Shown here: in pieces, positions 1-64,000 of the stretch | Position numbering within the stretch: the first letter of the stretch is position 1 | Layout of the letters: each line of letters begins with the position of its first letter | Assembly: GCA_900317325.1 (NCBI GenBank) | Contig: ONGE01000013.1 | Span: 1 to 64,000, forward strand | Length of the DNA: 64,000 nt | Origin: an uncultured Prevotellaceae bacterium | GTDB lineage: Bacteria; Bacteroidota; Bacteroidia; Bacteroidales; Muribaculaceae | Reading direction: 5' to 3' | Notes under the pieces: model-generated | What the model saw: only the letters and a program-made list of their open reading frames with translations | Databases searched by the model: none | What the model was told of the DNA's origin: nothing | Made by a program: the position numbers and the translations under genes

Positions 1-3000
1 TCCGTCGCCCATCTGCAGCGATTGCAGGGCGGTGATGATCTTCTCGTATTCCTTCTTGACGATGGCCTCGTCAAAGAGTTCGTTGAGCTTTGACATCCTG
101 AGCGTCTGTCGGTCAGCCTCGCGCATCCAGGGCGATGCCAGCAGGGTGCCGATCTTCAGGTCCTGGTTCTTCTGGAGCATCGACACGAGAGTGCTGTCCT
201 CGTTGTGCTGCTTCCAGTAGGTCACCGCCTCCTTGATCTGGGGTTGTGCCTTGGCTACACCTTGTGCTACTTGCAGGGCAAACAGGCTGTGGACTGCATG
301 GGTTGCCGTGCAGTAACTGTCGCTGAAGATGGTGGGCAGAGCCAGCACGCAGTACCACACGGGGTTATCGCAGTATTCCAGCGTCACGCGGGCATCCTTG
401 GGGAACTTGGGCAGCGGCTGCTCGAAGTGGCCTTGTGCTGCTTCAATATAGAAGGGTTCGGTCTCGATAACAGGCGAGATGGTCGTCAGCACGGGCACCA
501 TCACCTGCTCGCCGTCGCCGAAGCGGTTGTTGGCGGCCTTGATGCGGAAGCCCACAAAGGCGATGGTGTCGGGCACCTGCCAGTCGATGGTGACTGCCTG
601 GCTGCCCATCGGGTCGAGCGTCAGGTTGAACTTGCGGGTGTCATAGACGTCATTGGAGCGCGGGTCGAAGAGTTCGATCACGGCGTCACAGGCGGCTGCC
701 TCGTCGGTGGCGTTCTGCACGGTGGCGGCCAGCGTGGCCTTGTCGCCCTGGCGCAGGAAGCGCGGCATGTTGGCGCGCACCATCAGCGGCTTCTGCGTCA
801 GCACCTCGGCCATCCAACTTGAGCCGGTCATCTTCTTGTCCCATGCCACGGCTTGGGTAATCCAAGTGGTGTTGAAGTTGGGCACCTCAAACTCAACGCT
901 GATGTTGCCCTTGTCGTCGCTGGTGAGCATCGGCTGCCACAACGCTGTCTTCACATCGCTCTCACGCAAGGTAACCTTGTCCAGATTCTTCTCGTTGACC
1001 TTAATCTCTTCTTTTTCACAATGTGCATTCGCTGCATTATAGTATCCCTCAGGCATTTCATCCATGTCCTCTGCGTCGAGTGACATATCTATCATAACTT
1101 CTTCCTGCGCCATTTGGGCTTCAGCTACCTGAACACCAGCAACACGGCCTTCAAGGCCATTAGCGGCGTCAAGAGCGCGTGACTTTCTCAACAGCATACG
1201 TCCTCGGCCAAACCCGTAGTCGAAGAAGTTTTGGTTATAAGTGTACAGCATCGGCAGCAGGGGATATGCATCATCAGGGATATTCAACATCTTGCCCGTC
1301 CAGTCTCCTCTGGTTCTATTGACTAGCTCCAGACGCTGTGCAAAAGCAAAAAATGAATTGATGACTGGGCTCCAGTCGCCGAAGTCCCAATCGTTGACCT
1401 CGATACTGTTAATCGCCTTGTCGAACATGTCGAGCAGCATAGCGCCCTGATGGGGCTTGCCGTTCTGGTCGGTGAGACTGAATGTCCAATGCTCCATGTT
1501 GCCGGGCACGAGTTTGTTACGGAACGACGTGGCGGTAATCTTGATGGCTTCGGCCTTATAGGGATTCTGCAATATCACGGTCTTCTCCCACTGCTTGGTG
1601 CCGTAATAGGTGATGAACTTCACGGTAACATCTTTGCCTGCTTCTTTGGGCAGCTTTACAGTGAAATCGTGCATTCCCTTGTCATAGGTGAGCCAGCCCT
1701 GGCCGATGATATCATTGACAGCCGATGCCACATAGTAGATGTAGGCCTTGGGCGTTGAAACACCGATGGTGATGTGTCCCACGTTTTTCTTGTCCACGGT
1801 CTGCTCCAACGGGGTGAGCCATAGCGGGCAGTCCTTGACGGGTGGCCTCTTGTCGCCCTTGCGATAGAGGGTGATCACGCGCTCAATGTCAACGTCCTGC
1901 TCGCCTTCCTCAGCATCAAGGATGTGAATTTTCAGCTTATATTGTCCCGAGGGCAGGCTGGTCAGGTCGATGGTCGGGTCGGCGGTGTTGAGATTTCCTG
2001 TCAATACGGGCGTTTTGCCGTCGACCGGTGTAATTTCCCAAGTACACCAAGTGTCGGGGTGCTCCTCATCGGTGGTGTTGTACTTCAGCGGCAACTTGAT
2101 GGGTTTGTCGTTGATGAAAATGTTGTCGTTCACAACACCCAATTCAATGCCGCGTCGGGTGCCCACAATAAACGAAGTGCTCTCCTCGTGGGTCTCGCCG
2201 GCATCGGTAGTGACGGTGGCCATGACCTCGTAGTTATAACGTGCCCTACAACGCTTGCCGGGTTTGTAGCCCTTGTTTTCCTCGAACAATTCGGCGGGAT
2301 ACTCAATCATGAAGTTGCCCTGCTCGTCGGTCATGACGATAGTGTCTTGCAGGTGTTCACCCACGTCATGGTTTATGTTCCACCACCACCATGACCATTG
2401 CTTCTGGATGAGCGACAGGCGCACCTCGGAGTTCTGCACGGGCAAGCCGCTGTAGGTCATTGCCTTACCCGTTACCTTAACGGGCTGGCCAGCGACATAG
2501 CTGAGGCGAGCGTCAGGGAAGGTAACCTCAAACGTGGGCGTCTTGTACTCGCTCACGGTGACGGGATGGTAGGCAAGGGCTTTGTTCTTTGGGCCTTTCT
2601 CTTCGAACTGGATGCCGAAAGTGCCGTTCATGCGGTCTTTGGGAACCAAGAAGGTCCCTTCGATGCGGCCATATTCATCGGTGGTCATTGTCACCGTGTC
2701 GATGGGCTCTTGGTTGCTGTCTTTGAAGATGGCTACAATCGGCTTGCCGGGCAGCACCTTGCGTTCCTTTTCGGTCCAGTTATAGACGATGGCGGCCCAC
2801 TGGATGGTCTCACCGGGGCGATATACACCCAGGTCGGTATAAACCTCGGCATCATTGTTGTTGATGCTGCGATCTTCAACTCTATCATAATAACCGGAGG
2901 GTCCAAAACGGTCATTACCCTTGATGGCAAAGAGGAATCCAAGACCGAGGCCATCGTCATCATCGGAGAGTTGCTGAATAGCCAGTGTGCCGTCGGCACC

Positions 3001-4341
3001 TGTGGAGCCCAGCGACTTGCCGTTGCCGTCCTTGATGGTTACGCCTTGCACGGGCTTGCCGGTGTTGATGTCGACGGCACCCACGCAGTCCTTGTGGTCA
3101 TTACGGCTGATGGTGAACAGGGCAATGTCGGTAACGTGCAGGATATCGTCTCGGTAAACACCGCCACCAGGCATACCGTAAAAGTCCTCGCCAAAGACGG
3201 GGTAAAAAATGTAGGCCCCATAGGGCAGAGGCGGCAACGTGATAGAGGCTTCGGCCGTAAAGGGTACTGTGCCCTGCACGTTGACGGTGTGTGTCGAAAC
3301 AAGCTGCAACTTGCTCCTGTCAACACCGTAAGTGTCCCTTTTGTACTCCTGTTCGGGGATTTGATAGACCTTGATCATGAACGTGTTGGCGTTCGTGACA
3401 TCGGCCTTGACCCAGATGCTGTCGCTGGAAGAACGCACACTAGGGTAATTGAGGTAAACGGTCTTGCTCTCCAGGTGGGTGATGCTGTTCTTCACTTCGG
3501 CCATGTAGATGGAGTTGGGGAAGCGTGCCACATACTCCTGCAGCGCCTTGTAGTGTTCCTTATCGTTTTCCCATCCGATTTGGTTCAGCAGGAAGGCGCA
3601 GTGCTCATTGTCCTGATACTGCCGGTAGGTCTCGATAGGAATCCACGTCTGGATTTGCGTCAGGGCGTAGATGTGGGCGGGTATATCGCCCTCGGTGGCA
3701 GCGAGCCAATCGGCCTTGATGCGCTCGGCAAGGGTGTCATCACCAAGGTCTATGCCTTGAGTCATATCCAGACCTTTCGTCAGCAGGAACTCGCGCAGGG
3801 TGGGGACGTAGGTCGCGCCCAGCTCGTTGCAACGGATGATGCCTGGCAGCGAGGCCACCGGAATGGCCTTAAGCGCCGTCGGGTCGGCCAGCGATTTCTC
3901 GATGAGTTCGACAATCTTCTTGTCGAATTGCTTGCGGTCCCACTCGCTGATGTCGGCAGGCGTTTCTTCTACGGGATTCTCACGGTTGCTCCAACGGGCA
4001 TAACGGTCGCGGTAGCCCTGATAGATCATCGCCTCAAGGTGGTAGAGCAGCGCACGGATGTGCGGTTGCTTCTCCCTGGCGGCAGTGGCCTCGACACGTG
4101 AGATGATGTCGGCCGCGTTGTCTTGCGAGATGCCGCTCTGGGCCAGACTGTAGCGCACCAGCGCATCGACGGTCAACTCGCAGTCACCTGTCTTTAGCGC
4201 CTTGTCCAGGTCGGTCAACGCCTCCTTGGACACGTCCTGCGGGAAATTGAAGTCAACGACCTTGTCCTTTCCCGATGAGTCAAATGGGAATGCCATGATG
4301 AGTAATACTATGGTTAAGATTTGAATGATTGTCTGTTTCAT
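1..4341 (-). CDS. Alpha-2-macroglobulin-like MG2 family protein (partial, C-terminus beyond window)
   Basis: The minus-strand frame is open from the ATG at 4341 to the window edge: 1,447 residues without a stop. It starts with a hydrophobic export signal (MKQTIIQILTIVLLIMAFPF). An MG2 domain lies near residues 500-590 (EVYTDLGVYRPGETIQW). The A2M bait/MG domain follows near 1130 (TALWQPMLTSDDKGNISVEF), and a helical thioester-type domain begins near 1330 (NPVWYCVLALPTIFSDSYC), where the usual GCxEQ thioester motif is not visible. Around residues 1050-1070 the stretch LDAANGLEGRVAGVQV resembles the SusC/RagA plug signature. Family members are large envelope proteins of uncertain role, compared with protease-trapping macroglobulins. 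A missing thioester suggests it does not trap covalently. The family call is firm; the function is unknown. Confidence 0.88.
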   Translation of the reverse strand, partial: MKQTIIQILTIVLLIMAFPFDSSGKDKVVDFNFPQDVSKEALTDLDKALKTGDCELTVDALVRYSLAQSGISQDNAADIISRVEATAAREKQPHIRALLYHLEAMIYQGYRDRYARWSNRENPVEETPADISEWDRKQFDKKIVELIEKSLADPTALKAIPVASLPGIIRCNELGATYVPTLREFLLTKGLDMTQGIDLGDDTLAERIKADWLAATEGDIPAHIYALTQIQTWIPIETYRQYQDNEHCAFLLNQIGWENDKEHYKALQEYVARFPNSIYMAEVKNSITHLESKTVYLNYPSVRSSSDSIWVKADVTNANTFMIKVYQIPEQEYKRDTYGVDRSKLQLVSTHTVNVQGTVPFTAEASITLPPLPYGAYIFYPVFGEDFYGMPGGGVYRDDILHVTDIALFTISRNDHKDCVGAVDINTGKPVQGVTIKDGNGKSLGSTGADGTLAIQQLSDDDDGLGLGFLFAIKGNDRFGPSGYYDRVEDRSINNNDAEVYTDLGVYRPGETIQWAAIVYNWTEKERKVLPGKPIVAIFKDSNQEPIDTVTMTTDEYGRIEGTFLVPKDRMNGTFGIQFEEKGPKNKALAYHPVTVSEYKTPTFEVTFPDARLSYVAGQPVKVTGKAMTYSGLPVQNSEVRLSLIQKQWSWWWWNINHDVGEHLQDTIVMTDEQGNFMIEYPAELFEENKGYKPGKRCRARYNYEVMATVTTDAGETHEESTSFIVGTRRGIELGVVNDNIFINDKPIKLPLKYNTTDEEHPDTWCTWEITPVDGKTPVLTGNLNTADPTIDLTSLPSGQYKLKIHILDAEEGEQDVDIERVITLYRKGDKRPPVKDCPLWLTPLEQTVDKKNVGHITIGVSTPKAYIYYVASAVNDIIGQGWLTYDKGMHDFTVKLPKEAGKDVTVKFITYYGTKQWEKTVILQNPYKAEAIKITATSFRNKLVPGNMEHWTFSLTDQNGKPHQGAMLLDMFDKAINSIEVNDWDFGDWSPVINSFFAFAQRLELVNRTRGDWTGKMLNIPDDAYPLLPMLYTYNQNFFDYGFGRGRMLLRKSRALDAANGLEGRVAGVQVAEAQMAQEEVMIDMSLDAEDMDEMPEGYYNAANAHCEKEEIKVNEKNLDKVTLRESDVKTALWQPMLTSDDKGNISVEFEVPNFNTTWITQAVAWDKKMTGSSWMAEVLTQKPLMVRANMPRFLRQGDKATLAATVQNATDEAAACDAVIELFDPRSNDVYDTRKFNLTLDPMGSQAVTIDWQVPDTIAFVGFRIKAANNRFGDGEQVMVPVLTTISPVIETEPFYIEAAQGHFEQPLPKFPKDARVTLEYCDNPVWYCVLALPTIFSDSYCTATHAVHSLFALQVAQGVAKAQPQIKEAVTYWKQHNEDSTLVSMLQKNQDLKIGTLLASPWMREADRQTLRMSKLNELFDEAIVKKEYEKIITALQSLQMGDG

Positions 4342-4375
4342 AGTCTTTCGGTGTTTGGTTTTTTTATTATAACTC

Positions 4376-4383
4376 CAAAATTA
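4376..4383 (-). promoter_or_regulatory. Candidate -7 box (TAATTTTG) of the MG2 protein gene
   Basis: On the minus strand the octamer TAATTTTG fits the Bacteroidetes -7 consensus TAnnTTTG, 35 bases upstream of the ATG at 4341. No TTTG at the usual 19-21 bp distance is clear, so support is moderate. Confidence 0.4.
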
Positions 4384-4483
4384 CATAAATAATGTGCAAA
4401 ATCCTCGCCAAGCCTTAATATTTTGCAATAATTAACGTCAATGCACTTGGGAGAAGTTCCTCTGCTATATCTCACGCAGGCTT

Positions 4484-4525
4484 GAAAAAAATGGTTCCGC
4501 TCTATCGGTGTGATACAGCGGAACC
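4484..4525 (-). terminator. Rho-independent terminator of the ECF sigma operon
   Basis: On the minus strand, arms GGTTCCGCT and AGCGGAACC (9 bp, extended inward by TATC/GATA after one mismatch) are followed by a run of seven T. It lies just past the stop codon of the last gene in the sigma operon (4555) and before the MG2 gene promoter, so it separates the two transcription units. Confidence 0.8.
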
Positions 4526-4554
4526 CTATATTTTGTCTCCCTGGCGGAGTGATG

Positions 4555-4998
4555 TCACTTCTTGTTCTTGTTCTTAGCCTTGGAGATCATCTCGCGTGTG
4601 AACTTGGCTTCGGCCTGCTTGAGCTGGTAGAGTTGCTTCTTGCTCAGTATCTTGGAGAATTTCTCGAAGTACTTGGCCTCGATTTCACCTTCCTGGACGC
4701 GGGTGTTGGACAATGCCGACGCGGCTACTTCATAATCGCGGTCGCTGGGATTCTTCTTCTTCTCGACCTCGGCGGCCAGGGCGCGGGCGTTGCGGTTCAC
4801 CTGATAGATTTCACGCTCCATCTGCTCATAGAGCGGCATGAACTGCTTTTGCTGCGTTGGGGTCAGCCCCAGTTCCTGGATGATCATCTCATGCTTGGCC
4901 TGGTACATGTCGTTGGCAAACTTGGTGCGCCCGTTCTGGGCCATCGTTGCCGACGCGAGGGCCAATACAATTGTCAATATCGCAACTATCCGTTTCAT
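4555..4998 (-). CDS. Spy/CpxP-like periplasmic protein
   Basis: 147 residues with a cleavable signal peptide (MKRIVAILTIVLALASATMAQ) and a highly charged helical mature part ending in a lysine/asparagine tail. LTPTQQKQFMPLYEQ resembles the LTxxQ motif of Spy/CpxP-type periplasmic chaperones and stress sensors. It is the third gene of a minus-strand operon with an ECF sigma factor and a one-pass membrane protein, with short gaps. Such trios are common in Bacteroidales. By inference it acts in the periplasm in envelope-stress sensing or chaperoning; similarity is general (helical, Q/K-rich) and the exact role is open. Confidence 0.7.
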   Translation of the reverse strand: MKRIVAILTIVLALASATMAQNGRTKFANDMYQAKHEMIIQELGLTPTQQKQFMPLYEQMEREIYQVNRNARALAAEVEKKKNPSDRDYEVAASALSNTRVQEGEIEAKYFEKFSKILSKKQLYQLKQAEAKFTREMISKAKNKNKK

Positions 4999-5025
4999 AG
5001 GTCAAATCCTCCTCTTTTTCTTTGC

Positions 5026-5430
5026 TTACTGGTTATCACCGGTGAAGTCTTCCTCGTTGCTCATCATCACCGAGTCCTCGTAGCTGATGATATCATAGTC
5101 GCTTACCGCGCCACTCATGATGAAATCCTCGACGTTGCTCTTGTCATTGCCCATCTTCTCGGCTACGGCGCTCACGGTGTTGATGCCGCTATTGTCAGTG
5201 AAGTGGGTGAACACTTGCATCATACACCACACGCCTGCAAACATGGCGGCCATATAAACCAACGGCTTGAGGCGCTGCCACATCGTAGGCTTGACGTCAA
5301 CGGGAGTGATTTCAACATCGGGCAGCATCTCGGTCATGCGCTTGTTGAAGTCCTCAAAGAAATTCTCGGGCACCTTGAAGCCCGGATCCTTTCCGTATTT
5401 TTCTAATATTGTGGAGTCTTCTCGTTTCAT
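5026..5430 (-). CDS. Single-pass membrane protein, putative anti-sigma factor
   Basis: 134 residues from the ATG at 5430 (MKREDSTILEKYGKD); an in-frame ATG nine codons upstream is possible but the shorter start matches the usual opening of this family. Layout: cytoplasmic N-part with FKVPENFFEDFNKRM, one transmembrane helix (LVYMAAMFAGVWCMMQVF, about residues 66-83), and an acidic outer tail rich in D, E and S. It sits 52 bases downstream of the ECF sigma gene and 27 bases before the Spy-like gene. Position and topology suggest it holds the sigma factor inactive, but no classical zinc anti-sigma motif is visible, so this is inference. Confidence 0.6.
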   Translation of the reverse strand: MKREDSTILEKYGKDPGFKVPENFFEDFNKRMTEMLPDVEITPVDVKPTMWQRLKPLVYMAAMFAGVWCMMQVFTHFTDNSGINTVSAVAEKMGNDKSNVEDFIMSGAVSDYDIISYEDSVMMSNEEDFTGDNQ

Positions 5431-5482
5431 AACGCCTATTTGACTTGAAGATGTCAAAAAAGTTTAATGGGGAATGAAAAAA

Positions 5483-6043
5483 TTATTCCGATTCACCCAA
5501 TAATTGTTCTATTTTCTTCACCGCATGATGATAAGAGGCCTTCAAGGCACCCTCGCTGGTGCCCAGAATCTTGCTCATCTCGTCATACTTCATCTCATCG
5601 TAGTAGCGCAGGTTGAACACCAGACGCTGCTTCTCGGGCAGGGAAGCGATGGCCTTCTGGAGGTTGATTTGGGCCTGGTCGCCGTCAAACCACTCGTCGC
5701 TCTCGAGCTGGTTGACTAGGAAACTCTCGTCGTCATCGATCGAGAGCTGGTTCATCACCTTCTTCTTGTTGACAAACGTGATGCTCTCGTTGATGGCAAT
5801 CTTGTAGAGCCAGGTCGAGAGCTTGGCATCGCCGCGGAAGTTGTCGATGCTCGTCCACGCTTTCATGAAGGTGTTCTGCAACACGTCGTTAGCGTCGTCA
5901 TGGTCGATCACCATGCGACGTATCTGCCAGTAAAGCTGCGAGCTGTAGTGCTCGATCACCTTGCCGAATGCCACCTTGCAAAGCTTGGGGTCGTGCAGTT
6001 GCTCGACCACTACCGCTTCATCATATTTCTCACGTGTCGCCAT
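5483..6043 (-). CDS. ECF-type RNA polymerase sigma-70 factor
   Basis: 186 residues. Region 2 (about residues 28-92) contains YWQIRRMVIDHDDANDVLQN and FRGDAKLSTWLYKIAINE, the core-binding and -10 recognition part. Region 4 (about 133-182) contains SLPEKQRLVFNLRYYDEMKY and a helix-turn-helix (ILGTSEGALKASYHHAVKKI). This two-domain size is typical of extracytoplasmic-function sigma factors. First gene of a minus-strand operon with a putative anti-sigma membrane protein and a Spy-like periplasmic protein, which points to an envelope-stress regulon. A TAACTTTA sequence upstream resembles the -7 box. Confidence 0.93.
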   Translation of the reverse strand: MATREKYDEAVVVEQLHDPKLCKVAFGKVIEHYSSQLYWQIRRMVIDHDDANDVLQNTFMKAWTSIDNFRGDAKLSTWLYKIAINESITFVNKKKVMNQLSIDDDESFLVNQLESDEWFDGDQAQINLQKAIASLPEKQRLVFNLRYYDEMKYDEMSKILGTSEGALKASYHHAVKKIEQLLGESE

Positions 6044-6072
6044 TAAAAAACATTTTGAGCCGTAAAGTTAGC

Positions 6073-6104
6073 AAAAAAAATGCCAATTCTCGCAGGAACT
6101 GGCA
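6073..6104 (-). terminator. Rho-independent terminator of the lipoprotein operon
   Basis: On the minus strand a 9-bp stem (TGCCAGTTC / GAATTGGCA, one G-T pair) with a 6-base loop is followed by eight T. It lies between the last lipoprotein gene (stop at 6204) and the ECF sigma start (6043). Confidence 0.72.
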
Positions 6105-6163
6105 ATTTTTTATAATTTTTTTAGCTTTCAGGCCTCCTTAGAAACCATTCAGCCGTTTGACAC

Positions 6164-6188
6164 CACGCAAAGGCGCGAAGACGCTAAG
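6164..6188. repeat. Dispersed octamer-periodic repeat, copy 1
   Basis: The 25 bases read on the minus strand as CTTAGCGTCTTCGCGCCTTT plus GCGTG, an 8-base period of CTTnGCGn. A second copy with 21 of 25 identical positions lies on the plus strand at 38084-38108. Both are in spacers next to gene ends. Confidence 0.6.
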
Positions 6189-6203
6189 CTTTTATCTTAT
6201 TGC

Positions 6204-6995
6204 TTAATGGTAAGAGGCCGTAAAACTTATGTTGTAGCCGTTGCACTTGAACGAGCCTACGATTACCCTGCACTGGGATTTGATAGTGATGTCGACATCG
6301 GTGATGGTGCAATGGCTGCCATAGGTCGATTCGGCCTGATCGGTCTGGATGATGTAGCCGTCGGGCGTCGGGGTCATCGGTAATCCCAGGAATTGGATGA
6401 CATCGGCTTCCACGACTCCGCTCGTGTTGGCGACAAAATTGTTGATTTGCAAGATGCACTTAGTGCCCTGGTCAACGGGAGCGAACAGGTAGTCCGACAT
6501 GTTGTGCGAGTAATAGTTGCTGTCTCCGATTCTCTGGACCCTGCTCTCGGCAGAGGGGAAACTCAGATAGGTGGTGATGACGACTTTCCCGATCTCGTTG
6601 CTGAATGTGAACGATACCACGCCAGTCACCGTGTTGAGATAGCCGCTTGAGGTGCTGCCGTCATAGCTGGTGGTCATGGTCGGGTCGTTGAACGTGAAGG
6701 TGGCGCCGTCGATATGGGATACCTGCATCACGTTTGTCGTAAACGAGTGGGTGTGACCCTCAAAATCATTGTATTTACACGTCAGCTGGATGGTGCCCTT
6801 GGTGTTGTTGATCACAACTGAGCCCTTGCTGTTAAGAAAGGCTACATCATTGCCGTGGATCGTTCGGCTGAAAAAGTCGATATCGTCGGTGGTGATGATC
6901 TCGTCGGGCTTCTCTTTGGGTTCATCATCGTTGCCGCATGCAGCGAATGTAAGGCCCATCATGATCGCCAGAAAATAGAATAGTACCTTTTTCAT
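6204..6995 (-). CDS. Surface lipoprotein of a four-member tandem family (paralogue 1)
   Basis: 263 residues. The lipoprotein signal ends in FAACGNDDEP: lipobox cysteine, then an acidic run that fits the Bacteroidetes lipoprotein export signal, so outer-surface display is likely. The mature part is a predicted beta-rich domain in two halves. The C-terminal half aligns by eye with the next gene: TPTPDGYIIQTDQAESTYGS, then TITDVDITI, then a final GSFKCNGYNISF. Function unknown; resembles DUF4840-type Bacteroidales lipoproteins. Probably co-transcribed with the two genes upstream of it (7096 and 7925). Confidence 0.75.
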   Translation of the reverse strand: MKKVLFYFLAIMMGLTFAACGNDDEPKEKPDEIITTDDIDFFSRTIHGNDVAFLNSKGSVVINNTKGTIQLTCKYNDFEGHTHSFTTNVMQVSHIDGATFTFNDPTMTTSYDGSTSSGYLNTVTGVVSFTFSNEIGKVVITTYLSFPSAESRVQRIGDSNYYSHNMSDYLFAPVDQGTKCILQINNFVANTSGVVEADVIQFLGLPMTPTPDGYIIQTDQAESTYGSHCTITDVDITIKSQCRVIVGSFKCNGYNISFTASYH

Positions 6996-7095
6996 CGTTT
7001 TATCTTGATGTTGATTGGGTTGAATTGTTTGTCAAATTGCTTGATACATTGTCTTCTTGCCCATCGGTTATTGATGAGCGGGAGACATCGCCAGG

Positions 7096-7878
7096 TTATC
7101 GCGCTTGGAAGGTGCGGCCTTGGATGGTGAATACCAGGTCATTGCACTCGAATGTGCCTGCGAGCGTGCGGCACTGATCATCGAGGATGATGTGCAAGTC
7201 GGTGATGGTGTAGAATCCCTTGTAGGAGGACTCGGCTTCGTCGGCTGTGATGACGTATCCAGTCGTGGTGGGCGTGAGCTTCAGGTTCTTGTACTGAATC
7301 TCGGCAGCTTCGACCGTACCGCTGAGGTTGGGCGTGAAATTGAAGATTCTCATCTCGCAAGTCTCGCCGGTGGCATCGGGGATGAAAACGTAGGCCGATT
7401 TCTCATGTTCGCCCTCATTGTTGTTCTCGGGGTTGATAATCTCAGTCTGCACATAGACATAAGCCAGATTGGTCGTGCTGTAAACCTGTTTGCCGTCAAC
7501 CATGTATTTGAATGATATCATGTAGGTATCGAAGTCGAAGTAGCCTTCCAGCTGCTCAAAACCGCTAGCGGTCGCTGTTGCGTCGTTGAATTTGTAAACG
7601 TTGCCGCTGCTCAGCTGCAGTTTCATGTTGTAGGCACTCAAGACGCGGCTCTGCTGATGGTTGTCCTTGTATTCCCATGTAATCGAGATCAACCGGTTGT
7701 TTAAATCTAATTCCACCTTGACGGCGCTCTGGGAGAACCCAACGTTATTGCCGTCAATGGTGCGGCTGTAGAGGGTATCGCCAAAGGTCTGCTTGTTGAC
7801 GTTATCGTCGTCCTTGTTGCAGCTGGTGAACAGTGTCACGGCCAGCAACGCGATCAGTAAGAATGATAATTTCTTCAT
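7096..7878 (-). CDS. Surface lipoprotein of the tandem family (paralogue 2)
   Basis: 260 residues, with signal MKKLSFLLIALLAVTLFTSC and an acidic NKDDD after the cysteine, fitting the surface export signal. C-terminal half: LTPTTTGYVITADEAESSYK, TITDLHIIL, GTFECNDLVFTI, the same pattern as the gene at 6204. N-terminal half has SRTIDGNNVGFS, matching SRTIHGNDVAFL in paralogue 1. The two genes are clear, diverged duplicates. Separated from the next upstream gene by 46 bases, so an operon is likely. No enzymatic motif seen. Confidence 0.75.
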   Translation of the reverse strand: MKKLSFLLIALLAVTLFTSCNKDDDNVNKQTFGDTLYSRTIDGNNVGFSQSAVKVELDLNNRLISITWEYKDNHQQSRVLSAYNMKLQLSSGNVYKFNDATATASGFEQLEGYFDFDTYMISFKYMVDGKQVYSTTNLAYVYVQTEIINPENNNEGEHEKSAYVFIPDATGETCEMRIFNFTPNLSGTVEAAEIQYKNLKLTPTTTGYVITADEAESSYKGFYTITDLHIILDDQCRTLAGTFECNDLVFTIQGRTFQAR

Positions 7879-7924
7879 CTCTTTATTGTATTAATATTGT
7901 TTTTCTTTAACCTGTAACCTGTAA

Positions 7925-8770
7925 TTAATGACGCTCCAGATAGGTCTTGCCGGTCGCGGTGACGGTGGCACTGGAGCCAATCATGTAGTTGGCGTCGAGA
8001 TGATCGTTCACCAGGTCGATGGTGGCGTTGAACGTCTTGAACGGGTATTTGTTGGTGGTGCTTTTTCCGCTGCCGGTACTGTCCACATAGTTGAGATAGG
8101 TGGCAGTGGTGGGCAGGTTGGTGGCATTGATGCTATAACCGATGGGAGTGACGGTCACCGGCACCGAGGTGGCTGTGATGTTGGTGAAGTTCTTGTTGTC
8201 CTTGGCATGGACCACGTCGTTGACCTTGACGGTGGCCGTTTTGGCGGCCGGGTCGATGGTGAACTCATACATGACGTTCTCCAGCGTCGTGGCCTCGGTC
8301 TCGTCGTCATAGGTCACCACGTTATGGGTGTTGAGGAAAAATACCTCGGGCATGGTGGAGATGATGCGGATGCCGCCGGTAGTGGTGTAGCGGAAGCGAT
8401 AGGCACCGTGCTCACTGAAGTCGACATAGCCGCTGAACGATTTGTAGCTTGCCGAGGTCAGCACATAGAAGCCCGAGCCCTCGGGCGTTTCGGTTGCCGT
8501 GATGTCCTCGAGAACGAGTTGCTTGTCGCCTTGACCGTCATTGTAGTTGAGCTCGACCGTCGCCTTGTGGTTGTTGAGGTCGAGATTCAGTTTGTTGTGG
8601 GTCATCGAGATGCCGATAACAGCTTCGCCGCCTGCATTGACCATGTGGTTGATCATGGCGGGGTTGACGTTGATCTTTCCGTCCCTGTGTATGGGTTCAT
8701 CATCGTTACCGCACGAGACGATTGCCGTCAGCGTGCCCATTAAAGCTATGATTAAAAGCAGTTTCTTCAT
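7925..8770 (-). CDS. Surface lipoprotein of the tandem family (paralogue 3)
   Basis: 281 residues from the ATG at 8770; this start is chosen over one 12 codons upstream because it opens the lipoprotein signal directly (MKKLLLIIALMGTLTAIVSC, then GNDDEP). More diverged than paralogues 1 and 2, but keeps the order: a first half built around LDLNNHKATVELNYNDGQGD, then VTVTPIGYSINATNLPTTAT, and a last strand. It ends KTYLERH without the GTFxC motif. Probably the first gene of the three-gene lipoprotein operon, with a TAACTTTG box upstream. Function unknown. Confidence 0.72.
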   Translation of the reverse strand: MKKLLLIIALMGTLTAIVSCGNDDEPIHRDGKINVNPAMINHMVNAGGEAVIGISMTHNKLNLDLNNHKATVELNYNDGQGDKQLVLEDITATETPEGSGFYVLTSASYKSFSGYVDFSEHGAYRFRYTTTGGIRIISTMPEVFFLNTHNVVTYDDETEATTLENVMYEFTIDPAAKTATVKVNDVVHAKDNKNFTNITATSVPVTVTPIGYSINATNLPTTATYLNYVDSTGSGKSTTNKYPFKTFNATIDLVNDHLDANYMIGSSATVTATGKTYLERH

Positions 8771-8803
8771 GTCCTTCTTGTCGTTATAATCAATTAAACG
8801 CGG

Positions 8804-8811
8804 CAAAGTTA
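8804..8811 (-). promoter_or_regulatory. Candidate -7 box (TAACTTTG) of the lipoprotein operon
   Basis: Minus-strand TAACTTTG matches TAnnTTTG and sits 33 bases before the ATG at 8770, immediately downstream of the terminator at 8815-8853. A -33 element at standard spacing is not clear. Confidence 0.5.
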
Positions 8812-8814
8812 CAC

Positions 8815-8853
8815 CTAAAAAACAAATGGCGCATTGAATCTTGCGCCATTTGT
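8815..8853 (-). terminator. Rho-independent terminator, 12-bp perfect stem
   Basis: Arms ACAAATGGCGCA and TGCGCCATTTGT pair perfectly around an 8-base loop; on the minus strand the stem is followed by a run of T. It ends the transcript of the lipoprotein gene at 8889-9578 and insulates it from the next three. Confidence 0.85.
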
Positions 8854-8888
8854 AATGTTTTTTATATTAAATCTCGTTAAAAACGTGA

Positions 8889-9578
8889 CTATTTCAGCTT
8901 GCCGCTCTCTTCGAAGTGGCCGCCGTGGCAGTCAAACTTGATCGAGTAGGTTTTGGCTTCGGGATTGATGCTGCAGGTCAGGTTGTGTACCAGATAGGTA
9001 TCACCGGGCATGGGTACCCACGAAGTGCCGCGCAACATGTAGGCCACAATTCCAGTACCGGAGAAGGTGTACACCTTGCCGCTCTTGTCAACGGTCACGG
9101 GTGCGTCCACGCGCAGGGTCATCGCAGGTGACGTGGCCTCGCCGATGCGGAACACGATATTATACATATAGATAGTGCTAGAATCCTTGTCCAAGTCGAT
9201 GTCGAACTGGAAATGGGTATCAGTATCACTCTCATGTTCACTCGCGGCTGTGAAACGAACAAGCTTCTCACTCTTGGGAATAGTAAGCTTTAGAGTCGTA
9301 ACCTCGCTGATCCTCTGTTTGGCTTCTTGAGCGGTAGCTGTAAAGACGGCTTCGTAATCTTTATAGCTTCGTTGCAGGATTGTGGGGTTAGAAGTGCTTG
9401 CTCCATCAAGGTAGAGTAAAACTTCGCCCTGCCCCTTAGCAGTGACAACCGCTTGATTTTCCTGGATTTCAAAGGAAATTTCAGGAGCGGCAGTTTGTGC
9501 GGGTTCATCATCGCCACAGGCCGTAAACATAATGCCCAACATATTGGCAATGAATAACATACTGAAAAATTTCTTCAT
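8889..9578 (-). CDS. Surface lipoprotein of the tandem family (paralogue 4)
   Basis: 229 residues; signal MKKFFSMLFIANMLGIMFTA, then CGDDEP. Predicted beta-rich. The end of the protein (YLVHNLTCSINPEAKTYSIK, then FDCHGG) follows the strand pattern of paralogues 1-2 (GSFKCNG, GTFECND), but overall similarity is weak and a separate origin is possible. It has its own promoter (9633-9663) and terminator (8815-8853), so it is a single-gene unit. Function unknown. Confidence 0.7.
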   Translation of the reverse strand: MKKFFSMLFIANMLGIMFTACGDDEPAQTAAPEISFEIQENQAVVTAKGQGEVLLYLDGASTSNPTILQRSYKDYEAVFTATAQEAKQRISEVTTLKLTIPKSEKLVRFTAASEHESDTDTHFQFDIDLDKDSSTIYMYNIVFRIGEATSPAMTLRVDAPVTVDKSGKVYTFSGTGIVAYMLRGTSWVPMPGDTYLVHNLTCSINPEAKTYSIKFDCHGGHFEESGKLK

Positions 9579-9632
9579 TTCGATATCTTTATAATATTAT
9601 TTAGTGTTAATTAAAAGGTGTTTTTGAGCATG

Positions 9633-9663
9633 CAAAATTAAGCGATTTATCGTTTGTCGCAAA
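9633..9663 (-). promoter_or_regulatory. Bacteroidetes-type promoter of the lipoprotein gene at 8889-9578
   Basis: On the minus strand TTTG (9660-9663), a 19-bp spacer, and TAATTTTG (9633-9640) match the -33/-7 consensus of Bacteroidetes exactly. Lies 55 bases upstream of the ATG at 9578. Confidence 0.72.
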
Positions 9664-9715
9664 TTTTTTAGATAATAAAAAAGATTTCATAGACGAATCG
9701 GAAATAAGGAACCGA

Positions 9716-11950
9716 TTAGAAGTTAAAGCGCAGGGTGGCGCCAAGCGAGCGGCCGTGGCCACGTTGCAGGAAGTGGTGCTGGATGGAAACGAAATAGAAG
9801 GTCTTGTATTGCGTTCCGGTCAAGTTGCTGCCCCACAGTTGCAAGCTGTAATGTTTTTGTTTCCAGGAGATTGAAGCGCCAAGCTGCGCATAGAACGGCT
9901 GGCACAGCGTGTTGGCCTCGTCCCAATAGATATCGCCAGTGGCGCGCACGTTGGCGGCCAAGGTAAGCAACTTGTCGGGGTCGCCGCCGATTTTGAAGCC
10001 CTGGCTGGCCTCGGCAAACAAGGTGTGCATCGGGGCGTAAGGTACGCGTTTACCGCTGTGGTCCACCTTGCCGTCGTTGTAGTCCTTGAAGGTGGCATGG
10101 GTGAAACCGTAGCTGATGTTGAAATGGGTCAACTCGATGGGATTCACTGTCATGGCGAACTCGGCGCCCCAGCTATGCGTTTTTCCGGCATTGGTCATCA
10201 TGCGGCCTGTGGTGGAGCCCGGCGGGAAAACAGTGAGTTGGCGATCGCGGCAATCCATGAAGAAGACGCCCAAGTCGCTCTGCACACGTGCACCCCAACA
10301 CTCGAAGTGACCACCCATTTCATAGCTCCATGCTTTCTCGGGTTTGTAGCCCACCATCTTGTCTACGTCATATTGCATGCCGATGCCCATCATCTTCATC
10401 AGGCGCTGCTGCAGTACGTCGCTGAACATCTGGGTATTGAAGCCACCGGCCTTGCTGCCACGCGAGAAGGCGAAAAAGACCGTATGGTTCTTGCCCACCC
10501 ACGGATGCCAGGTGAGGCTTATGTTGGGCAAGATGTCAAAGAAATCCTTGTTAAGTGTGCCACTGTCATCGATGTCGATGGCTTCGTGTGCAAACACTTC
10601 GCCTGTGTTGCCCTTGAGGATGCTGTAGCCCGTGTGCGTCACGCTGCGGAAGTTGAGACGCGCGTGCTCATAATCCAGGCGCACGCCTGCCTGGAGTGTA
10701 AACTGCCCCCAGTGGTAAGTGCTTTCGTGATAGAGCGCAGCCCCCCAACTGGGACTGGTGAAATGGCTGCCCAGCTTAAATGAGCGGGTATCCCACGCTA
10801 CAGGATATTCGGGCAAGGCATCGTTGGCATGCTTCTCGATCAACTGCGCGATGCCGTAGTCATAGAAGTCCACCGGCGCATCCATGCGGTAGCGGCGATA
10901 GAAGCCGCTCAGACCCGTCAGCCAGCTGTAGCCCTCGGTCTTGTCGTGGCTGCGGGCGATGAAATCCTGCGTCACGGCGTGTTCGCGGCGTGCCTGGGTC
11001 AGGGTGAAGTAGTCGTGGACCGTGAAATCCTGGTCCAGTGTCATGTTGTCGTCAAGATACTGGTAACTGGTGATGCTAGACAGGGTGAAGTCGGTAAGGC
11101 TCTTGCGCACCGTCAAGCCATCGGTCACCGACGTGCGGCGGTAGAAACACGTGTCGTTGTAGGCGATCTCGCCCGTCTCGACCCACTCATAGGGGTAACC
11201 GCCTTGACGGCCTACCGACAGCGATGCCACATTAGACAAGTACCAGCCGTCGTTGTTGCGCCACTCCACCTTGGTGCGGACGCCGAGCTGTCGTTCCCAG
11301 TCGCAACGGCGGCCGTTATACCGGTTGGTGAATTCTCCCTGTGTCGAGCCGTATTGGGCCGATAACGAGAGACCCAGGTTGTCGTTCAGCAACGCGTAGT
11401 GGCTTGCCCCCACGCGCCATGTGCCATGGCTGGCCCCCTCGAGCAGGGCACGTGTGCCCTGGTAGTTGAGCGGCGACAGGGTATAGATGTTCATCACGCC
11501 GCCCAGGGTGTTGCGCCCGTACAGCGTATTCTGCGGGCCGCGCATCATTTCAAAGCGGGCGATGTCCATCAAGTCAAGATCGTAGTTCTCCTTGGTCATC
11601 ACCGGCACGTTGTCGATGGTCAGACCCACGGCGGGCTGGTCGATGCGTGTGCCGATACCGCGCACATACACCGTCGAGGTCATCCGGCTGCCGTAGTCGG
11701 GGATGAACAGGTTGGGGACCAGGTCTGCAGCTGTCTTGACCGAGACAGCCTGGTTGCGCTCCGCCTCCTGGCGGTCGATGACGGTCAACGCTGTTGCCTG
11801 GGTGCGCAAGTCGGCGCTCTGCTTGATGGCGGTCACCGTCACCTCGCTCAGCGACAAAGTGTCGCCCAGAGCGTGTGACTCAATGCCCGGCATCGCTGAC
11901 GCAGCAAGCGCCACCAGGCACGATGTGATAAAGGTCATCCTTTTTTTCAT
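9716..11950 (-). CDS. TonB-dependent outer-membrane receptor
   Basis: 744 residues from the ATG at 11950 (MKKRMTFITSCLVALAASAM), chosen because it opens a signal peptide; the frame runs 52 codons further up but through non-coding-looking sequence. TonB-box-like LSEVTVTA near residue 33, a plug domain (about 40-160; VYVRGIGTRIDQPAVGLTID, RGPQNTLYGRNTLGGVMN), then a beta-barrel ending in the aromatic residue of ...LGATLRFNF. No SusD partner and no N-terminal carboxypeptidase-like domain, so it resembles siderophore, haem or vitamin receptors (FyuA-like plug) more than SusC. Substrate cannot be told from sequence. Confidence 0.9.
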   Translation of the reverse strand: MKKRMTFITSCLVALAASAMPGIESHALGDTLSLSEVTVTAIKQSADLRTQATALTVIDRQEAERNQAVSVKTAADLVPNLFIPDYGSRMTSTVYVRGIGTRIDQPAVGLTIDNVPVMTKENYDLDLMDIARFEMMRGPQNTLYGRNTLGGVMNIYTLSPLNYQGTRALLEGASHGTWRVGASHYALLNDNLGLSLSAQYGSTQGEFTNRYNGRRCDWERQLGVRTKVEWRNNDGWYLSNVASLSVGRQGGYPYEWVETGEIAYNDTCFYRRTSVTDGLTVRKSLTDFTLSSITSYQYLDDNMTLDQDFTVHDYFTLTQARREHAVTQDFIARSHDKTEGYSWLTGLSGFYRRYRMDAPVDFYDYGIAQLIEKHANDALPEYPVAWDTRSFKLGSHFTSPSWGAALYHESTYHWGQFTLQAGVRLDYEHARLNFRSVTHTGYSILKGNTGEVFAHEAIDIDDSGTLNKDFFDILPNISLTWHPWVGKNHTVFFAFSRGSKAGGFNTQMFSDVLQQRLMKMMGIGMQYDVDKMVGYKPEKAWSYEMGGHFECWGARVQSDLGVFFMDCRDRQLTVFPPGSTTGRMMTNAGKTHSWGAEFAMTVNPIELTHFNISYGFTHATFKDYNDGKVDHSGKRVPYAPMHTLFAEASQGFKIGGDPDKLLTLAANVRATGDIYWDEANTLCQPFYAQLGASISWKQKHYSLQLWGSNLTGTQYKTFYFVSIQHHFLQRGHGRSLGATLRFNF

Positions 11951-11955
11951 GCCTG

Positions 11956-11986
11956 CAAAGGTAGTGCAAGCCGAATACAATGGCAA
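11956..11986 (-). promoter_or_regulatory. Promoter of the TonB-dependent receptor gene, very close to the start codon
   Basis: On the minus strand TTG (11984-11986), 20 bp, then TACCTTTG (11956-11963) fit the Bacteroidetes consensus. The -7 box ends only five bases before the ATG at 11950, so the mRNA would be leaderless or start at the second ATG (11938). Confidence 0.6.
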
Positions 11987-12120
11987 GAAAAACCTTTTTT
12001 TTCTTGCATTGTAGAGGCGCCGCCTACCTTCGCCGCAAGGCAACGGGTGCAAGCCGAGCGGAGAACAAAAAGAATTTATTCTTTTTTTATCCCGAGGCGC
12101 CGCCAAAACCCTGCGGGGCT

Positions 12121-12150
12121 AATGCGAATTTCGCGAATTAAACGAATTTA
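12121..12150 (+). repeat. GCGAATT repeat, copy 1 (left of the dockerin/SUMF1 gene)
   Basis: Thirty bases sharing 22 positions with 13431-13460 in the same orientation: common core ATGCGAAT, then CGCGAATT, then CGAATT. The two copies flank the gene at 12351-13352. The first copy also forms the left arm of a palindrome. Confidence 0.6.
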
Positions 12151-12184
12151 TAGGCTGAAGCCAGTTCGTTAAATTAGCGTAATT
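12127..12184. repeat. Imperfect palindrome, 22-base arms
   Basis: Left arm 12127-12148 and right arm 12163-12184 pair at 18 of 22 positions around a short loop centred on GGCTGAAGCC. Just to the right, AATTCGTAGTT (12181-12191) is the exact complement of the AACTACGAATT core of the inverted repeats around the GxxExxY gene at 59.8 kb. Confidence 0.55.
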
Positions 12185-12277
12185 CGTAGTTGCGATTCAA
12201 GAATGGGTCCATCAGTGGGTTTCTGGTAAATTTTGGTGGTTTTTTTGTTTTTAGGGGCTTTTCTCTGAAAAAATAAT

Positions 12278-12285
12278 TATTTTTG
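12278..12285 (+). promoter_or_regulatory. Candidate -7 box (TATTTTTG) of the dockerin/SUMF1 gene
   Basis: Fits TAnnTTTG, 65 bases upstream of the ATG at 12351. No -33 element at the expected distance is evident. Confidence 0.4.
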
Positions 12286-12350
12286 CGCGATTTTTTAATA
12301 TTCAATCGCAAGGTTGATGAATTCGAGCATATATTTTTGATAAAAAGACG

Positions 12351-13352
12351 ATGAGAAAGAACAATTGCTTAAAGAAGACTGTGTTGAGTCTTTGTCTGTT
12401 GGCCATTTGCTGGCTGCCGGTTATGTCCCAGAACCCTTCGACACGAGGTGATGTCAACACCGACACCAATGTGAACATCAGTGATGTAGTAGCGCTGATC
12501 AATAGTTTGCTGACCAATAACATGGATGCCATTGATCAGGCTGCAGCCGATGTCACCCGCGATAGCCAGGTGAATATCACCGACGTCGTAGCCCTGATCA
12601 ACTATGTGATGACCGAAGAATGGCCCGACGAAGTTAAGGTCGAGACGTTTACAGTGAATGGCGTGACGTTCAACATGGTTTATGTCAAGGGCGGAACCTT
12701 CATGATGGGTGCCACCGACGAGGATTCTTATGCCCGACCTTGGGAGAAACCTGCCCATCAAGTGACCCTCTCAGATTACTACATTGGCGAGTTTGAGGTA
12801 ACCCAGGCCTTGTGGAGGGCAGTGATGAATAACAATCCAAGTTGGTTTACCAGCTCCAACGGCTACGGCACCGACTTGAACCGCCCGGTAGAGCGCGTGA
12901 CCTATAGCAATTGCAAGACGTTCATTAACAAACTGAATCAATTGACAGGCAAGATCTTCCGCTTGCCTACCGAGGCCGAATGGGAGTATGCAGCCCGTGG
13001 TGGCAGCAAAAGCAATGGCTACCTCTTTTCAGGCAGTGATGAGGTCAGCGAGGTGGCTTGGTATAAGGGCGCTGCCGACGACAAGACTCACCCAGTGGGT
13101 TCCAAAGCCCCCAACGAGTTGGGTCTCTATGACATGAGCGGCAACGTGGAAGAATGGGTCAACGATTGGTACGATCTTTATACTGATGAACCCCAAACCA
13201 ACCCCCAAGGTCCCTCGACAGGATCTTACCGCATTACCCGTGGCGGTAGCTGGGACCAGGCCTTCAGGACTTGCCGTGTAACCTACCGCTACGACGCTCT
13301 CACGACTGCCAATTCTAGTCACATCGGCTTGCGCATCGCACTGACGCTGTAA
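12351..13352 (+). CDS. Exported protein with paired dockerin repeats and a SUMF1 (FGE-sulfatase fold) domain
   Basis: 333 residues. Signal peptide about 1-26 (LSLCLLAICWLPVMSQ). Two type I dockerin half-modules, residues 33-54 (GDVNTDTNVNISDVVALINS) and 67-87 (DVTRDSQVNITDVVALINYV), each with the D-x-N-x-D calcium loop pattern. Then a SUMF1-type domain, about 105-333: FNMVYVKGGTFMMGATDED, RLPTEAEWEYAARGG, GLYDMSGNVEEWVNDWYD, RGGSWDQAFRTCR. The two-cysteine copper site of true formylglycine-generating enzymes is not seen (only one Cys near the end), so binding or scaffolding is more likely than catalysis. Surface or extracellular. No sulfatase gene in the window. The same dockerin + SUMF1 pair recurs in the protein at 33281. 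Confidence 0.88.
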   Translation: MRKNNCLKKTVLSLCLLAICWLPVMSQNPSTRGDVNTDTNVNISDVVALINSLLTNNMDAIDQAAADVTRDSQVNITDVVALINYVMTEEWPDEVKVETFTVNGVTFNMVYVKGGTFMMGATDEDSYARPWEKPAHQVTLSDYYIGEFEVTQALWRAVMNNNPSWFTSSNGYGTDLNRPVERVTYSNCKTFINKLNQLTGKIFRLPTEAEWEYAARGGSKSNGYLFSGSDEVSEVAWYKGAADDKTHPVGSKAPNELGLYDMSGNVEEWVNDWYDLYTDEPQTNPQGPSTGSYRITRGGSWDQAFRTCRVTYRYDALTTANSSHIGLRIALTL

Positions 13353-13376
13353 GCCTACACATAACACAAATACAAT

Positions 13377-13418
13377 GAGTCCCGGAAGTTTTTTATCAGA
13401 CTTTCGGGGCTCTTTTTT
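13377..13418 (+). terminator. Rho-independent terminator of the dockerin/SUMF1 gene
   Basis: A 13-bp stem (GAGTCCCGGAAGT / ACTTTCGGGGCTC, two wobble pairs) with a 10-base loop is followed by six T, 25 bases after the stop codon. Confidence 0.85.
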
Positions 13419-13430
13419 CCTGCAGCAGCT

Positions 13431-13460
13431 GATGCGAATCACGCGAATTCTTCGAATTAT
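13431..13460 (+). repeat. GCGAATT repeat, copy 2 (right of the dockerin/SUMF1 gene)
   Basis: Direct-repeat partner of 12121-12150 (22 of 30 identical). It sits immediately after the terminator. The following 35 bases form a weak inverted partner, as in copy 1. Confidence 0.55.
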
Positions 13461-13498
13461 AATTGGTGGAATCACTTGGATTAGTGAAATCAGCATTG

Positions 13499-13638
13499 TT
13501 TGAAACCGGTTTATTGTTTTGAATGGGCATGTGTGTGGATAGGGTGAGATTGTATGTGGACAGGGTAGTTAGTTGTTAACAAGTGCCATAATTGTTGCTC
13601 TTTAGGTTTTGATAATTCACCATTGTTTTGTAAATTTG
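13499..13638 (+). promoter_or_regulatory. Shared palindrome/promoter element, copy A (upstream of the TPR gene)
   Basis: Parts in order: TTTGAAACCGGTTTA (13499-13513, containing the perfect palindrome AAACCGGTTT); two DnaA-box-like words TGTGGATAG and TGTGGACAG; a 42-base block (13570-13611) starting TAGTTGTTAACAAGTGCCA, with perfect palindrome TTGTTAACAA, identical at 37 of 42 positions to 15611-15652; and a promoter with TTG (13609-13611), 19 bp, TAAATTTG (13631-13638). The same order recurs before nuoA. Probably an operator plus promoter. Confidence 0.65.
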
Positions 13639-13665
13639 CAGGTGAAAACTGAATAGATCTATCAC

Positions 13666-15462
13666 ATGAAACGATTATTACTCATAATGATGGTTTGCCT
13701 GACTGCAGCACTATCTGTCATGGCCCAAACTCAACGCGGCATTGTCAGAACGTTGGAAAGGCCAAAGCAACCGAGTCAGGGCATTAATGGTGCTATTGTG
13801 AACATCTTAGAGTATAAGAACAACCTTCTTACTGACAAGAATGGCAAGTTTTCTTTCTCAATCCCAGGCAAGAAGCCAGGAGAACCTTTTAAGGTGTCGC
13901 GGGTGCAGAAGAAGGACTACACACTGGTTGATAAGCAGTTGCTGGGCCGCAAATTCTCGTATTCCTCCACTGTGCCAATTGAAATCGTGATGGTGAGCGA
14001 CAAGCAGTTGGCAGCCGACAAGAAACGGATTGAAGATAAAGCCTATGCTAGGGCCCAAAAAAAGTATGAGGCCCGCATAGCCAAATTGAAACGACAGTTG
14101 GCCGAGAAGACGATTACCGAGCAAGCCTACTATGCTGAACGTGAACTTGCCATCAATGATTACGACAAATACATCCAGTTGATTGAAGAGTTGGCCGAGC
14201 GCTATGCGACGACTGACTACAAGGGTCTGAGTGACATCAACCGCCAAATCCAGGAATGCATCGAGAACGCCGAGCTGGAGCGTGCCGACTCGCTGATCAA
14301 CAGCAAGGGCGACTTCGACCAACGAGAACAAGAACTTCGCTCGCAGATGGAAATGAATCAGGCCACAGCCGAGTTCCTTGCCCAGTCCCAACAAGACGCC
14401 GAATTCAAACTCAACGACCTGGCCCAAGACTGTTACAACAAACACACTATCTTCGTCGCCAACTATCGCAACGACTCTGCGGCCTACTGGCTTGAACGTC
14501 GTGCCGCCCTCGACACCACCAACTTAGATTGGCAGAATGATGCTGGCCGTTTTATTAATGACTATCTGGCCAACTATTCGTTGGCCATGGAATACTTCCA
14601 ACGAGGATTGCATGAGGCTGTTGTCCAAGATGGCGAACAGAGCAATTGGGTAGCCACTTTCTACAACAACATCGGTTCGGTTATCAAAGAACAGGACAAT
14701 TATGCCCAGGCATTGGAGTGCTATATCAAGGCTCTTGACATCTATAAGAAAGAATGGGGCGAAGATCACCCTATTACTGCAACTGCCTACAGCAATATCG
14801 GTGGGGTTTACTTTACATGGCAAAAGTATGACCAGGCATTGGTGTACTATAGCCTAACGCTTAGCATTAATGAGAAAAAGTTGGGAGAAAAACACCCTAT
14901 TACTGCAACTGCCTACAACAATATCGGTGCGGTTTACGATAACATGGACGAAGATGCCCAGGCATTGGTATTCTACAACAAGGCGCTTGAAATCTTTAAG
15001 ACGTTCTTTGGTGAAAATCACCCAAATACCGCCACGTCCTATAGCCATATCGGCGGAGTTTACGTTGACATGGAGGAGTACGACCAAGCATTGGAGTACT
15101 ACAGCAAGGCGCTTGACATTCGAAAGAAGGTGTTGAGCGAAGACCACCCCGACATTGCTCTATCCTTCAACGATATAGGCATGGTTTTTAATAAACTAGA
15201 GGCCTATGACGAGTCATTGGAATACTACAACAAGGCGCTTGAGATAGACGAGAAAAAGTTTGGGAAAAAACACCTTAATACTGCAATTGACTACAACAAT
15301 ATTGCTGCGGTTTACTATGAGCAGGAAAAGTATGACCAAGCGTATGAATATCTTGAAAAAGCTTATCCCATTTTTAAGGAAAAGTTGGGTGAAGACCATC
15401 CAGTTACAGAAAAAGTGCTAATGGGTATTGTCGACGTGATGATGATGTTGGTCGAAGAGTGA
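13666..15462 (+). CDS. Exported tetratricopeptide-repeat protein
   Basis: 598 residues. Signal peptide 1-20 (LLIMMVCLTAALSVMAQ). Residues about 24-110 form a small beta domain resembling a carboxypeptidase-regulatory fold (GINGAIVNILEYKNNLLTDK, NGKFSFSIPGKK). A coiled-coil region follows, about 115-260, rich in E, K, A and Q. From about 300 to the end there are six or seven TPR units of the 42-residue kinesin-light-chain/TPR_12 type, each with a variant of EYYNKALEIxxKxxGExHPxTA. Likely a periplasmic or envelope protein-binding scaffold. It sits alone between two copies of the shared palindrome element, just before the nuo/atp block; no link to respiration can be read from it. Confidence 0.85.
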   Translation: MKRLLLIMMVCLTAALSVMAQTQRGIVRTLERPKQPSQGINGAIVNILEYKNNLLTDKNGKFSFSIPGKKPGEPFKVSRVQKKDYTLVDKQLLGRKFSYSSTVPIEIVMVSDKQLAADKKRIEDKAYARAQKKYEARIAKLKRQLAEKTITEQAYYAERELAINDYDKYIQLIEELAERYATTDYKGLSDINRQIQECIENAELERADSLINSKGDFDQREQELRSQMEMNQATAEFLAQSQQDAEFKLNDLAQDCYNKHTIFVANYRNDSAAYWLERRAALDTTNLDWQNDAGRFINDYLANYSLAMEYFQRGLHEAVVQDGEQSNWVATFYNNIGSVIKEQDNYAQALECYIKALDIYKKEWGEDHPITATAYSNIGGVYFTWQKYDQALVYYSLTLSINEKKLGEKHPITATAYNNIGAVYDNMDEDAQALVFYNKALEIFKTFFGENHPNTATSYSHIGGVYVDMEEYDQALEYYSKALDIRKKVLSEDHPDIALSFNDIGMVFNKLEAYDESLEYYNKALEIDEKKFGKKHLNTAIDYNNIAAVYYEQEKYDQAYEYLEKAYPIFKEKLGEDHPVTEKVLMGIVDVMMMLVEE

Positions 15463-15805
15463 GGATTGTCCCTGTTGCTGTTATGTTGTGATGGTTGTTT
15501 GAAAAGAGTTTTTGATTGTTGTTGTGGATGTTTGAAACCGGTTTAATGTTTCGGGGTGACGTGGATGAGGATGGTTGTGGATTGGTGGGGGATGGTGGAC
15601 GGGTGGGGGATAGTTGTTAACAAGTGCCAAAAATGGTGCTCTTTTGGTTTGGCCGTTTAATTAATATTTTGTACATTTGCACCGCATTTAGGGGCTTTCT
15701 TGTACAGCTATACGCGTGCGTGCGTGCGTAATCAGTTGTGCAATAGGGTCTTTGGTTGCATTAACCTGCCAAAAATTATAACAACAATACAAAAGAACTT
15801 CTTTT
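15463..15805. other. 343-base spacer and leader upstream of the nuo/atp block
   Basis: Contains shared element copy B with its promoter (15531-15679), then an approximately 120-base untranslated leader with a short GCGT microsatellite near 15714-15730. There is no clear terminator for the TPR gene. No small coding gene seen. Confidence 0.6.
15531..15679 (+). promoter_or_regulatory. Shared palindrome/promoter element, copy B (upstream of nuoA)
   Basis: Same order as copy A: TTTGAAACCGGTTTA (15531-15545), several GTGGAT words including TGTGGATTG, the 42-base block 15611-15652 with TTGTTAACAA, and a promoter with TTG (15649-15651), 20 bp, TACATTTG (15672-15679). Predicted to drive the nuo/atp block. 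Confidence 0.68.
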
Positions 15806-16180
15806 ATGGATTTATCAATTTTCGGAGTACAGAGCACGACGATGGCGATAACGGCGGCGTTGACCGGTGTGTTGCTGGTAGTCGGTGCCCTGGTCATCGC
15901 GTGGTTAATCGGCCCGCGCAGTTACACCAAGAAGAAAGGTGAGCCCTTCGAGTGCGGTATCCCCACCCGAGGCGATTCGATGGCCCAGTATCATGTGGGC
16001 TATTACCTGTTTGCCATCCTGTTCCTGATGTTTGACGTCGAGACGGTCTTCCTGTTCCCGTGGGCCACCATCTGCAAGAACATCGGCAGCCAGGCGCTGT
16101 TCGCTGTGGGTACATTCCTTGTTATTCTCGTTTTAGGTCTGGCTTATGCCTGGAAGAAAGGAGCGTTGAGATGGAAGTGA
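15806..16180 (+). CDS. nuoA: NADH-quinone oxidoreductase subunit A
   Basis: 124 residues, three predicted membrane helices (about 12-35, 64-86, 96-117). The loop GEPFECGIPTRGDSMAQYHV and the membrane motif FDVETVFLFPW are characteristic of NuoA. It is part of the membrane arm next to the quinone cavity of complex I. First gene of the nuo/atp block; its last codons overlap the start of nuoB by 10 bases. Confidence 0.96.
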   Translation: MDLSIFGVQSTTMAITAALTGVLLVVGALVIAWLIGPRSYTKKKGEPFECGIPTRGDSMAQYHVGYYLFAILFLMFDVETVFLFPWATICKNIGSQALFAVGTFLVILVLGLAYAWKKGALRWK

Positions 16181-16770
16181 AAATCAAGTCGATGAAGCAT
16201 GAGGACTTCAAGGACAACGAGTATATCGATAACCTGGTCGAGCAACTGCGTGCCGGCGGCACCAACATCATCGTCGGCAAGCTGGATCAGCTTATGAACT
16301 GGGGCGTGAGCAACTCGCTGTGGCCGCTTTGCTTCGGCACCAGCTGCTGCGCTATCGAGTTCATGTGCCTGGGCGCTGCCCGCTACGACATGGCCCGCTA
16401 CGGCTTTGAGGTGGCCCGCAACAGCCCCCGTCAGGCCGACTACATCATGTGCCAGGGAACCATCAACTACCGCATGGCTCCGGCGCTGAAGCGCCTGTAT
16501 GAGCAGATGGCCGAGCCCAAGTACGTTATCGCGTGCGGCTCGTGCACCGTGAGCGGCGGTCCTTTCAAGAACAGCTACTGCGTGGTCAAGGGCGTTGACG
16601 AGATCATCCCCGTCGATGTCTATCTGCCCGGCTGTCCGCCTCGCCCCGAGGCCTTCTTCTATGCCCTGATGCAGCTGCAGCGCAAAATCAAGGTGCAGAA
16701 GTACTTTGGCGGTGTGAACCGCAAGGAGAAGCTCGACAGCCTCAAGTATGCACCCGAGGAGAGTAAATAA
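16171..16770 (+). CDS. nuoB: NADH-quinone oxidoreductase subunit B (N2 cluster subunit)
   Basis: 199 residues from the ATG at 16171 (MEVKIKSMKHEDFKDNEYID). A longer in-frame extension into nuoA exists but only mirrors nuoA sequence; a start at 16192 is also possible. The four cysteines of the terminal 4Fe-4S cluster N2 are present: SCCAIEFM, CGSCTVSGG and PGCPPRPE. This subunit passes electrons to quinone. Overlap with nuoA suggests coupled translation. Confidence 0.95.
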   Translation: MEVKIKSMKHEDFKDNEYIDNLVEQLRAGGTNIIVGKLDQLMNWGVSNSLWPLCFGTSCCAIEFMCLGAARYDMARYGFEVARNSPRQADYIMCQGTINYRMAPALKRLYEQMAEPKYVIACGSCTVSGGPFKNSYCVVKGVDEIIPVDVYLPGCPPRPEAFFYALMQLQRKIKVQKYFGGVNRKEKLDSLKYAPEESK

Positions 16771-16771
16771 A

Positions 16772-16820
16772 ATAGTTAGGAGTTGGAAGTAAGAAGTTAG
16801 GAGTTAAAACTAACAACTTA
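16772..16820 (+). repeat. Degenerate TTAGGAGTT tandem repeat in the nuoB-nuoCD spacer
   Basis: The spacer carries GTTAGGAGTT twice with variants between (GGAAGTAAGAA), then TAACAACTTAAAACT. One of several low-complexity spacer families in the window. Confidence 0.45.
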
Positions 16821-16840
16821 AAACTGAAAATAATTTCAAT

Positions 16841-18475
16841 ATGGCAGATATAGATAACAAAATCACTCAGTTGTGCCCCCAGGCCCAGGTGGACACCACC
16901 GGCGAGTTCCCGCTGGTGACTGTGGCCGATGCCCAGTGGCATGATCTGGCAAGCGCACTGAAGACCCAATTGCACTATGACGTGCTGAGCGCTGTCGTGG
17001 GCATGGAATGGCCCGATGCATTCGGCTGCGTTTATTACCTGACCAACCCCACGACCCACGAGTTGCTGCACGTCAAGGTGACCGCCCCCGACCGCGAGAA
17101 TCCTCGTCTGCACTCGGTAGTGGACCTGTGGCCCGTGGCCAATTTCCAGGAGCGCGAGGTGTATGACTTCTTCGGCATCGTGTTCATCGGTCATCCCGAC
17201 ATGCGCCGCATGTTCTTGCGCAACGACTGGGTGGGTTACCCCCTGCGCAAGGACTACGACTCCGCCAGCAATCCCCTGCGTCTCGAGGACGAGACCAACG
17301 AGGACTACACCTGTCGTTGGGTCGAGGACGAGAACGGCAAGGTGCAGAAGATCGACGGCAAGGTGTTCGAGGACGACGAGTATGTCGTCAACGTGGGCCC
17401 GCAGCACCCGTCAACCCACGGTGTGATGCGCTACCGCGCCAGCCTCGACGGCGAGACTGTCAAGAAGATCGACGTCGTGAGCGGTTACATCCACCGCGGC
17501 ATCGAAAAGATGTGCGAGAGCCTGACCTATCCCCAGATGCTGCTCTACACCGAACGCATGGACTACATGGCCGCCCACATCAACCGCCACTGCATGTGCA
17601 TGTGTGTGGAGAAGGCCCTCGGCCTTGAGGTGCCCCGCCGCGCCGAGCTCATCCGCTTGATGATGGACGAGCTGATGCGCCTGTCGTCCCACTTGTTGAG
17701 CTACGGTTGCTTGACGATGGACCAGGGTGCCACGACCGCCTTCTTCTACGGTTTCCGCGAGAGGGAACTGATTTATGATATCTTTGACCGCACCTGCGGT
17801 GCCCGCATGTCGATGAGCTACAGCACCATCGGCGGCGTGGTGGCCGATGTGCATGAGGACTTCGTCAAGGATGTGCGCCACGCTTGTGACGTCATCGAGA
17901 AGAGCCTCAAGGAGTACCACAAGCTCTTCACCGGCAACGTCATCGCCGTGAACCGCATGACGGGCGTGGGCATCCTGAGCAAGGAAGACGCCATCGCCTA
18001 CGACATCACCGGACCTTCGGGCCGCGCCAGCGGTTGGCACTGCGACGTGCGCAAGACCAATCCTTATTCGCTCTACAACGAGTTCGACTTCGACGAGGTC
18101 GTTTACCAGAACGGCGACTCGATGGACCGCTACATGGTGCGTATGAAGGAGATGGAAGAGTGCATCAAGATTCTGCGCCAGGCCTGCGACAAGCTCGAGG
18201 CCGAGGGACTCCAGGGCGAGTATTGTGCTCCCAAGGTGCCCAAGCTGATGAAACTGCCCGCCGGTCACTGGTACCAGCAGGTGGAGGCCAGCCGTGGCGC
18301 CTTCGGCGTGTATATCGAGAGTGACGGCAACACCAAGCCCGTGCGCGTCCACTTCCAGTCGCCGTGCTTCAACCTGATCGGCGTGGTGGACCTGACGTGC
18401 CGCGACAACCTGATTGCCGACCTGATCACCATCACGGCGTCGCTCGACTTTGTCATCCCCGACATTGACCGCTAA
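16841..18475 (+). CDS. nuoCD: NADH-quinone oxidoreductase, fused subunits C and D
   Basis: 544 residues. NuoC part (about 1-150): LHSVVDLWPVANFQEREVYD, FFGIVFIGHPDMRRMF. NuoD part (about 180-544): NVGPQHPSTHGVMRY, GYIHRGIEKMCE, MDYMAAHINRH, and a C-terminal DLITITASLDFVIPDIDR. The fusion is common in Bacteroidetes and enterobacteria. NuoD shapes the quinone site with NuoB. Between the parts, EDENGKVQKIDGKVFEDDEY is a charged linker. Confidence 0.96.
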   Translation: MADIDNKITQLCPQAQVDTTGEFPLVTVADAQWHDLASALKTQLHYDVLSAVVGMEWPDAFGCVYYLTNPTTHELLHVKVTAPDRENPRLHSVVDLWPVANFQEREVYDFFGIVFIGHPDMRRMFLRNDWVGYPLRKDYDSASNPLRLEDETNEDYTCRWVEDENGKVQKIDGKVFEDDEYVVNVGPQHPSTHGVMRYRASLDGETVKKIDVVSGYIHRGIEKMCESLTYPQMLLYTERMDYMAAHINRHCMCMCVEKALGLEVPRRAELIRLMMDELMRLSSHLLSYGCLTMDQGATTAFFYGFRERELIYDIFDRTCGARMSMSYSTIGGVVADVHEDFVKDVRHACDVIEKSLKEYHKLFTGNVIAVNRMTGVGILSKEDAIAYDITGPSGRASGWHCDVRKTNPYSLYNEFDFDEVVYQNGDSMDRYMVRMKEMEECIKILRQACDKLEAEGLQGEYCAPKVPKLMKLPAGHWYQQVEASRGAFGVYIESDGNTKPVRVHFQSPCFNLIGVVDLTCRDNLIADLITITASLDFVIPDIDR

Positions 18476-18522
18476 TCAACGAGTTAATCCATACGAACAA
18501 AACCACTAAAGAGAGATAAGAT

Positions 18523-19599
18523 ATGTTTGACTTCGGAATAGTCACGAAATGGTTAGATGACTGGATGAACGGTTTCATGCCAGGCTGGCTGACCACGACA
18601 ATCGAGTGTGTGCTGGTGGCCGTGGGCCTGCTGGTCGCTTATTCACTCATCGCCATGTTCTACATCTTCTACGAGCGCAAGGTCTGCGGTTGGATTCAGT
18701 GCCGCCTGGGCCCGATGCGCGTGGGTAAATGGGGCTTGCTCCAGGCCGATGTGATCAAGATCTTGCAGAAGGAGTTGATCACCCTGTGGAACACCGACAA
18801 GTTCCTCTTCAAGTTGGCGCCCTATCTGGTGCTCATCGCTTCGATGCTCACCTTCGCCTGCCTGCCCTGGGGTAAGGGCCTGCAGGTCATCGACATGAAC
18901 ATTGGCGTGTTCTTCATCGTCGCCGTGTCGTCGATTGGCGTGCTGGGTATCCTGCTCGCCGGTTGGGCAAGTAACAGCAAGTACACCCTCATCGGTGCTA
19001 TGCGTAGTGGCGCCCAGATGATCAGCTACGAGCTGTCGTGCGGCATCTCCATCCTGACGATTGTCTGCCTGGCAGGCACCATGTCGGTGACGGGCATCGT
19101 CGAGGCTCAGCAGGACGGCTGGTTCCTGTTCAAGGGCCACCTGCCTGCCATCCTCGCGTTCATCATTTATATGATTGCAGCCAATGCCGAGAACAACCGT
19201 GGCCCGTTCGACCTTCCCGAGGCCGAGCATGAGCTGACCGCCGGTTACCACACCGAGTATTCGGGTATCCACTTCGGCTTCTTCTATCTGGCCGAGTACC
19301 TGAACCTGTTCATTGTCTCGGGTATCGCCACGCTGCTCTTCCTGGGCGGCTGGATGCCCCTGCACATCCCCGGTTGGGAAGGCTTCAACAACATCATGGA
19401 CTTCATCCCCAGCGTGGTATGGTTCCTGGGCAAGGCCTTCTTCATCACTTTCATCTTCTTCTGGATCCGCTGGTCGTTCCCGCGCGTGCGCATCGACCAG
19501 ATGCTGGCCCTGGAATGGCGTTACCTGATGCCCATCGGCCTGGTCAACCTCGTTATCATGGCCATCATCGTGACCCAGGGATGGTACTTCGGTGCATGA
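18523..19599 (+). CDS. nuoH: NADH-quinone oxidoreductase subunit H
   Basis: 358 residues, eight or so membrane helices. Family motifs: [20 protein letters not shown] near residue 46 and [20 protein letters not shown] near 223, the acidic loop of the quinone channel. NuoH is the heel of the membrane arm coupling quinone reduction to proton pumping. The next gene downstream, 51 bases on, is atpD rather than the expected nuoI. Confidence 0.96.
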
Positions 19600-19632
19600 T
19601 ATCAACAGCTAACAACAATACAAACAAAATAA

Positions 19633-21150
<1,518 letters not shown>

Positions 21151-21178
21151 AGTAGAGAAATACATTATTATATATATC

Positions 21179-21412
21179 ATGACACTGAAAATCATATCGG
21201 CTGAACAAATCGAGTTTGAAGGCACCGTCGAGCAGGTGACGCTTCCCGGCGTCATGGGCCAGTTCCAGGTGCTCAAGAACCATGCCGCACTCATCGCCGC
21301 CCTGCAGGCTGGCAAGATGAGCTACGTGGCCGATGGCAATACCGTGGAGCGTGAGATTCACGGCGGTGTGGCCGATGTCAAGGATAATGTGGTGTCGGTG
21401 TGCTTGTATTGA
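21179..21412 (+). CDS. atpC: F1Fo ATP synthase subunit epsilon (short form)
   Basis: 77 residues from the ATG at 21179 (MTLKIISAEQIEFEGTVEQV). Only the N-terminal beta-sandwich is present (LPGVMGQFQVLKNHAALIAA); the C-terminal helix pair that inhibits ATP hydrolysis in many bacteria is absent. The downstream atpB starts 11 bases later, so the short length is real and not a frameshift. Short epsilon subunits are usual in Bacteroidetes. Confidence 0.93.
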   Translation: MTLKIISAEQIEFEGTVEQVTLPGVMGQFQVLKNHAALIAALQAGKMSYVADGNTVEREIHGGVADVKDNVVSVCLY

Positions 21413-21423
21413 TACTGAGAGGA

Positions 21424-22503
21424 ATGAAAAGCAAAATCATAACTGCGATTGTCGCCCTCGTGATTGTGGCGCTGATGGGGTGGGGCTACTACAGTAACGC
21501 TCAGCATCGCGCTCACGGTCATGTCAGCGAGCTGAACCCCAAGGAGACCATCTTTGAGCACTTGGGTGACGCCTACGGCTGGGAGGTGCCTTTCAATCAC
21601 AGCCTGCGCATCCCGCTGCCCATCATCGTGTGGGGGCAGGACGGCCTGCACTGTTTCATGAGCAACCGCATCACTGGCGGCGAGACCTATGACGGCTTCA
21701 AGATCTCGACCAGCGAGGACCATCACGGTAAGGTCGTGCAAGTCATGGACGACGGCACCGAGGTGCGTCCCTGGGACTTCTCCATCACCAAGAACGTGGC
21801 CGGCATCGCCATTGCGGCCCTGCTCGTGATTTGGATGGTGATGAAGCTCAAGCGCTGGTATGTGCGCAACGGCATGAAAGCGCCTCGTGGCGGCACAGGC
21901 TTCCTGGAGCTGATTGTGGACTTTGTGTATACCGACACGATCCGTCCCATCCTGGGCAAGCATGCGCCCAAGTATGCGCCTTATCTGCTCACGGCCTTCT
22001 TCTTCATCCTGACGATGAACCTGCTGGGCCTGATCGTCATCTTCCCCGGTGGCGCCAACCTGACCGGCAATATCGCCGTGACGCTTGTGCTCGCCCTGTT
22101 GACGTTCCTGATCACCACCTTCAGCGGCACTAAGGAGTACTGGAAGGAAATCTTCTGGCCCGAGGTGCCCATGATGCTCAAGTGTCCCGTGCCCATGATG
22201 CAGCTTATCGAGGTGCTGGGCATGTTCACCAAGCCGTTGGCTCTGATGGTCCGACTGTTTGCCAACATGATGAGCGGCCACATGGTTGTTCTCGTGCTGG
22301 TGTTGCTCATCTTCATCTTCACCAACCTGTTCGGTGTGGGCGTGGGTATCGGCACGAGCATCTTCTCGGTGGCCTTCACCCTGTTCATGCTCTTGCTGGA
22401 CGTGCTGGTGAGCTTCATCCAAGCCTATGTGTTCACTATCCTGAGCACCATCTTCATCTCGATGGCCCTTGTGGGACCGCATGAGCATGAAGCGGCTAAA
22501 TAA
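21424..22503 (+). CDS. atpB: F1Fo ATP synthase subunit a
   Basis: 359 residues from the ATG at 21424 (MKSKIITAIVALVIVALMGW). Long N-terminal region with one helix and an outside loop of about 100 residues containing GHVSELNPKETIFEHLGDAY, then five or six membrane helices. The conserved proton-channel arginine lies in KPLALMVRLFANMMSGHMVV, and the last helix is in SFIQAYVFTILSTIFISMAL. Forms the proton half-channels with the c ring. Follows atpC directly; no atpI-like gene in between. Confidence 0.95.
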   Translation: MKSKIITAIVALVIVALMGWGYYSNAQHRAHGHVSELNPKETIFEHLGDAYGWEVPFNHSLRIPLPIIVWGQDGLHCFMSNRITGGETYDGFKISTSEDHHGKVVQVMDDGTEVRPWDFSITKNVAGIAIAALLVIWMVMKLKRWYVRNGMKAPRGGTGFLELIVDFVYTDTIRPILGKHAPKYAPYLLTAFFFILTMNLLGLIVIFPGGANLTGNIAVTLVLALLTFLITTFSGTKEYWKEIFWPEVPMMLKCPVPMMQLIEVLGMFTKPLALMVRLFANMMSGHMVVLVLVLLIFIFTNLFGVGVGIGTSIFSVAFTLFMLLLDVLVSFIQAYVFTILSTIFISMALVGPHEHEAAK

Positions 22504-22559
22504 TTAATTATCAAGAATATAAAAAACAATAAATATTAACAATTAAAAATTTTTGGACT

Positions 22560-22802
22560 ATGTTAGACATGATTTTATTAGATGCTATGGCCAACCTTGG
22601 CGCAGCTATTGGAGCAGGTATCGCAGCAGTTGCAGCAGGTATCGGTATTGGTAAGATTGGTGGCAGTGCCATGGAGGCTATTGCACGCCAGCCCGAGTCG
22701 ACCGGCGACATCCGCAGCAACATGATCGTTATTGCCGCTCTGATCGAGGGTGTTGCATTCCTTGCCCTCATCGTTTGTGTACTGGCAATTATTATGAAGT
22801 AA
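22560..22802 (+). CDS. atpE: F1Fo ATP synthase subunit c
   Basis: 80 residues, two membrane helices joined by the polar loop ARQPESTGD. Ion-binding carboxylate is the Glu in AALIEGVAFL; the glutamine and Glu-Ser/Thr signature of sodium-type rings is not present, so proton coupling is likely. The glycine/alanine-rich first helix (GAAIGAGIAAVAAGIGIG) is typical. The AT-rich leader (AATTAAAAATTTTTGGACT) just upstream may promote high translation. Confidence 0.96.
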   Translation: MLDMILLDAMANLGAAIGAGIAAVAAGIGIGKIGGSAMEAIARQPESTGDIRSNMIVIAALIEGVAFLALIVCVLAIIMK

Positions 22803-22817
22803 TTTTTCTGGGTTCAG

Positions 22818-23315
22818 ATGGAACTTTTCACGCCTGAATTTGGCCTGGTTTTCTGGATGTTCGTGGCATTCCTGTGCCTCTACTTCATCCTTGCCAAGTG
22901 GGCATGGCCCTTCATCATCAAGAGTATGGAGGAACGTGCCGACAAGATTGACAAGGGTGTTGCCGTGCATCAAGAGGCCGAAGCACGCCTGAAAAACGCC
23001 AGAGCCGAGGCCGACAAGTTGCTTGCCGACGCCCGCAGCGAGCAGGCCGACATCCTGCGCGAGGCAGCCAAGATGCGCAATGAGCTCATCGAGAAAGCCC
23101 GCAACGACGCTGCCGACGAGGCCAAGAAGGTGAGCCAGGCCGCTCAAGTCTCCCTTGAGCAGGCCCGCAAGGAGGCCGAAAAGCAACTGCGCACCGAGGT
23201 GGGTGACCTGGCCCTGCAGATTGCCGAGAAAGTGATCCGCAAGAATATCGCCAACGACGACGCCCAGCGTGCGCTGGTTGACCAATATCTGAGTGAGGTT
23301 GAGACTAAAAATTAA
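22818..23315 (+). CDS. atpF: F1Fo ATP synthase subunit b
   Basis: 165 residues: one N-terminal membrane helix (about 8-30, GLVFWMFVAFLCLYFILAKW) and a long charged coiled coil (about 45-155) with repeated AExxLxxARxEAD patterns. Forms the peripheral stalk that holds F1 against rotation. Start lies 15 bases after atpE, and its end is 6 bases from atpH. Confidence 0.94.
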   Translation: MELFTPEFGLVFWMFVAFLCLYFILAKWAWPFIIKSMEERADKIDKGVAVHQEAEARLKNARAEADKLLADARSEQADILREAAKMRNELIEKARNDAADEAKKVSQAAQVSLEQARKEAEKQLRTEVGDLALQIAEKVIRKNIANDDAQRALVDQYLSEVETKN

Positions 23316-23321
23316 TGCGAT

Positions 23322-23864
23322 ATGAGTGACGGACTGATTCCACGCCGATACGCTAAAGCGCTGTACAAGTACGCCGTCTTTAACAGGGACTCGGAGGAGA
23401 TCTATGAGCTCTTGAAGAAGCTCAGTTTCCGCCACACCGCTATTGACGAACTCAAGCGTGCCGTGCTCAACCCCGAAATCTCTGACGAGGAGAAGGGCGC
23501 TTACATGCTGCAACTCGCTGGCGGCAGGCCCGGCAGCTCGCTGGACAAGTTCCTGCTGCTGTGCGTGCGCAACAACCGTGCCGAGTATCTGCAGAAGATA
23601 GCCCTTGCCTACGTCGACCTTTACCGCGAGGCGCATCAGATTGCCCACGTGGTCATCACCACGGCAGTCCCCATGCCCGAGGCCGAAATCAATGCCATCA
23701 TCGACATTGTGAAGAAGCGCCTCGGTGCCATGACTCTGGAAATCGAGCAAAAGATTGACCCAGAGCTGATAGGTGGCTTTACAGTGGAAATCAACGGGCT
23801 CGTGCTCGACGCCTCGGTAAAGAGAGAACTGAACGATTTGCAATTACAACTGCTCAAGAAATAA
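23322..23864 (+). CDS. atpH: F1Fo ATP synthase subunit delta
   Basis: 180 residues. N-terminal helical bundle starting IPRRYAKALYKYAVFNRDSE, and C-terminal part with MTLEIEQKIDPELIGGFTVE, the standard OSCP/delta end. Connects the b stalk to the top of F1. Nine bases separate it from atpA. Confidence 0.94.
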   Translation: MSDGLIPRRYAKALYKYAVFNRDSEEIYELLKKLSFRHTAIDELKRAVLNPEISDEEKGAYMLQLAGGRPGSSLDKFLLLCVRNNRAEYLQKIALAYVDLYREAHQIAHVVITTAVPMPEAEINAIIDIVKKRLGAMTLEIEQKIDPELIGGFTVEINGLVLDASVKRELNDLQLQLLKK

Positions 23865-23873
23865 TTACAAGAG

Positions 23874-25469
23874 ATGATTAATCCCAGTGAAATATCTGAT
23901 ATATTAAAGCAACAGCTCGTCGATGATATAGTCAAGCGGCAGGTTGCCTTCGAGGAAGAGGGCACTGTACTCGAGGTGGGTGACGGTGTGGCTCATGCCT
24001 ATGGCCTGCACAACGTCGAGGCCAACGAACTTGTGAGGTTCGAGAACGGCGTGACTGGCGTCGCCATGAACCTGGAAGAGAGCGACGTGGGTATCATCCT
24101 GCTCGACGAGGTGGATTCCGTCACCGAGGATATGAAGGTGCGCCGCACCGGCGAAATCGCCTCCATCGAGGTGGGTGAGGGCTTGCTGGGCCGCGTAATC
24201 AACGTGCTGGCCAAGCCCATCGACGGCGGTGGCCCGATTGAGGGCGACAAACTGCGTCTGCCGCTGGAGCGTAAGGCCCCCGGTGTGATTTTCCGCCAGC
24301 CGGTGAACCAGCCGTTGCAGACGGGCCTCAAGGCCATCGACTCGATGATTCCCATCGGCCGCGGCCAGCGTGAGCTCATCATCGGTGACCGCCAGATCGG
24401 TAAGACCGCCATCGCGGTGGACACCATCATCAACCAGCGTGCAGGCTATGATGCCGGCAAGCCGGTATATTGCATCTATGTCGCCATCGGCCAGAAGGCA
24501 TCGACCGTTGCCGCCCTTGTAAACAAGCTCAAGGACTCGGGCGCCATGCCTTATACCATCGTGGTGGCTGCTACCGCTGCCGACTCGGCGTCGATGCGCT
24601 ACTATGCACCCTTTGCCGGTGCCGCCATCGGTGAGTACTTCCGTGACACCGGTCGCGACGCCCTGGTGATCTACGACGACCTGTCCAAGCATGCTGTCGC
24701 CTATCGTGAGATCTCGCTGATCCTCAAGCGCCCCTCGGGCCGTGAGGCTTATCCCGGCGATATCTTCTATCTGCACAGCCGTCTGCTGGAGCGTGCCGCA
24801 AAGATCAACGAGAATCAGGCCGTGGCCAACGTGATGAACGACCTGCCTGCCCCCCTCAAGCCCATTGTCAAGGGTGGCGGTTCGTTGACGGCATTGCCCA
24901 TCATCGAGACTCAGGCCGGCGACGTGAGCGCCTATATCCCTACTAACGTGATCTCGATCACCGACGGTCAGATCTACCTCGAGTCGGCGCTGTTCAACTC
25001 GGGTATCCGTCCCGCCGTCAATGTAGGTATCTCGGTATCGCGTGTGGGTGGTAACGCTCAGATCAAGTGTATGAAGAAGGTGGCAGGTACCCTCAAGATC
25101 GCTCAGGCACAGTACCGTGAGCTTGAGGCCTTCACCAAGTTTGGTGGCGATATCGACCCCGTTACCGCACGTACCATCGACACGGGCCGCAAGAACGAGC
25201 GTCTGCTCGTCCAGCCGCAGTACACCCCGATGAAGGTCGAGGAGCAGGTGGCTATCATCTATTGCGGTGTGAACGGCCTGTTGCGTGACGTGCCTCTGGA
25301 AAAGGTGGCCGAGTTCGAGAAATTGTTTATCGACTACTTGCGTGGCAAGCATCAGGAAGATGTGCTGGATGTGCTGCGCACCGGCAAGATTGACGACGAC
25401 GTCATGTCCAAGCTCAAGCAAGCCGCTGCCCATGTAGCCGCCAAGTATGTTGAAGCCCCTGCCAGTTAA
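23874..25469 (+). CDS. atpA: F1Fo ATP synthase subunit alpha
   Basis: 531 residues. Walker [14 protein letters not shown] at about 172-184, alpha signature region with [17 protein letters not shown] (alpha/beta family motif PxxxxxxSxS type), and [20 protein letters not shown]. Non-catalytic nucleotide-binding subunit of F1. In order after delta, before gamma. Confidence 0.97.
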
Positions 25470-25491
25470 GGTATATCATTAAGTTAGCAAG

Positions 25492-26376
25492 ATGTCAACG
25501 TTAAGAGAACTCAAGACGCGAATAGGTTCGGTAGCCTCCACACAGAAGACGACGAGCGCCATGAAGATGATCAGTTCGTCCAAGATGCGTAAGGCCACCG
25601 GCCAACTCCAGCGCCTGTCGCCCTACCGCCACATGGTGCAGCACGTGATCAGCCACCTGCTAGTGACCGATCAGCAATTCGACTCGCCGCTCATCGTCGA
25701 GCGTGAGGTACAGCGGATTGCACTGGTGGTGTTCGGTAGTGACGACGGCCTGTGTGGCGGTTTTAATGTCAACATTTTCAAGCAGTTGCTTGTTACCATC
25801 AATGACGTGCGCAAGCAGTATGGCTCGCAGGTGGGCATCACCGTGATTCCCGTGGGCAAAAAGATGACCAAGGCAGTCACGAAAATCACCGGCAAGGACA
25901 TCCAGATGGAGCGTGTGGCCCTCAACACCCGCAGCGGCAACGAGGACCTGTATGCCTTCACCGACCTGATGAAGACGCGCTTCCTGGAGCACACGTTCGA
26001 CCGCGTGGAGATGCTGTACATGCATTTCATCTCCACCGGCAAGCAAGTCTTCGCCCGTGAGCAGCTGTTGCCCGTGAGCTATCAGGGCCTGGCCGAGAAT
26101 GTTGACCCGCGTGCCGCCAACAGCCCTTGCCTGTTTGAGCCCGATGCCAACACCATCTTCAACACCGTGCTGCCCCTGCACATCAAGTCGATGCTCCAGG
26201 ATGTGTTCATCCAGAGCGCGGCCAGCGAGCAGAGCGCACGCGTGATGGCGATGCAGGCCGCGAGCGACAACGCCAAGGAGTTGCTCGACGAGTTGCAACT
26301 GGAGTACAATAAACTGCGTCAGCAGGGCATCACCACCGAGCTGCTCGACATCCTGGGCGGCCAGGTGGAACGCTAA
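25492..26376 (+). CDS. atpG: F1Fo ATP synthase subunit gamma
   Basis: 294 residues. Opens STLRELKTRIGSVASTQKTT with the N-terminal helix MKMISSSKMRKA, and ends with the paired helix RVMAMQAASDNAKELLDELQ. Central rotor shaft of F1. Contains the usual GSDDGLCGGFN motif. Last gene of the ATP synthase set; nuoI follows 39 bases on without a terminator. Confidence 0.96.
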   Translation: MSTLRELKTRIGSVASTQKTTSAMKMISSSKMRKATGQLQRLSPYRHMVQHVISHLLVTDQQFDSPLIVEREVQRIALVVFGSDDGLCGGFNVNIFKQLLVTINDVRKQYGSQVGITVIPVGKKMTKAVTKITGKDIQMERVALNTRSGNEDLYAFTDLMKTRFLEHTFDRVEMLYMHFISTGKQVFAREQLLPVSYQGLAENVDPRAANSPCLFEPDANTIFNTVLPLHIKSMLQDVFIQSAASEQSARVMAMQAASDNAKELLDELQLEYNKLRQQGITTELLDILGGQVER

Positions 26377-26415
26377 CATGAAATTCTAACGAAAACAAGA
26401 AAAGACTAAGAGAAT

Positions 26416-26985
26416 ATGAGCATCAAGGAGTATTTCGTCTCGATCTTCAAAGGCTTCTACAGCCTGATCAAGGGAATGGAGGTGACCGGCAAAGAGCTGG
26501 TGACCCCCAAGGTGACCGAGCAGTATCCCGAGAACCGTGCCGAGCTTCACATCCCGGAACGTTTCAGGGCCACGCTGGAGTTCATCTACGATGAAAACGG
26601 TTATCACAAGTGCATCGCTTGCGGCAGCTGTGAGCGCAACTGCCCCAACCAGACCATCGCCATCACCAAGCGCATGGTGGAGCTGCCCGACGGCAAGAAG
26701 AAGCAGAAACTCGACAAGTACACGTATGACCTGGGCAGCTGCACCTTCTGCGGCCTGTGTGTCCAGGTGTGCCCAACTAACGCTATCCGCTTTAGCAACG
26801 ACTTTGAGCAGGCGGTGTTCACGCGCGAGAAGCTCGTCAAGCAGCTCAATTACCTGCCCGAGAAAGACGATGCTCCCGCTCCCGCACCTGCTGCCAAGCC
26901 TGCGGCTCCCAAGCCCGCTGCACTTGCAGCCGAGAAGCCTGTAGCTGGCGAGACCAATCAAGAAACTAAAGAAAACAAGGAATAA
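26416..26985 (+). CDS. nuoI: NADH-quinone oxidoreductase subunit I (two 4Fe-4S clusters)
   Basis: 189 residues. Two ferredoxin motifs: CIACGSCERNCPNQTIAI (about residues 72-89) and CTFCGLCVQVCPTNAIRF (about 111-128), ligands of clusters N6a and N6b. After residue 150 the protein ends in an alanine/proline/lysine tail (APAPAAKPAAPKPAALAAEK) with no counterpart in most NuoI proteins, likely a flexible extension. The stop and the nuoJ start share a base (TAATG). Confidence 0.95.
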   Translation: MSIKEYFVSIFKGFYSLIKGMEVTGKELVTPKVTEQYPENRAELHIPERFRATLEFIYDENGYHKCIACGSCERNCPNQTIAITKRMVELPDGKKKQKLDKYTYDLGSCTFCGLCVQVCPTNAIRFSNDFEQAVFTREKLVKQLNYLPEKDDAPAPAPAAKPAAPKPAALAAEKPVAGETNQETKENKE

Positions 26986-27500
26986 TGGAATCAGTAGGTA
27001 ACATCATTTTGTATTTTATCGTTGCCATCGCCATCATCGTGTTCTCGGTGCTGACGGTTACCACGCGCAAGATCCTGCGCTCGGCAACTTATCTGCTGTT
27101 TGTGCTTTTTGCCACAGCCATCATCTACTTCCAGATGGACTATCAGTTCCTGGGAGCTGTACAGATCGCCGTTTATGCCGGCGGCATTCTGGTGCTGTTC
27201 GTGTTTGCCATCATGCTCACGCAGCAGCCCGGAAAGAATGCCGAGGCCCTGGCCACGCATCGCCGCTGGCTGGGATTGACGGCAGCGCTAGCCGGAGTCG
27301 CCGTGTGTGGCTACGGCCTGTTCAGCTATGCTGGCTTCGCTGGCCGACTGCTCAGCAGCGGGGTGGACATCAATATGGAAAAGATCGGCCAGTTCTTGTT
27401 GAGCACCGACAAGTATGGCTATCTGTTGCCTTTTGAGGCCATCAGTGTGTTGTTATTGGCTTGTATCATTGGAGGTGTGGTTATTGCCCGTCGCCGCTAA
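26985..27500 (+). CDS. nuoJ: NADH-quinone oxidoreductase subunit J
   Basis: 171 residues with five membrane helices. Family motif YFQMDYQFLGAVQIAVYAGG, then ILVLFVFAIMLTQQ. Part of the membrane arm near the quinone site. Overlaps nuoI by one base, suggesting coupled translation. Confidence 0.95.
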   Translation: MESVGNIILYFIVAIAIIVFSVLTVTTRKILRSATYLLFVLFATAIIYFQMDYQFLGAVQIAVYAGGILVLFVFAIMLTQQPGKNAEALATHRRWLGLTAALAGVAVCGYGLFSYAGFAGRLLSSGVDINMEKIGQFLLSTDKYGYLLPFEAISVLLLACIIGGVVIARRR

Positions 27501-27515
27501 AAATGTGATAAGATT

Positions 27516-27827
27516 ATGGATTTGACATTGTTTATGTATCTCATCCCCAGCCTCATCATGTTTGGCTGCGGTGTTTATGGTTTCATCACCCGCAAGAACA
27601 TGATTGCGATCATGATTTCGCTTGAGTTGATGCTCAACTCGGTGGATATCAACTTTGCGGTGTTTAACCGTTACCTGTTCCCCGGTCAGATGGACGGCAT
27701 GTTCTTCTCGCTGTTCGCGATTGCCATCGCGGCAGCCGAGACGGCCCTTGCCCTTGCCATCATCATCAATGTGTTCCGCATTGCCAAGAACGTGGACATC
27801 AACCAAATCACTAAACTGAAATTCTAA
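27516..27827 (+). CDS. nuoK: NADH-quinone oxidoreductase subunit K
   Basis: 103 residues, three membrane helices. Conserved MIAIMISLELMLNSVDINF, with the buried glutamate essential for pumping, and AIAAAETALALAIIINVFR with the second. Homologous to MrpC of cation antiporters. Gaps of 15 and 5 bases to its neighbours. Confidence 0.96.
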   Translation: MDLTLFMYLIPSLIMFGCGVYGFITRKNMIAIMISLELMLNSVDINFAVFNRYLFPGQMDGMFFSLFAIAIAAAETALALAIIINVFRIAKNVDINQITKLKF

Positions 27828-27832
27828 CGATT

Positions 27833-29827
27833 ATGCCATTAAGTTTAGCAATAGTAGTTGTAGTATTGCCCTTGGTCATGTTCCTGTTCCTGGGACTTGT
27901 CGGGGTGAAAATGGGTAGGAAAATCACCGGTGCAATCGGTGTGCTGGCTATGCTTGTCGACACCATTCTCGCCTATGGCGTGGCGCTGACCTATTTCTTT
28001 GGCAGCGGTGAGCAGTTGGTGAACGGTGTGCGTCAGGCCGTCGTTGTTGCCAATCCGGCGTGGTTGTCGTTTACCGACACGATGGTGGTGCGCATGGGTG
28101 TCCTTGTGGATCCCATCGCAGCGATGATGCTCGTGGTCATCACCACGGTATCGCTGATGGTGCACCTCTACAGTATGGGCTACATGTGTGACCACGACGG
28201 CAATGCCGAGAAGGGTTTCCAGCGTTACTACGCTTTCCTGGCGTTGTTCACATTCTCGATGCTGGGCCTGGTGGTTGCCACCAACATTTTCCAGATTTTC
28301 GTGTTCTTTGAGATGGTGGGTCTTTCATCCTACCTGCTCATCGGTTTCTATTATTCGACCCCTGCTGCCAATCATGCCAACAAGAAGGCCTTCATTGTCA
28401 CCCGTCTGGCTGACTTGTTCTTCCTGTTGGGTATCATGATTCTGAGCTATTACACCAAGACATTCGACTTCGACGCGCTCGTCTTCGGGCCCACGATGTC
28501 GGGTAGCTTGGATACGGCCCAGAGCGCCATCAGCACTGCCGGCGGAGCCACCTTCCTGGGTTGCTCGGTCATGGGTTGGGCGCTGACCTTCATCTTCATC
28601 GGCGGTGCCGGTAAGAGTGCGATGTACCCGTTGCACATCTGGCTGCCCGATGCTATGGAGGGTCCCACTCCCGTATCGGCGTTGATTCACGCTGCGACCA
28701 TGGTTGTCGCCGGTGTGTTCCTGGTGGCAAGGTTGTTCCCGTTGTATGTCCTCGAGCAGGGTGCGATGAACATCATCCTGGTTGTTGGCGCCTTCACGGC
28801 CTTCTATGCCGCCGCCATCGCCTGCACCCAGAGCGACATCAAGCGTGCGCTGGCCTTCTCGACCATCTCGCAGATCGCCTTCATGATGACCTCGCTGGCC
28901 GTGAGCTCCAACAACAACTCGCTCATCGAGATTCACCACGGTTACGGTCTGGGCTACATGGCGTCGATGTTCCACCTGTTCACCCACGCTATGTTCAAGG
29001 CGTTGCTCTTCCTGTGCGCTGGTGCTATCATCCATGCCGTTCACAGCAACGAGAACGACAAGATGCACGGTCTGCACAAGTTCATGCCCATCACCAGCAT
29101 CTGCTTCCTCATCGGCTGTCTGGCCATTGCGGGTATTCCTCCGTTTGCCGGCTTCTTCAGTAAGGACGAGATTCTCGTCGCTGCCTACGAGCGCGGTCTG
29201 GGTTGGGGCCTGTGGATGTCGATGGTGGCTTGCATGACCGCCTTCTACATGTTCCGCATCTACTACCTCATCTTCTTCTGGAAGAAACATGAGGTTCACG
29301 ATCCCCATCACGCTCCCAAGGACCAGCCCTGGACGATGACGCTTCCGCTCATCATCCTGGCTGCCATCTCGTGTGTAGCAGGCTTCGTGCCCTTCCACGA
29401 TCTGGTGACCTGGGACGGCAAGGTGCTGGAAACTGCCCTTGACATGAAGGTGGCCGGTTCGAGTGTACTCGTCGCACTGGTGGGTATTGCTCTCGCTACC
29501 GTCATGTATCGTAAGGAGAACCCGCTGCCTGACCGTCTCGCCAACGCGATGCACGGCCTGTGGCAAGCCAGCTACAAGCGCTTCTACATGGACGAGCTCT
29601 ACCAGTTCATCACCCACAAGGTGATCTTCCAGGCCATCTGTGTGCCCATCGCATGGTTTGACCGTCACATCATCGACGGCTTCTTCAACCTGCTGGCCGA
29701 TGCCACCAACTCGCTGTCGTTCGGCATCCGCCGTCTGCAGTCGGGCAGCATCCAGGCCTATGTGTATGTTTATCTGTTGGGTGCCCTGCTGCTTGCAGCG
29801 ATCACCATGGTGTGTGTATTGTTCTAA
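27833..29827 (+). CDS. nuoL: NADH-quinone oxidoreductase subunit L
   Basis: 664 residues, about 16 membrane helices. Antiporter-like core with HLYSMGYMCDHDGN, NIFQIFVFFEMVGLSSYLLI, AGKSAMYPLHIWLPDAMEGP and THAMFKALLFLCAGAIIHAV. Long C-terminal part includes the lateral helix that runs along the membrane arm. Proton-pumping subunit of complex I, homologous to MrpA/NuoM/NuoN. Confidence 0.96.
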   Translation: MPLSLAIVVVVLPLVMFLFLGLVGVKMGRKITGAIGVLAMLVDTILAYGVALTYFFGSGEQLVNGVRQAVVVANPAWLSFTDTMVVRMGVLVDPIAAMMLVVITTVSLMVHLYSMGYMCDHDGNAEKGFQRYYAFLALFTFSMLGLVVATNIFQIFVFFEMVGLSSYLLIGFYYSTPAANHANKKAFIVTRLADLFFLLGIMILSYYTKTFDFDALVFGPTMSGSLDTAQSAISTAGGATFLGCSVMGWALTFIFIGGAGKSAMYPLHIWLPDAMEGPTPVSALIHAATMVVAGVFLVARLFPLYVLEQGAMNIILVVGAFTAFYAAAIACTQSDIKRALAFSTISQIAFMMTSLAVSSNNNSLIEIHHGYGLGYMASMFHLFTHAMFKALLFLCAGAIIHAVHSNENDKMHGLHKFMPITSICFLIGCLAIAGIPPFAGFFSKDEILVAAYERGLGWGLWMSMVACMTAFYMFRIYYLIFFWKKHEVHDPHHAPKDQPWTMTLPLIILAAISCVAGFVPFHDLVTWDGKVLETALDMKVAGSSVLVALVGIALATVMYRKENPLPDRLANAMHGLWQASYKRFYMDELYQFITHKVIFQAICVPIAWFDRHIIDGFFNLLADATNSLSFGIRRLQSGSIQAYVYVYLLGALLLAAITMVCVLF

Positions 29828-29860
29828 TCAACGGTCTAACAAAAGGAAAGGATATATCAA

Positions 29861-31393
29861 ATGGAAATTTTCAATAATATACTGATTTACTTTGTGATCG
29901 TGCCTCTGTTGACACTTGGAGGCCTGGCCGTGTGCCGCAACCAGGGCATCAAGGCCATCAGGACCGTTGCTGTGATTGGCGCCAGCGTGCTCATGGTGCT
30001 TGCCGCCATGCTGGTCAAGATTTTCCTTGACGCGCGTGCCGGTGGCGACACCAGTGAGATGATCCTGCGCAGCGATCTGTTGTGGTATGCCCCGTTCAAC
30101 GTGCATCTGGCGCTCGGCGTCGATGGCGTGAGCGTGGTGATGATTCTGCTGTCGGCGTTCATCGTGTTCGCCGGTGTGTTCGCCTCGTGGAAGATGAACC
30201 CGCTGCCACGGCAGTTCTTCATGTGGTTCTTCCTGTTGTCCACGGGTGTTTTCGGTTTCTTTATCTCGATCGACCTGTTCACGATGTTCATGTTCTATGA
30301 GGTCGCTCTGATTCCCATGTACCTGCTGATTGGCGTGTGGGGCAGCGGCAACAAGAACTACAGTGCCATGAAGCTGACGCTGATGCTGATGGGTGGCTCT
30401 GCCTTCCTGATGCTCGGCTTGATCGGCATCTACTTCCACTCGGCTCCCGAGGGTCAGGCCCTGACGATGAACATTCTGGACATCGCTCATAACGATGCCA
30501 TCCCGCACAGTTGGCAATATGTGCTGTTCCCGCTGACGTTTGTCGGCTTCGGCGTGCTGGGTGCCATGTTCCCGTTCCACACATGGTCTCCCGACGGTCA
30601 TGCCTCGGCGCCCACGGCGGTGTCGATGCTCCACGCCGGTGTGCTGATGAAGCTTGGTGGTTACGGCTGTTTCCGCATCGCCATCTACCTGATGCCGTTT
30701 GCTGCCAATGAGCTGGCTTGGATCTTCCTGCTGCTCACCGGTGCCAGCATCGTCTATGGTGCGTTGAGCGCCTGTGTGCAGACCGACCTCAAGTACATCA
30801 ACGCCTATTCCAGTGTGAGCCACTGCGGCATGGTGCTGTTCGCCATCCTCATGTTCAACACCACGGCGATGACCGGTGCTGTGATGCAGATGCTCTCGCA
30901 CGGTCTGATGACGGCCCTGTTCTTTGCCTTGATCGGTATGATCTATGGCCGCACCCACACGCGTGACATCCGCGACATGGGTGGTATGATGCACATCATG
31001 CCTTACCTGGGTGTGGGCTATGTGATTGCCGGTTTGGCATCGTTGGGTCTGCCGTTCCTGAGCGGTTTCGCTGCCGAGATGACAATCTTCTTCGGCTCGT
31101 TCCAGCACACCGACACCTTCCACCGCGTGCTCACCATCATGGCGACCACGTCGATCGTCGTGACTGCGGTTTACATCCTGCGTGTTGTCGCCAAGCTCTT
31201 GTTCGGCGAGGTACAGGATGAGCACCACCGCTCGTTGACCGACGCCACCTGGGAGGAGCGCCTGTCCACTGCAACGCTGATTTTTGCCGTGGCAGCCATC
31301 GGTTGCTTCCCCAACTTCTTTATTGACATTATCAAGGGCAGCTTCTACCCCGTTGTCGAGGCCTTGCAGGCTGCTCTGCCCAATGTGATGTGA
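29861..31393 (+). CDS. nuoM: NADH-quinone oxidoreductase subunit M
   Basis: 510 residues, about 14 membrane helices, antiporter-like. Motifs: MFMFYEVALIPMYLLIGVWG, AMFPFHTWSPDGHASAPTAV, SHGLMTALFFALIGMIYGRT. Proton-pumping subunit next to NuoL and NuoN. Gaps of 33 and 41 bases to neighbours. Confidence 0.96.
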   Translation: MEIFNNILIYFVIVPLLTLGGLAVCRNQGIKAIRTVAVIGASVLMVLAAMLVKIFLDARAGGDTSEMILRSDLLWYAPFNVHLALGVDGVSVVMILLSAFIVFAGVFASWKMNPLPRQFFMWFFLLSTGVFGFFISIDLFTMFMFYEVALIPMYLLIGVWGSGNKNYSAMKLTLMLMGGSAFLMLGLIGIYFHSAPEGQALTMNILDIAHNDAIPHSWQYVLFPLTFVGFGVLGAMFPFHTWSPDGHASAPTAVSMLHAGVLMKLGGYGCFRIAIYLMPFAANELAWIFLLLTGASIVYGALSACVQTDLKYINAYSSVSHCGMVLFAILMFNTTAMTGAVMQMLSHGLMTALFFALIGMIYGRTHTRDIRDMGGMMHIMPYLGVGYVIAGLASLGLPFLSGFAAEMTIFFGSFQHTDTFHRVLTIMATTSIVVTAVYILRVVAKLLFGEVQDEHHRSLTDATWEERLSTATLIFAVAAIGCFPNFFIDIIKGSFYPVVEALQAALPNVM

Positions 31394-31434
31394 TGAAAGT
31401 GTTTAACCTGATAATAAAAGCATAAGATAAAGAT

Positions 31435-32913
31435 ATGAATTTTAATCTTGATTATTCACAAATCTTGTATATGCCGCAGGAAATCGGCCTGTTGGTGGTT
31501 TTCTTGCTCGTTTTCTTATACGACACTTTCATGCCCGAGCGCACTAAGCGTTACACGGCCGTGTTCTCGGTCATCATGATGGCAATCTACACGGTATATT
31601 GCTTCTGCATGCCTGTAGTGACCGGCTTTGCCTTTGGCGAGATGTACGAGACCAATGCTCCCACCTGGGTGATGAAGAACATCCTTAACGTGGGTGTTGT
31701 GCTGGTGCTCCTGCAGGCTGTCAAGTGGACCGACAGCGACTTCGTGAGCGTTCGCCGCGGCGAGTTCTACGAGTTGATCCTGTTGACGCTGCTGGGTATG
31801 TTCCTCATGATTTCGTCACGTCACTTCCTGCTGTTCGTCATCGGTCTCGAGACTGCCTCGCTGCCCATCGCAGCGCTGGCCGCGTTCGAGAAGCGTCACT
31901 ACGAGTCCCATGAGGCTGCAGCCAAGTACATCTTCACTGCTGTCTTCTCGTCGGCGATTTTCCTGTTGGGCATCTCCTTCGTGTATGGCATGAGCGGCAC
32001 GCTCTACTTCAAGGACATCGCCACGATGCTGCTGGGCAACCAGTCGGCTCTGCTGATTGCCGCCCTGGCATTCGTCATTGCCGGTGTGGGCTTCAAGCTC
32101 TCGCTCGTGCCCTTCCACCAGTGGACTGCCGACGTTTATCAGGGTTCGCCCACGGCCGTGACCAGCTACCTGTCAGTTATCAGCAAGGGCGCTGCTGCGT
32201 TCTCGTTCCTGATTATCCTGGTGCAGGTCTTCGGTGCAGCCTACAGCCATGTGTGGGAATGGATGCTCTATGCCGTCATCATTCTCACCATCACGCTGGG
32301 TAACCTGTTCGCCATCCGTCAGCGCAACCTGAAGCGCTTCCTGGCCTTCTCGTCGATTTCTCAGGCCGGTTACATCATGCTCGGTGTCATCGCCGTGAAC
32401 GTGATGGGCATGAGCTCGATGATCTACTATGTGTTGGTTTACATCTTCAGCAACCTCGCCGCCTTCGGTGTGATTGCCGCTATCGAGCGCCAGACCGGTC
32501 GTGTGACCATGGACGATTACAACGGCCTGTTCAAGACCAACCCCTGGCTCGCCTTCACGATGATGCTTGCCATGTTCTCGCTGGGTGGTATTCCCCCGTT
32601 TGCGGGCTTCTTCAGCAAGTTCTTCATCTTCGTTGGCGCTTGCCATCAGGGTTCGGTGGCCATCTACGCGCTGGTACTCATCGCGTTGATCAACACGATC
32701 ATCTCGCTGTACTACTACCTGCTCGTGGTCAAGGCCATGTTCCTGCGTCAGGACGACTGCGTGATACCCACCATCAAGAGCCACTGGACCGAGCGTCTGG
32801 GTCTCATCCTGTGTGTGCTGGGTGTCATCTTCATCGGTTTGATCAGCTGCATCTACACCTACATCAATGGTTCGGTAGATGCCATCAGCTCGATGTTCGC
32901 AATCATCCAGTAA
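31435..32913 (+). CDS. nuoN: NADH-quinone oxidoreductase subunit N
   Basis: 492 residues, about 14 membrane helices. Motifs: FKLSLVPFHQWTADVYQGSP, LAFSSISQAGYIMLGVIAVN, SLGGIPPFAGFFSKFFIFVG. Third antiporter-like subunit. Last gene of the block; the set is A-B-CD-H + I-J-K-L-M-N, with no nuoE, F or G, so the NADH input module is missing as in other Bacteroidetes and the electron donor is uncertain. Confidence 0.96.
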   Translation: MNFNLDYSQILYMPQEIGLLVVFLLVFLYDTFMPERTKRYTAVFSVIMMAIYTVYCFCMPVVTGFAFGEMYETNAPTWVMKNILNVGVVLVLLQAVKWTDSDFVSVRRGEFYELILLTLLGMFLMISSRHFLLFVIGLETASLPIAALAAFEKRHYESHEAAAKYIFTAVFSSAIFLLGISFVYGMSGTLYFKDIATMLLGNQSALLIAALAFVIAGVGFKLSLVPFHQWTADVYQGSPTAVTSYLSVISKGAAAFSFLIILVQVFGAAYSHVWEWMLYAVIILTITLGNLFAIRQRNLKRFLAFSSISQAGYIMLGVIAVNVMGMSSMIYYVLVYIFSNLAAFGVIAAIERQTGRVTMDDYNGLFKTNPWLAFTMMLAMFSLGGIPPFAGFFSKFFIFVGACHQGSVAIYALVLIALINTIISLYYYLLVVKAMFLRQDDCVIPTIKSHWTERLGLILCVLGVIFIGLISCIYTYINGSVDAISSMFAIIQ

Positions 32914-32934
32914 GCAAGTATCACTGGAGTTTGG

Positions 32935-33020
32935 TGTTTAGAGATTGTCGCAAGCGGCATCAGCCCTGATTCTCGCAACGATCTAAACACCCTCTAAACC
33001 CTAAACTCTAAACTTTAAGT
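32935..33020. repeat. Degenerate CTAAAC/GTTTAG repeats
   Basis: GGTGTTTAGAG at the left pairs with TCTAAACACC further on, followed by three near-tandem words CTCTAAAC, CCTAAAC, TCTAAAC. Related words occur at 37987-38015 and 57012-57040. Confidence 0.45.
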
Positions 33021-33038
33021 TTGCAGCGCAAACTTAAA
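33014..33038 (+). terminator. Perfect 11-bp hairpin after nuoN
   Basis: TTTAAGTTTGC, loop AGC, GCAAACTTAAA. There is no long T run after it, so it may protect the 3' end rather than terminate. Confidence 0.5.
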
Positions 33039-33099
33039 TAGAATACTACTTCTGATATCATTTAGCATAACCAAACAGGAGAAGATTTGTTTCATGTTA

Positions 33100-33140
33100 G
33101 GGGAGCGCAGTGGCAGTCCACAGCGCTCCCGCTTTTTTTT
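33100..33140 (+). terminator. Strong rho-independent terminator of the nuo/atp block
   Basis: GGGAGCGC and GCGCTCCC form the base of a stem, with GTGG/CCAC continuing near the loop, followed by eight T. It lies 187 bases past the nuoN stop. Confidence 0.85.
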
Positions 33141-33232
33141 GGGGGGGGGCATGAGTTTGTGTGATAGACGGGAAAAATAGAAAAATGCTACAAAAAATTA
33201 AGGATTATCTTTCGATTATGTTAAAAAATCAC

Positions 33233-33240
33233 TATATTTG
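33233..33240 (+). promoter_or_regulatory. Candidate -7 box (TATATTTG) of the BspA-like gene
   Basis: Fits TAnnTTTG, 40 bases before the ATG at 33281. The following leader resembles that of the LRR gene at 38272 (TATATTTGCG, later ATTAACCT), hinting at shared control. Confidence 0.5.
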
Positions 33241-33280
33241 CGACAGAATTATATATTAACCTCATTAAAAATCCGTAATC

Positions 33281-36200
33281 ATGATGAAACGACTACTTTT
33301 CAAACTGCTCACTCTTGCGGCGTTCATGGCGGCGTTGCAAGCGAGTGCCGCGATGTACATCGTGGGTGATGGCCCTTATTTTGGGGACTGGAACCCTAGT
33401 GCCGGCGTCCAAATGACCGACAATGGCGACGGAACCTACAGTTACAGGACAACGCTCTACAACACGGTGATTTTTGTGTTCGCCGACGGTTTGGTCTCTA
33501 ATTCCAGTGATTGGGAGACCTTCAGCAACAATTATCGCTATTCCCCGACTGACGAAGGCGTTGAGAATGTCTCTTCCAACACGTGGGTAACGACTCAGAA
33601 AAATGCCACCGGAGCCTATACTTACAAGGCCAACGGGACCGAAGTGGTGATTACCTTTGACAAAACCAACAGTCGCTTTAAAATCACCAGTAACTCGCCT
33701 TATGCCTTCGAGTCCGATGGTTTCTATTTCAATATTTTTTCAGAGGATTGCGTGACCTTGACTCGCAGCGAGTATGGCAACGACTATATCGGTGACGTTG
33801 TCATTCCTGCCTATGTTGAGCATGATGGCATCAACTACAGGGTGGGACGAATCGGTGAAAATGCTTTTATCTCTTGTCACGATATGACATCGGTGAGCAT
33901 TCCCCCGACGGTGACAACCATCGAAGAGTCCGCCTTCTATTACTGCACTTCGTTGACCGAGGTGATCATTCCTGAGGGGGTTCAAGAGATATATGGTTGG
34001 AATTTCTATAAAAGCGATAACCTGACAAAGGTTACCCTCCCCACCACTTTAACATGGATGGGTAGCGATTGTTTTGGCTCGTGTGTCCAGTTGAACCAGG
34101 TGACCTGCAAGGCGACTACACCACCGTCACTAGGGTCATACTGTTTCAATAATATGTTATCTAAAACGCTCTATGTGCCCGAGGAATCAGTGAACGCCTA
34201 TCAGGCTGATAGTAAATGGGGCCAGGCTTTCAACACCATCACGGCGATGCCCGATCATGACTTCACCTACTGGAATCTCAAGTTTGTCATTACGGGACCC
34301 AATACGGTCAAGTGCGTCGGACCGGCGACTACGCCTTATGGAAAATGGACTATACCCTCGGTGGCCGAGGGTTACAACGTCACCGAGATTGGTCAAGATG
34401 CATTCTCTGGGTATTCAACTCTCACTGGAATAGAGATTGGCAGCAATGTCGAGACAATCGAGTCGTATGCGTTCTATAACGCGGGATTGACGAGTGTGGA
34501 CCTGGGCCAAGTCAAGACGATTGGAGATTGTGCCTTCGGTGACTGCCATAACTTGACATCAGTCACAATCCCCAGCAGCGTGACCTACCTTGGCGAATAT
34601 GGGTTTGGAGGCTGTGGATTGACGACGGTCAACATTCCTGCCACGTTGCTGACTCTTTATGAGAATCCATTCTATAACTGCCGGTCGTTGACTTCGATCA
34701 ATGTGCAAAGTACTCACCCGAACTACCAATCGGTTGATGGTGTCTTGTTCAACAAGGACTTGACCGAGCTGATTGCTTATCCTGCAGGCAGGACCAATAC
34801 AACTTACTACATACCTGAGAGTGTGACCATTGTAGGAAGGGGTGCTTTCGGGGACAGTAAGTTGCATAGTGTGACATTGCCTTCACGACTGGCAGAGTTG
34901 TCCTTTGTGTCCTTCTCCTACAATGAATCGTTGACCGACGTCTACTGTCTTGCCAAAACGCCTCCCACTATTACATATGATGCATTCCCCGGTACGATCG
35001 AGAATGCGGGCATTACCCTCTACGTGCCTAAGGGTCGCAAGGATAGCTATCAGGCTGCCAACGGCTGGCAAGACTTCCCCACTATCGAGGAGATGGCTTA
35101 CGACTTTGCCTCGAGCGGCATCTATTACAACATCACGAGCGAGAATACCGTCGAAGTGACCTGCACCAACAGAGACGGAGGCGACTACAGCGGCTCAGTC
35201 ACCATCCCCGAGACCGTGGACTATGCCGGCAAGACCTTTACTGTCACGGCCATCGGTAGGTCGGCATTCAACCAATGCTTCGACTTGACACATGTTGATT
35301 TGCCCTCGACATTGACCTACATCGGGGTTTATGCCTTCTACAACTGCTACAAGTTGGATAATGTGACGATTCCCAAGGGTGTGACCACGCTTGACATCTA
35401 TGCCTTCTGCTTGTGCTACGGCAGTAATTTCAACGAGGTGGTCATTCCTGAAAATGTCACCACTGTCAACTACGGTGCATTCTACGGTTGCAGCAACTTG
35501 TCAAAGGTTACCATTGGCGGCAGTGTCAATAACATGGGCGAAGATGTCTTCAAGAATTGCACATCGCTCACCAAGGTCATCTGCAATGCCAACACGCCAC
35601 CCACTATTCAGAGCACAACCTTCACCTCCAATCACTACAGCAATGTGCAGCTGACGGTGCCTAGGTTGAGTAGGTCGGACTATCAGGCTGCTGACTATTG
35701 GAAGAACTTCACGAGCATATTCTCTGCGGCCTACGACTTTGAGAAGGACGGCATCTTCTATAACATCACCACCACCAATCCTGCAACGGTTGCGGTGACC
35801 TATATGACCACCAATTACAACAGCTACAGCGGTGAGGTGAACATCCCCGCTACCGTGGAGTACGGCGGTGTGACTTATACCGTCACGACCATCGGCACGC
35901 GTGCGTTCCAGCAGAGCAAAGGCATGACCTCGGTAACGATGCCCAACACCATCAAGACCATTGGTAGCTATGCCTTCTACTATTGCCAGGGCCTGACCAA
36001 CGTGATTATCCCCAATTCGGTAGAGACGATTGGCAGCAACGCTTTCTGGATCTGCGACGCACTTACTCAGGTGGTTATCCCCAATTCAGTACAGACGATC
36101 GGCAGCATGGCCTTCCGCAATTGCTCGGCTCTGAAGCGAATAGTGATTGGCGAGAATGTGACCTCGATAGGCGCGACTTGCTTCCACTTTGATCCCGAGC

Positions 36201-37969
36201 TCACCGAAATCATCTGCTTGGCGCCGACGCCTCCGACGGTGAGCGTCACGGAGGACTTCTTAGATAACTATAACGCCATTCTGCGAGTTCCCTATGGCTC
36301 TCATGATGCCTATCGCGCCGCTTCGCCCTGGAACCTGCTTGCTGGCATCGTCAGCGAGGATGTCATTGAGCTATCGATTTCAGGAGATGTGAACAATGAC
36401 GGTGCCATCAACGTGAGCGACGTGACAGCGCTCATCAATATCGTGATGAGCAGTGCTGGCAACAGCAGTGTTGCCAGCAGCAACGCAGCCCAGGATGTGA
36501 ACGGTGACGGCGCTATTAACGTGAGCGACGTGACAGCACTCATCAATATGCTGATGAGCGGAGGCGAGGGCACAACCATTACTGTGGGAGAGACGCGTAT
36601 CAACTACCTCATCAACGGAGTGCCCTTCACGATGGTCAAGGTTAAGGGCGGCACCTTCATGATGGGTTTAGAGGGCGATAATCTGGCCGAGCCAGTCCAT
36701 CAGGTGACCCTCTCGGACTACTGCATCGGTGAGACCGAGGTGACGCAAGCCTTGTGGCAGACTGTCGTGGGCTACAACCCGAGTCACAACAAGAGCAATG
36801 AAAATCTGCCCGTCGAAAACATGACTTGGGATGCTTGCCAGACGTTTACCAATAGATTGAGCCAACTCACCGGCCAGAATTTCCGTCTGCCCACCGAGGC
36901 CGAGTGGGAGTTCGCTGCTCGTGGCGGCAACAAGAGCAAGGGATACACCTACGCCGGCAGCGATAACATCGGCGACGTGGCTTGGTACAGGGACAACTCA
37001 GGCAATGTGTCGCATGTGGTCGCTACCAAGGCGCCCAACGAGCTGGGCCTGTATGACATGAGCGGCAACGTGTTCGAGTGGTGCCAGGATTACTATGGCG
37101 CATACCCCGATAGTGCCCTGGTTGATCCTCAAGGTCCTGCCTCGGGTGAGTATAGGATATGCCGCAGTTCAGCCTATCTCCGTTACAATAACAACAACTG
37201 GTTTAAGTGTGGCGGCCGTACTTTTGATTCAGCGACTACAGCAGCCGAAGACACGGGCCTTCGCCTGGCCTGCGGTGGCGACGGCGAGGTGTCGGAGAAC
37301 AACGAAGGACAGCCGGTCGATGACCACCTGTTCGTGCGCATGGGTGACGTCGACAATCAGGTGACCATCAGCGGTACCGGAGCCACACGCGTGGCTTTCT
37401 GGCTCGACGATGACCAGATCTATACCAACGCTGAGGTCCAGGCACTCCCGCATGAAGCCTACAATGCTAATGGTGACCTTTATCATGAAATCACCTATAG
37501 CGGGGTTCAATTTGACCTGTATGTGCCGTCGAATCTCGAGATCGTCACTAAGAGTGACGGTCTGCCCTCAATCACCCCTGGAGAACGTCTGCCTAGCACT
37601 TCATACGTCTTCTGTGGATTCAACGGCGAAACCAAGTTCATTGAAGGGGTAGAATACAACAGATATAGAGTGTTGATTTACAATATAAGCAGGTACGGTA
37701 CTCATTTCTCTGGTAACAATGTAGATTATGCCCTGGCCGGTGCGTTGAAGAAAGACGACGGACCACTCCTGAATATTGATTTCAGGCGGGTTCCCAACGT
37801 CGCCACTCCCGACGGTGACCAGCAAATCATTATCGCCAATACGATATTCGCCATCTCCGAAGTCACCAATGCCGGTTGGTCGCATAACAAGAGTAACTTT
37901 GTCTATGGCTCTGGCGGTAATGGTGAGTCTCCACGCTATCAGAAGTATGTTCGCATCAAGGTGAAGTGA
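33281..37969 (+). CDS. Large exported BspA-type LRR protein with dockerin pair, SUMF1 domain and cohesin-like end
   Basis: 1,562 residues. Signal peptide 1-24. N-terminal beta domain, about 25-130 (MYIVGDGPYFGDWNPSAGVQ), resembling carbohydrate-binding SusE/F-like modules. Four BspA-type LRR_5 blocks, about 140-320, 330-605, 605-820 and 820-1015, each opening near DGIYYNIT and closing with YVPxG...YQAA...W. Two dockerin halves, about 1033-1056 (GDVNNDGAINVSDVTALINI) and 1071-1094 (DVNGDGAINVSDVTALINML). SUMF1-type domain about 1108-1331 (FRLPTEAEWEFAARGG, GLYDMSGNVFEWCQD). The last 210 residues include YSGVQFDLYVPSNLEIV, a pattern like dockerin-partner cohesins in Bacteroidales, though this is tentative. 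Likely surface adhesion or scaffold protein. Monocistronic by spacing. Confidence 0.85.
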   Translation: MMKRLLFKLLTLAAFMAALQASAAMYIVGDGPYFGDWNPSAGVQMTDNGDGTYSYRTTLYNTVIFVFADGLVSNSSDWETFSNNYRYSPTDEGVENVSSNTWVTTQKNATGAYTYKANGTEVVITFDKTNSRFKITSNSPYAFESDGFYFNIFSEDCVTLTRSEYGNDYIGDVVIPAYVEHDGINYRVGRIGENAFISCHDMTSVSIPPTVTTIEESAFYYCTSLTEVIIPEGVQEIYGWNFYKSDNLTKVTLPTTLTWMGSDCFGSCVQLNQVTCKATTPPSLGSYCFNNMLSKTLYVPEESVNAYQADSKWGQAFNTITAMPDHDFTYWNLKFVITGPNTVKCVGPATTPYGKWTIPSVAEGYNVTEIGQDAFSGYSTLTGIEIGSNVETIESYAFYNAGLTSVDLGQVKTIGDCAFGDCHNLTSVTIPSSVTYLGEYGFGGCGLTTVNIPATLLTLYENPFYNCRSLTSINVQSTHPNYQSVDGVLFNKDLTELIAYPAGRTNTTYYIPESVTIVGRGAFGDSKLHSVTLPSRLAELSFVSFSYNESLTDVYCLAKTPPTITYDAFPGTIENAGITLYVPKGRKDSYQAANGWQDFPTIEEMAYDFASSGIYYNITSENTVEVTCTNRDGGDYSGSVTIPETVDYAGKTFTVTAIGRSAFNQCFDLTHVDLPSTLTYIGVYAFYNCYKLDNVTIPKGVTTLDIYAFCLCYGSNFNEVVIPENVTTVNYGAFYGCSNLSKVTIGGSVNNMGEDVFKNCTSLTKVICNANTPPTIQSTTFTSNHYSNVQLTVPRLSRSDYQAADYWKNFTSIFSAAYDFEKDGIFYNITTTNPATVAVTYMTTNYNSYSGEVNIPATVEYGGVTYTVTTIGTRAFQQSKGMTSVTMPNTIKTIGSYAFYYCQGLTNVIIPNSVETIGSNAFWICDALTQVVIPNSVQTIGSMAFRNCSALKRIVIGENVTSIGATCFHFDPELTEIICLAPTPPTVSVTEDFLDNYNAILRVPYGSHDAYRAASPWNLLAGIVSEDVIELSISGDVNNDGAINVSDVTALINIVMSSAGNSSVASSNAAQDVNGDGAINVSDVTALINMLMSGGEGTTITVGETRINYLINGVPFTMVKVKGGTFMMGLEGDNLAEPVHQVTLSDYCIGETEVTQALWQTVVGYNPSHNKSNENLPVENMTWDACQTFTNRLSQLTGQNFRLPTEAEWEFAARGGNKSKGYTYAGSDNIGDVAWYRDNSGNVSHVVATKAPNELGLYDMSGNVFEWCQDYYGAYPDSALVDPQGPASGEYRICRSSAYLRYNNNNWFKCGGRTFDSATTAAEDTGLRLACGGDGEVSENNEGQPVDDHLFVRMGDVDNQVTISGTGATRVAFWLDDDQIYTNAEVQALPHEAYNANGDLYHEITYSGVQFDLYVPSNLEIVTKSDGLPSITPGERLPSTSYVFCGFNGETKFIEGVEYNRYRVLIYNISRYGTHFSGNNVDYALAGALKKDDGPLLNIDFRRVPNVATPDGDQQIIIANTIFAISEVTNAGWSHNKSNFVYGSGGNGESPRYQKYVRIKVK

Positions 37970-37986
37970 TGCTCGCTTCGCTCGCA

Positions 37987-38015
37987 GATTAGAGTTTAGA
38001 GATTAGTGATTAGAG
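37987..38015 (+). repeat. Degenerate GATTAGAG/GTTTAGAG repeats
   Basis: Four imperfect units in a row (GATTAGAG, TTTAGA, GATTAGT, GATTAGAG) after the LRR gene stop. Confidence 0.45.
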
Positions 38016-38018
38016 AGG

Positions 38019-38046
38019 CATCCGCATTCCAAAAGGAGTGCGGATG
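38019..38046 (+). terminator. 12-bp hairpin, possible terminator of the BspA-like gene
   Basis: CATCCGCATTCC, loop AAAA, GGAGTGCGGATG (one G-T pair). No T run follows, so termination strength is doubtful. Confidence 0.5.
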
Positions 38047-38083
38047 TCTGTTGTCTCACGTCAAGGCGAGGCGCTACAAAAAC

Positions 38084-38108
38084 CTTCGCGTCTTAGCGCC
38101 TTGGCTTG
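38084..38108. repeat. Dispersed octamer-periodic repeat, copy 2
   Basis: CTTCGCGTCTTAGCGCCTTG plus GCTTG; 21 of 25 positions match the reverse complement of 6164-6188. Confidence 0.6.
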
Positions 38109-38191
38109 GGGCAAGCAGCGCGGATGCAGTCAGAATATTCAGATGAATCAGTTGTTTTCTTGACTGATTATAACATTTTTTTGTCGTTATG

Positions 38192-38222
38192 TTGCAAGAT
38201 TGTGATAAAATCGTTATATTTG
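38192..38222 (+). promoter_or_regulatory. Promoter of the LRR-dockerin gene
   Basis: TTG (38192-38194), 20 bp, TATATTTG (38215-38222), a full match to the Bacteroidetes promoter pattern; 50 bases upstream of the ATG. Confidence 0.68.
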
Positions 38223-38271
38223 CGGTGTTATAAAAAGAAATTGATGATTAACCTAATAAAACTGATTTGTT

Positions 38272-40968
38272 ATGAAAAAGACATTACTTCTCCTGATTGC
38301 GGTGATGATGGCATCGCTGGCAGCGCGCGCCGACTTGCTAATCAATGCCACCACCTTCCCTGACGTGAACTTCCGCTCCTACATGATGAGCGAGTATCCC
38401 AGCGGTGTCATCCCTTCGATAGATCTCATCATGCGCACCGAGCTGAACCTGAGTTACAAACAGATCTCGGATGCTACCGGTATCAAACACTTCCGCAATC
38501 TGACTCATCTTGATTTATACAGTAATAATCTGTCATCGATTGATGTGAGCGAGAATACCAAGTTGACTTATCTCAACGTGGGTTACAACCATCTGACTAC
38601 AATCGATGTGACCAACAACAAGGACTTGGAGGAGCTATATTGTCAGAGCAATCAGTTCACCACGCTCCAGATTACCGATATGCCCCGGCTCAGGACATTC
38701 TGGGTGTTCAAGAACCCTTCGTTGACGGGTCTTTACTGTTGGCGTAACGTATTGACTAGTCTCGACGTGAGCGATTGCCCTGAGTTAATACAACTCAAGT
38801 GTTACAACAATGCCAATTTGAACAAGATCTATGGCCTGGCCGGTTGCACCAAACTGACGTGGCTGGACTGTGAGGATTGCTCATTCAGCACCTTGCCCGA
38901 ACTCAGCAGCTTGACTAAACTGGAAACGCTCCTGGTGGGCAACAACTACTTCACCTCACTGGATGTGTCAGAGCATTATTATCTCAAGTCGCTCTATTCT
39001 GCTGGTAACAGCCGCTTGACCGAACTCTACTGCGGTCAGTGCCGGCTGTCCACTCTCAGAATCACGAACTGTACCGCATTGACCAAGCTGTATTGCTATG
39101 GGAATCACTACCTTGAGACGATCACCGGTTTAGCCACTTGCACAGCGCTCGAGAATGTATCGTGTTACAGCTGTTCGCTGACCAGCCTTGATGAGCTGCA
39201 GAACATGGACAATCTGCAGACCCTCGTCTGCTCGGCCAACAAACTCGTCACACTCTCGCTCACCGAATTGCCTAACCTGTGTCAGCTCTGGGTTGACGAT
39301 AATGCGTTGCTCACCAGTCTGGAGTGCAATCGCAATGACTTGACCTCGCTCAACGTGACCAACTGTACCGCCTTGACTTCGCTGGATTGTATTTTGAACC
39401 ACAACCTGCCCGAAATCATGGGTCTGGAAACTTGCAGCGCCATGACAATGTTGAATTGTATCGATTGTTCCTTGACCGACTTGAGCAGCGTGGCCAATAT
39501 GCCCAACTTGCAATACCTCTACTGCACCGATAATCAATTGACCTCACTCGATGTCTCAAGCAACAATCAGCTGGTCTATCTGCATTGCTACAATAATGAT
39601 TTGACCTCGCTCAACGTGACGGGATGCACAGCATTGACCAACCTGCAATGCTATGATAACGAAAACCTGCCCGAAATCACGGGTTTGGAAACTTGCACAG
39701 CGATGATCTTCCTGGACTGCGAGAATTGTGCGCTCACCAGCCTGCCCTTGTCCGGCATGAACAATCTGGTACAGTTGCTTTGCCGTTTCAACCAGTTCGA
39801 AACTCTTCAGGTGATCAATAAACCCAATCTGACCGTTCTGCTGGTCTCGGACAACCCGTTGCTTGAGAATTTAGAATGTTATAGTTGTGCCTTGACCTTA
39901 TTGGACTTGTCCGATTGCCCATCTCTCTATTATTTGGATTGTTCTGATAACCAGTTGAGTAGCTTGGATGTCGGCGACGGACCATCTCTCTCTTACCTTG
40001 ATTGCTCTAATAACCAGCTGAGTAGCTTGGATATCAGCCAGTGCCCCGAGCTTTATTACCTCTTGTGCAACAGAAATCAGTTGAGTGAGATAGACCTCAG
40101 TGGCACTAAAGTGAGCCTGCTCTGGTGCAACAGCAACCAATTGACAAGCTTGGACTTGAGCCCTTGTCCCGACAGCTTCTATTCCCTGGATTGCCGCCAG
40201 AACCAGATATCCGGAAGCCTGGACTTCGCCAACTTCCCGGATATGTATCAGCTCTATTGCAGTTATAATGAGATTACCGAGTTGAAAAATGTCGCCAACC
40301 ATGCCAGCCTAATAGGTATTAATTGCCATGCCAATGAATTGACCAGTCTGGACGCCAGCGGCTGCAGCAATCTTGAGGTCATCGCTTGTGCGGGTAACCA
40401 CCTCAGCGAACTGCGTGCCGATAATTGCCCCTCGTTATGGTCGTTGCAGATCTATTACAACAAGATAAAAGCACCCGAAATGGGACAGTTGGTCGCTGAT
40501 CTGCCCACCCGGTCAGCGGATAACATGGGCATCATATATGTACTCGGTAACTATGGCGCATCTTATGAAGAGGCTAACGTCATCACTGTTCCTCAGGTCA
40601 ACGAGGCTACTGCCAAGTACTGGAATGTTGTGCACTATGATAATCAATCAGGATGGCAGCCCTATGCCGGCATTGAATACTTGCCTGGTGACGTGAACAG
40701 TGATGGCAACGTGAACATCACCGACGTGACGATGTTGGTCAACATGTTGGCTACCGGCAATCCCTCGGCCAGTGTGTATCCTGCAGCCGACCTTGACGCT
40801 AACGGAGTCATCAACATCACCGATGTGACCATGCTCATTAATCAGGTGATGCTCAGCACCAAGAAGGTGGCTCATCAGTCACCTGAGAGCAAGGCCAGCC
40901 TTATCAAGGGTGGGCTGCTCATCGACGATGAACCTGTCATCCTGGAGATCAATCCCAACCTCAATTGA
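38272..40968 (+). CDS. Exported leucine-rich-repeat protein with C-terminal dockerin pair
   Basis: 898 residues. Signal peptide 1-20 (LLLLIAVMMASLAARA). Residues about 45-785 are more than 25 leucine-rich repeats of about 20-23 residues, pattern LxxLxCxxNxLTSLDVSxCxx, close to the internalin-like class and different from the BspA LRR_5 type of the previous gene. At about 805-862 are two dockerin halves: GDVNSDGNVNITDVTMLVNM and DLDANGVINITDVTMLINQV. A short tail follows (LLIDDEPVILEINPNLN). Predicted to be surface-associated, with the dockerin docking it to a cohesin partner. Shares promoter layout with the previous gene. Function beyond binding unknown. Confidence 0.85.
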   Translation: MKKTLLLLIAVMMASLAARADLLINATTFPDVNFRSYMMSEYPSGVIPSIDLIMRTELNLSYKQISDATGIKHFRNLTHLDLYSNNLSSIDVSENTKLTYLNVGYNHLTTIDVTNNKDLEELYCQSNQFTTLQITDMPRLRTFWVFKNPSLTGLYCWRNVLTSLDVSDCPELIQLKCYNNANLNKIYGLAGCTKLTWLDCEDCSFSTLPELSSLTKLETLLVGNNYFTSLDVSEHYYLKSLYSAGNSRLTELYCGQCRLSTLRITNCTALTKLYCYGNHYLETITGLATCTALENVSCYSCSLTSLDELQNMDNLQTLVCSANKLVTLSLTELPNLCQLWVDDNALLTSLECNRNDLTSLNVTNCTALTSLDCILNHNLPEIMGLETCSAMTMLNCIDCSLTDLSSVANMPNLQYLYCTDNQLTSLDVSSNNQLVYLHCYNNDLTSLNVTGCTALTNLQCYDNENLPEITGLETCTAMIFLDCENCALTSLPLSGMNNLVQLLCRFNQFETLQVINKPNLTVLLVSDNPLLENLECYSCALTLLDLSDCPSLYYLDCSDNQLSSLDVGDGPSLSYLDCSNNQLSSLDISQCPELYYLLCNRNQLSEIDLSGTKVSLLWCNSNQLTSLDLSPCPDSFYSLDCRQNQISGSLDFANFPDMYQLYCSYNEITELKNVANHASLIGINCHANELTSLDASGCSNLEVIACAGNHLSELRADNCPSLWSLQIYYNKIKAPEMGQLVADLPTRSADNMGIIYVLGNYGASYEEANVITVPQVNEATAKYWNVVHYDNQSGWQPYAGIEYLPGDVNSDGNVNITDVTMLVNMLATGNPSASVYPAADLDANGVINITDVTMLINQVMLSTKKVAHQSPESKASLIKGGLLIDDEPVILEINPNLN

Positions 40969-41057
40969 CATGGATCGCTCCCGGATCATCGGTTCCGGAA
41001 TGCCGGTCTTTGTCAGGTTTGCGGCATGTTGATCTGAATCATTGACACCGGCCGAAT

Positions 41058-41103
41058 AATCAATGCGCCAGAGATGTACTTCTACTGGTGCATTGATTTT
41101 TTT
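41058..41103 (+). terminator. Rho-independent terminator of the LRR-dockerin gene
   Basis: 14-bp stem (AATCAATGCGCCAG / CTGGTGCATTGATT, one wobble) followed by seven T. Separates the LRR gene from the amidase genes. Confidence 0.85.
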
Positions 41104-41156
41104 AGTGTAAAGCAATAAAAAACGTGACGAAAAGCTGATGATTATTAAGTTTTTCA

Positions 41157-41164
41157 TATCTTTG
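41157..41164 (+). promoter_or_regulatory. Candidate -7 box (TATCTTTG) of the propeller-amidase gene
   Basis: Matches TAnnTTTG, 33 bases before the ATG at 41198; no clear -33 element. Confidence 0.5.
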
Positions 41165-41197
41165 CTTGTTAAAACGTAATTTCAACGGCAAAGTGAT

Positions 41198-43138
41198 ATG
41201 AAAAGAATCTGTTTGGCAATGACGATGCTGTGTCTGTGGGCCTTGTGCAGCACGGCCGCCGGTGTGATTCCCGGCAGCGTGAAGACGCTGGTGGACAGTT
41301 GCGGCTTTTTCCCTCAACTCAGCCCCGACGGGCAATATGTGCTTTATTCGCCCACCGAGGGCACCAGCCTGATGCTCAAGGACCTCTCGACGGGCACGGT
41401 GAAAACTGTGGCCAGCGAGGGCTACCCGGGCTTTGACGCCATCTGGGGCGGCGACGGTAAGGTGTATTACGTCACCCAGAAGTGCAAGAAAAACTGTCTG
41501 GTCTATCGCACGGGCCACTGCTATGACCCTGCTACGGGCAAGAGCAGCGTCGTGCTCAAGGCGCAGCACGGCCGCGTGCAACCGCTGCGTGCAGCCCATG
41601 GCGTCGTCATCAACGGCGAGCGTCAAGTCTATCGCAGCGCCAAGCAGGTGGGGGCCTATTGCTACACGCGTGGCGACATGCTCTATCTGGTGGACGAGGG
41701 CGGCACGACCCGCTCGTTGCAGCCTGTCAAGAACAGCAACGGCTACCTGTGGGCTTCGTACTCGCCCGATGGCACCAAGGTCATGTTTGAGGCGGCCTCG
41801 CATGGTGTGGTGGTGTGTGACCTCAACGGCAGCATCCTTGCCGAGTTGGGCGAGTTCCTGATGCCCTGCTGGTACAACGACGACTATATCGTGGCCATGA
41901 GTAATGCCGGCAATGTGCGCACCAACGGGTCGCGCATCTGGCTGGTGTCGCTCAACGGCGATGTTTTCAAGCCCTTGACACCTCAAGACGAGCGTGCCGT
42001 TCAGCCCATGGTGGCTGGCGATAAGGTCGTGTACAGTGTCATCTATGACGGCACGGTGAAGCAGTTGGGACTCGATGTGCCTGCCGCCCCCGCGCGTATC
42101 GAAGGCACTGGAAAAGGCAAGGCCGTCAAGGTCAAGAATCCCGTGAGCAAGAAAGATGTGCCGCGTGTGTTCATCAATCCCGGCCACGGCGGCCACGACA
42201 GTGACGACCGCCACATTCCCACTTGGGTGGTGGGAGCACGCGACACGCTGCACTACTACGAGTCCAACTCTAACTTGACCAAGGCTCTTGCGCTGGAGGA
42301 GATTCTCACCAACAAGGGCTACGAGACCGCATTGTCGCGCCGCACCAACAACACCGAGGACGACCTCGATTTGTTCGAGATCGTTTCGCTGGCCGCCAAC
42401 AGCGGGGCCGACATCTTCTTCTCGATCCACAGCAATGCCACGGGCATCGAGAAGCGCATCAACTTCCCCCTGGGGCTCTATCGCGGCTGGGACGGCAAAC
42501 CCGCTGTAGAGGGCAGCCTCAAGCTCAGTGAGGCAGTGATGCGTCATGCCGCCAGCAACCAGCTTGCCGTGTGGACCCATGACCAGCGCAGCCGCGGTGA
42601 CTGGTCATTCTATACCAACTGGGGGTACAAGGTGGGCCTGGGCGTGCTGCGTTTCAACAAGTTGCCCGGCATGTTGAGCGAGGGTTCGTTCCACGACTAC
42701 CTGCCCGAGCGCGAGCGCCTGTTCAGCGACAGCTACTGCTGGCTGGAGGCTTGGAACCAGTCGCTGGGCATGGACGACTACTTTGGCCGTGAGACCAAGT
42801 TCAAGAATGGCGTCATCGCCGGCACGATACGTTGGAGCGACCGTCAGCGCAACGACGATGACCAGCGCCTCTTCGGTGAGGACCAGCTCAAACCCGTGAA
42901 CGGAGCCTTGCTGCGCCTGTACACCGGCCGTGGCGTGATGTCACGCATCTACACGCTCGACATCATGGACAACGGCGTGTTTGTGTTCACCAACCTGCCC
43001 AAGGACAAGTACAAGCTGGAACTGTACTACGGCAACGAGGACCTGTACGAGACCGTCAAGGTCAAGGTGCGCCCCAACGAGACGTCGTACAAGAACCTGA
43101 AACTCAAAACCGACCAGAAGCCGAAGAAAAAGAAGTGA
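41198..43138 (+). CDS. Propeller + N-acetylmuramoyl-L-alanine amidase (Amidase_3) fusion
   Basis: 646 residues. Signal peptide 1-21. Residues about 25-295 form a PD40/TolB-like beta-propeller (PQLSPDGQYVLYSPTEG, IWGGDGKVYYVTQ, YLWASYSPDGTKVMF). The amidase domain, about 322-530, has the zinc-ligand set of the family: FINPGHGGHDSDD, the Glu of YYESNSNLTKAL, FFSIHSNATG, and catalytic Glu in LSEGSFHDYLPE. A C-terminal Ig/CpR-like part follows (about 540-640). It would cleave the stem peptide from MurNAc in the periplasm or at the surface. The two following genes encode the same two modules as separate proteins. Confidence 0.88.
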   Translation: MKRICLAMTMLCLWALCSTAAGVIPGSVKTLVDSCGFFPQLSPDGQYVLYSPTEGTSLMLKDLSTGTVKTVASEGYPGFDAIWGGDGKVYYVTQKCKKNCLVYRTGHCYDPATGKSSVVLKAQHGRVQPLRAAHGVVINGERQVYRSAKQVGAYCYTRGDMLYLVDEGGTTRSLQPVKNSNGYLWASYSPDGTKVMFEAASHGVVVCDLNGSILAELGEFLMPCWYNDDYIVAMSNAGNVRTNGSRIWLVSLNGDVFKPLTPQDERAVQPMVAGDKVVYSVIYDGTVKQLGLDVPAAPARIEGTGKGKAVKVKNPVSKKDVPRVFINPGHGGHDSDDRHIPTWVVGARDTLHYYESNSNLTKALALEEILTNKGYETALSRRTNNTEDDLDLFEIVSLAANSGADIFFSIHSNATGIEKRINFPLGLYRGWDGKPAVEGSLKLSEAVMRHAASNQLAVWTHDQRSRGDWSFYTNWGYKVGLGVLRFNKLPGMLSEGSFHDYLPERERLFSDSYCWLEAWNQSLGMDDYFGRETKFKNGVIAGTIRWSDRQRNDDDQRLFGEDQLKPVNGALLRLYTGRGVMSRIYTLDIMDNGVFVFTNLPKDKYKLELYYGNEDLYETVKVKVRPNETSYKNLKLKTDQKPKKKK

Positions 43139-43208
43139 TTTTTTAGCTTTTAATCTTCATGGTCCTTAATCAAGAAAGAATACTCTTAACTGATAATCTA
43201 TTATAGTA

Positions 43209-44111
43209 ATGAACAAGAAATCAACTATTGTAACGGTTCTGCTGGCGGTGGTGATGCTGCTGCCGGCGATGGCTCAGGAGGTGGAGGTGACCTCGCGCCA
43301 GCGGCTGCTCGAGGGCGTTGAGGGACCGGCCTTCTATCCTGTGCTCAACACCACTGGCGATCGCCTGTTGTTCTCGACCCAGGACGGAGCCTTGAAGTGT
43401 TATGATTTTGCCGATGACGTGACCACTGTCGTGACCCGCGACTATGTGGCCGGTAACGATGCGTGCTGGGGGGGCGACGGCAAGGTGTATTTCGTTACCC
43501 AAGAGACGGGCGACAACCGCCTGATTTACCGCACGGGCCGTTGCTATGACGTGAGGACTCGTGAGACCGCAACCGTCACCCAGGCGCAGCATGGCGCAGT
43601 GCGTGCCGTGCCTGCTACCCGTGGTGGCGCATTGAGGGCTCCCGGAGGCCAGAATTATGCCTCATCGACCGACATCGGTAGTGCCGCCTGGACCGAGGGC
43701 AACCGCGTCCACGTCACCGTGAACGGCGAGGAGCGCGTCTTCAGCCCTGTGGACTCATGGGCCGGCTACCTGTGGGCCTCGCTCTCGCCCGACGGCAAGC
43801 GAGTGGCCTTCTTTGCTGCCGGCAAGGGCATCGTGGTGATTGACTTGCGCGGCCAGATGCTGGCCATGCTGGGCAACTACGAGATGCCGTGCTGGTACAA
43901 TAACGACTACCTGGTGGCACAGAACGCCAAGGACGACGGCCACCAGTTCACCTCGTCGCAGCTGATGCTGCTCAAGGCCGACGGCACGTGGCAGGCCGAG
44001 CTCACCAAGCCCGCCTCGATGTCGATGCAACCCACCTGCGGTGGCGGACGCATCGTCTATACCACCATCGACGGCCTGTTGTATGAAATGAGAATCAACA
44101 TTCACGAATAA
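43209..44111 (+). CDS. Stand-alone PD40/TolB-like beta-propeller protein
   Basis: 300 residues with signal peptide (VTVLLAVVMLLPAMAQ). Homologous along its whole length to residues 25-295 of the upstream fusion protein; shared landmarks: WGGDGKVYFVTQ, LIYRTGRCYDV, GYLWASLSPDGKRVAFF, MPCWYNNDYLVAQN. It stops where the amidase would begin, and the amidase appears as the next gene 14 bases on. Likely binds or senses a cell-wall or glycan partner together with that amidase. Tightly coupled operon. Confidence 0.8.
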   Translation: MNKKSTIVTVLLAVVMLLPAMAQEVEVTSRQRLLEGVEGPAFYPVLNTTGDRLLFSTQDGALKCYDFADDVTTVVTRDYVAGNDACWGGDGKVYFVTQETGDNRLIYRTGRCYDVRTRETATVTQAQHGAVRAVPATRGGALRAPGGQNYASSTDIGSAAWTEGNRVHVTVNGEERVFSPVDSWAGYLWASLSPDGKRVAFFAAGKGIVVIDLRGQMLAMLGNYEMPCWYNNDYLVAQNAKDDGHQFTSSQLMLLKADGTWQAELTKPASMSMQPTCGGGRIVYTTIDGLLYEMRINIHE

Positions 44112-44125
44112 ACCGTTACAGCGTC

Positions 44126-46531
44126 ATGAAAAAGAATATCTTCAAATCGATGATGGCGGCGTTGCTGGCGGTAATGGCCGTGAATGTCGCCACAGCCCAG
44201 CAGCCTCATGTGTACATCAATCCGGGTCACGGTGGCTATGACAGCGATGACCGCAACATGGTCATCTATCCCTTCCACCAGGGCGACAGCGCCGGATCGT
44301 GGGAGTCGAAATCCAACCTGCGCAAGGGCTTGGCCCTGCAGGAAATCCTGCAAAGGAAAGGTTACCAGACCAGCATCTCACGTGTGACCAACACCACGGC
44401 CGACGACCTGGCCCTCTCGACCATCGTCGCCCTGTGTAACCAGAGCGGTGCCGACGTGTTCTATTCCATCCACAGCAACGCCACGGGCTCCAGTGCGGTG
44501 AACAACTTCCCGATGGTGTTCTATCGCGGCTACACGGGCAGTCCCCAAGTGGCCAACGCCGATGTGCTGGCTGCCGACCTGGAACCCTACCTGTATGCCA
44601 GCCAGACCACGGTGTGGACCCATAACTACCAGATCTGGGGCGACTGGTCGTTCCGTCCCGAATGGGGCACCCAGGGCTACGGCGTGCTTCGCGGCAACCG
44701 TGCGGTGGCCAACCTGAGCGAAGGCTCTTTCCACGACTACATCCCCGAGGCTTACCGTCTGCTGGGACTCCAGTACTGCTGGATGGAGGGTTGGAATATC
44801 TCGCTGGGTGCCGACAAGTACTTTGACCGCTTGGGCAACTTCAGCCAGGGTGTGATATCGGGCAACGTGCGCGATGACCGCATTAAGCGCCTGCAGGAGA
44901 ATCCTCAGCCGTTCATCGTCTATGGCGACGACAACCTGATGCCCATCCATGGCGCCACCGTGCGTCTGCTGGACGATAATGGTACCGAGGTGCAGCGCAC
45001 CATGACCGACACGCTGAGGAACGGCATCTACACCTTCAAGTATGTCAATCCCGGCACCTACACCGTCGAGGTGACCGAGCCGAGCCACTTCACCCAGACC
45101 GCTACAGTGACTGTCAACGCCAATGCCTCGACCTATCAGAACTTCTACTTGAAGCGCGTGCGCGACACCCCGCCCGTGGTGGTGGACTACAGCCCCGTGT
45201 GGCACGAGGACGACCCTGCCGTGAAGTGCAGCACGCCCATCGTCCTGTCGTTCAACTGGGACATGGACAGCGTGACCACGTGCAGCGCTTTCACGCTCGA
45301 CCCGCCCGTCGAGGGTAACTTCAAGTGGGAGGATTCCTACTACCGTCTGGTGTTCACGCCCAAGGATGCCTTTGACGTGAACACGCTCTACACCCTCACG
45401 CTCAAGAAGAGCGCCGAGCATGGTGGCGGCACGGCAATGGACGAGGACTTCACGATGCAGTTCTACACCCAGCCGCGCAACCACTTGAGTGAACTGGCCG
45501 TCTTCCCCTACGAGGGCGCTCCCGTCCACTTCAAGACGCCCACCGTGGAATTGCGTGTGGACTCGCTGCTCGACACCTATAACCTGTTCCAGAAACTGCG
45601 CGTGCTCGACAGCGAGGGCAACGAGTTGGCCTGGAACAAACGCAGCATCAAGTACAACAAGAATGGTGATGACTACGGCTTTGTGCGCATCCCCTTGACG
45701 CGTGACATCGAGGCCGGCAAGGATTACCACTTCATCCTTGACGTGGACATCGCCGACACGGCCGGCATCCACCTGCCTGCCGCGCGCCACATCGTCTTCA
45801 AGGGCGTTGACGCCGGTGCCGACAAGCCCGGCATGGAGGTCGTCGAGGAATTTGAAAATGCTGCTGACTTCTACGCAGGCACAAAGAGCACTGTGTCCGC
45901 ATCTAACGAGAGGCTATTTGGAAGCAAGTCATTGCAGGTGGATTATCAATTAGAGTATAGTTGGGAAGGGTATGAGACAAAGATTCAGCCTGCGGGTTCA
46001 CCTCCTGCAATAGATGTGCCGTATGCTCCAGGAGACACCCTTGGTGTCCATGTGTGGGGCGATATGAGTTACAACGATTTGTATGCTGTGATTAGGCTTG
46101 AGAACACGGGCGGCGAGCAGTGGTACAAATTGGGCACGATTGATTTCCATGGATGGCGCTATCTGAGTGTTCCGTTGAACACGTTGCCTGATGATGAAAG
46201 TGTCTTTAGGTTCGACCGCTTTATGGTTATGGAAGGTGATAAGTCGTTCAGCATGAAAGGCACGATACGCTTTGACAACTTGTTGAGGGCTGAGTGCAGC
46301 GGCATCGACGAGGCGTCTATCGCTGGCCTGAAAGTGAAATGCGAGGGCGACTACATTGTCGCCAGTGCCGACACTTGGATCCAGGGCATGGAACTGCTCG
46401 ACATCCAGGGCCGCAGCATCAAGGCCACGGGCGGTAACTGCCTGAACGTTGCCGATGTAGCCACGGGCGTCTATCTCGTCCGTGTCCACATCAACGGTCG
46501 CACCGCCACTAGTAAGGTTGTGGTTAAATAA
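44126..46531 (+). CDS. Multidomain Amidase_3 N-acetylmuramoyl-L-alanine amidase with T9SS C-terminal signal
   Basis: 801 residues. Signal peptide 1-24. Amidase domain about 28-250 with YINPGHGGYDSDD, WESKSNLRKG, FYSIHSNATG and LSEGSFHDYIPE, the full catalytic set. Then a carboxypeptidase-regulatory-like domain (about 270-345, GATVRLLDDNG, TYTVEVTEPSHF), a Big_5-type Ig domain (about 350-455), a further beta domain, and a CBM-like jelly roll (about 571-725, ending GTIRFDNLLRAE). The end (LDIQGRSIKATGG, GVYLVRVHINGRTATSKVVV, K) is a type IX secretion sorting signal. So it is predicted to be secreted or surface-attached. The 45840-46290 segment is AT-rich relative to flanks. Confidence 0.88.
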   Translation: MKKNIFKSMMAALLAVMAVNVATAQQPHVYINPGHGGYDSDDRNMVIYPFHQGDSAGSWESKSNLRKGLALQEILQRKGYQTSISRVTNTTADDLALSTIVALCNQSGADVFYSIHSNATGSSAVNNFPMVFYRGYTGSPQVANADVLAADLEPYLYASQTTVWTHNYQIWGDWSFRPEWGTQGYGVLRGNRAVANLSEGSFHDYIPEAYRLLGLQYCWMEGWNISLGADKYFDRLGNFSQGVISGNVRDDRIKRLQENPQPFIVYGDDNLMPIHGATVRLLDDNGTEVQRTMTDTLRNGIYTFKYVNPGTYTVEVTEPSHFTQTATVTVNANASTYQNFYLKRVRDTPPVVVDYSPVWHEDDPAVKCSTPIVLSFNWDMDSVTTCSAFTLDPPVEGNFKWEDSYYRLVFTPKDAFDVNTLYTLTLKKSAEHGGGTAMDEDFTMQFYTQPRNHLSELAVFPYEGAPVHFKTPTVELRVDSLLDTYNLFQKLRVLDSEGNELAWNKRSIKYNKNGDDYGFVRIPLTRDIEAGKDYHFILDVDIADTAGIHLPAARHIVFKGVDAGADKPGMEVVEEFENAADFYAGTKSTVSASNERLFGSKSLQVDYQLEYSWEGYETKIQPAGSPPAIDVPYAPGDTLGVHVWGDMSYNDLYAVIRLENTGGEQWYKLGTIDFHGWRYLSVPLNTLPDDESVFRFDRFMVMEGDKSFSMKGTIRFDNLLRAECSGIDEASIAGLKVKCEGDYIVASADTWIQGMELLDIQGRSIKATGGNCLNVADVATGVYLVRVHINGRTATSKVVVK

Positions 46532-46561
46532 CTTGTTATCAATGCGATAGCGCTTTTTTAC

Positions 46562-46588
46562 AGTACCTATAGCATCTATAGTGACTAT
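46562..46588 (+). repeat. CTATAGT spacer repeat, copy 1
   Basis: 27 bases (AGTACCTATAGCATCTATAG plus TGACTAT) match 62797-62823 at 24 of 27 positions in the same orientation. Located directly after the amidase gene; copy 2 lies after the NagX-like gene. Confidence 0.55.
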
Positions 46589-46592
46589 AGTG

Positions 46593-46638
46593 AATTAAAC
46601 AAGAAACTGACATTTTGTCAGTTTCTTGTTTAATTTTT
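46593..46638 (+). terminator. 20-bp perfect hairpin, terminator of the amidase operon
   Basis: Arms AATTAAACAAGAAACTGACA and TGTCAGTTTCTTGTTTAATT with loop TTT, followed by TTTT. The longest perfect stem seen in this window. Lies about 60 bases after the amidase stop and 170 bases before the heat-shock gene. Confidence 0.8.
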
Positions 46639-46792
46639 GTGAAAAAACTGACACGGTGGCTGAGGTTTTTAACGGTGGTTAAACATTGGGCCTTTGGCAC
46701 CGGTTTTGCTGAATAGGAAAGTGCTAGCGGGTCGCAAGCCCCGCGAGTGATAACAAGAATAATTAAAGACTCATAAAACATAAATAAAAATT

Positions 46793-46798
46793 AGGAGG
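46793..46798 (+). promoter_or_regulatory. Strong Shine-Dalgarno (AGGAGG) of the hsp20 gene
   Basis: AGGAGG ends 8 bases before the ATG at 46807. Complete Shine-Dalgarno sequences are otherwise not seen in this window, as expected for Bacteroidetes, so this gene may be translated in a distinct way. Confidence 0.7.
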
Positions 46799-46806
46799 TA
46801 AAAACT

Positions 46807-47259
46807 ATGTATTTTCCTGTAATTCGCAACAACAGCAACAATTGGTTAGACACCGCATTCAATGACCTGTTTGACATGGATTGGACTCCCCGCCATGTGA
46901 CCACTGCTCCTGCCGTCAACGTCAAGGAGAGTGACAAGGCATTTACTATGGAGGTCGCCGCTCCTGGTCTGAAGAAGGAGTATTGCACCGTGAACATTAA
47001 CAACGAGGGTAACCTGGTTGTCAAGATCGAACACAAGGCCGAGCACGAGGACAAGTCCGGCGAGGAAGAGGGCGCTAAGTTCCACTACGTGCGCCGCGAA
47101 TTCTCCTACTCCAACTACGAGCAGACCTACATCCTGCCCGACGAGGTAGATAAAGAGGCCATCAGCGCCAAGGTCGAGGACGGCATCCTGTCCATCGAAC
47201 TGCCCAAGCTCGCTCCCGAGCCCGAGAAAAAGATGGATCGCACCATCGAGATTGGCTGA
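46807..47259 (+). CDS. hsp20: Small heat-shock protein (Hsp20/alpha-crystallin)
   Basis: 150 residues, cytoplasmic. Alpha-crystallin domain about 30-150: PAVNVKESDKAFTMEVAAPG, LVVKIEHKAEHED, FSYSNYEQTYILPDEVDKEA, and the closing AKVEDGILSIELPKL. ATP-independent chaperone that holds unfolding proteins. It is unrelated to the cell-wall genes around it by known function. Regulated separately: own terminators on both sides. Confidence 0.95.
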   Translation: MYFPVIRNNSNNWLDTAFNDLFDMDWTPRHVTTAPAVNVKESDKAFTMEVAAPGLKKEYCTVNINNEGNLVVKIEHKAEHEDKSGEEEGAKFHYVRREFSYSNYEQTYILPDEVDKEAISAKVEDGILSIELPKLAPEPEKKMDRTIEIG

Positions 47260-47306
47260 CGCCATACCAATCAACACGATTTCTTTTCATACGCTTGAAT
47301 AAAACA

Positions 47307-47342
47307 AAAGGCGCTCGTTGCATATCGCATCGGGCGCTTTTT
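47307..47342 (+). terminator. Rho-independent terminator of hsp20
   Basis: Stem AAGGCGCTCG / CGGGCGCTTT (10 bp, two wobbles) around a loop of about 11 bases, then a T-rich run. Lies about 48 bases past the stop. Confidence 0.75.
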
Positions 47343-47445
47343 AGTTTTTGCGATTTTTATAGTTAACTAATGTTGCTTTATGTTAATTATTATTGAATTT
47401 ATGCGATAATCCGGGCGTTTAGGACCTTCGGAATTGAATTTTGCG

Positions 47446-47453
47446 TAACTTTG
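47446..47453 (+). promoter_or_regulatory. Candidate -7 box (TAACTTTG) of the kinase gene at 47523
   Basis: Fits TAnnTTTG, 69 bases before the ATG. Confidence 0.5.
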
Positions 47454-47522
47454 TGGTCTGAAAAGTCAGCGTGATGCTGGCTTTAACGATTTATTAACAC
47501 AAAGGTACATTCGTTAACCCCT

Positions 47523-48386
47523 ATGGCATCGATAAAAGGTCAAAATATCACCTTGATTGCTGAAAGCAGCACGACGCGCACCGAATGGTCGTTGATAGAT
47601 GGCGGCGAGGTGCTGGCGCATGCTTTTACTTCGGGTCTGAACCCGTTTTTCATGACGCGCCGCGAAATCAGCCACAGCATCCGCTTGGAATTGCCGCCAG
47701 AGTTCTTCAAGCGTCGCTGGAGTCATGTCTATTTCTATGGAGCCGGCTGTTCTGGTCCCGAGAAGAACAAGATCATCGAGGGATCGCTGGTCGCTCAGTT
47801 CAAGACTCCGGTAACGGTGATGAGCGACTTGCTGGGTGCAGCGCGCGGTCTGCTGGTGCGTGAGCCGGGTCTGGCGTGTATCCTGGGCACGGGCAGTAAC
47901 TCGTGCTTCTACGACGGCAACGAGATTGTGAAGAATGTGCCCGCCCTGGGTTTCATCTTGGGTGACGAGGGCAGTGGTGCCGCGCTGGGTCGCGTGTTCC
48001 TGGGCGATGCCCTCAAGGGGCTGGCGCCGCATGAACTCACCGAGGCCTTCTTCGACAAATACAAGGTGACGCGTGCCGAGGTGCTCGACGCCGTCCTGAA
48101 CAATCCTGCTGCAACGCGCAATCTGCGTGCCTACTCGTTCTTCCTGAGCGAACATCTGGACAATCCCTATGTCCACGAGACCATCGCCCGTGAGTTCAGA
48201 CGCTTCTTTGAGCGCAACGTGGCCCAATACGACTACAAGAGCTACCCCGTGAGCTTCGTGGGCTCGATCGCCACCACCTACAGCGAGATTCTGCTCGAGG
48301 TGGCCAATGCCTTAGGTGCTACAGTGAAGAAAATCGTCCTCAGCTCGATGCCCGGCCTCGTCGCCTACCACAGCGACCAAGAGTGA
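47523..48386 (+). CDS. BadF/BadG-type sugar kinase homologue with altered phosphate motif
   Basis: 287 residues, ASKHA fold. Clearly homologous to the MurK-like kinase at 62869: YFYGAGCSGPEKNK, VMSDLLGAARGLLVREPGLA, CILGTGSNSCFYDG, GFILGDEGSGAALGRVFLGD. But the phosphate-1 motif reads LIAESSTTRTEWSL where the paralogue has LIADCGSTKINWTL: the Asp is Glu and the Gly is Ser. This may lower or change kinase activity. By family it would phosphorylate GlcNAc or MurNAc in the cytoplasm. Own promoter; the next gene lies 130 bases on. Confidence 0.85.
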   Translation: MASIKGQNITLIAESSTTRTEWSLIDGGEVLAHAFTSGLNPFFMTRREISHSIRLELPPEFFKRRWSHVYFYGAGCSGPEKNKIIEGSLVAQFKTPVTVMSDLLGAARGLLVREPGLACILGTGSNSCFYDGNEIVKNVPALGFILGDEGSGAALGRVFLGDALKGLAPHELTEAFFDKYKVTRAEVLDAVLNNPAATRNLRAYSFFLSEHLDNPYVHETIAREFRRFFERNVAQYDYKSYPVSFVGSIATTYSEILLEVANALGATVKKIVLSSMPGLVAYHSDQE

Positions 48387-48516
48387 ATTGGCTGTATCCC
48401 GCGCCATCATTCGGGAAAGAAATACCAGTTTTTGGGTGAAATAGAATAATTCTATTGTCGCCCATTAAACCTTTTTAACAAACTCTGGTCAATTATCAAG
48501 ATGAAACAATATCCAA

Positions 48517-51165
48517 ATGATGAAGCATAAGATATTGCACTTGATAATCATGGCGATGGCCATTGTGGTGAATGCTAGAGCCCAGGATGTTCAAGCCATT
48601 GCTGAGCGTCTTGACCTTCAACGCTATGAATTCCCACAGGAAAAGATTCATGTGATGACCGACCGCGGGGCTTACCTTGCCGGTGACACCCTCAGGCTCA
48701 GGGCCTGGGTGGTGGATGCGGCGACGCATCATCCGGTGTCGGCAAGCAAATTTGTATATGTAGAGTTGCTGTCGCCGACCGACTCGCTTTGTGCCCGCGT
48801 GAAAATCCATCAGGACGATGACGGCGTCTTCCAGAGCTATCTGCCGATACCCGATGATCTGCCCGAGGGCCGTTACCAGCTGACAGTCTACACCCTGTTC
48901 ATGCAGAATGCCGGCATCGACTACTTCTGCCGCCAGCCGATTGAGATAACGGGACTGATGTCGTTGAAACGGCGCATCATCGCCCAGTGTGTGCGTTTTG
49001 ACGACGAGGTGGACGTGAGGCTGCGCTACATGGACTTGTCTGGTGAGCCTTGCCCGTTCGATGGCTTCTATTATATGAACCGATATGGATATATGAAATC
49101 CCAGGGCGGCGGCAACGGTGAGGCGCATTTCACCCTCAAGGGTCAGGAAGCCCGTGATGCCGTGGTGCTCGTTGAGATTGACGGCTATGCCAAGTATATC
49201 CCGCTGCCCCCAAGCCGCAAGGTAGAGGTGGGTTTCTATCCCGAGGGCGGCTATCTGGTGCCCGGTGTAGAGAATGCGGTGGCCTTCAAGATGCATGACC
49301 CGGGCAACCTCACGGATAAAGCCTCGGGCGAACTGGTGGACGAACAAGGCCTGGTCATCGCGCCGCTACGCGTGGAGCACGACGGCATGGGTGTGGTGAG
49401 GTTCACGCCGCGCGCCGATGGACGCTACACGGCACGGTGGCGCGACAATTTTGATGTATTCACCACCTTTGACTTGCCCCAGGTTCGGTCCGATGCCACG
49501 GTAGTACAGGTGCGACGCGACGACGACGGGTTGGTGATACTGCAGGCCGCCGGTTCCCATGCCGCAGGTGCAGTGCTGGTGGTGCAGCAGCGAGGCTGTC
49601 TGGTCACGGCATCTCAGGATGCCATCTCCATGGATGATGACGAATTCTCACCTGGTGTGGTGCAAGCATTGCTGCTGGACGAAAACGGACGCTGCCTGAG
49701 CGAACGCCTGTTCTTCGCTGGGCATGAAACGCTGTCGGCAGCCCGTGTCGAGACGGCACGCCCCGAATATGGCAACCGCGAGGCTGTCCAGGTGAGTGTG
49801 GACCTGAGTGAGCTGGCTGCTGCAGCCGATGGCGACAACTGTGCTGTGACGGTCGTTGATGACCATGCTGCAGTGGTGGGCGAGGGTGACATCTGGTCCA
49901 ATCTGCTGCTGCAGAGCGACCTGCGCGGCAGCATCCACAATCCGGGTTATTACTTTGAACAGGGCGACAGTGTGGATGCCCGTGAGCGTGGCCGTCACCT
50001 GGATATGCTCATGCTCACCCAGGGCTGGCGCCGCTACGACATCCCTCGCGTGCTCAAGGGCCTCGTCGCCGAGCCGCAATACCCCCTTGAGGTCTCGCAG
50101 GTAGTTGCCGGGCGCGTCCTGAGCGAATTTCGCAAGAAGCCGCTTGCCAATGCCGAGGTGGGCTTGATTATCCCCAAAATGGAATATGCCAATGTGGCCA
50201 CGACCGACTCGCTGGGCCGTTTCTCCATCCCGGTGCCCCTGGTGCCCGATGGCGTGGATTGCGTGGTCATCGCCATGAATGACAAGGGCAAAAAGCAGAC
50301 TAATCTGGAACTGACCGAGGAACAATACCCCGACACCTATTACCTGATTGACGCCGGTGCGTCAAACGGGGTGACGGCCGATGTGCAGGAAGAGCAGGCC
50401 TGGCGCTTGATCAACGAGGATGACTGGCGCCACATCATGCTCGACGAACTGGTGGTGTCGGCGGCTCGTCGTCTGCGCAAACCCACGGTCGAGTCAAACC
50501 GTTATTTGACGGCCGATGACATTTCCCGATTGGGCATCACCTCGGTCGATGGAGCTTTGCGGGCGATAGGGGTGACCAACTTTGATAAGGTCAGTATTAC
50601 CATCGACGGTGAACCGCTCAGTGACCTTTATTTCACCGATACCGAGACTTTCAAACAGGCGTTGACCTTGTCGACGGCAATAACCGATTGGAAAAATGAT
50701 AAGCTCAAGCGCGTCTCGTACGCGCCATTTGCAACGGGCTCCGACTATGATTTGTCTGATGTCTCCATTGCCGATGGGTTTATCAGCATGCAGAATGTCG
50801 ACTATATCGATTTCTCTCACGGTCGTCGAGGCAAAATCAATGTGAACTTCAGCAGGAAACCTAACTCTGGCAAAGTATGGAAGGAACCCAGCAGATATGT
50901 CAAGATTGCCCACCCGATGGGGGCGCAGCGGCCTGTGGAGTTTTACTCGCCCCGCTACGATCAGGGGGACTGCGGCATTGATCCCGGGAACGACCAGCGT
51001 CGGGTGCTCTACTGGAATCCCGATGTGAAAGTGGGCGAGGACGGCAAGGCTCGCTTCGATTTCTACAGCAGCGATGCCCGCAGCACCACCTACACCATCC
51101 TGGTCGAGGGCGTAACCGCCGACGGTGAACTCATCCGCGGTACACAGCGCGTCACTAAGCATTAG
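48517..51165 (+). CDS. Exported MG2-domain protein with TonB-plug-like C-terminal region
   Basis: 882 residues. Signal peptide 1-22 (HLIIMAMAIVVNARAQ). MG2-type domain about 40-135 (IHVMTDRGAYLAGDTLRLRA, PEGRYQLTVYTLFMQNAG). Several further MG/Ig-like beta domains; around 530-610 a carboxypeptidase-regulatory-like stretch (VAGRVLSEFRKKPLANAEVG). At about 640-730 a TonB-plug-like region (LDELVVSAARRLRKPTVESN, DISRLGITSVDGALRAIGV), but no barrel follows. Family members are common in Bacteroidetes, function unknown; the window holds a second, larger MG2 protein at its left end. It sits among cell-wall genes without close spacing. Confidence 0.8.
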   Translation: MMKHKILHLIIMAMAIVVNARAQDVQAIAERLDLQRYEFPQEKIHVMTDRGAYLAGDTLRLRAWVVDAATHHPVSASKFVYVELLSPTDSLCARVKIHQDDDGVFQSYLPIPDDLPEGRYQLTVYTLFMQNAGIDYFCRQPIEITGLMSLKRRIIAQCVRFDDEVDVRLRYMDLSGEPCPFDGFYYMNRYGYMKSQGGGNGEAHFTLKGQEARDAVVLVEIDGYAKYIPLPPSRKVEVGFYPEGGYLVPGVENAVAFKMHDPGNLTDKASGELVDEQGLVIAPLRVEHDGMGVVRFTPRADGRYTARWRDNFDVFTTFDLPQVRSDATVVQVRRDDDGLVILQAAGSHAAGAVLVVQQRGCLVTASQDAISMDDDEFSPGVVQALLLDENGRCLSERLFFAGHETLSAARVETARPEYGNREAVQVSVDLSELAAAADGDNCAVTVVDDHAAVVGEGDIWSNLLLQSDLRGSIHNPGYYFEQGDSVDARERGRHLDMLMLTQGWRRYDIPRVLKGLVAEPQYPLEVSQVVAGRVLSEFRKKPLANAEVGLIIPKMEYANVATTDSLGRFSIPVPLVPDGVDCVVIAMNDKGKKQTNLELTEEQYPDTYYLIDAGASNGVTADVQEEQAWRLINEDDWRHIMLDELVVSAARRLRKPTVESNRYLTADDISRLGITSVDGALRAIGVTNFDKVSITIDGEPLSDLYFTDTETFKQALTLSTAITDWKNDKLKRVSYAPFATGSDYDLSDVSIADGFISMQNVDYIDFSHGRRGKINVNFSRKPNSGKVWKEPSRYVKIAHPMGAQRPVEFYSPRYDQGDCGIDPGNDQRRVLYWNPDVKVGEDGKARFDFYSSDARSTTYTILVEGVTADGELIRGTQRVTKH

Positions 51166-51283
51166 TCTGGACTCTTGGCTGCAAATGTGCCCGTGAGTTT
51201 AGCGGATGTGTTGGTATTTTCCTTAAAAAATGTAGTTAATTCATAAAAAATGTTGTAAAACGGGGCTCTGAGTGGCCTCGGTT

Positions 51284-51313
51284 TTGGTTTTTCGTTTGGT
51301 TTGAGTAATTTTG
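51284..51313 (+). promoter_or_regulatory. Promoter of the golvesin/amidase gene
   Basis: TTG (51284-51286), 19 bp, TAATTTTG (51306-51313): standard Bacteroidetes pattern, 37 bases before the ATG. Confidence 0.7.
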
Positions 51314-51350
51314 TTGCATTAGAAAAAGCCAAAAAACTAAACTAGACGAT

Positions 51351-54300
51351 ATGAAAAAATCGATTCAAGTATTGCTGAGCCTTGCCGCATGTGCATCAAT
51401 GGCCTTGCCGATGCATGCCCAAGACCAGGCTCAGGTCCAGATGTTCACTCAGGAGCAGCTGGACGCCGTGCAGCGTGTAGTGGCCAGCAAACTGCCCGAG
51501 CACATGGGTGTGGGCGAGCTGAAGGTGCGTTCGGTGACATTCGAGAACGACACCGTCAAGGTGGACGTGAGTGAGAACTTCGGTGACGTGCCGTTCACCC
51601 AGGCCGGGGTAGAGCAGATGCGTGGCGAGATACGCCAAGCGCTGGGTGCCGAGTACGACGACAGTCCGGTGCTTGTTACCATTGTGGGCAACGACATCAA
51701 CAAGTACTTCGCCGACTATGAGCCGGCCTATAAGCGCAGTCATGCCCCCTTCATCAGCGAGCTGGATGCCAACCGCCACTACAAGCACGGCCTTGACGGC
51801 AACATCGTGGCGATGTGGCCCAGCCACGGCTGGTACTTCGAGCCCAAACTCAACCGCTGGGAGTGGCAGCGTGCCCGCCTGATGCAGACCGTCGAGGACA
51901 TGTACACCCACAGTTATATATTGCCCTTCCTCATCCCCATGCTCGAGAATGCGGGTGCCTATGTGTGGAACGCGCGTGAGCGCGACACCCACAACTACGG
52001 AGCCGTGGTCGATAACGACGGGGAAATGGCCTTCACGAACTACAGCGAGCACAACGGCAAGCAGAAGTGGCAGGACGGCACCGAGCCGGGCTTCGGTTAC
52101 CTGCATGCCGAGTACAAGGACTTTGAGAATCCCTTCACCGAGGGCACTTACCGCATGGTCAAGGCCGAAAAAGACAAGAAGCATGTCTCGACCGCCACGT
52201 GGGACGCCGAGTTGCCCTACGGTGGTGACTATGCCGTCTATATCTCCTATAAATCACTGCCCAACAGTGCCCGCGACGTGACCTATACGGTCAACAGCCT
52301 GAGCGGCACACGCCAGTTCCGCGTGGATCAGACCATGGCAGGCGGTGTGTGGGTATATCTGGGCACCTTCCCGCTGGCCCAGGGAATGAATAAGGCCGTT
52401 GTCGAGGTGTCTAATCTGAGCGAGGACAAGAACGCCGTAATCACCGCCGATGCCATCAGTGTGGGTGGCGGTAAGGGCAATATCGTGCGCCGCGTGGCAT
52501 TGCCCACCGAGGAAAACTTGGCTATCGTCGCCGAGCAGAAGGCCAATGGTGAGAACAATGAGGCTTGTCTGGGCAAGCCTGGCCTGCAGTATAACTATAT
52601 CGGCAGCGGTAACCATCCCTGGTACCACCTGGGCTCGCGCTACTATCTGCAGTGGGCCGGCTTCCCCGACAGCGTGTATTCCACCTCACACGGCATCAAC
52701 GACTATACCGACGACTACCGCAGTCGCGGCGAGTGGGTCAACTATCTGGCCGGTGGCAGCGACGTGCTGCCCGACCGTGGAGGCCTGCGGGTGCCGGTGG
52801 ATTTGTCATTCTGCCTTCACACCGATGCCGGTGCTACGCTCGACGATGAGATCGTGGGCACCCTGCTGATCTACTGCACCCGCGCCAACGGAAAGCAGTT
52901 CGGCAAATATGCCAACGGCACTCCGCGAGAACTCTCGCGCCGCTTCGCCAATCTGCTCTCGACCGAAATCGTCAAGGACATCCGTGCCAAGTGGGAGCCC
53001 AACTGGACGCGTCGCGGCATGTGGGACAAGAGTTATTACGAGGCCCGTGTGCCCGAGGTGCCCGCCGTGCTCATGGAGCTGCTGTCGCACCAGAACTTCG
53101 CCGACATGAAATACGGTCTCGACCCGATGTTCCGCTTCGACGTGAGCCGAGCCATCTACAAGGGCATGTTGAAATTTATCGCCCAGCGCGACCACCGCAG
53201 TTACGTCATCCAGCCGTTGCCTGTCAACACCTTTGCCATCACCAAGATTGCCAAGGGACAATACCTGCTCACGTGGAATCCCACGCATGACGACCTGAGT
53301 GAGGGCGCCGATGCCACGAGCTATATCGTGTGTGAGCGCATAGGGCTGGATGGTGGCTTCAAGGAAATTGCCACCGTCAAAGGACCGCAGTACAGCGTGC
53401 GCATCAGCGACAACAAGATGCACTCTTATCGCATCATCGCCATGAACGATGGTGGCCGCAGTTTCCCCAGCGAGACGTTGAGCCTGGGCGAGACGGCTGG
53501 CAGTAAGGGCGACGTGCTGGTAGTCAATGGCTTCACCCGCGTGAGCGGCCCTGACTGGTTTGAGGACAGCACGCTGGCGGGCTTTAACGATAACAAGGAC
53601 CACGGTGTGCCCTATATCCAGCAGATCAACTACCTGGGCTCGCAATATGAGTTCCGCCGCAGCCTCGAGTGGAAGGATGACGACGCACCTGGTTTCGGCG
53701 CCAGCCGCAGCGACTATGAGACCATGAATATCGCGGGTAACTCCTTTGATTACCCTGCCGTGCATGGCGAGGCATTGATGAATGCCGGCTACTCCTTCGT
53801 GTCCTGCAGCCAGCAGGCGCTGGAGAACAACTATAACACCGAGGGCTACTATCTGATGGACCTCATCCTGGGCAAGCAGAAGGAAATCAAGACCGGAAGC
53901 GGACTGAAGCCCACACGCTTTAAAATCTACACCCAGGGCCTGATGAACGCCCTGCGTGCCTTTACCGGAAAGGGTGGCAGCGTGATGATGACAGGCTCCT
54001 TTGTGGGCAGTGACCTGTGGGACAATGCTGCAGGCAACAACGACGACGCGGGCAAGGCCTTTGTCAAGCAGGTGCTCGGCTTTGAGGGCTTGAACGGGCG
54101 CGCATCGCTCGATGGCACCATCTACACTGTCGATAGCCCCGACCGTGGCCTGTCCAGTGACGGAGCATGGAGTTTTGTCAATAAGTTGAACGACTTGCAG
54201 TATGCCGTCGAGTCGCCCGATGCCATCCGTGCCAGCGACAGCCGCGGTTTCACCTGGATGCGCTATGGCGAGAACGGCCTGCCCGCCGCCATCGCTAGTG

Positions 54301-54410
54301 AACGTGGCGGTTACCGCACCGTGGTCATGGGATTCCCGCTCGAGGCAGTGACCACCACTCAGGAGCGCACTAGCCTGATGTCCCGCATCATGGAGTACCT
54401 GCGCCAATAA
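51351..54410 (+). CDS. Golvesin-domain amidase-like exported protein (often annotated as xanthan lyase)
   Basis: 1,019 residues. Signal peptide 1-24. GerMN-like domain about 28-125 (AVQRVVASKLPEHMGVGELK). An Amidase_3-type catalytic domain appears split: first half about 145-190 with AMWPSHGWYFEPKLNRWEWQ, and second half about 410-620 with SFCLHTDAGATLDDEIVG and AVLMELLSHQNFADM (candidate Zn/catalytic residues). A golvesin-like beta domain is inserted between (about 220-375, YGGDYAVYISYKSLPNSARD). Then FnIII-like (about 640-720), and a C-terminal alpha/beta domain (about 720-1019) resembling GATase1-like folds. Likely periplasmic or surface cell-wall hydrolase, and the third amidase-type gene in this region. 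The polysaccharide-lyase name is not supported by anything seen here. Confidence 0.8.
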   Translation: MKKSIQVLLSLAACASMALPMHAQDQAQVQMFTQEQLDAVQRVVASKLPEHMGVGELKVRSVTFENDTVKVDVSENFGDVPFTQAGVEQMRGEIRQALGAEYDDSPVLVTIVGNDINKYFADYEPAYKRSHAPFISELDANRHYKHGLDGNIVAMWPSHGWYFEPKLNRWEWQRARLMQTVEDMYTHSYILPFLIPMLENAGAYVWNARERDTHNYGAVVDNDGEMAFTNYSEHNGKQKWQDGTEPGFGYLHAEYKDFENPFTEGTYRMVKAEKDKKHVSTATWDAELPYGGDYAVYISYKSLPNSARDVTYTVNSLSGTRQFRVDQTMAGGVWVYLGTFPLAQGMNKAVVEVSNLSEDKNAVITADAISVGGGKGNIVRRVALPTEENLAIVAEQKANGENNEACLGKPGLQYNYIGSGNHPWYHLGSRYYLQWAGFPDSVYSTSHGINDYTDDYRSRGEWVNYLAGGSDVLPDRGGLRVPVDLSFCLHTDAGATLDDEIVGTLLIYCTRANGKQFGKYANGTPRELSRRFANLLSTEIVKDIRAKWEPNWTRRGMWDKSYYEARVPEVPAVLMELLSHQNFADMKYGLDPMFRFDVSRAIYKGMLKFIAQRDHRSYVIQPLPVNTFAITKIAKGQYLLTWNPTHDDLSEGADATSYIVCERIGLDGGFKEIATVKGPQYSVRISDNKMHSYRIIAMNDGGRSFPSETLSLGETAGSKGDVLVVNGFTRVSGPDWFEDSTLAGFNDNKDHGVPYIQQINYLGSQYEFRRSLEWKDDDAPGFGASRSDYETMNIAGNSFDYPAVHGEALMNAGYSFVSCSQQALENNYNTEGYYLMDLILGKQKEIKTGSGLKPTRFKIYTQGLMNALRAFTGKGGSVMMTGSFVGSDLWDNAAGNNDDAGKAFVKQVLGFEGLNGRASLDGTIYTVDSPDRGLSSDGAWSFVNKLNDLQYAVESPDAIRASDSRGFTWMRYGENGLPAAIASERGGYRTVVMGFPLEAVTTTQERTSLMSRIMEYLRQ

Positions 54411-54490
54411 TCACTCCTAAAGTCCTTAATGACGTTAAGGCCCCTGAACAAGAAACAACCTATAACAATCATAATAAAGAAAAAGAAATC

Positions 54491-55975
54491 ATGGGAAGAA
54501 TTAATTGCTTTATTCCGTTTGTGAGCCCCGAACAGGCTGCACAGACCATCGAGCACCTCAAGGAGCAGGAGCTGGTGAACAAGATCTATCTGCTTGCCAC
54601 TGTGGACAAACCCAAACCTGTCGAGGGTTGCGAAATGGTGCCCGTCAACGTGCTCTTCTCGAGCGCCACAATGCGCGAGATCGCTCAGCGCGCCGATGCC
54701 GACTATGTGCTGCTCTACACCAAGTATGACACCCTGAAGATGGGTCCGTTCTCGCTGGAGCGCTTCACCAAGTTGGGCGACGACACCCAGTCGGGCATGC
54801 TCTATGCCGACCACTACAATGTGACCGAGAAAGGTGCCGACAAAGCCCCGGTCATTGACTACCAGATGGGTAGCCTCAGGGACGACTTCGACTTCGGCTC
54901 GGTGATGTTCTTCTGCAGCAAGTGCTTCAAGAAGGCCGTTGAGGCGATGAAGGCCAACTATGAGTTTGCCGGCCTGTATGACCTGCGCCTCAAGTTGTCA
55001 CAGTTTGCCGCCATCACCCACATCAACGAGTTCCTGTACAGCGATGTGGAACTGGATACCCGCAAGAGCGGCGAGAAAATCTTCGACTACGTTGACCCGC
55101 GTAATCGCGGCCGCCAGATCGAGATGGAGAAGGCCTGCACCGAGCACCTCAAGGAAATCGGGGGCTATCTGTCGCCCACGCGCGAGGAGAACGGCGAGAG
55201 TGTGCCCAACTTCCGTCACATTGAGTTCGATAAAGGCGACTTCGAGGTCGAGGCCACGGTGATGATTCCCGTGCGCAACCGCATTCGCACCATTCGCGAT
55301 GCCATCGACTCGGTGCTCAAGCAGGAGTGCAACTTCAAGTTCAACCTGATGGTGGTGGACAATTTCTCCACCGACGGCACCCGCGAGGCTATCGCCGAAT
55401 ACAAAGATCCGCGCCTGATCCACATCATTGCCGATTTCTATGACATGGGTATCGGCGGTTACTGGAACCTGGCTGCCCACCGCAAGAACGTCGGCAAGTT
55501 CATCGTGCAGCTCGACAGCGACGACATGTACAAGGACGAGCACACCCTGCAGACGATGGTGGACGCTTTCTACGAGCAGAATGTGGCTATGGTGGTAGGT
55601 ACCTATCAGATGACCGACATCCACCTCAATCCCATCCCCCCCGGTATCATCGACCACAGGGAGTGGACTCCCAGCAACGGCCGCAACAATGCCCTGCGCA
55701 TCAACGGTCTGGGCGCTCCGCGTGCCTTCTACACGCCCGTGCTGCGTGAGGTGAAGTTGCCCAACACGAGTTATGGCGAGGACTATGCCTTAGGTCTGAA
55801 CATCTCGCGCTTCTACCAGATTGGTCGCGTCTATGACCCCGTGTACCTGTGCCGCCGTTGGGATGACAACAGCGATGCGTCGCTCGATGTCGAGAAGATG
55901 AACCGCAACAACCTGTACAAGGACCGCATCCGCACCTGGGAACTCCAGGCCCGCATCGCCCTGAATAAGAAGTGA
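54491..55975 (+). CDS. Family 2 glycosyltransferase with extra N-terminal domain
   Basis: 494 residues, no signal or membrane helix. The C-terminal domain (about 255-470) is a GT2 fold: ATVMIPVRNRIRTIRDAIDS, VVDNFSTDGTREAI, and DXD-type metal site IVQLDSDDMYKDEH. The N-terminal 250 residues (INCFIPFVSPEQAAQTIEHL) look like a degenerate second GT-A domain. Acts in the cytoplasm by inference. First of a run of close plus-strand genes leading to murQ. Its acceptor is unknown; context suggests a cell-wall or surface glycan. Confidence 0.85.
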   Translation: MGRINCFIPFVSPEQAAQTIEHLKEQELVNKIYLLATVDKPKPVEGCEMVPVNVLFSSATMREIAQRADADYVLLYTKYDTLKMGPFSLERFTKLGDDTQSGMLYADHYNVTEKGADKAPVIDYQMGSLRDDFDFGSVMFFCSKCFKKAVEAMKANYEFAGLYDLRLKLSQFAAITHINEFLYSDVELDTRKSGEKIFDYVDPRNRGRQIEMEKACTEHLKEIGGYLSPTREENGESVPNFRHIEFDKGDFEVEATVMIPVRNRIRTIRDAIDSVLKQECNFKFNLMVVDNFSTDGTREAIAEYKDPRLIHIIADFYDMGIGGYWNLAAHRKNVGKFIVQLDSDDMYKDEHTLQTMVDAFYEQNVAMVVGTYQMTDIHLNPIPPGIIDHREWTPSNGRNNALRINGLGAPRAFYTPVLREVKLPNTSYGEDYALGLNISRFYQIGRVYDPVYLCRRWDDNSDASLDVEKMNRNNLYKDRIRTWELQARIALNKK

Positions 55976-55977
55976 TT

Positions 55978-56012
55978 ATCTAGATACTCTAGAGATTCTG
56001 GATTATCTGGAA
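55978..56012 (+). repeat. Degenerate TCTAGA/ATCTGG spacer repeat
   Basis: The GT2-DUF4922 spacer reads as imperfect units ATCTAGAT, ACTCTAGAG, ATTCTGG, ATTATCTGG. Another of the low-complexity spacer families. Confidence 0.4.
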
Positions 56013-56025
56013 CTAAATAATAGCA

Positions 56026-56985
56026 ATGGACTACAGCAGGGTAATTGACCGACTCATTGCCAGGCAACTGCGTGACTGGGACTTGGCCGGCGCCAACTAT
56101 GCGGCGCTGGCGGGTACCGTGACGCGCACGCTGCAACTGGGTGAGGCATCCGTTACATTGCAATTCAATCCCGAGCGGCGGCGCTCATCGACTGCCGCCC
56201 TCGACAAGCATTCGCTGGCGCGTCGCCAGTGCTTCCTGTGCCGGGAGAACCAACCCGCCAAGCAGAAGGCCGTGCTGTGGGGTGACCATTACAAGATTCA
56301 GGTCAATCCTTATCCCATCTTCAAGCGCCACCTCACGATTGCCGACCTGCACCATGAGCCGCAGCGCATTGCTGACAGGGTAGGGGATATGTTGTCACTG
56401 GCCAAGACCCTGCCCGAATTTGTGGTCTTCTACAACGGGCCGCAGTGCGGTGCTTCGGCCCCCGACCACGCCCACTTCCAGGCGGGCGCCAAGGGCGAGA
56501 TGCCGTTGCCCGACGAGGTGGCCCATGCCACGACCCATCTGATGGCCGACGGTGATGAGGGTTTCATCGGTTACGTGGATTCGTTGGGACGCAGCCTTTT
56601 CACTATCGAGACTACGACCCAACGCACAGCCGTGCGCTATGCCCTGCGTCTGCTTGACCAACTCCCCGTCCCCGAGGGCGCCGACGAGCCGATGATCAAT
56701 GCCTTGTGCTGGTGGAACAGGACCAATCGTCTGTGGAACTTGGTCATTTTTCCGCGACGCAAGCACCGTCCTGCCTGCTACGGCGAGGGAGAGGGCCGTT
56801 TGTTGCTCAGCCCCGGAGCTGTCGATATGGGTGGCTTGTGGGCCGTTCCCGAGCGCCAGGACTTTGATGCCCTCACGCCCGAGATCATCCGTGCCCTCTA
56901 CAACGAGTTGTGCATGAGCCGTCAGGAACTGCTTCCTGTCATCAACAACTATAACCAGCATTGGGAAGACCTGCAACCGTTTTAG
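56026..56985 (+). CDS. DUF4922 protein, GalT/HIT-superfamily nucleotidyltransferase-like
   Basis: 319 residues, cytoplasmic. FYNGPQCGASAPDHAHFQAG at about 136-155 holds an H-x-H-x-Q motif, as in the catalytic histidine loop of GalT, Ap4A phosphorylase and GDP-galactose phosphorylase. CFLCRENQP near 67-75 may be part of a metal site. KIQVNPYPIFKRHLTIADLH near 88-107 also fits this superfamily. By family it could transfer or phosphorolyse a nucleotide-sugar. In this gene run, UDP-sugar salvage is conceivable, but substrate and reaction are unproven. DUF4922 naming is from memory. Confidence 0.72.
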   Translation: MDYSRVIDRLIARQLRDWDLAGANYAALAGTVTRTLQLGEASVTLQFNPERRRSSTAALDKHSLARRQCFLCRENQPAKQKAVLWGDHYKIQVNPYPIFKRHLTIADLHHEPQRIADRVGDMLSLAKTLPEFVVFYNGPQCGASAPDHAHFQAGAKGEMPLPDEVAHATTHLMADGDEGFIGYVDSLGRSLFTIETTTQRTAVRYALRLLDQLPVPEGADEPMINALCWWNRTNRLWNLVIFPRRKHRPACYGEGEGRLLLSPGAVDMGGLWAVPERQDFDALTPEIIRALYNELCMSRQELLPVINNYNQHWEDLQPF

Positions 56986-57011
56986 TCCAATTACGCATTT
57001 TTCGCAATTGG

Positions 57012-57040
57012 AAGTTTAGAGCTTAGGGTTTAGAATTTTT
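57012..57040 (+). repeat. Degenerate GTTTAGAG repeats upstream of the SpoIID gene
   Basis: GTTTAGAG, CTTAGG, GTTTAGAA in a row, related to the words at 32935-33020 and 37987-38015. Confidence 0.4.
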
Positions 57041-57058
57041 AAGAAAGAAATTATCAAT

Positions 57059-58393
57059 ATGGACGAGAAACAAATACCGCAAGTGAGGGTGGGCATCATG
57101 AACGAGCCTGAGATTGACTTTGTGCTCAATGGTGACTACCGCGTGAATGGCATTACCTGCAGCGGCGCTCACTCGGCTCGCTGTGTCGATGGACAGGTGG
57201 AGTGGGGTGGCAACCGCTACAGTGAGCTGTTCTTTGAGCCTGTTGATGCCGAGAAAGCCTCTTTCACGTTGAAGGCAGTGACCATCGGCGTGAGTTTCCA
57301 CTGGAAACGTCAGGAGGACCAGACCTTTAAGGGCGCCTTGCACCTTATCGTCGAGGACGGCAAACTGACACCCGTCAATGTGTTGAGCGTCGAGGATTAC
57401 CTGCTGAGCGTCATCTCCAGCGAGATGAGCGCCCATGCTTCGCTCGAACTCTTGAAGGCCCATGCCGTCATCTCGCGCAGTTGGCTGTTGGCACAGATCC
57501 ATACCGAGGAGACCGTCAAGCCGGTCGATCGCGACCCTGACGCTCCCGGTGAGATGATGGATACCCCCGAGGAGCAGGTCAAGTGGTGGGACCGCGACGA
57601 CCACGTGAACTTTGACGTGTGTGCCGACGACCACTGCCAGCGCTACCAGGGCATCACCCGCGCCACGACCCAGAAAGTGGAGCAGGCCATCCATGCCACT
57701 TGGGGCCAGGTGCTGATGCACGGCGGTGCGCTGTGCGACGCCCGTTTCTCCAAATCCTGCGGCGGTGTGATGGAGGAGTTCGAAAACTGCTGGGAACCGC
57801 ATCATCACGATTACCTGGAGGCGCGCCGTGACGGCGAGAACGAGGAGGATTTCCCCGATCTGACCCGTGAGGACAACGCTGCCGAGTGGATCCTGTCGGC
57901 TCCCAGTGCCTTCTGCAACACCACCGACCCCGAGATCCTGTCCCAAGTCCTCAACGACTATGACCAGGAGACCAAGGACTTCTACCGCTGGAAGGTGGAA
58001 TACACCCAAGACGAGCTTGCCGCGCTCATCAAGGAGCGCACGGGCATCGACTACGGCCGCATCCGCGACCTGCAGCCCGTGGCGCGCGGCACCAGCGGCC
58101 GTCTGTACCGCATGCGCATCGTCGGCGAGAAGTGTGAGCGCATCATCGGCAAGGAACTCACTATCCGCTATGCCCTGTCACCCTCGTGCTTGTACAGTTC
58201 GGCCTTTGTCGTCGAGAAGCACGACAAGGACGAGGAAGGCTATCCCGCCAAGTTCGTCCTGCGTGGCGCAGGGTGGGGCCATGGCGTTGGCCTGTGCCAG
58301 ATCGGTGCTGCTGTCATGGGCGCCAAGGGTTACGACTACAAGCAGATCCTGCTGCACTACTTCGTGGGCGCCAGCATCGAGAAACGCTACTAA
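57059..58393 (+). CDS. SpoIID/LytB-domain protein without signal peptide
   Basis: 444 residues. SpoIID domain about 105-440: VEDYLLSVISSEMSAHASLE, LLKAHAVISRSWLLAQIHTE (the Glu of SSEM corresponds to the catalytic Glu of SpoIID), FSKSCGGVMEEFENCW, and GAGWGHGVGLCQIGAAVMGA. Known SpoIID is a lytic transglycosylase for glycan strands lacking stem peptides. Here the N-terminus (MDEKQIPQVRVGIMNEPEID) shows no export signal, so a cytoplasmic role is possible. Gap to the AmpG-like gene is 48 bases. Confidence 0.88.
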   Translation: MDEKQIPQVRVGIMNEPEIDFVLNGDYRVNGITCSGAHSARCVDGQVEWGGNRYSELFFEPVDAEKASFTLKAVTIGVSFHWKRQEDQTFKGALHLIVEDGKLTPVNVLSVEDYLLSVISSEMSAHASLELLKAHAVISRSWLLAQIHTEETVKPVDRDPDAPGEMMDTPEEQVKWWDRDDHVNFDVCADDHCQRYQGITRATTQKVEQAIHATWGQVLMHGGALCDARFSKSCGGVMEEFENCWEPHHHDYLEARRDGENEEDFPDLTREDNAAEWILSAPSAFCNTTDPEILSQVLNDYDQETKDFYRWKVEYTQDELAALIKERTGIDYGRIRDLQPVARGTSGRLYRMRIVGEKCERIIGKELTIRYALSPSCLYSSAFVVEKHDKDEEGYPAKFVLRGAGWGHGVGLCQIGAAVMGAKGYDYKQILLHYFVGASIEKRY

Positions 58394-58441
58394 CAACCCT
58401 AAAGACCTATAGAATAATAACAATTAACAAGATATAAAGAT

Positions 58442-59785
58442 ATGAAAGAAAGTCCGGTTCAAGAGGCGAAGAAACGCTCGCCATGGTTGTGGATTCCGAC
58501 GCTCTATTTTGCCGAGGGTATCCCTTACTTCGTCGTGAACAACATTTCGGTGCTGATGCTTGCCAAGATGGGTGTTCCTAACGGACAGATGGCGCTCTTC
58601 ACCAGTTTGCTCTACCTGCCGTGGACCATCAAGCCCTTCTGGAGCCCGTTTGTTGACATTATCCGCACCAAGCGGTGGTGGACCATCTCGATGCAGGTGC
58701 TCATGAGCATCGCGTTTATCCTGCTCACGCTGACGATGCCCAAACCCGACGCGGCAACCATCGCATCGGGGCAGACGCCCATCAGCATGTTCACCATTAC
58801 GCTCATCTTGTTCGTGATCACAGCCTTTGCCAGCGCAACACATGACATCGCTGCCGACGGCTTCTACATGCTGGCATTGCGCCAGAACGAGCAGGCCGCC
58901 TTTGTGGGCATCCGCAGCACGTTCTACCGTCTATCGTCAATCTTCGGCCAGGGTGTTCTGGTCGCCATCGCTGGTGCCATCGAGCTGAAGAATGGCAATA
59001 TTCCCATGTCATGGACAATCACGATGGCTGTTGCCGCAGTGCTGTTCAGTGTCGTCACACTGTATCACACTTTTGCCATCCCACGGGTGAAAAGCGATGC
59101 CTCAACCCTCAAGGATGAGAAGCCCACGGTGGGTGCAATCTTCAAGGAGTTTGGCCGCACTTTTCTGACATATTTCACCAAGCCTTATGTCTGGCTGGCC
59201 ATTGTCTTCATGCTGCTCTATCGCTTGCCCGAGGCTTTCCTGATCAAGATGTGTACCCCCTTCCTGGTCGCCAGCAAGGATGTCGGCGGACTGGGGCTCT
59301 CAACGGCCGAGGTGGGCATCGTCTATGGCACTATCGGTGTGCTGGCGCTGACCATCGGTGGTATCCTGGGTGGCTTGTTTGCCGCTAAGGTGGGCTTGAA
59401 GAAGTCCTTGTGGTGGATGGCGGCCTGCATGACGTTGCCTTGCGCCACGTTCGTCTACCTGGCTGTCGGACAACCGACTAACCTTGTTGCCATCTCGGTT
59501 GCCATTGCTATCGAGCAATTCGGTTACGGTTTCGGCTTCACGGCTTACATGTTGTACATGATGTACTTCAGCGAGGGTGAGTTCAAGACGTCGCATTATG
59601 CCATCTGCACCGCCTTCATGGCCTTGAGTATGATGATTCCGGGCATGTTTGCTGGCTATATCCAGGAAGCCATTGGCTACGCCAACTTCTTCTGGATGGT
59701 TATGGTCTGCTGCATCGCCACCCTGGTTGTGACCTACATGGTCGATCGCCGCATCGACCCCAACTACGGCAAAAAGAACGACTAA
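58442..59785 (+). CDS. ampG: AmpG-like muropeptide permease (MFS)
   Basis: 447 residues, about 12 membrane helices. N-terminal WLWIPTLYFAEGIPYFVVNN and LPWTIKPFWSPFVDIIRTKR match the AmpG/MFS signature region; SATHDIAADGFYMLALRQNE is typical of AmpG-type importers. It would bring anhydromuropeptides or MurNAc-containing sugars into the cytoplasm. Position between SpoIID/LytB and NamZ genes supports this substrate class. Confidence 0.82.
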   Translation: MKESPVQEAKKRSPWLWIPTLYFAEGIPYFVVNNISVLMLAKMGVPNGQMALFTSLLYLPWTIKPFWSPFVDIIRTKRWWTISMQVLMSIAFILLTLTMPKPDAATIASGQTPISMFTITLILFVITAFASATHDIAADGFYMLALRQNEQAAFVGIRSTFYRLSSIFGQGVLVAIAGAIELKNGNIPMSWTITMAVAAVLFSVVTLYHTFAIPRVKSDASTLKDEKPTVGAIFKEFGRTFLTYFTKPYVWLAIVFMLLYRLPEAFLIKMCTPFLVASKDVGGLGLSTAEVGIVYGTIGVLALTIGGILGGLFAAKVGLKKSLWWMAACMTLPCATFVYLAVGQPTNLVAISVAIAIEQFGYGFGFTAYMLYMMYFSEGEFKTSHYAICTAFMALSMMIPGMFAGYIQEAIGYANFFWMVMVCCIATLVVTYMVDRRIDPNYGKKND

Positions 59786-59794
59786 CCCATATTT

Positions 59795-59830
59795 TTTAAC
59801 TACGAATTTTTCTGATATTTCTGATTTTGA
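59795..59830 (+). repeat. Terminal inverted repeat, left end of the GxxExxY unit
   Basis: 36 bases beginning TTTAACTACGAATTTTTCTG. They match the reverse complement of 60235-60270 at 29 of 36 positions. Within it TTTCTGAT occurs twice. It ends one base before the ATG. Confidence 0.75.
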
Positions 59831-59831
59831 T

Positions 59832-60233
59832 ATGGAAAGGTTCTTATATGAAAAAGAGTCATATGCAATCAGGGGATGCTTGATGAGCGTTTTCAATGAA
59901 CTGGGTTCGGGTTTTCTTGAGAAAGTATATCAAGAAGCCCTTGAAAGAGAGTTTATTGAAAACGAAATTCCCTATGAGCGAGAAGCTCCACTCAGAATCA
60001 TGTATAAAGGTCTTCCACTTCGGCAGGAATATTTTGCGGATTTCATCTGCTATGACAAAATTATCGTAGAATTAAAGGCCGTTACTGAATTAACAGAAGT
60101 GCATTCAGCACAAGTTTTTAATTATCTGAAGGCTACGGGTTTTGATTTAGCTATTCTCGTGAATTTTGGAGAGAAGCAATTAAAGATTGAACGTCTTTTC
60201 AATTTCATGAAGAAAAGACAGATTCAACAATGA
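59832..60233 (+). CDS. GxxExxY protein (PD-(D/E)XK-like family)
   Basis: 133 residues, cytoplasmic. Carries the defining motif GSGFLEKVYQEAL (GxxExxY) near residue 28. A PD-(D/E)XK-like core: QEYFADFICYDKIIVELKAV gives D...ELK, the nuclease-type acidic/lysine set. Family size about 130 matches. It differs sharply from its neighbours: a 60-base sample at 59941 has 23 G/C, against 40 in a sample of namZ at 60361, and codons are AT-ending. Exactly bracketed by inverted repeats (59795-59830, 60235-60270), so it looks inserted. Function of the family is unknown. Confidence 0.85.
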   Translation: MERFLYEKESYAIRGCLMSVFNELGSGFLEKVYQEALEREFIENEIPYEREAPLRIMYKGLPLRQEYFADFICYDKIIVELKAVTELTEVHSAQVFNYLKATGFDLAILVNFGEKQLKIERLFNFMKKRQIQQ

Positions 60234-60234
60234 T

Positions 60235-60270
60235 TAATAATCAGAAAAATCAGATTAATCCGTAGTTTAA
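60235..60270 (-). repeat. Terminal inverted repeat, right end of the GxxExxY unit
   Basis: Inverted partner of 59795-59830 (29 of 36 positions). It starts one base after the TGA at 60231-60233 and ends 15 bases before the namZ ATG. Confidence 0.75.
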
Positions 60271-60285
60271 TAAATAATCAGTTGT

Positions 60286-61632
60286 ATGAAGAAGATATTG
60301 TTTATAGTAGCGTGTGTGATAGTGGCGGTGACGGCAGGTGCTGTTGTCAAGCCGGGTGTTGAAGTGCTGCGTGACGGCGGTTTCGCCCAACTGCAGGGCA
60401 AGCGCGTGGGACTGGTGACCAATCCCAGCGGCATCGACAACAACCTCAAGAGCACCGTCGACATCCTCAACGAGGCGCCCGGCGTGAAGCTCGTGGCGCT
60501 GTTCGGTCCTGAGCACGGCGTGCGCGGCAATGCCCATGCGGGAGACGCCGTGGGCGATGCTGTGGATCCGCTGACGGGCATCAAGATGTATTCGCTGTTC
60601 GGCAAGACACATGAGCCGACGGCCGAGATGCTCAAGGACATTGATGTCCTGGTCTATGACATCCAGGACGTGGGTTGCCGCAGTTACACCTTCTATGCCA
60701 CGATGGGCGTGTGCATGGAGGCATGTGCCAAGTACGACACCGAGTTCATGGTACTTGACCGTCCCAATCCGCTGGGAGGCAACAAGGTTGAGGGTAACCT
60801 CGTCGAGGACGGCTACTTCTCCTTTGTGAGCAAGTATTCCATCCCCTATATCTACGGTCTCACACCCGGCGAACTGGCCAAGTTCCTCAACGGGGAGGGC
60901 ATCATCGCCGAGCGTTCCAAAACAGGCCATGGCTGCAAACTCACCGTCATCCCCATGGAAGGCTGGAACCGTGACATGAAGTTCCGCGACACGGGTATGC
61001 CTTGGGTAGCCCCCTCGCCTCAGATTCCCACGCCCGAGAGTGCCTTCTTCTACCCCGTATCGGGTATTCTGGGCGAGTTGTACATCTTCAACACCGGCAT
61101 CGGCTACACGCTCCCGTTCCAGACCTTTGCTGCATCATGGATCAATGCCGACTCGCTGGCGATGCGCATGAATGCGCTCAACCTGCCGGGCATGAAATTC
61201 CGTCCCATCAACTACAAACCGTTCTTCGCCCTGAGCGTGGCAGTGGACAAGTCGCTGCAGGAAGTGCACGGCGTGCAGACCTACATTACCGACCTTGATG
61301 CTGCCGACCTATGCCTGACGCAGTTCTATTTCCTTCAGGTCATCCACGAGATGTATCCTGATGTGGAACTGTTTGAACAGAACCCCAAGCGCTATGCCAT
61401 GTTTGATAAGGTGTGCGGCAGCAAGGAAATCCGCGAGCGCTTCATCAAGCGCTACAAGGTAGCCGATATCGCCGACTATTGGAACAAGGATGCCGCCGAC
61501 TTCGTCAAGCGCTGCCACAAGTATTACATCTACAAGCCCGCTTTGAAGGATAAGATGCGCATCAATACACTTCCCGCAAAAAAGAAAATGGGACAAATGA
61601 AAGGTTCTGTCGTCTCAAAAGATAAAGATTGA
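60286..61632 (+). CDS. namZ: Exo-beta-N-acetylmuramidase NamZ (DUF1343)
   Basis: 448 residues. Signal peptide about 1-20 (ILFIVACVIVAVTAGA). Family motifs in order: GKRVGLVTNPSGID, LFGPEHGVRGNAHAG (Glu at about 76, in the catalytic pocket of known NamZ), VLVYDIQDVGCRSYTFYATM, LDRPNPLGGNKVEG, YGLTPGELAKF. NamZ enzymes release MurNAc from the non-reducing end of peptidoglycan glycans (established for Bacillus subtilis and Tannerella). Located in the periplasm or outside. Stop lies 5 bases before the start of the NagX-like gene. Confidence 0.92.
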   Translation: MKKILFIVACVIVAVTAGAVVKPGVEVLRDGGFAQLQGKRVGLVTNPSGIDNNLKSTVDILNEAPGVKLVALFGPEHGVRGNAHAGDAVGDAVDPLTGIKMYSLFGKTHEPTAEMLKDIDVLVYDIQDVGCRSYTFYATMGVCMEACAKYDTEFMVLDRPNPLGGNKVEGNLVEDGYFSFVSKYSIPYIYGLTPGELAKFLNGEGIIAERSKTGHGCKLTVIPMEGWNRDMKFRDTGMPWVAPSPQIPTPESAFFYPVSGILGELYIFNTGIGYTLPFQTFAASWINADSLAMRMNALNLPGMKFRPINYKPFFALSVAVDKSLQEVHGVQTYITDLDAADLCLTQFYFLQVIHEMYPDVELFEQNPKRYAMFDKVCGSKEIRERFIKRYKVADIADYWNKDAADFVKRCHKYYIYKPALKDKMRINTLPAKKKMGQMKGSVVSKDKD

Positions 61633-61637
61633 GAATT

Positions 61638-62798
61638 ATGGGTAAAGAGAATAAACGATTACTGTCGCTCGACATCCTGCGAGGTATCACCATCGCGGGA
61701 ATGCTGCTGGTGAATAATCCGGGCACGTGGAGTTACATCTATAAGCCTCTGGAGCATGCCGACTGGATTGGCTTGTCGCCGACCGACCTGGTGTTCCCGT
61801 TCTTTGTCTTCTGCATGGGAGTGTCGATGGCTTTCTCGCTGAAGAAGTTCAATTACAAGATGTCGGGCCCGCTGATGTGGAAGATCCTGCGTCGTGCAGT
61901 CATTCTGTTCCTCATCGGTTGGGTGGTGCAGTGGTTCGGGCACTTGGTGCGTGGCCTGTGCAAGGGTGACCCCTTCAGCGAGGCGGTGAACAACCTGGAA
62001 ACGTTGCGTTACCTGGGTGTGTTCCAGCGCTTGGCGCTGACCTATTTATTCGGGTCGCTGTGTGTTGTGCTGTTCAAGCGCAAGTTCATCCCGTGGCTGG
62101 TGGGCATCATCCTGGTGGTCTATGCCCTGATATTGGGCTTCGGCCACGGCTATGACTTCTCGCTCGAGAACATCATCGCCCAAATCGACAACAGCGTGCT
62201 GGGCACCAACCACATGTATCACGAGTGGGCCTATGGCGAGCAGCTCTCGTTCGACCCCGAGGGCATCTTGAGCACCTTGCCGTGCATTGCCCACGTGCTC
62301 ATCGGCTATCTGGTGGGTCGCATGATCCTCAGTGTTCACAACAACAGCGAACGCGTGACCACGATGCTGCTGTGGGGCGTGATGCTGGTGCTGGGCGGCT
62401 GGTTGCTGCAATACGGCATCCCCTGCGGCAAGAAGATGTGGTCATCGACGTTTGTGATGATCACCTGCGGCATGGCAATGTGCATCCAGGCGTTGCTAAT
62501 CCACTTTGTTGATATCAAGGGACATAAGGGCGCTTGGACTCGTTTCTTCGAGTCGTTCGGTGTGAACCCGCTGGCGCTGTACGTTATCGGCACTGTGCTG
62601 GCCATCTTGTTCGGTGCCATCCCTGTGGGTCACGATGCCGATGGCGGCAATATCTCCATCCACAGTGCAGTTTACAACTTCTTCACGACCTTCTGCAACG
62701 AGTACACGGCCTCGGCACTGTATGCCATCTGCTTTGTGCTGCTCAACTGGGTTATCGGCCACGTGCTTTACAGGAAGAAGATTTATATTAAGATATAG
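61638..62798 (+). CDS. NagX-like membrane acyltransferase (DUF5009/HGSNAT type)
   Basis: 386 residues from the ATG at 61638 (MGKENKRLLSLDILRGITIA); an upstream ATG at 61629 overlapping namZ is less likely. About ten membrane helices. Motifs LSLDILRGITIAGMLLVNNP and LSPTDLVFPFFVFCMGVSMA fit COG4299, related to heparan-alpha-glucosaminide N-acetyltransferase. In other bacteria NagX genes go with GlcNAc use, where a transport role has been proposed. Here it sits between namZ and the MurK-like gene, so a role in handling MurNAc/GlcNAc at the inner membrane is inferred. Confidence 0.85.
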   Translation: MGKENKRLLSLDILRGITIAGMLLVNNPGTWSYIYKPLEHADWIGLSPTDLVFPFFVFCMGVSMAFSLKKFNYKMSGPLMWKILRRAVILFLIGWVVQWFGHLVRGLCKGDPFSEAVNNLETLRYLGVFQRLALTYLFGSLCVVLFKRKFIPWLVGIILVVYALILGFGHGYDFSLENIIAQIDNSVLGTNHMYHEWAYGEQLSFDPEGILSTLPCIAHVLIGYLVGRMILSVHNNSERVTTMLLWGVMLVLGGWLLQYGIPCGKKMWSSTFVMITCGMAMCIQALLIHFVDIKGHKGAWTRFFESFGVNPLALYVIGTVLAILFGAIPVGHDADGGNISIHSAVYNFFTTFCNEYTASALYAICFVLLNWVIGHVLYRKKIYIKI

Positions 62799-62823
62799 TT
62801 CCTATAGTATCTATAGTGCCTAT
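62797..62823 (+). repeat. CTATAGT spacer repeat, copy 2
   Basis: Matches 46562-46588 at 24 of 27 positions, same orientation, again directly after a gene end. More CTATAT/CTGTAG words follow to 62834. Confidence 0.55.
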
Positions 62824-62868
62824 ATTTACTGTAGTTGAGATGATTAATAATTTAAAAACCAATATATT

Positions 62869-63720
62869 ATGATGATTCTTATTGCTGACTGCGGCTCCAC
62901 CAAGATCAACTGGACGCTGCTTAACGGAAAAGAGAAGGTGGCGCAGATCTTCACCACTGGCATGAATGCCCTGCTGCTCACCGAGGAGGAAATGAAGGAG
63001 CAGATCAAGCATGAGCTGATGCCCCACTTGACCAACTACAAGGTTGACGAGATCCACTACTATGGCGCTGGCATCATCTCGGACGAGATCAAGCAGCAGG
63101 TGGTGAACGCCCTGCGTGCCAACTTGCCCAGTGCGGGCAAGGTGGAGGTGGCTAGCGACTTGCTGGCTGCCGCGCGTGCCGTGTGCGGTCGTGAGCCCGG
63201 TATCGCCTGTATCATGGGCACAGGCAGCAACTCGTGCTACTACGACGGCGAGAAGGTGGTGATGAACGTGTCGCCGCTGGGCTACATCCTGGGTGACGAG
63301 GGCAGTGGTGCCGTGCTGGGCAAACTGCTCGTGGGCGATGTGCTCAAGAAACAGCTGCCCGAGTACCTGTGTGAGAAGTTCATGAAGGAGTATAACCTGG
63401 ACTACACGACCATTATCACGTCGGTGTATCGCAAGCCTGCCGCCAACCGCTTCCTGGCTCAGTTCGCTCCCTTCCTGGAACACAACATCGACGAGCCGGC
63501 CATCCACAACATTGTGCTGAAGTCGTTCACCGACTTCTTTACCCGCAATGTGGCCAGTTACCCCGGTTACAAGGAATTGCCGTGCAACTTCGTGGGGTCG
63601 ATCGCGTTCTTCGAGAAGAAGGTGCTTCAGGAGGCTGCCGACGCCCTGGGCATCACCATCGGCACCATCATCAAGGACCCGATGGAGGGCTTGGTGAAGT
63701 ACCACTCGACCGAGGCGTGA
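62869..63720 (+). CDS. murK: MurK-like N-acetylmuramic acid/N-acetylglucosamine kinase
   Basis: 283 residues, BadF/BadG ASKHA family. Intact phosphate-1 motif LIADCGSTKINW, then VASDLLAAARAV, GREPGIACIMGTGSNSCYYD, GYILGDEGSGAVLGKLLV. Next to murQ, so the likely reaction is ATP-dependent 6-phosphorylation of MurNAc and possibly GlcNAc, as for MurK of Clostridium and Tannerella. Cytoplasmic. Two small hairpins (GAGGC/GCCTC and CATGCC/GGCATG) lie in the 90-base gap to murQ. Confidence 0.85.
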   Translation: MMILIADCGSTKINWTLLNGKEKVAQIFTTGMNALLLTEEEMKEQIKHELMPHLTNYKVDEIHYYGAGIISDEIKQQVVNALRANLPSAGKVEVASDLLAAARAVCGREPGIACIMGTGSNSCYYDGEKVVMNVSPLGYILGDEGSGAVLGKLLVGDVLKKQLPEYLCEKFMKEYNLDYTTIITSVYRKPAANRFLAQFAPFLEHNIDEPAIHNIVLKSFTDFFTRNVASYPGYKELPCNFVGSIAFFEKKVLQEAADALGITIGTIIKDPMEGLVKYHSTEA

Positions 63721-63810
63721 GCGGGACGCTTGGCCCATCCGAGGCGTTGCCTCAAAAAAATATCATGCCGATAGGCATGGCTGATGTTGAATATAAAAAC
63801 AGAATTGATT

Positions 63811-64000
63811 ATGGCTTTTGTGAAAATCAGCGAACAAGAGTCGCTATATGATAACCTGGAGAAGAAATCGGTGCATGAACTGCTTACCGAGATGAACCAG
63901 GAGGACCATAAGGTGGCCGATGCGGTGCAAAAGGCGATTCCGCAAATCGAGAAGCTTGTCAAGGGCATTGTCGAGCGTATGAAAAAGGGCGGCCGCATCT
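63811..64000 (+). CDS. murQ: MurNAc-6-phosphate etherase, N-terminal fragment (cut by window end)
   Basis: The last 63 codons of the window open MAFVKISEQESLYDNLEKKS and continue VHELLTEMNQEDHKVADAVQ, QIEKLVKGIVERMKKGGRI, the typical MurQ N-terminus. MurQ turns MurNAc-6-P into GlcNAc-6-P and D-lactate in the cytoplasm. The frame is open to the end, so the gene continues to the right. Preceded by the MurK-like gene. Confidence 0.85.
   Translation, partial: MAFVKISEQESLYDNLEKKSVHELLTEMNQEDHKVADAVQKAIPQIEKLVKGIVERMKKGGRI

Follow-up and report, generated by a model that had tools for sequence, protein, structure and literature searches.

The locus described here raises the question of why a small, AT-rich gene stands between two long inverted repeats with a single base to spare on either side, and whether gene and repeats together form a mobile unit. 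It lies in a stretch of 64,000 nucleotides from an uncultured Muribaculaceae bacterium, referred to below as the window, between an AmpG-like transporter gene and namZ. A minimal mobile unit had been proposed in the first-pass annotation, whose description of the locus proved accurate. The GxxExxY gene (59832..60233, + strand) encodes a protein of 133 aa; its ATG, at 59832, is one base past the left repeat (59795..59830, + strand), and its stop codon (60231-60233) is one base short of the right repeat (60235..60270, - strand), which is an inverted copy of the left one. The reported match of the arms at 29 of 36 positions, ungapped, is exact, and only 7 to 14 matches remain when the right arm is shifted by 1-6 bases in either direction. 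A repeat finder delimits the arms as 59792-59826 and 60239-60273 (35 nt, 83% complementary). Their local inverted score is 44, whereas none of 5000 shuffles exceeds 32, and they are the sole inverted pair in the 64 kb with a score of at least 38 at a distance of 200-1500 bp; three shuffled windows contained none. The 60-base samples cited for an AT-rich gene in a GC-rich run were recounted as 23/60 (38%) and 40/60 (67%) G/C, and over whole features the GC content is 36% for the GxxExxY gene, 55% for the ampG-like gene, 56% for namZ, and 54% for the window. The arms are not plain 36-mers; they are arrays of roughly 9-bp units, AACTACGAATT-TTTCTGATA-TTTCTGATT in the left end, and the end pattern matches at C21:59798-59826 and, on the - strand, at C21:60239-60267.

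The annotated GxxExxY motif and PD-(D/E)XK-like core were borne out by profile searches. The protein matches TIGR04256 (GxxExxY) with 143.1 bits (cut-off 35) and PF13366 (PDDEXK_3) with 135.4 bits (cut-off 22); these are the only domain matches of the bracketed gene, and no HUH/Y1 tyrosine transposase domain was found in it. For comparison, 152 GxxExxY genes were collected from the genus of the window genome, its order, and other phyla, each with a match longer than 80 aa and flanks of 170 bp or more; an initial survey had used 91 of 93 unique genes, two being too near contig ends, and had left out matches below 90 aa. The proteins of 144 of the 152 genes (no stops, 110-175 aa) were reduced to 97 by an 80% identity filter, and 96 were aligned after L266 was omitted. 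Residues G27, E30, Y33, D70, E80, K82, and N111 are invariant in these 96 proteins, and Q94 and Y98 are nearly so. Together they include an E-D-ExK-QxxxY arrangement, as in RecB/Cas4-like nucleases. The structure model has a mean pLDDT of 94.5; among solved structures, its closest folds are those of Cas4 SSO0001 (E 3e-4), LHK-Exo, and lambda exonuclease. The fold matches are moderate, with TM scores of about 0.5 and at most 0.56 among the best matches listed; a sequence search of solved structures gave a best E of 0.23. By its conserved catalytic residues and modelled fold, the protein is placed in the PD-(D/E)XK superfamily and is a predicted nuclease. The gene is under purifying selection: seven pairs have a dN/dS ratio of 0.04-0.16, and an eighth, L072/L073, has 0.00. 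Two pairs with very low dS gave 0.49 and 0.71.

GxxExxY genes were found in 161 of the 297 relatives searched, with up to 12 copies per genome. The possibility that they are phage or plasmid cargo was rejected: at E 1e-5, no match was found among 50,697 phage records and 8 among 72,556 plasmid records. A role as a defence gene was likewise set aside, as PADLOC returned one weak match (E 0.019) and the best PHROGs match had an E of 0.0046.

The bracket is a property of the family. The flanks of the other GxxExxY genes, where shared inverted ends had been predicted, carry an inverted match with a score of at least 30 in 106 of the 152 cases, against 3 of 85 control ORFs from the same loci; no inverted match of that score was found at the remaining 46. 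The bracket recurs round this protein in several phyla. The ends are thus of the same kind as those in the window, but the expectation of the same end sequence did not hold: the sequence varies across lineages, with a shared outer box recognized by eye (AACTACGAATT, AACAACTGATT, AACCACAGATT, AATGCGAATT, AACAAACGGATT). Inside the ends, boxes of the form C[AGT][AG]A[AT]T are spaced by 9 bp in 178 cases and by 10 bp in 28. Their orientation is consistent from each end: a pair 8-12 bp apart is present in 43% of the left ends (14% on the wrong strand) and in 38% of the right ends (11% on the wrong strand), whereas distal flanks have one in 2% of cases and shuffled ends in 1%. The best period is 9 bp in 69 of the 152 genes and 10 bp in 17, with other periods in 14 and none in 52. 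Among the 85 control ORFs, 65 have no period and 20 have some (9 bp in 9, 7 bp in 8); some of these periodic control ORFs may adjoin solo ends.

The ends from Treponema and Fibrobacter have a short hairpin after the box; its loop is TAAC, and its stems vary in sequence but are complementary (GTAGC/GCTAC, AGGTC/GACCT, GATTTTCC/GGAAAATC, and others). TAAC is the commonest four-base loop on stems of at least 5 pairs, in 23 of 304 ends, with 8 for the next loop and a maximum of 2 in shuffled ends; on visual inspection, those in L024, L065, and L075 seem to be incidental. An element in the sister genome (L341) has the hairpin CCGCCC-TAAC-GGGCGG. Two Treponema copies, L095 and L109, are 95.7% identical over 510 bp, have different flanks, and share the same termini: the similarity starts at AACAAACGGATTTGTTC and stops at its complement. 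These near-identical copies at different sites mark the termini. By eye, the copies L109 and L301 adjoin apparent type I restriction genes (HsdM/HsdS). Co-divergence of protein and ends was considered as a proof of specificity and was dropped, the overall correlation being too weak: protein identity and end similarity give a rho of 0.080, with 0.092 as the best of 200 permutations. End similarity climbs clearly with protein identity only above about 60-70%.

Copies of the ends also occur without the gene, and the expected solo ends were found in the window's own genome. A strict end-type pattern has 7 matches there, two of which are the arms of the window gene, and 0 for the reversed pattern; AACTACGRATTNNNCKRATT with one mismatch allowed has 38 matches and 0 reversed. 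From the 38 matches 30 loci were taken, of which 27 were placed. An inverted partner with a score of at least 22 is present on the inner side of 12 of the 27 placed matches, at nine separate places, and on the outer side of none; 22 of the 27 are outside long open frames. One doublet (L393) is 60 bp long with perfect 24-bp arms. The window itself contains a gene-less inverted doublet at 12125..12191 (L390, score 29, no strand assigned), with AACTACGAATT at one end and a variant at the other, which is common to the window genome (G000) and its sister genome (G025). It also contains, by eye only, a lone right-end-like piece with GCGGATGC and AATCAGTTGTT at 38118..38157 (- strand). Five inverted pairs with a spacing of 60-62 bp occur in two Treponema genomes at places other than those of the detected gene copies.

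Across 101 genomes of the genus, the end pattern has 1406 matches against 15 for the reversed control and is present in 68 genomes. The median count is 25.5 where a close gene is present (best E < 1e-40, n = 32), 2 where only a remote one is (n = 57), and 0.5 where there is none (n = 12). The excess with a close gene was also seen within a clade of 38 genomes (p 0.002); in the remaining 63 it was weak (p 0.04). Three genomes (G039, G069, and G071) have 24, 33, and 26 copies of the motif and no TIGR04256 match. Some doublets of the C20 type sit inside a different, IS-like MITE with outer repeats GAGGGTGTGTCATAATT or similar. A MITE with such outer repeats and internal GxxExxY-type doublets (L353-L360, G025:C17) is present in G025 and absent from G000 at two sites. 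Because some C20-type doublets lie inside a polymorphic MITE, their number need not reflect GxxExxY.

Empty versions of the ampG-namZ junction had been named as a further check, and they are common. Of the 99 genomes of the genus with a namZ match, 90 were used; a GxxExxY gene is upstream of namZ in 17 of these 90 loci (the copy is broken in G053 and G020), an ampG-like gene without GxxExxY in 71, and no ampG in 2. The 71 gene-less junctions are shorter than 50 bp in 36 cases, longer than 260 bp in 12, and of intermediate length in 23. An internal palindrome beats all 200 shuffles in 8 of these 23, and 199 of 200 in L141 and L145; 7 of the 8 (L120, L125, L126, L127, L133, L135, and L140) have ends of the GxxExxY-arm kind by eye. 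Ten gene-less palindromes had been counted by eye at this junction, a count that the shuffle test did not fully bear out. The junctions with more than 260 bp of other DNA include L123, L150, L164, L171, L172, L182, L184, L186, and L192; since they make up 12 of 71, the site looks permissive. Just before namZ and outside the right arm, the window has an end-like piece of another type, AATCAGTTGT (60274..60284, - strand, by eye), the complement of ACAACTGATT. The same piece precedes namZ in several relatives, and it is possibly the relic of an end of that other type.

The gene also differs in presence between sisters. G025, in which 11 of 17 aligned blocks are at least 90% identical to G000, has seven GxxExxY copies, of which five were compared with G000: two are shared (ampG-namZ and C17:147090) and three are absent there. 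At the position of the C38:68996 copy, G000 has 41 bp of unrelated DNA. For the C20:128997 copy, the best-matching site in G000 has a gene-less palindrome of another type, and doublets of the gene's own ends are present at other places in that genome. At the position of the C17:198918 copy, G000 has a gene-less palindrome. The comparison of sister contigs revealed these polymorphic sites and no clean insertion of a doublet of the window gene's end type. Target duplication, also on the list of checks, was not seen by eye at three junctions (L109, L095, and the G025/G000 site), and clean empty sites are few. Three of the four checks of the first-pass annotation spoke in its favour.

A similar bracket surrounds an unrelated family in the same genomes. 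Genes for four-helix-bundle proteins (TIGR02436, S23p family) of the same genus (L309-L338) have an inverted bracket score of at least 30 in 21 of 29 cases, where two of the 29 ORFs (L311 and L330) are probably the wrong ORF. Their brackets have a period of 7 bp in 19 of 28 (one of the 29 is short of flank), with units such as TAGTTTC and CAGTTGT. The period goes with the gene family, and therefore the encoded protein, not a third party, is probably linked to the ends. The view of a single minimal element has to be widened on these grounds: the ends vary by lineage, and the four-helix-bundle genes are similarly bracketed. The contrast between 9 bp and 7 bp hints at a broader group of small genes inside inverted arrays.

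With moderate confidence, the GxxExxY gene and its two arms are read as one copy of a REPIN/MITE-like family of miniature mobile elements whose nuclease probably acts on the ends. The arms would be recognition ends, made of oriented arrays of about 9-bp units and in some lineages of a hairpin, and the gene-less left-plus-right doublets and lone ends, mostly intergenic, would be non-autonomous relatives or relics. Cutting by the nuclease would most likely take place at the ends or close to them, perhaps on single-stranded or folded DNA during replication, and would promote their movement or duplication. Several observations stand behind this reading: the bracket is family-wide, gene-less doublets have the same outward-facing ends, the gene is present or absent between sisters, near-identical copies share their termini, and the gene, with its invariant active site, is under purifying selection. 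Other results weigh against it: target duplication was not seen at the three junctions inspected, 46 of the 152 genes have no inverted match of the required score, three genomes have the motif and no TIGR04256 match, protein and ends co-diverge only weakly, four-helix-bundle genes have a similar bracket, some control ORFs are periodic, several C20-type doublets belong to a MITE, two pairs have high dN/dS, and the fold matches are moderate. Mobility, which the first-pass annotation had proposed from one locus, is well suggested. We infer the transposition of the element as DNA, the role of the nuclease as its agent, and every chemical step.

Other readings assign the ends to a different agent or to no mobility at all. 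A different enzyme, either a RAYT or an IS transposase, may move the ends as a REPIN/MITE family, and GxxExxY would then be a passenger or a captured gene. The three genomes with 24-33 end copies and no GxxExxY gene are in line with this, as are some doublets inside a MITE with its own terminal repeats; yet it is rather unlikely, given that the ends track the gene family (9 bp for GxxExxY, 7 bp for the four-helix-bundle genes in the same genus), that the bracket surrounds the same small protein in several phyla, and that genomes with a close gene have more copies of the motif. It is highly improbable that the arms are host regulatory or terminator sequences of a resident gene. The left arm is placed where an operator or attenuator would be, but this reading is disfavoured because gene-less copies of the ends are common, at many sites; it is also at odds with the differences in gene presence between sisters and with near-identical copies at different sites.

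An RNA element like the intervening sequences (IVS) of 23S rRNA, in which the arms would pair in the transcript, RNase III would cut the stem, and the ORF would be a passenger as S23p is, was judged quite unlikely. In its favour, S23p-family genes are bracketed in a like manner (21 of 29 scored), and the Coxiella IVS has a terminal inverted stem of 28 bp, with heptamer repeats ahead of the ORF (PMC4990558). A constrained stem should give own arm matches above cross matches; at orthologous sites the own/cross values are 54.2/57.9 (n = 8), 32.0/35.5 (n = 4), 23.6/24.2 (n = 5), and 57/59 (n = 2), and an IVS-type RNA element is therefore disfavoured. These four verified groups give no compensating-change sign of a kept stem; a fifth, mixed group, with a single pair confirmed to share its site, leaned the other way (33.2/28.8, n = 6). 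Gene-less doublets are also common, against this reading. An IVS within rRNA itself was rejected, as the loci scanned contain no rRNA signature motif and positions 59500-60600 have no Rfam match. A homing-type invader, inserting into the loop of pre-existing palindromes that its nuclease cuts, would account for ampG-namZ and two further sites, at each of which the gene in one genome corresponds to a gene-less palindrome in another. It is very unlikely, however, in view of a Treponema gene copy that has both a left end and, after the stop, an entire doublet, more than the splitting of one palindrome would leave, and of the C29 palindrome, whose type differs from the gene's own ends.

Among known systems, the favoured miniature element resembles REPIN-RAYT in layout. 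The likeness to these systems as described in PMC3116915 and PMC3733652 (further background in PMC12306157) extends to repeat ends on both sides of one small gene, inverted doublets dispersed between genes without a gene of their own, tandem end arrays, and hairpins in some ends. The earlier analogy to REP-associated transposases is therefore apt for the layout, but the elements are not members of that system because the protein is unrelated: GxxExxY is a predicted PD-(D/E)XK nuclease, whereas RAYT is an HUH/Y1 transposase. REPs have an outer 5' GTAG, while the ends in the window begin with AACTACG and other lineages are without CTAC/GTAG altogether. RAYTs are described as single copy in PMC3116915, in contrast to the several GxxExxY copies per genome. 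The 23S rRNA IVS share a small ORF between long inverted short-repeat ends and a selfish appearance (PMC4990558), and related-looking brackets surround TIGR02436 genes in the same genus; the differences are an unrelated protein, 9-bp rather than 7-bp arrays, a position outside rRNA in the loci scanned, and a stem that shows no sign of being maintained. Insertion sequences and their MITE derivatives are similar in having terminal inverted repeats, one gene, and gene-less derivatives, but here no known transposase domain was seen, nor any target duplication at the three junctions inspected, and the ends are repeat arrays, not fixed terminal repeats. Cas4 and RecB-family nucleases share the E-D-ExK-QxxxY pattern and the fold, whereas GxxExxY is about 130 aa and stands alone, with no CRISPR or helicase partner in the loci examined.

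Tentatively, and as a somewhat doubtful extension, the GxxExxY elements may be miniature mobile DNA of a new class, in which a stand-alone Cas4/RecB-like nuclease would recognise inverted 9-bp arrays, folded as hairpins in some lineages, and would move or copy both its own gene and the gene-less doublets, as an analogue of REPIN-RAYT with unrelated chemistry; a parallel class, outside rRNA, would comprise the four-helix-bundle (S23p) genes and their 7-bp arrays. The link to specific DNA ends provides the GxxExxY family, which is without an assigned function, with a role that can be tested. If true, this would add a type of enzyme to those thought to propagate REP-like repeats, and it suggests a search for the partners of palindromic repeats without a known transposase, such as the CGTC repeats described in PMC3733652. 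In the passages retrieved from the open-licence literature, GxxExxY has passing mentions only, and no description of the ends of GxxExxY genes was found.

The ends also occur in tandem. Four tandem 51-bp end copies with GGCATCCGCG, gene-less, are present at G000:C12:18437-18640 (L362), and in the ampG-namZ locus of G005 (L173), several tandem ends of the AACCACAGATTAAAC type lie 3' of the gene, with similar spacers.
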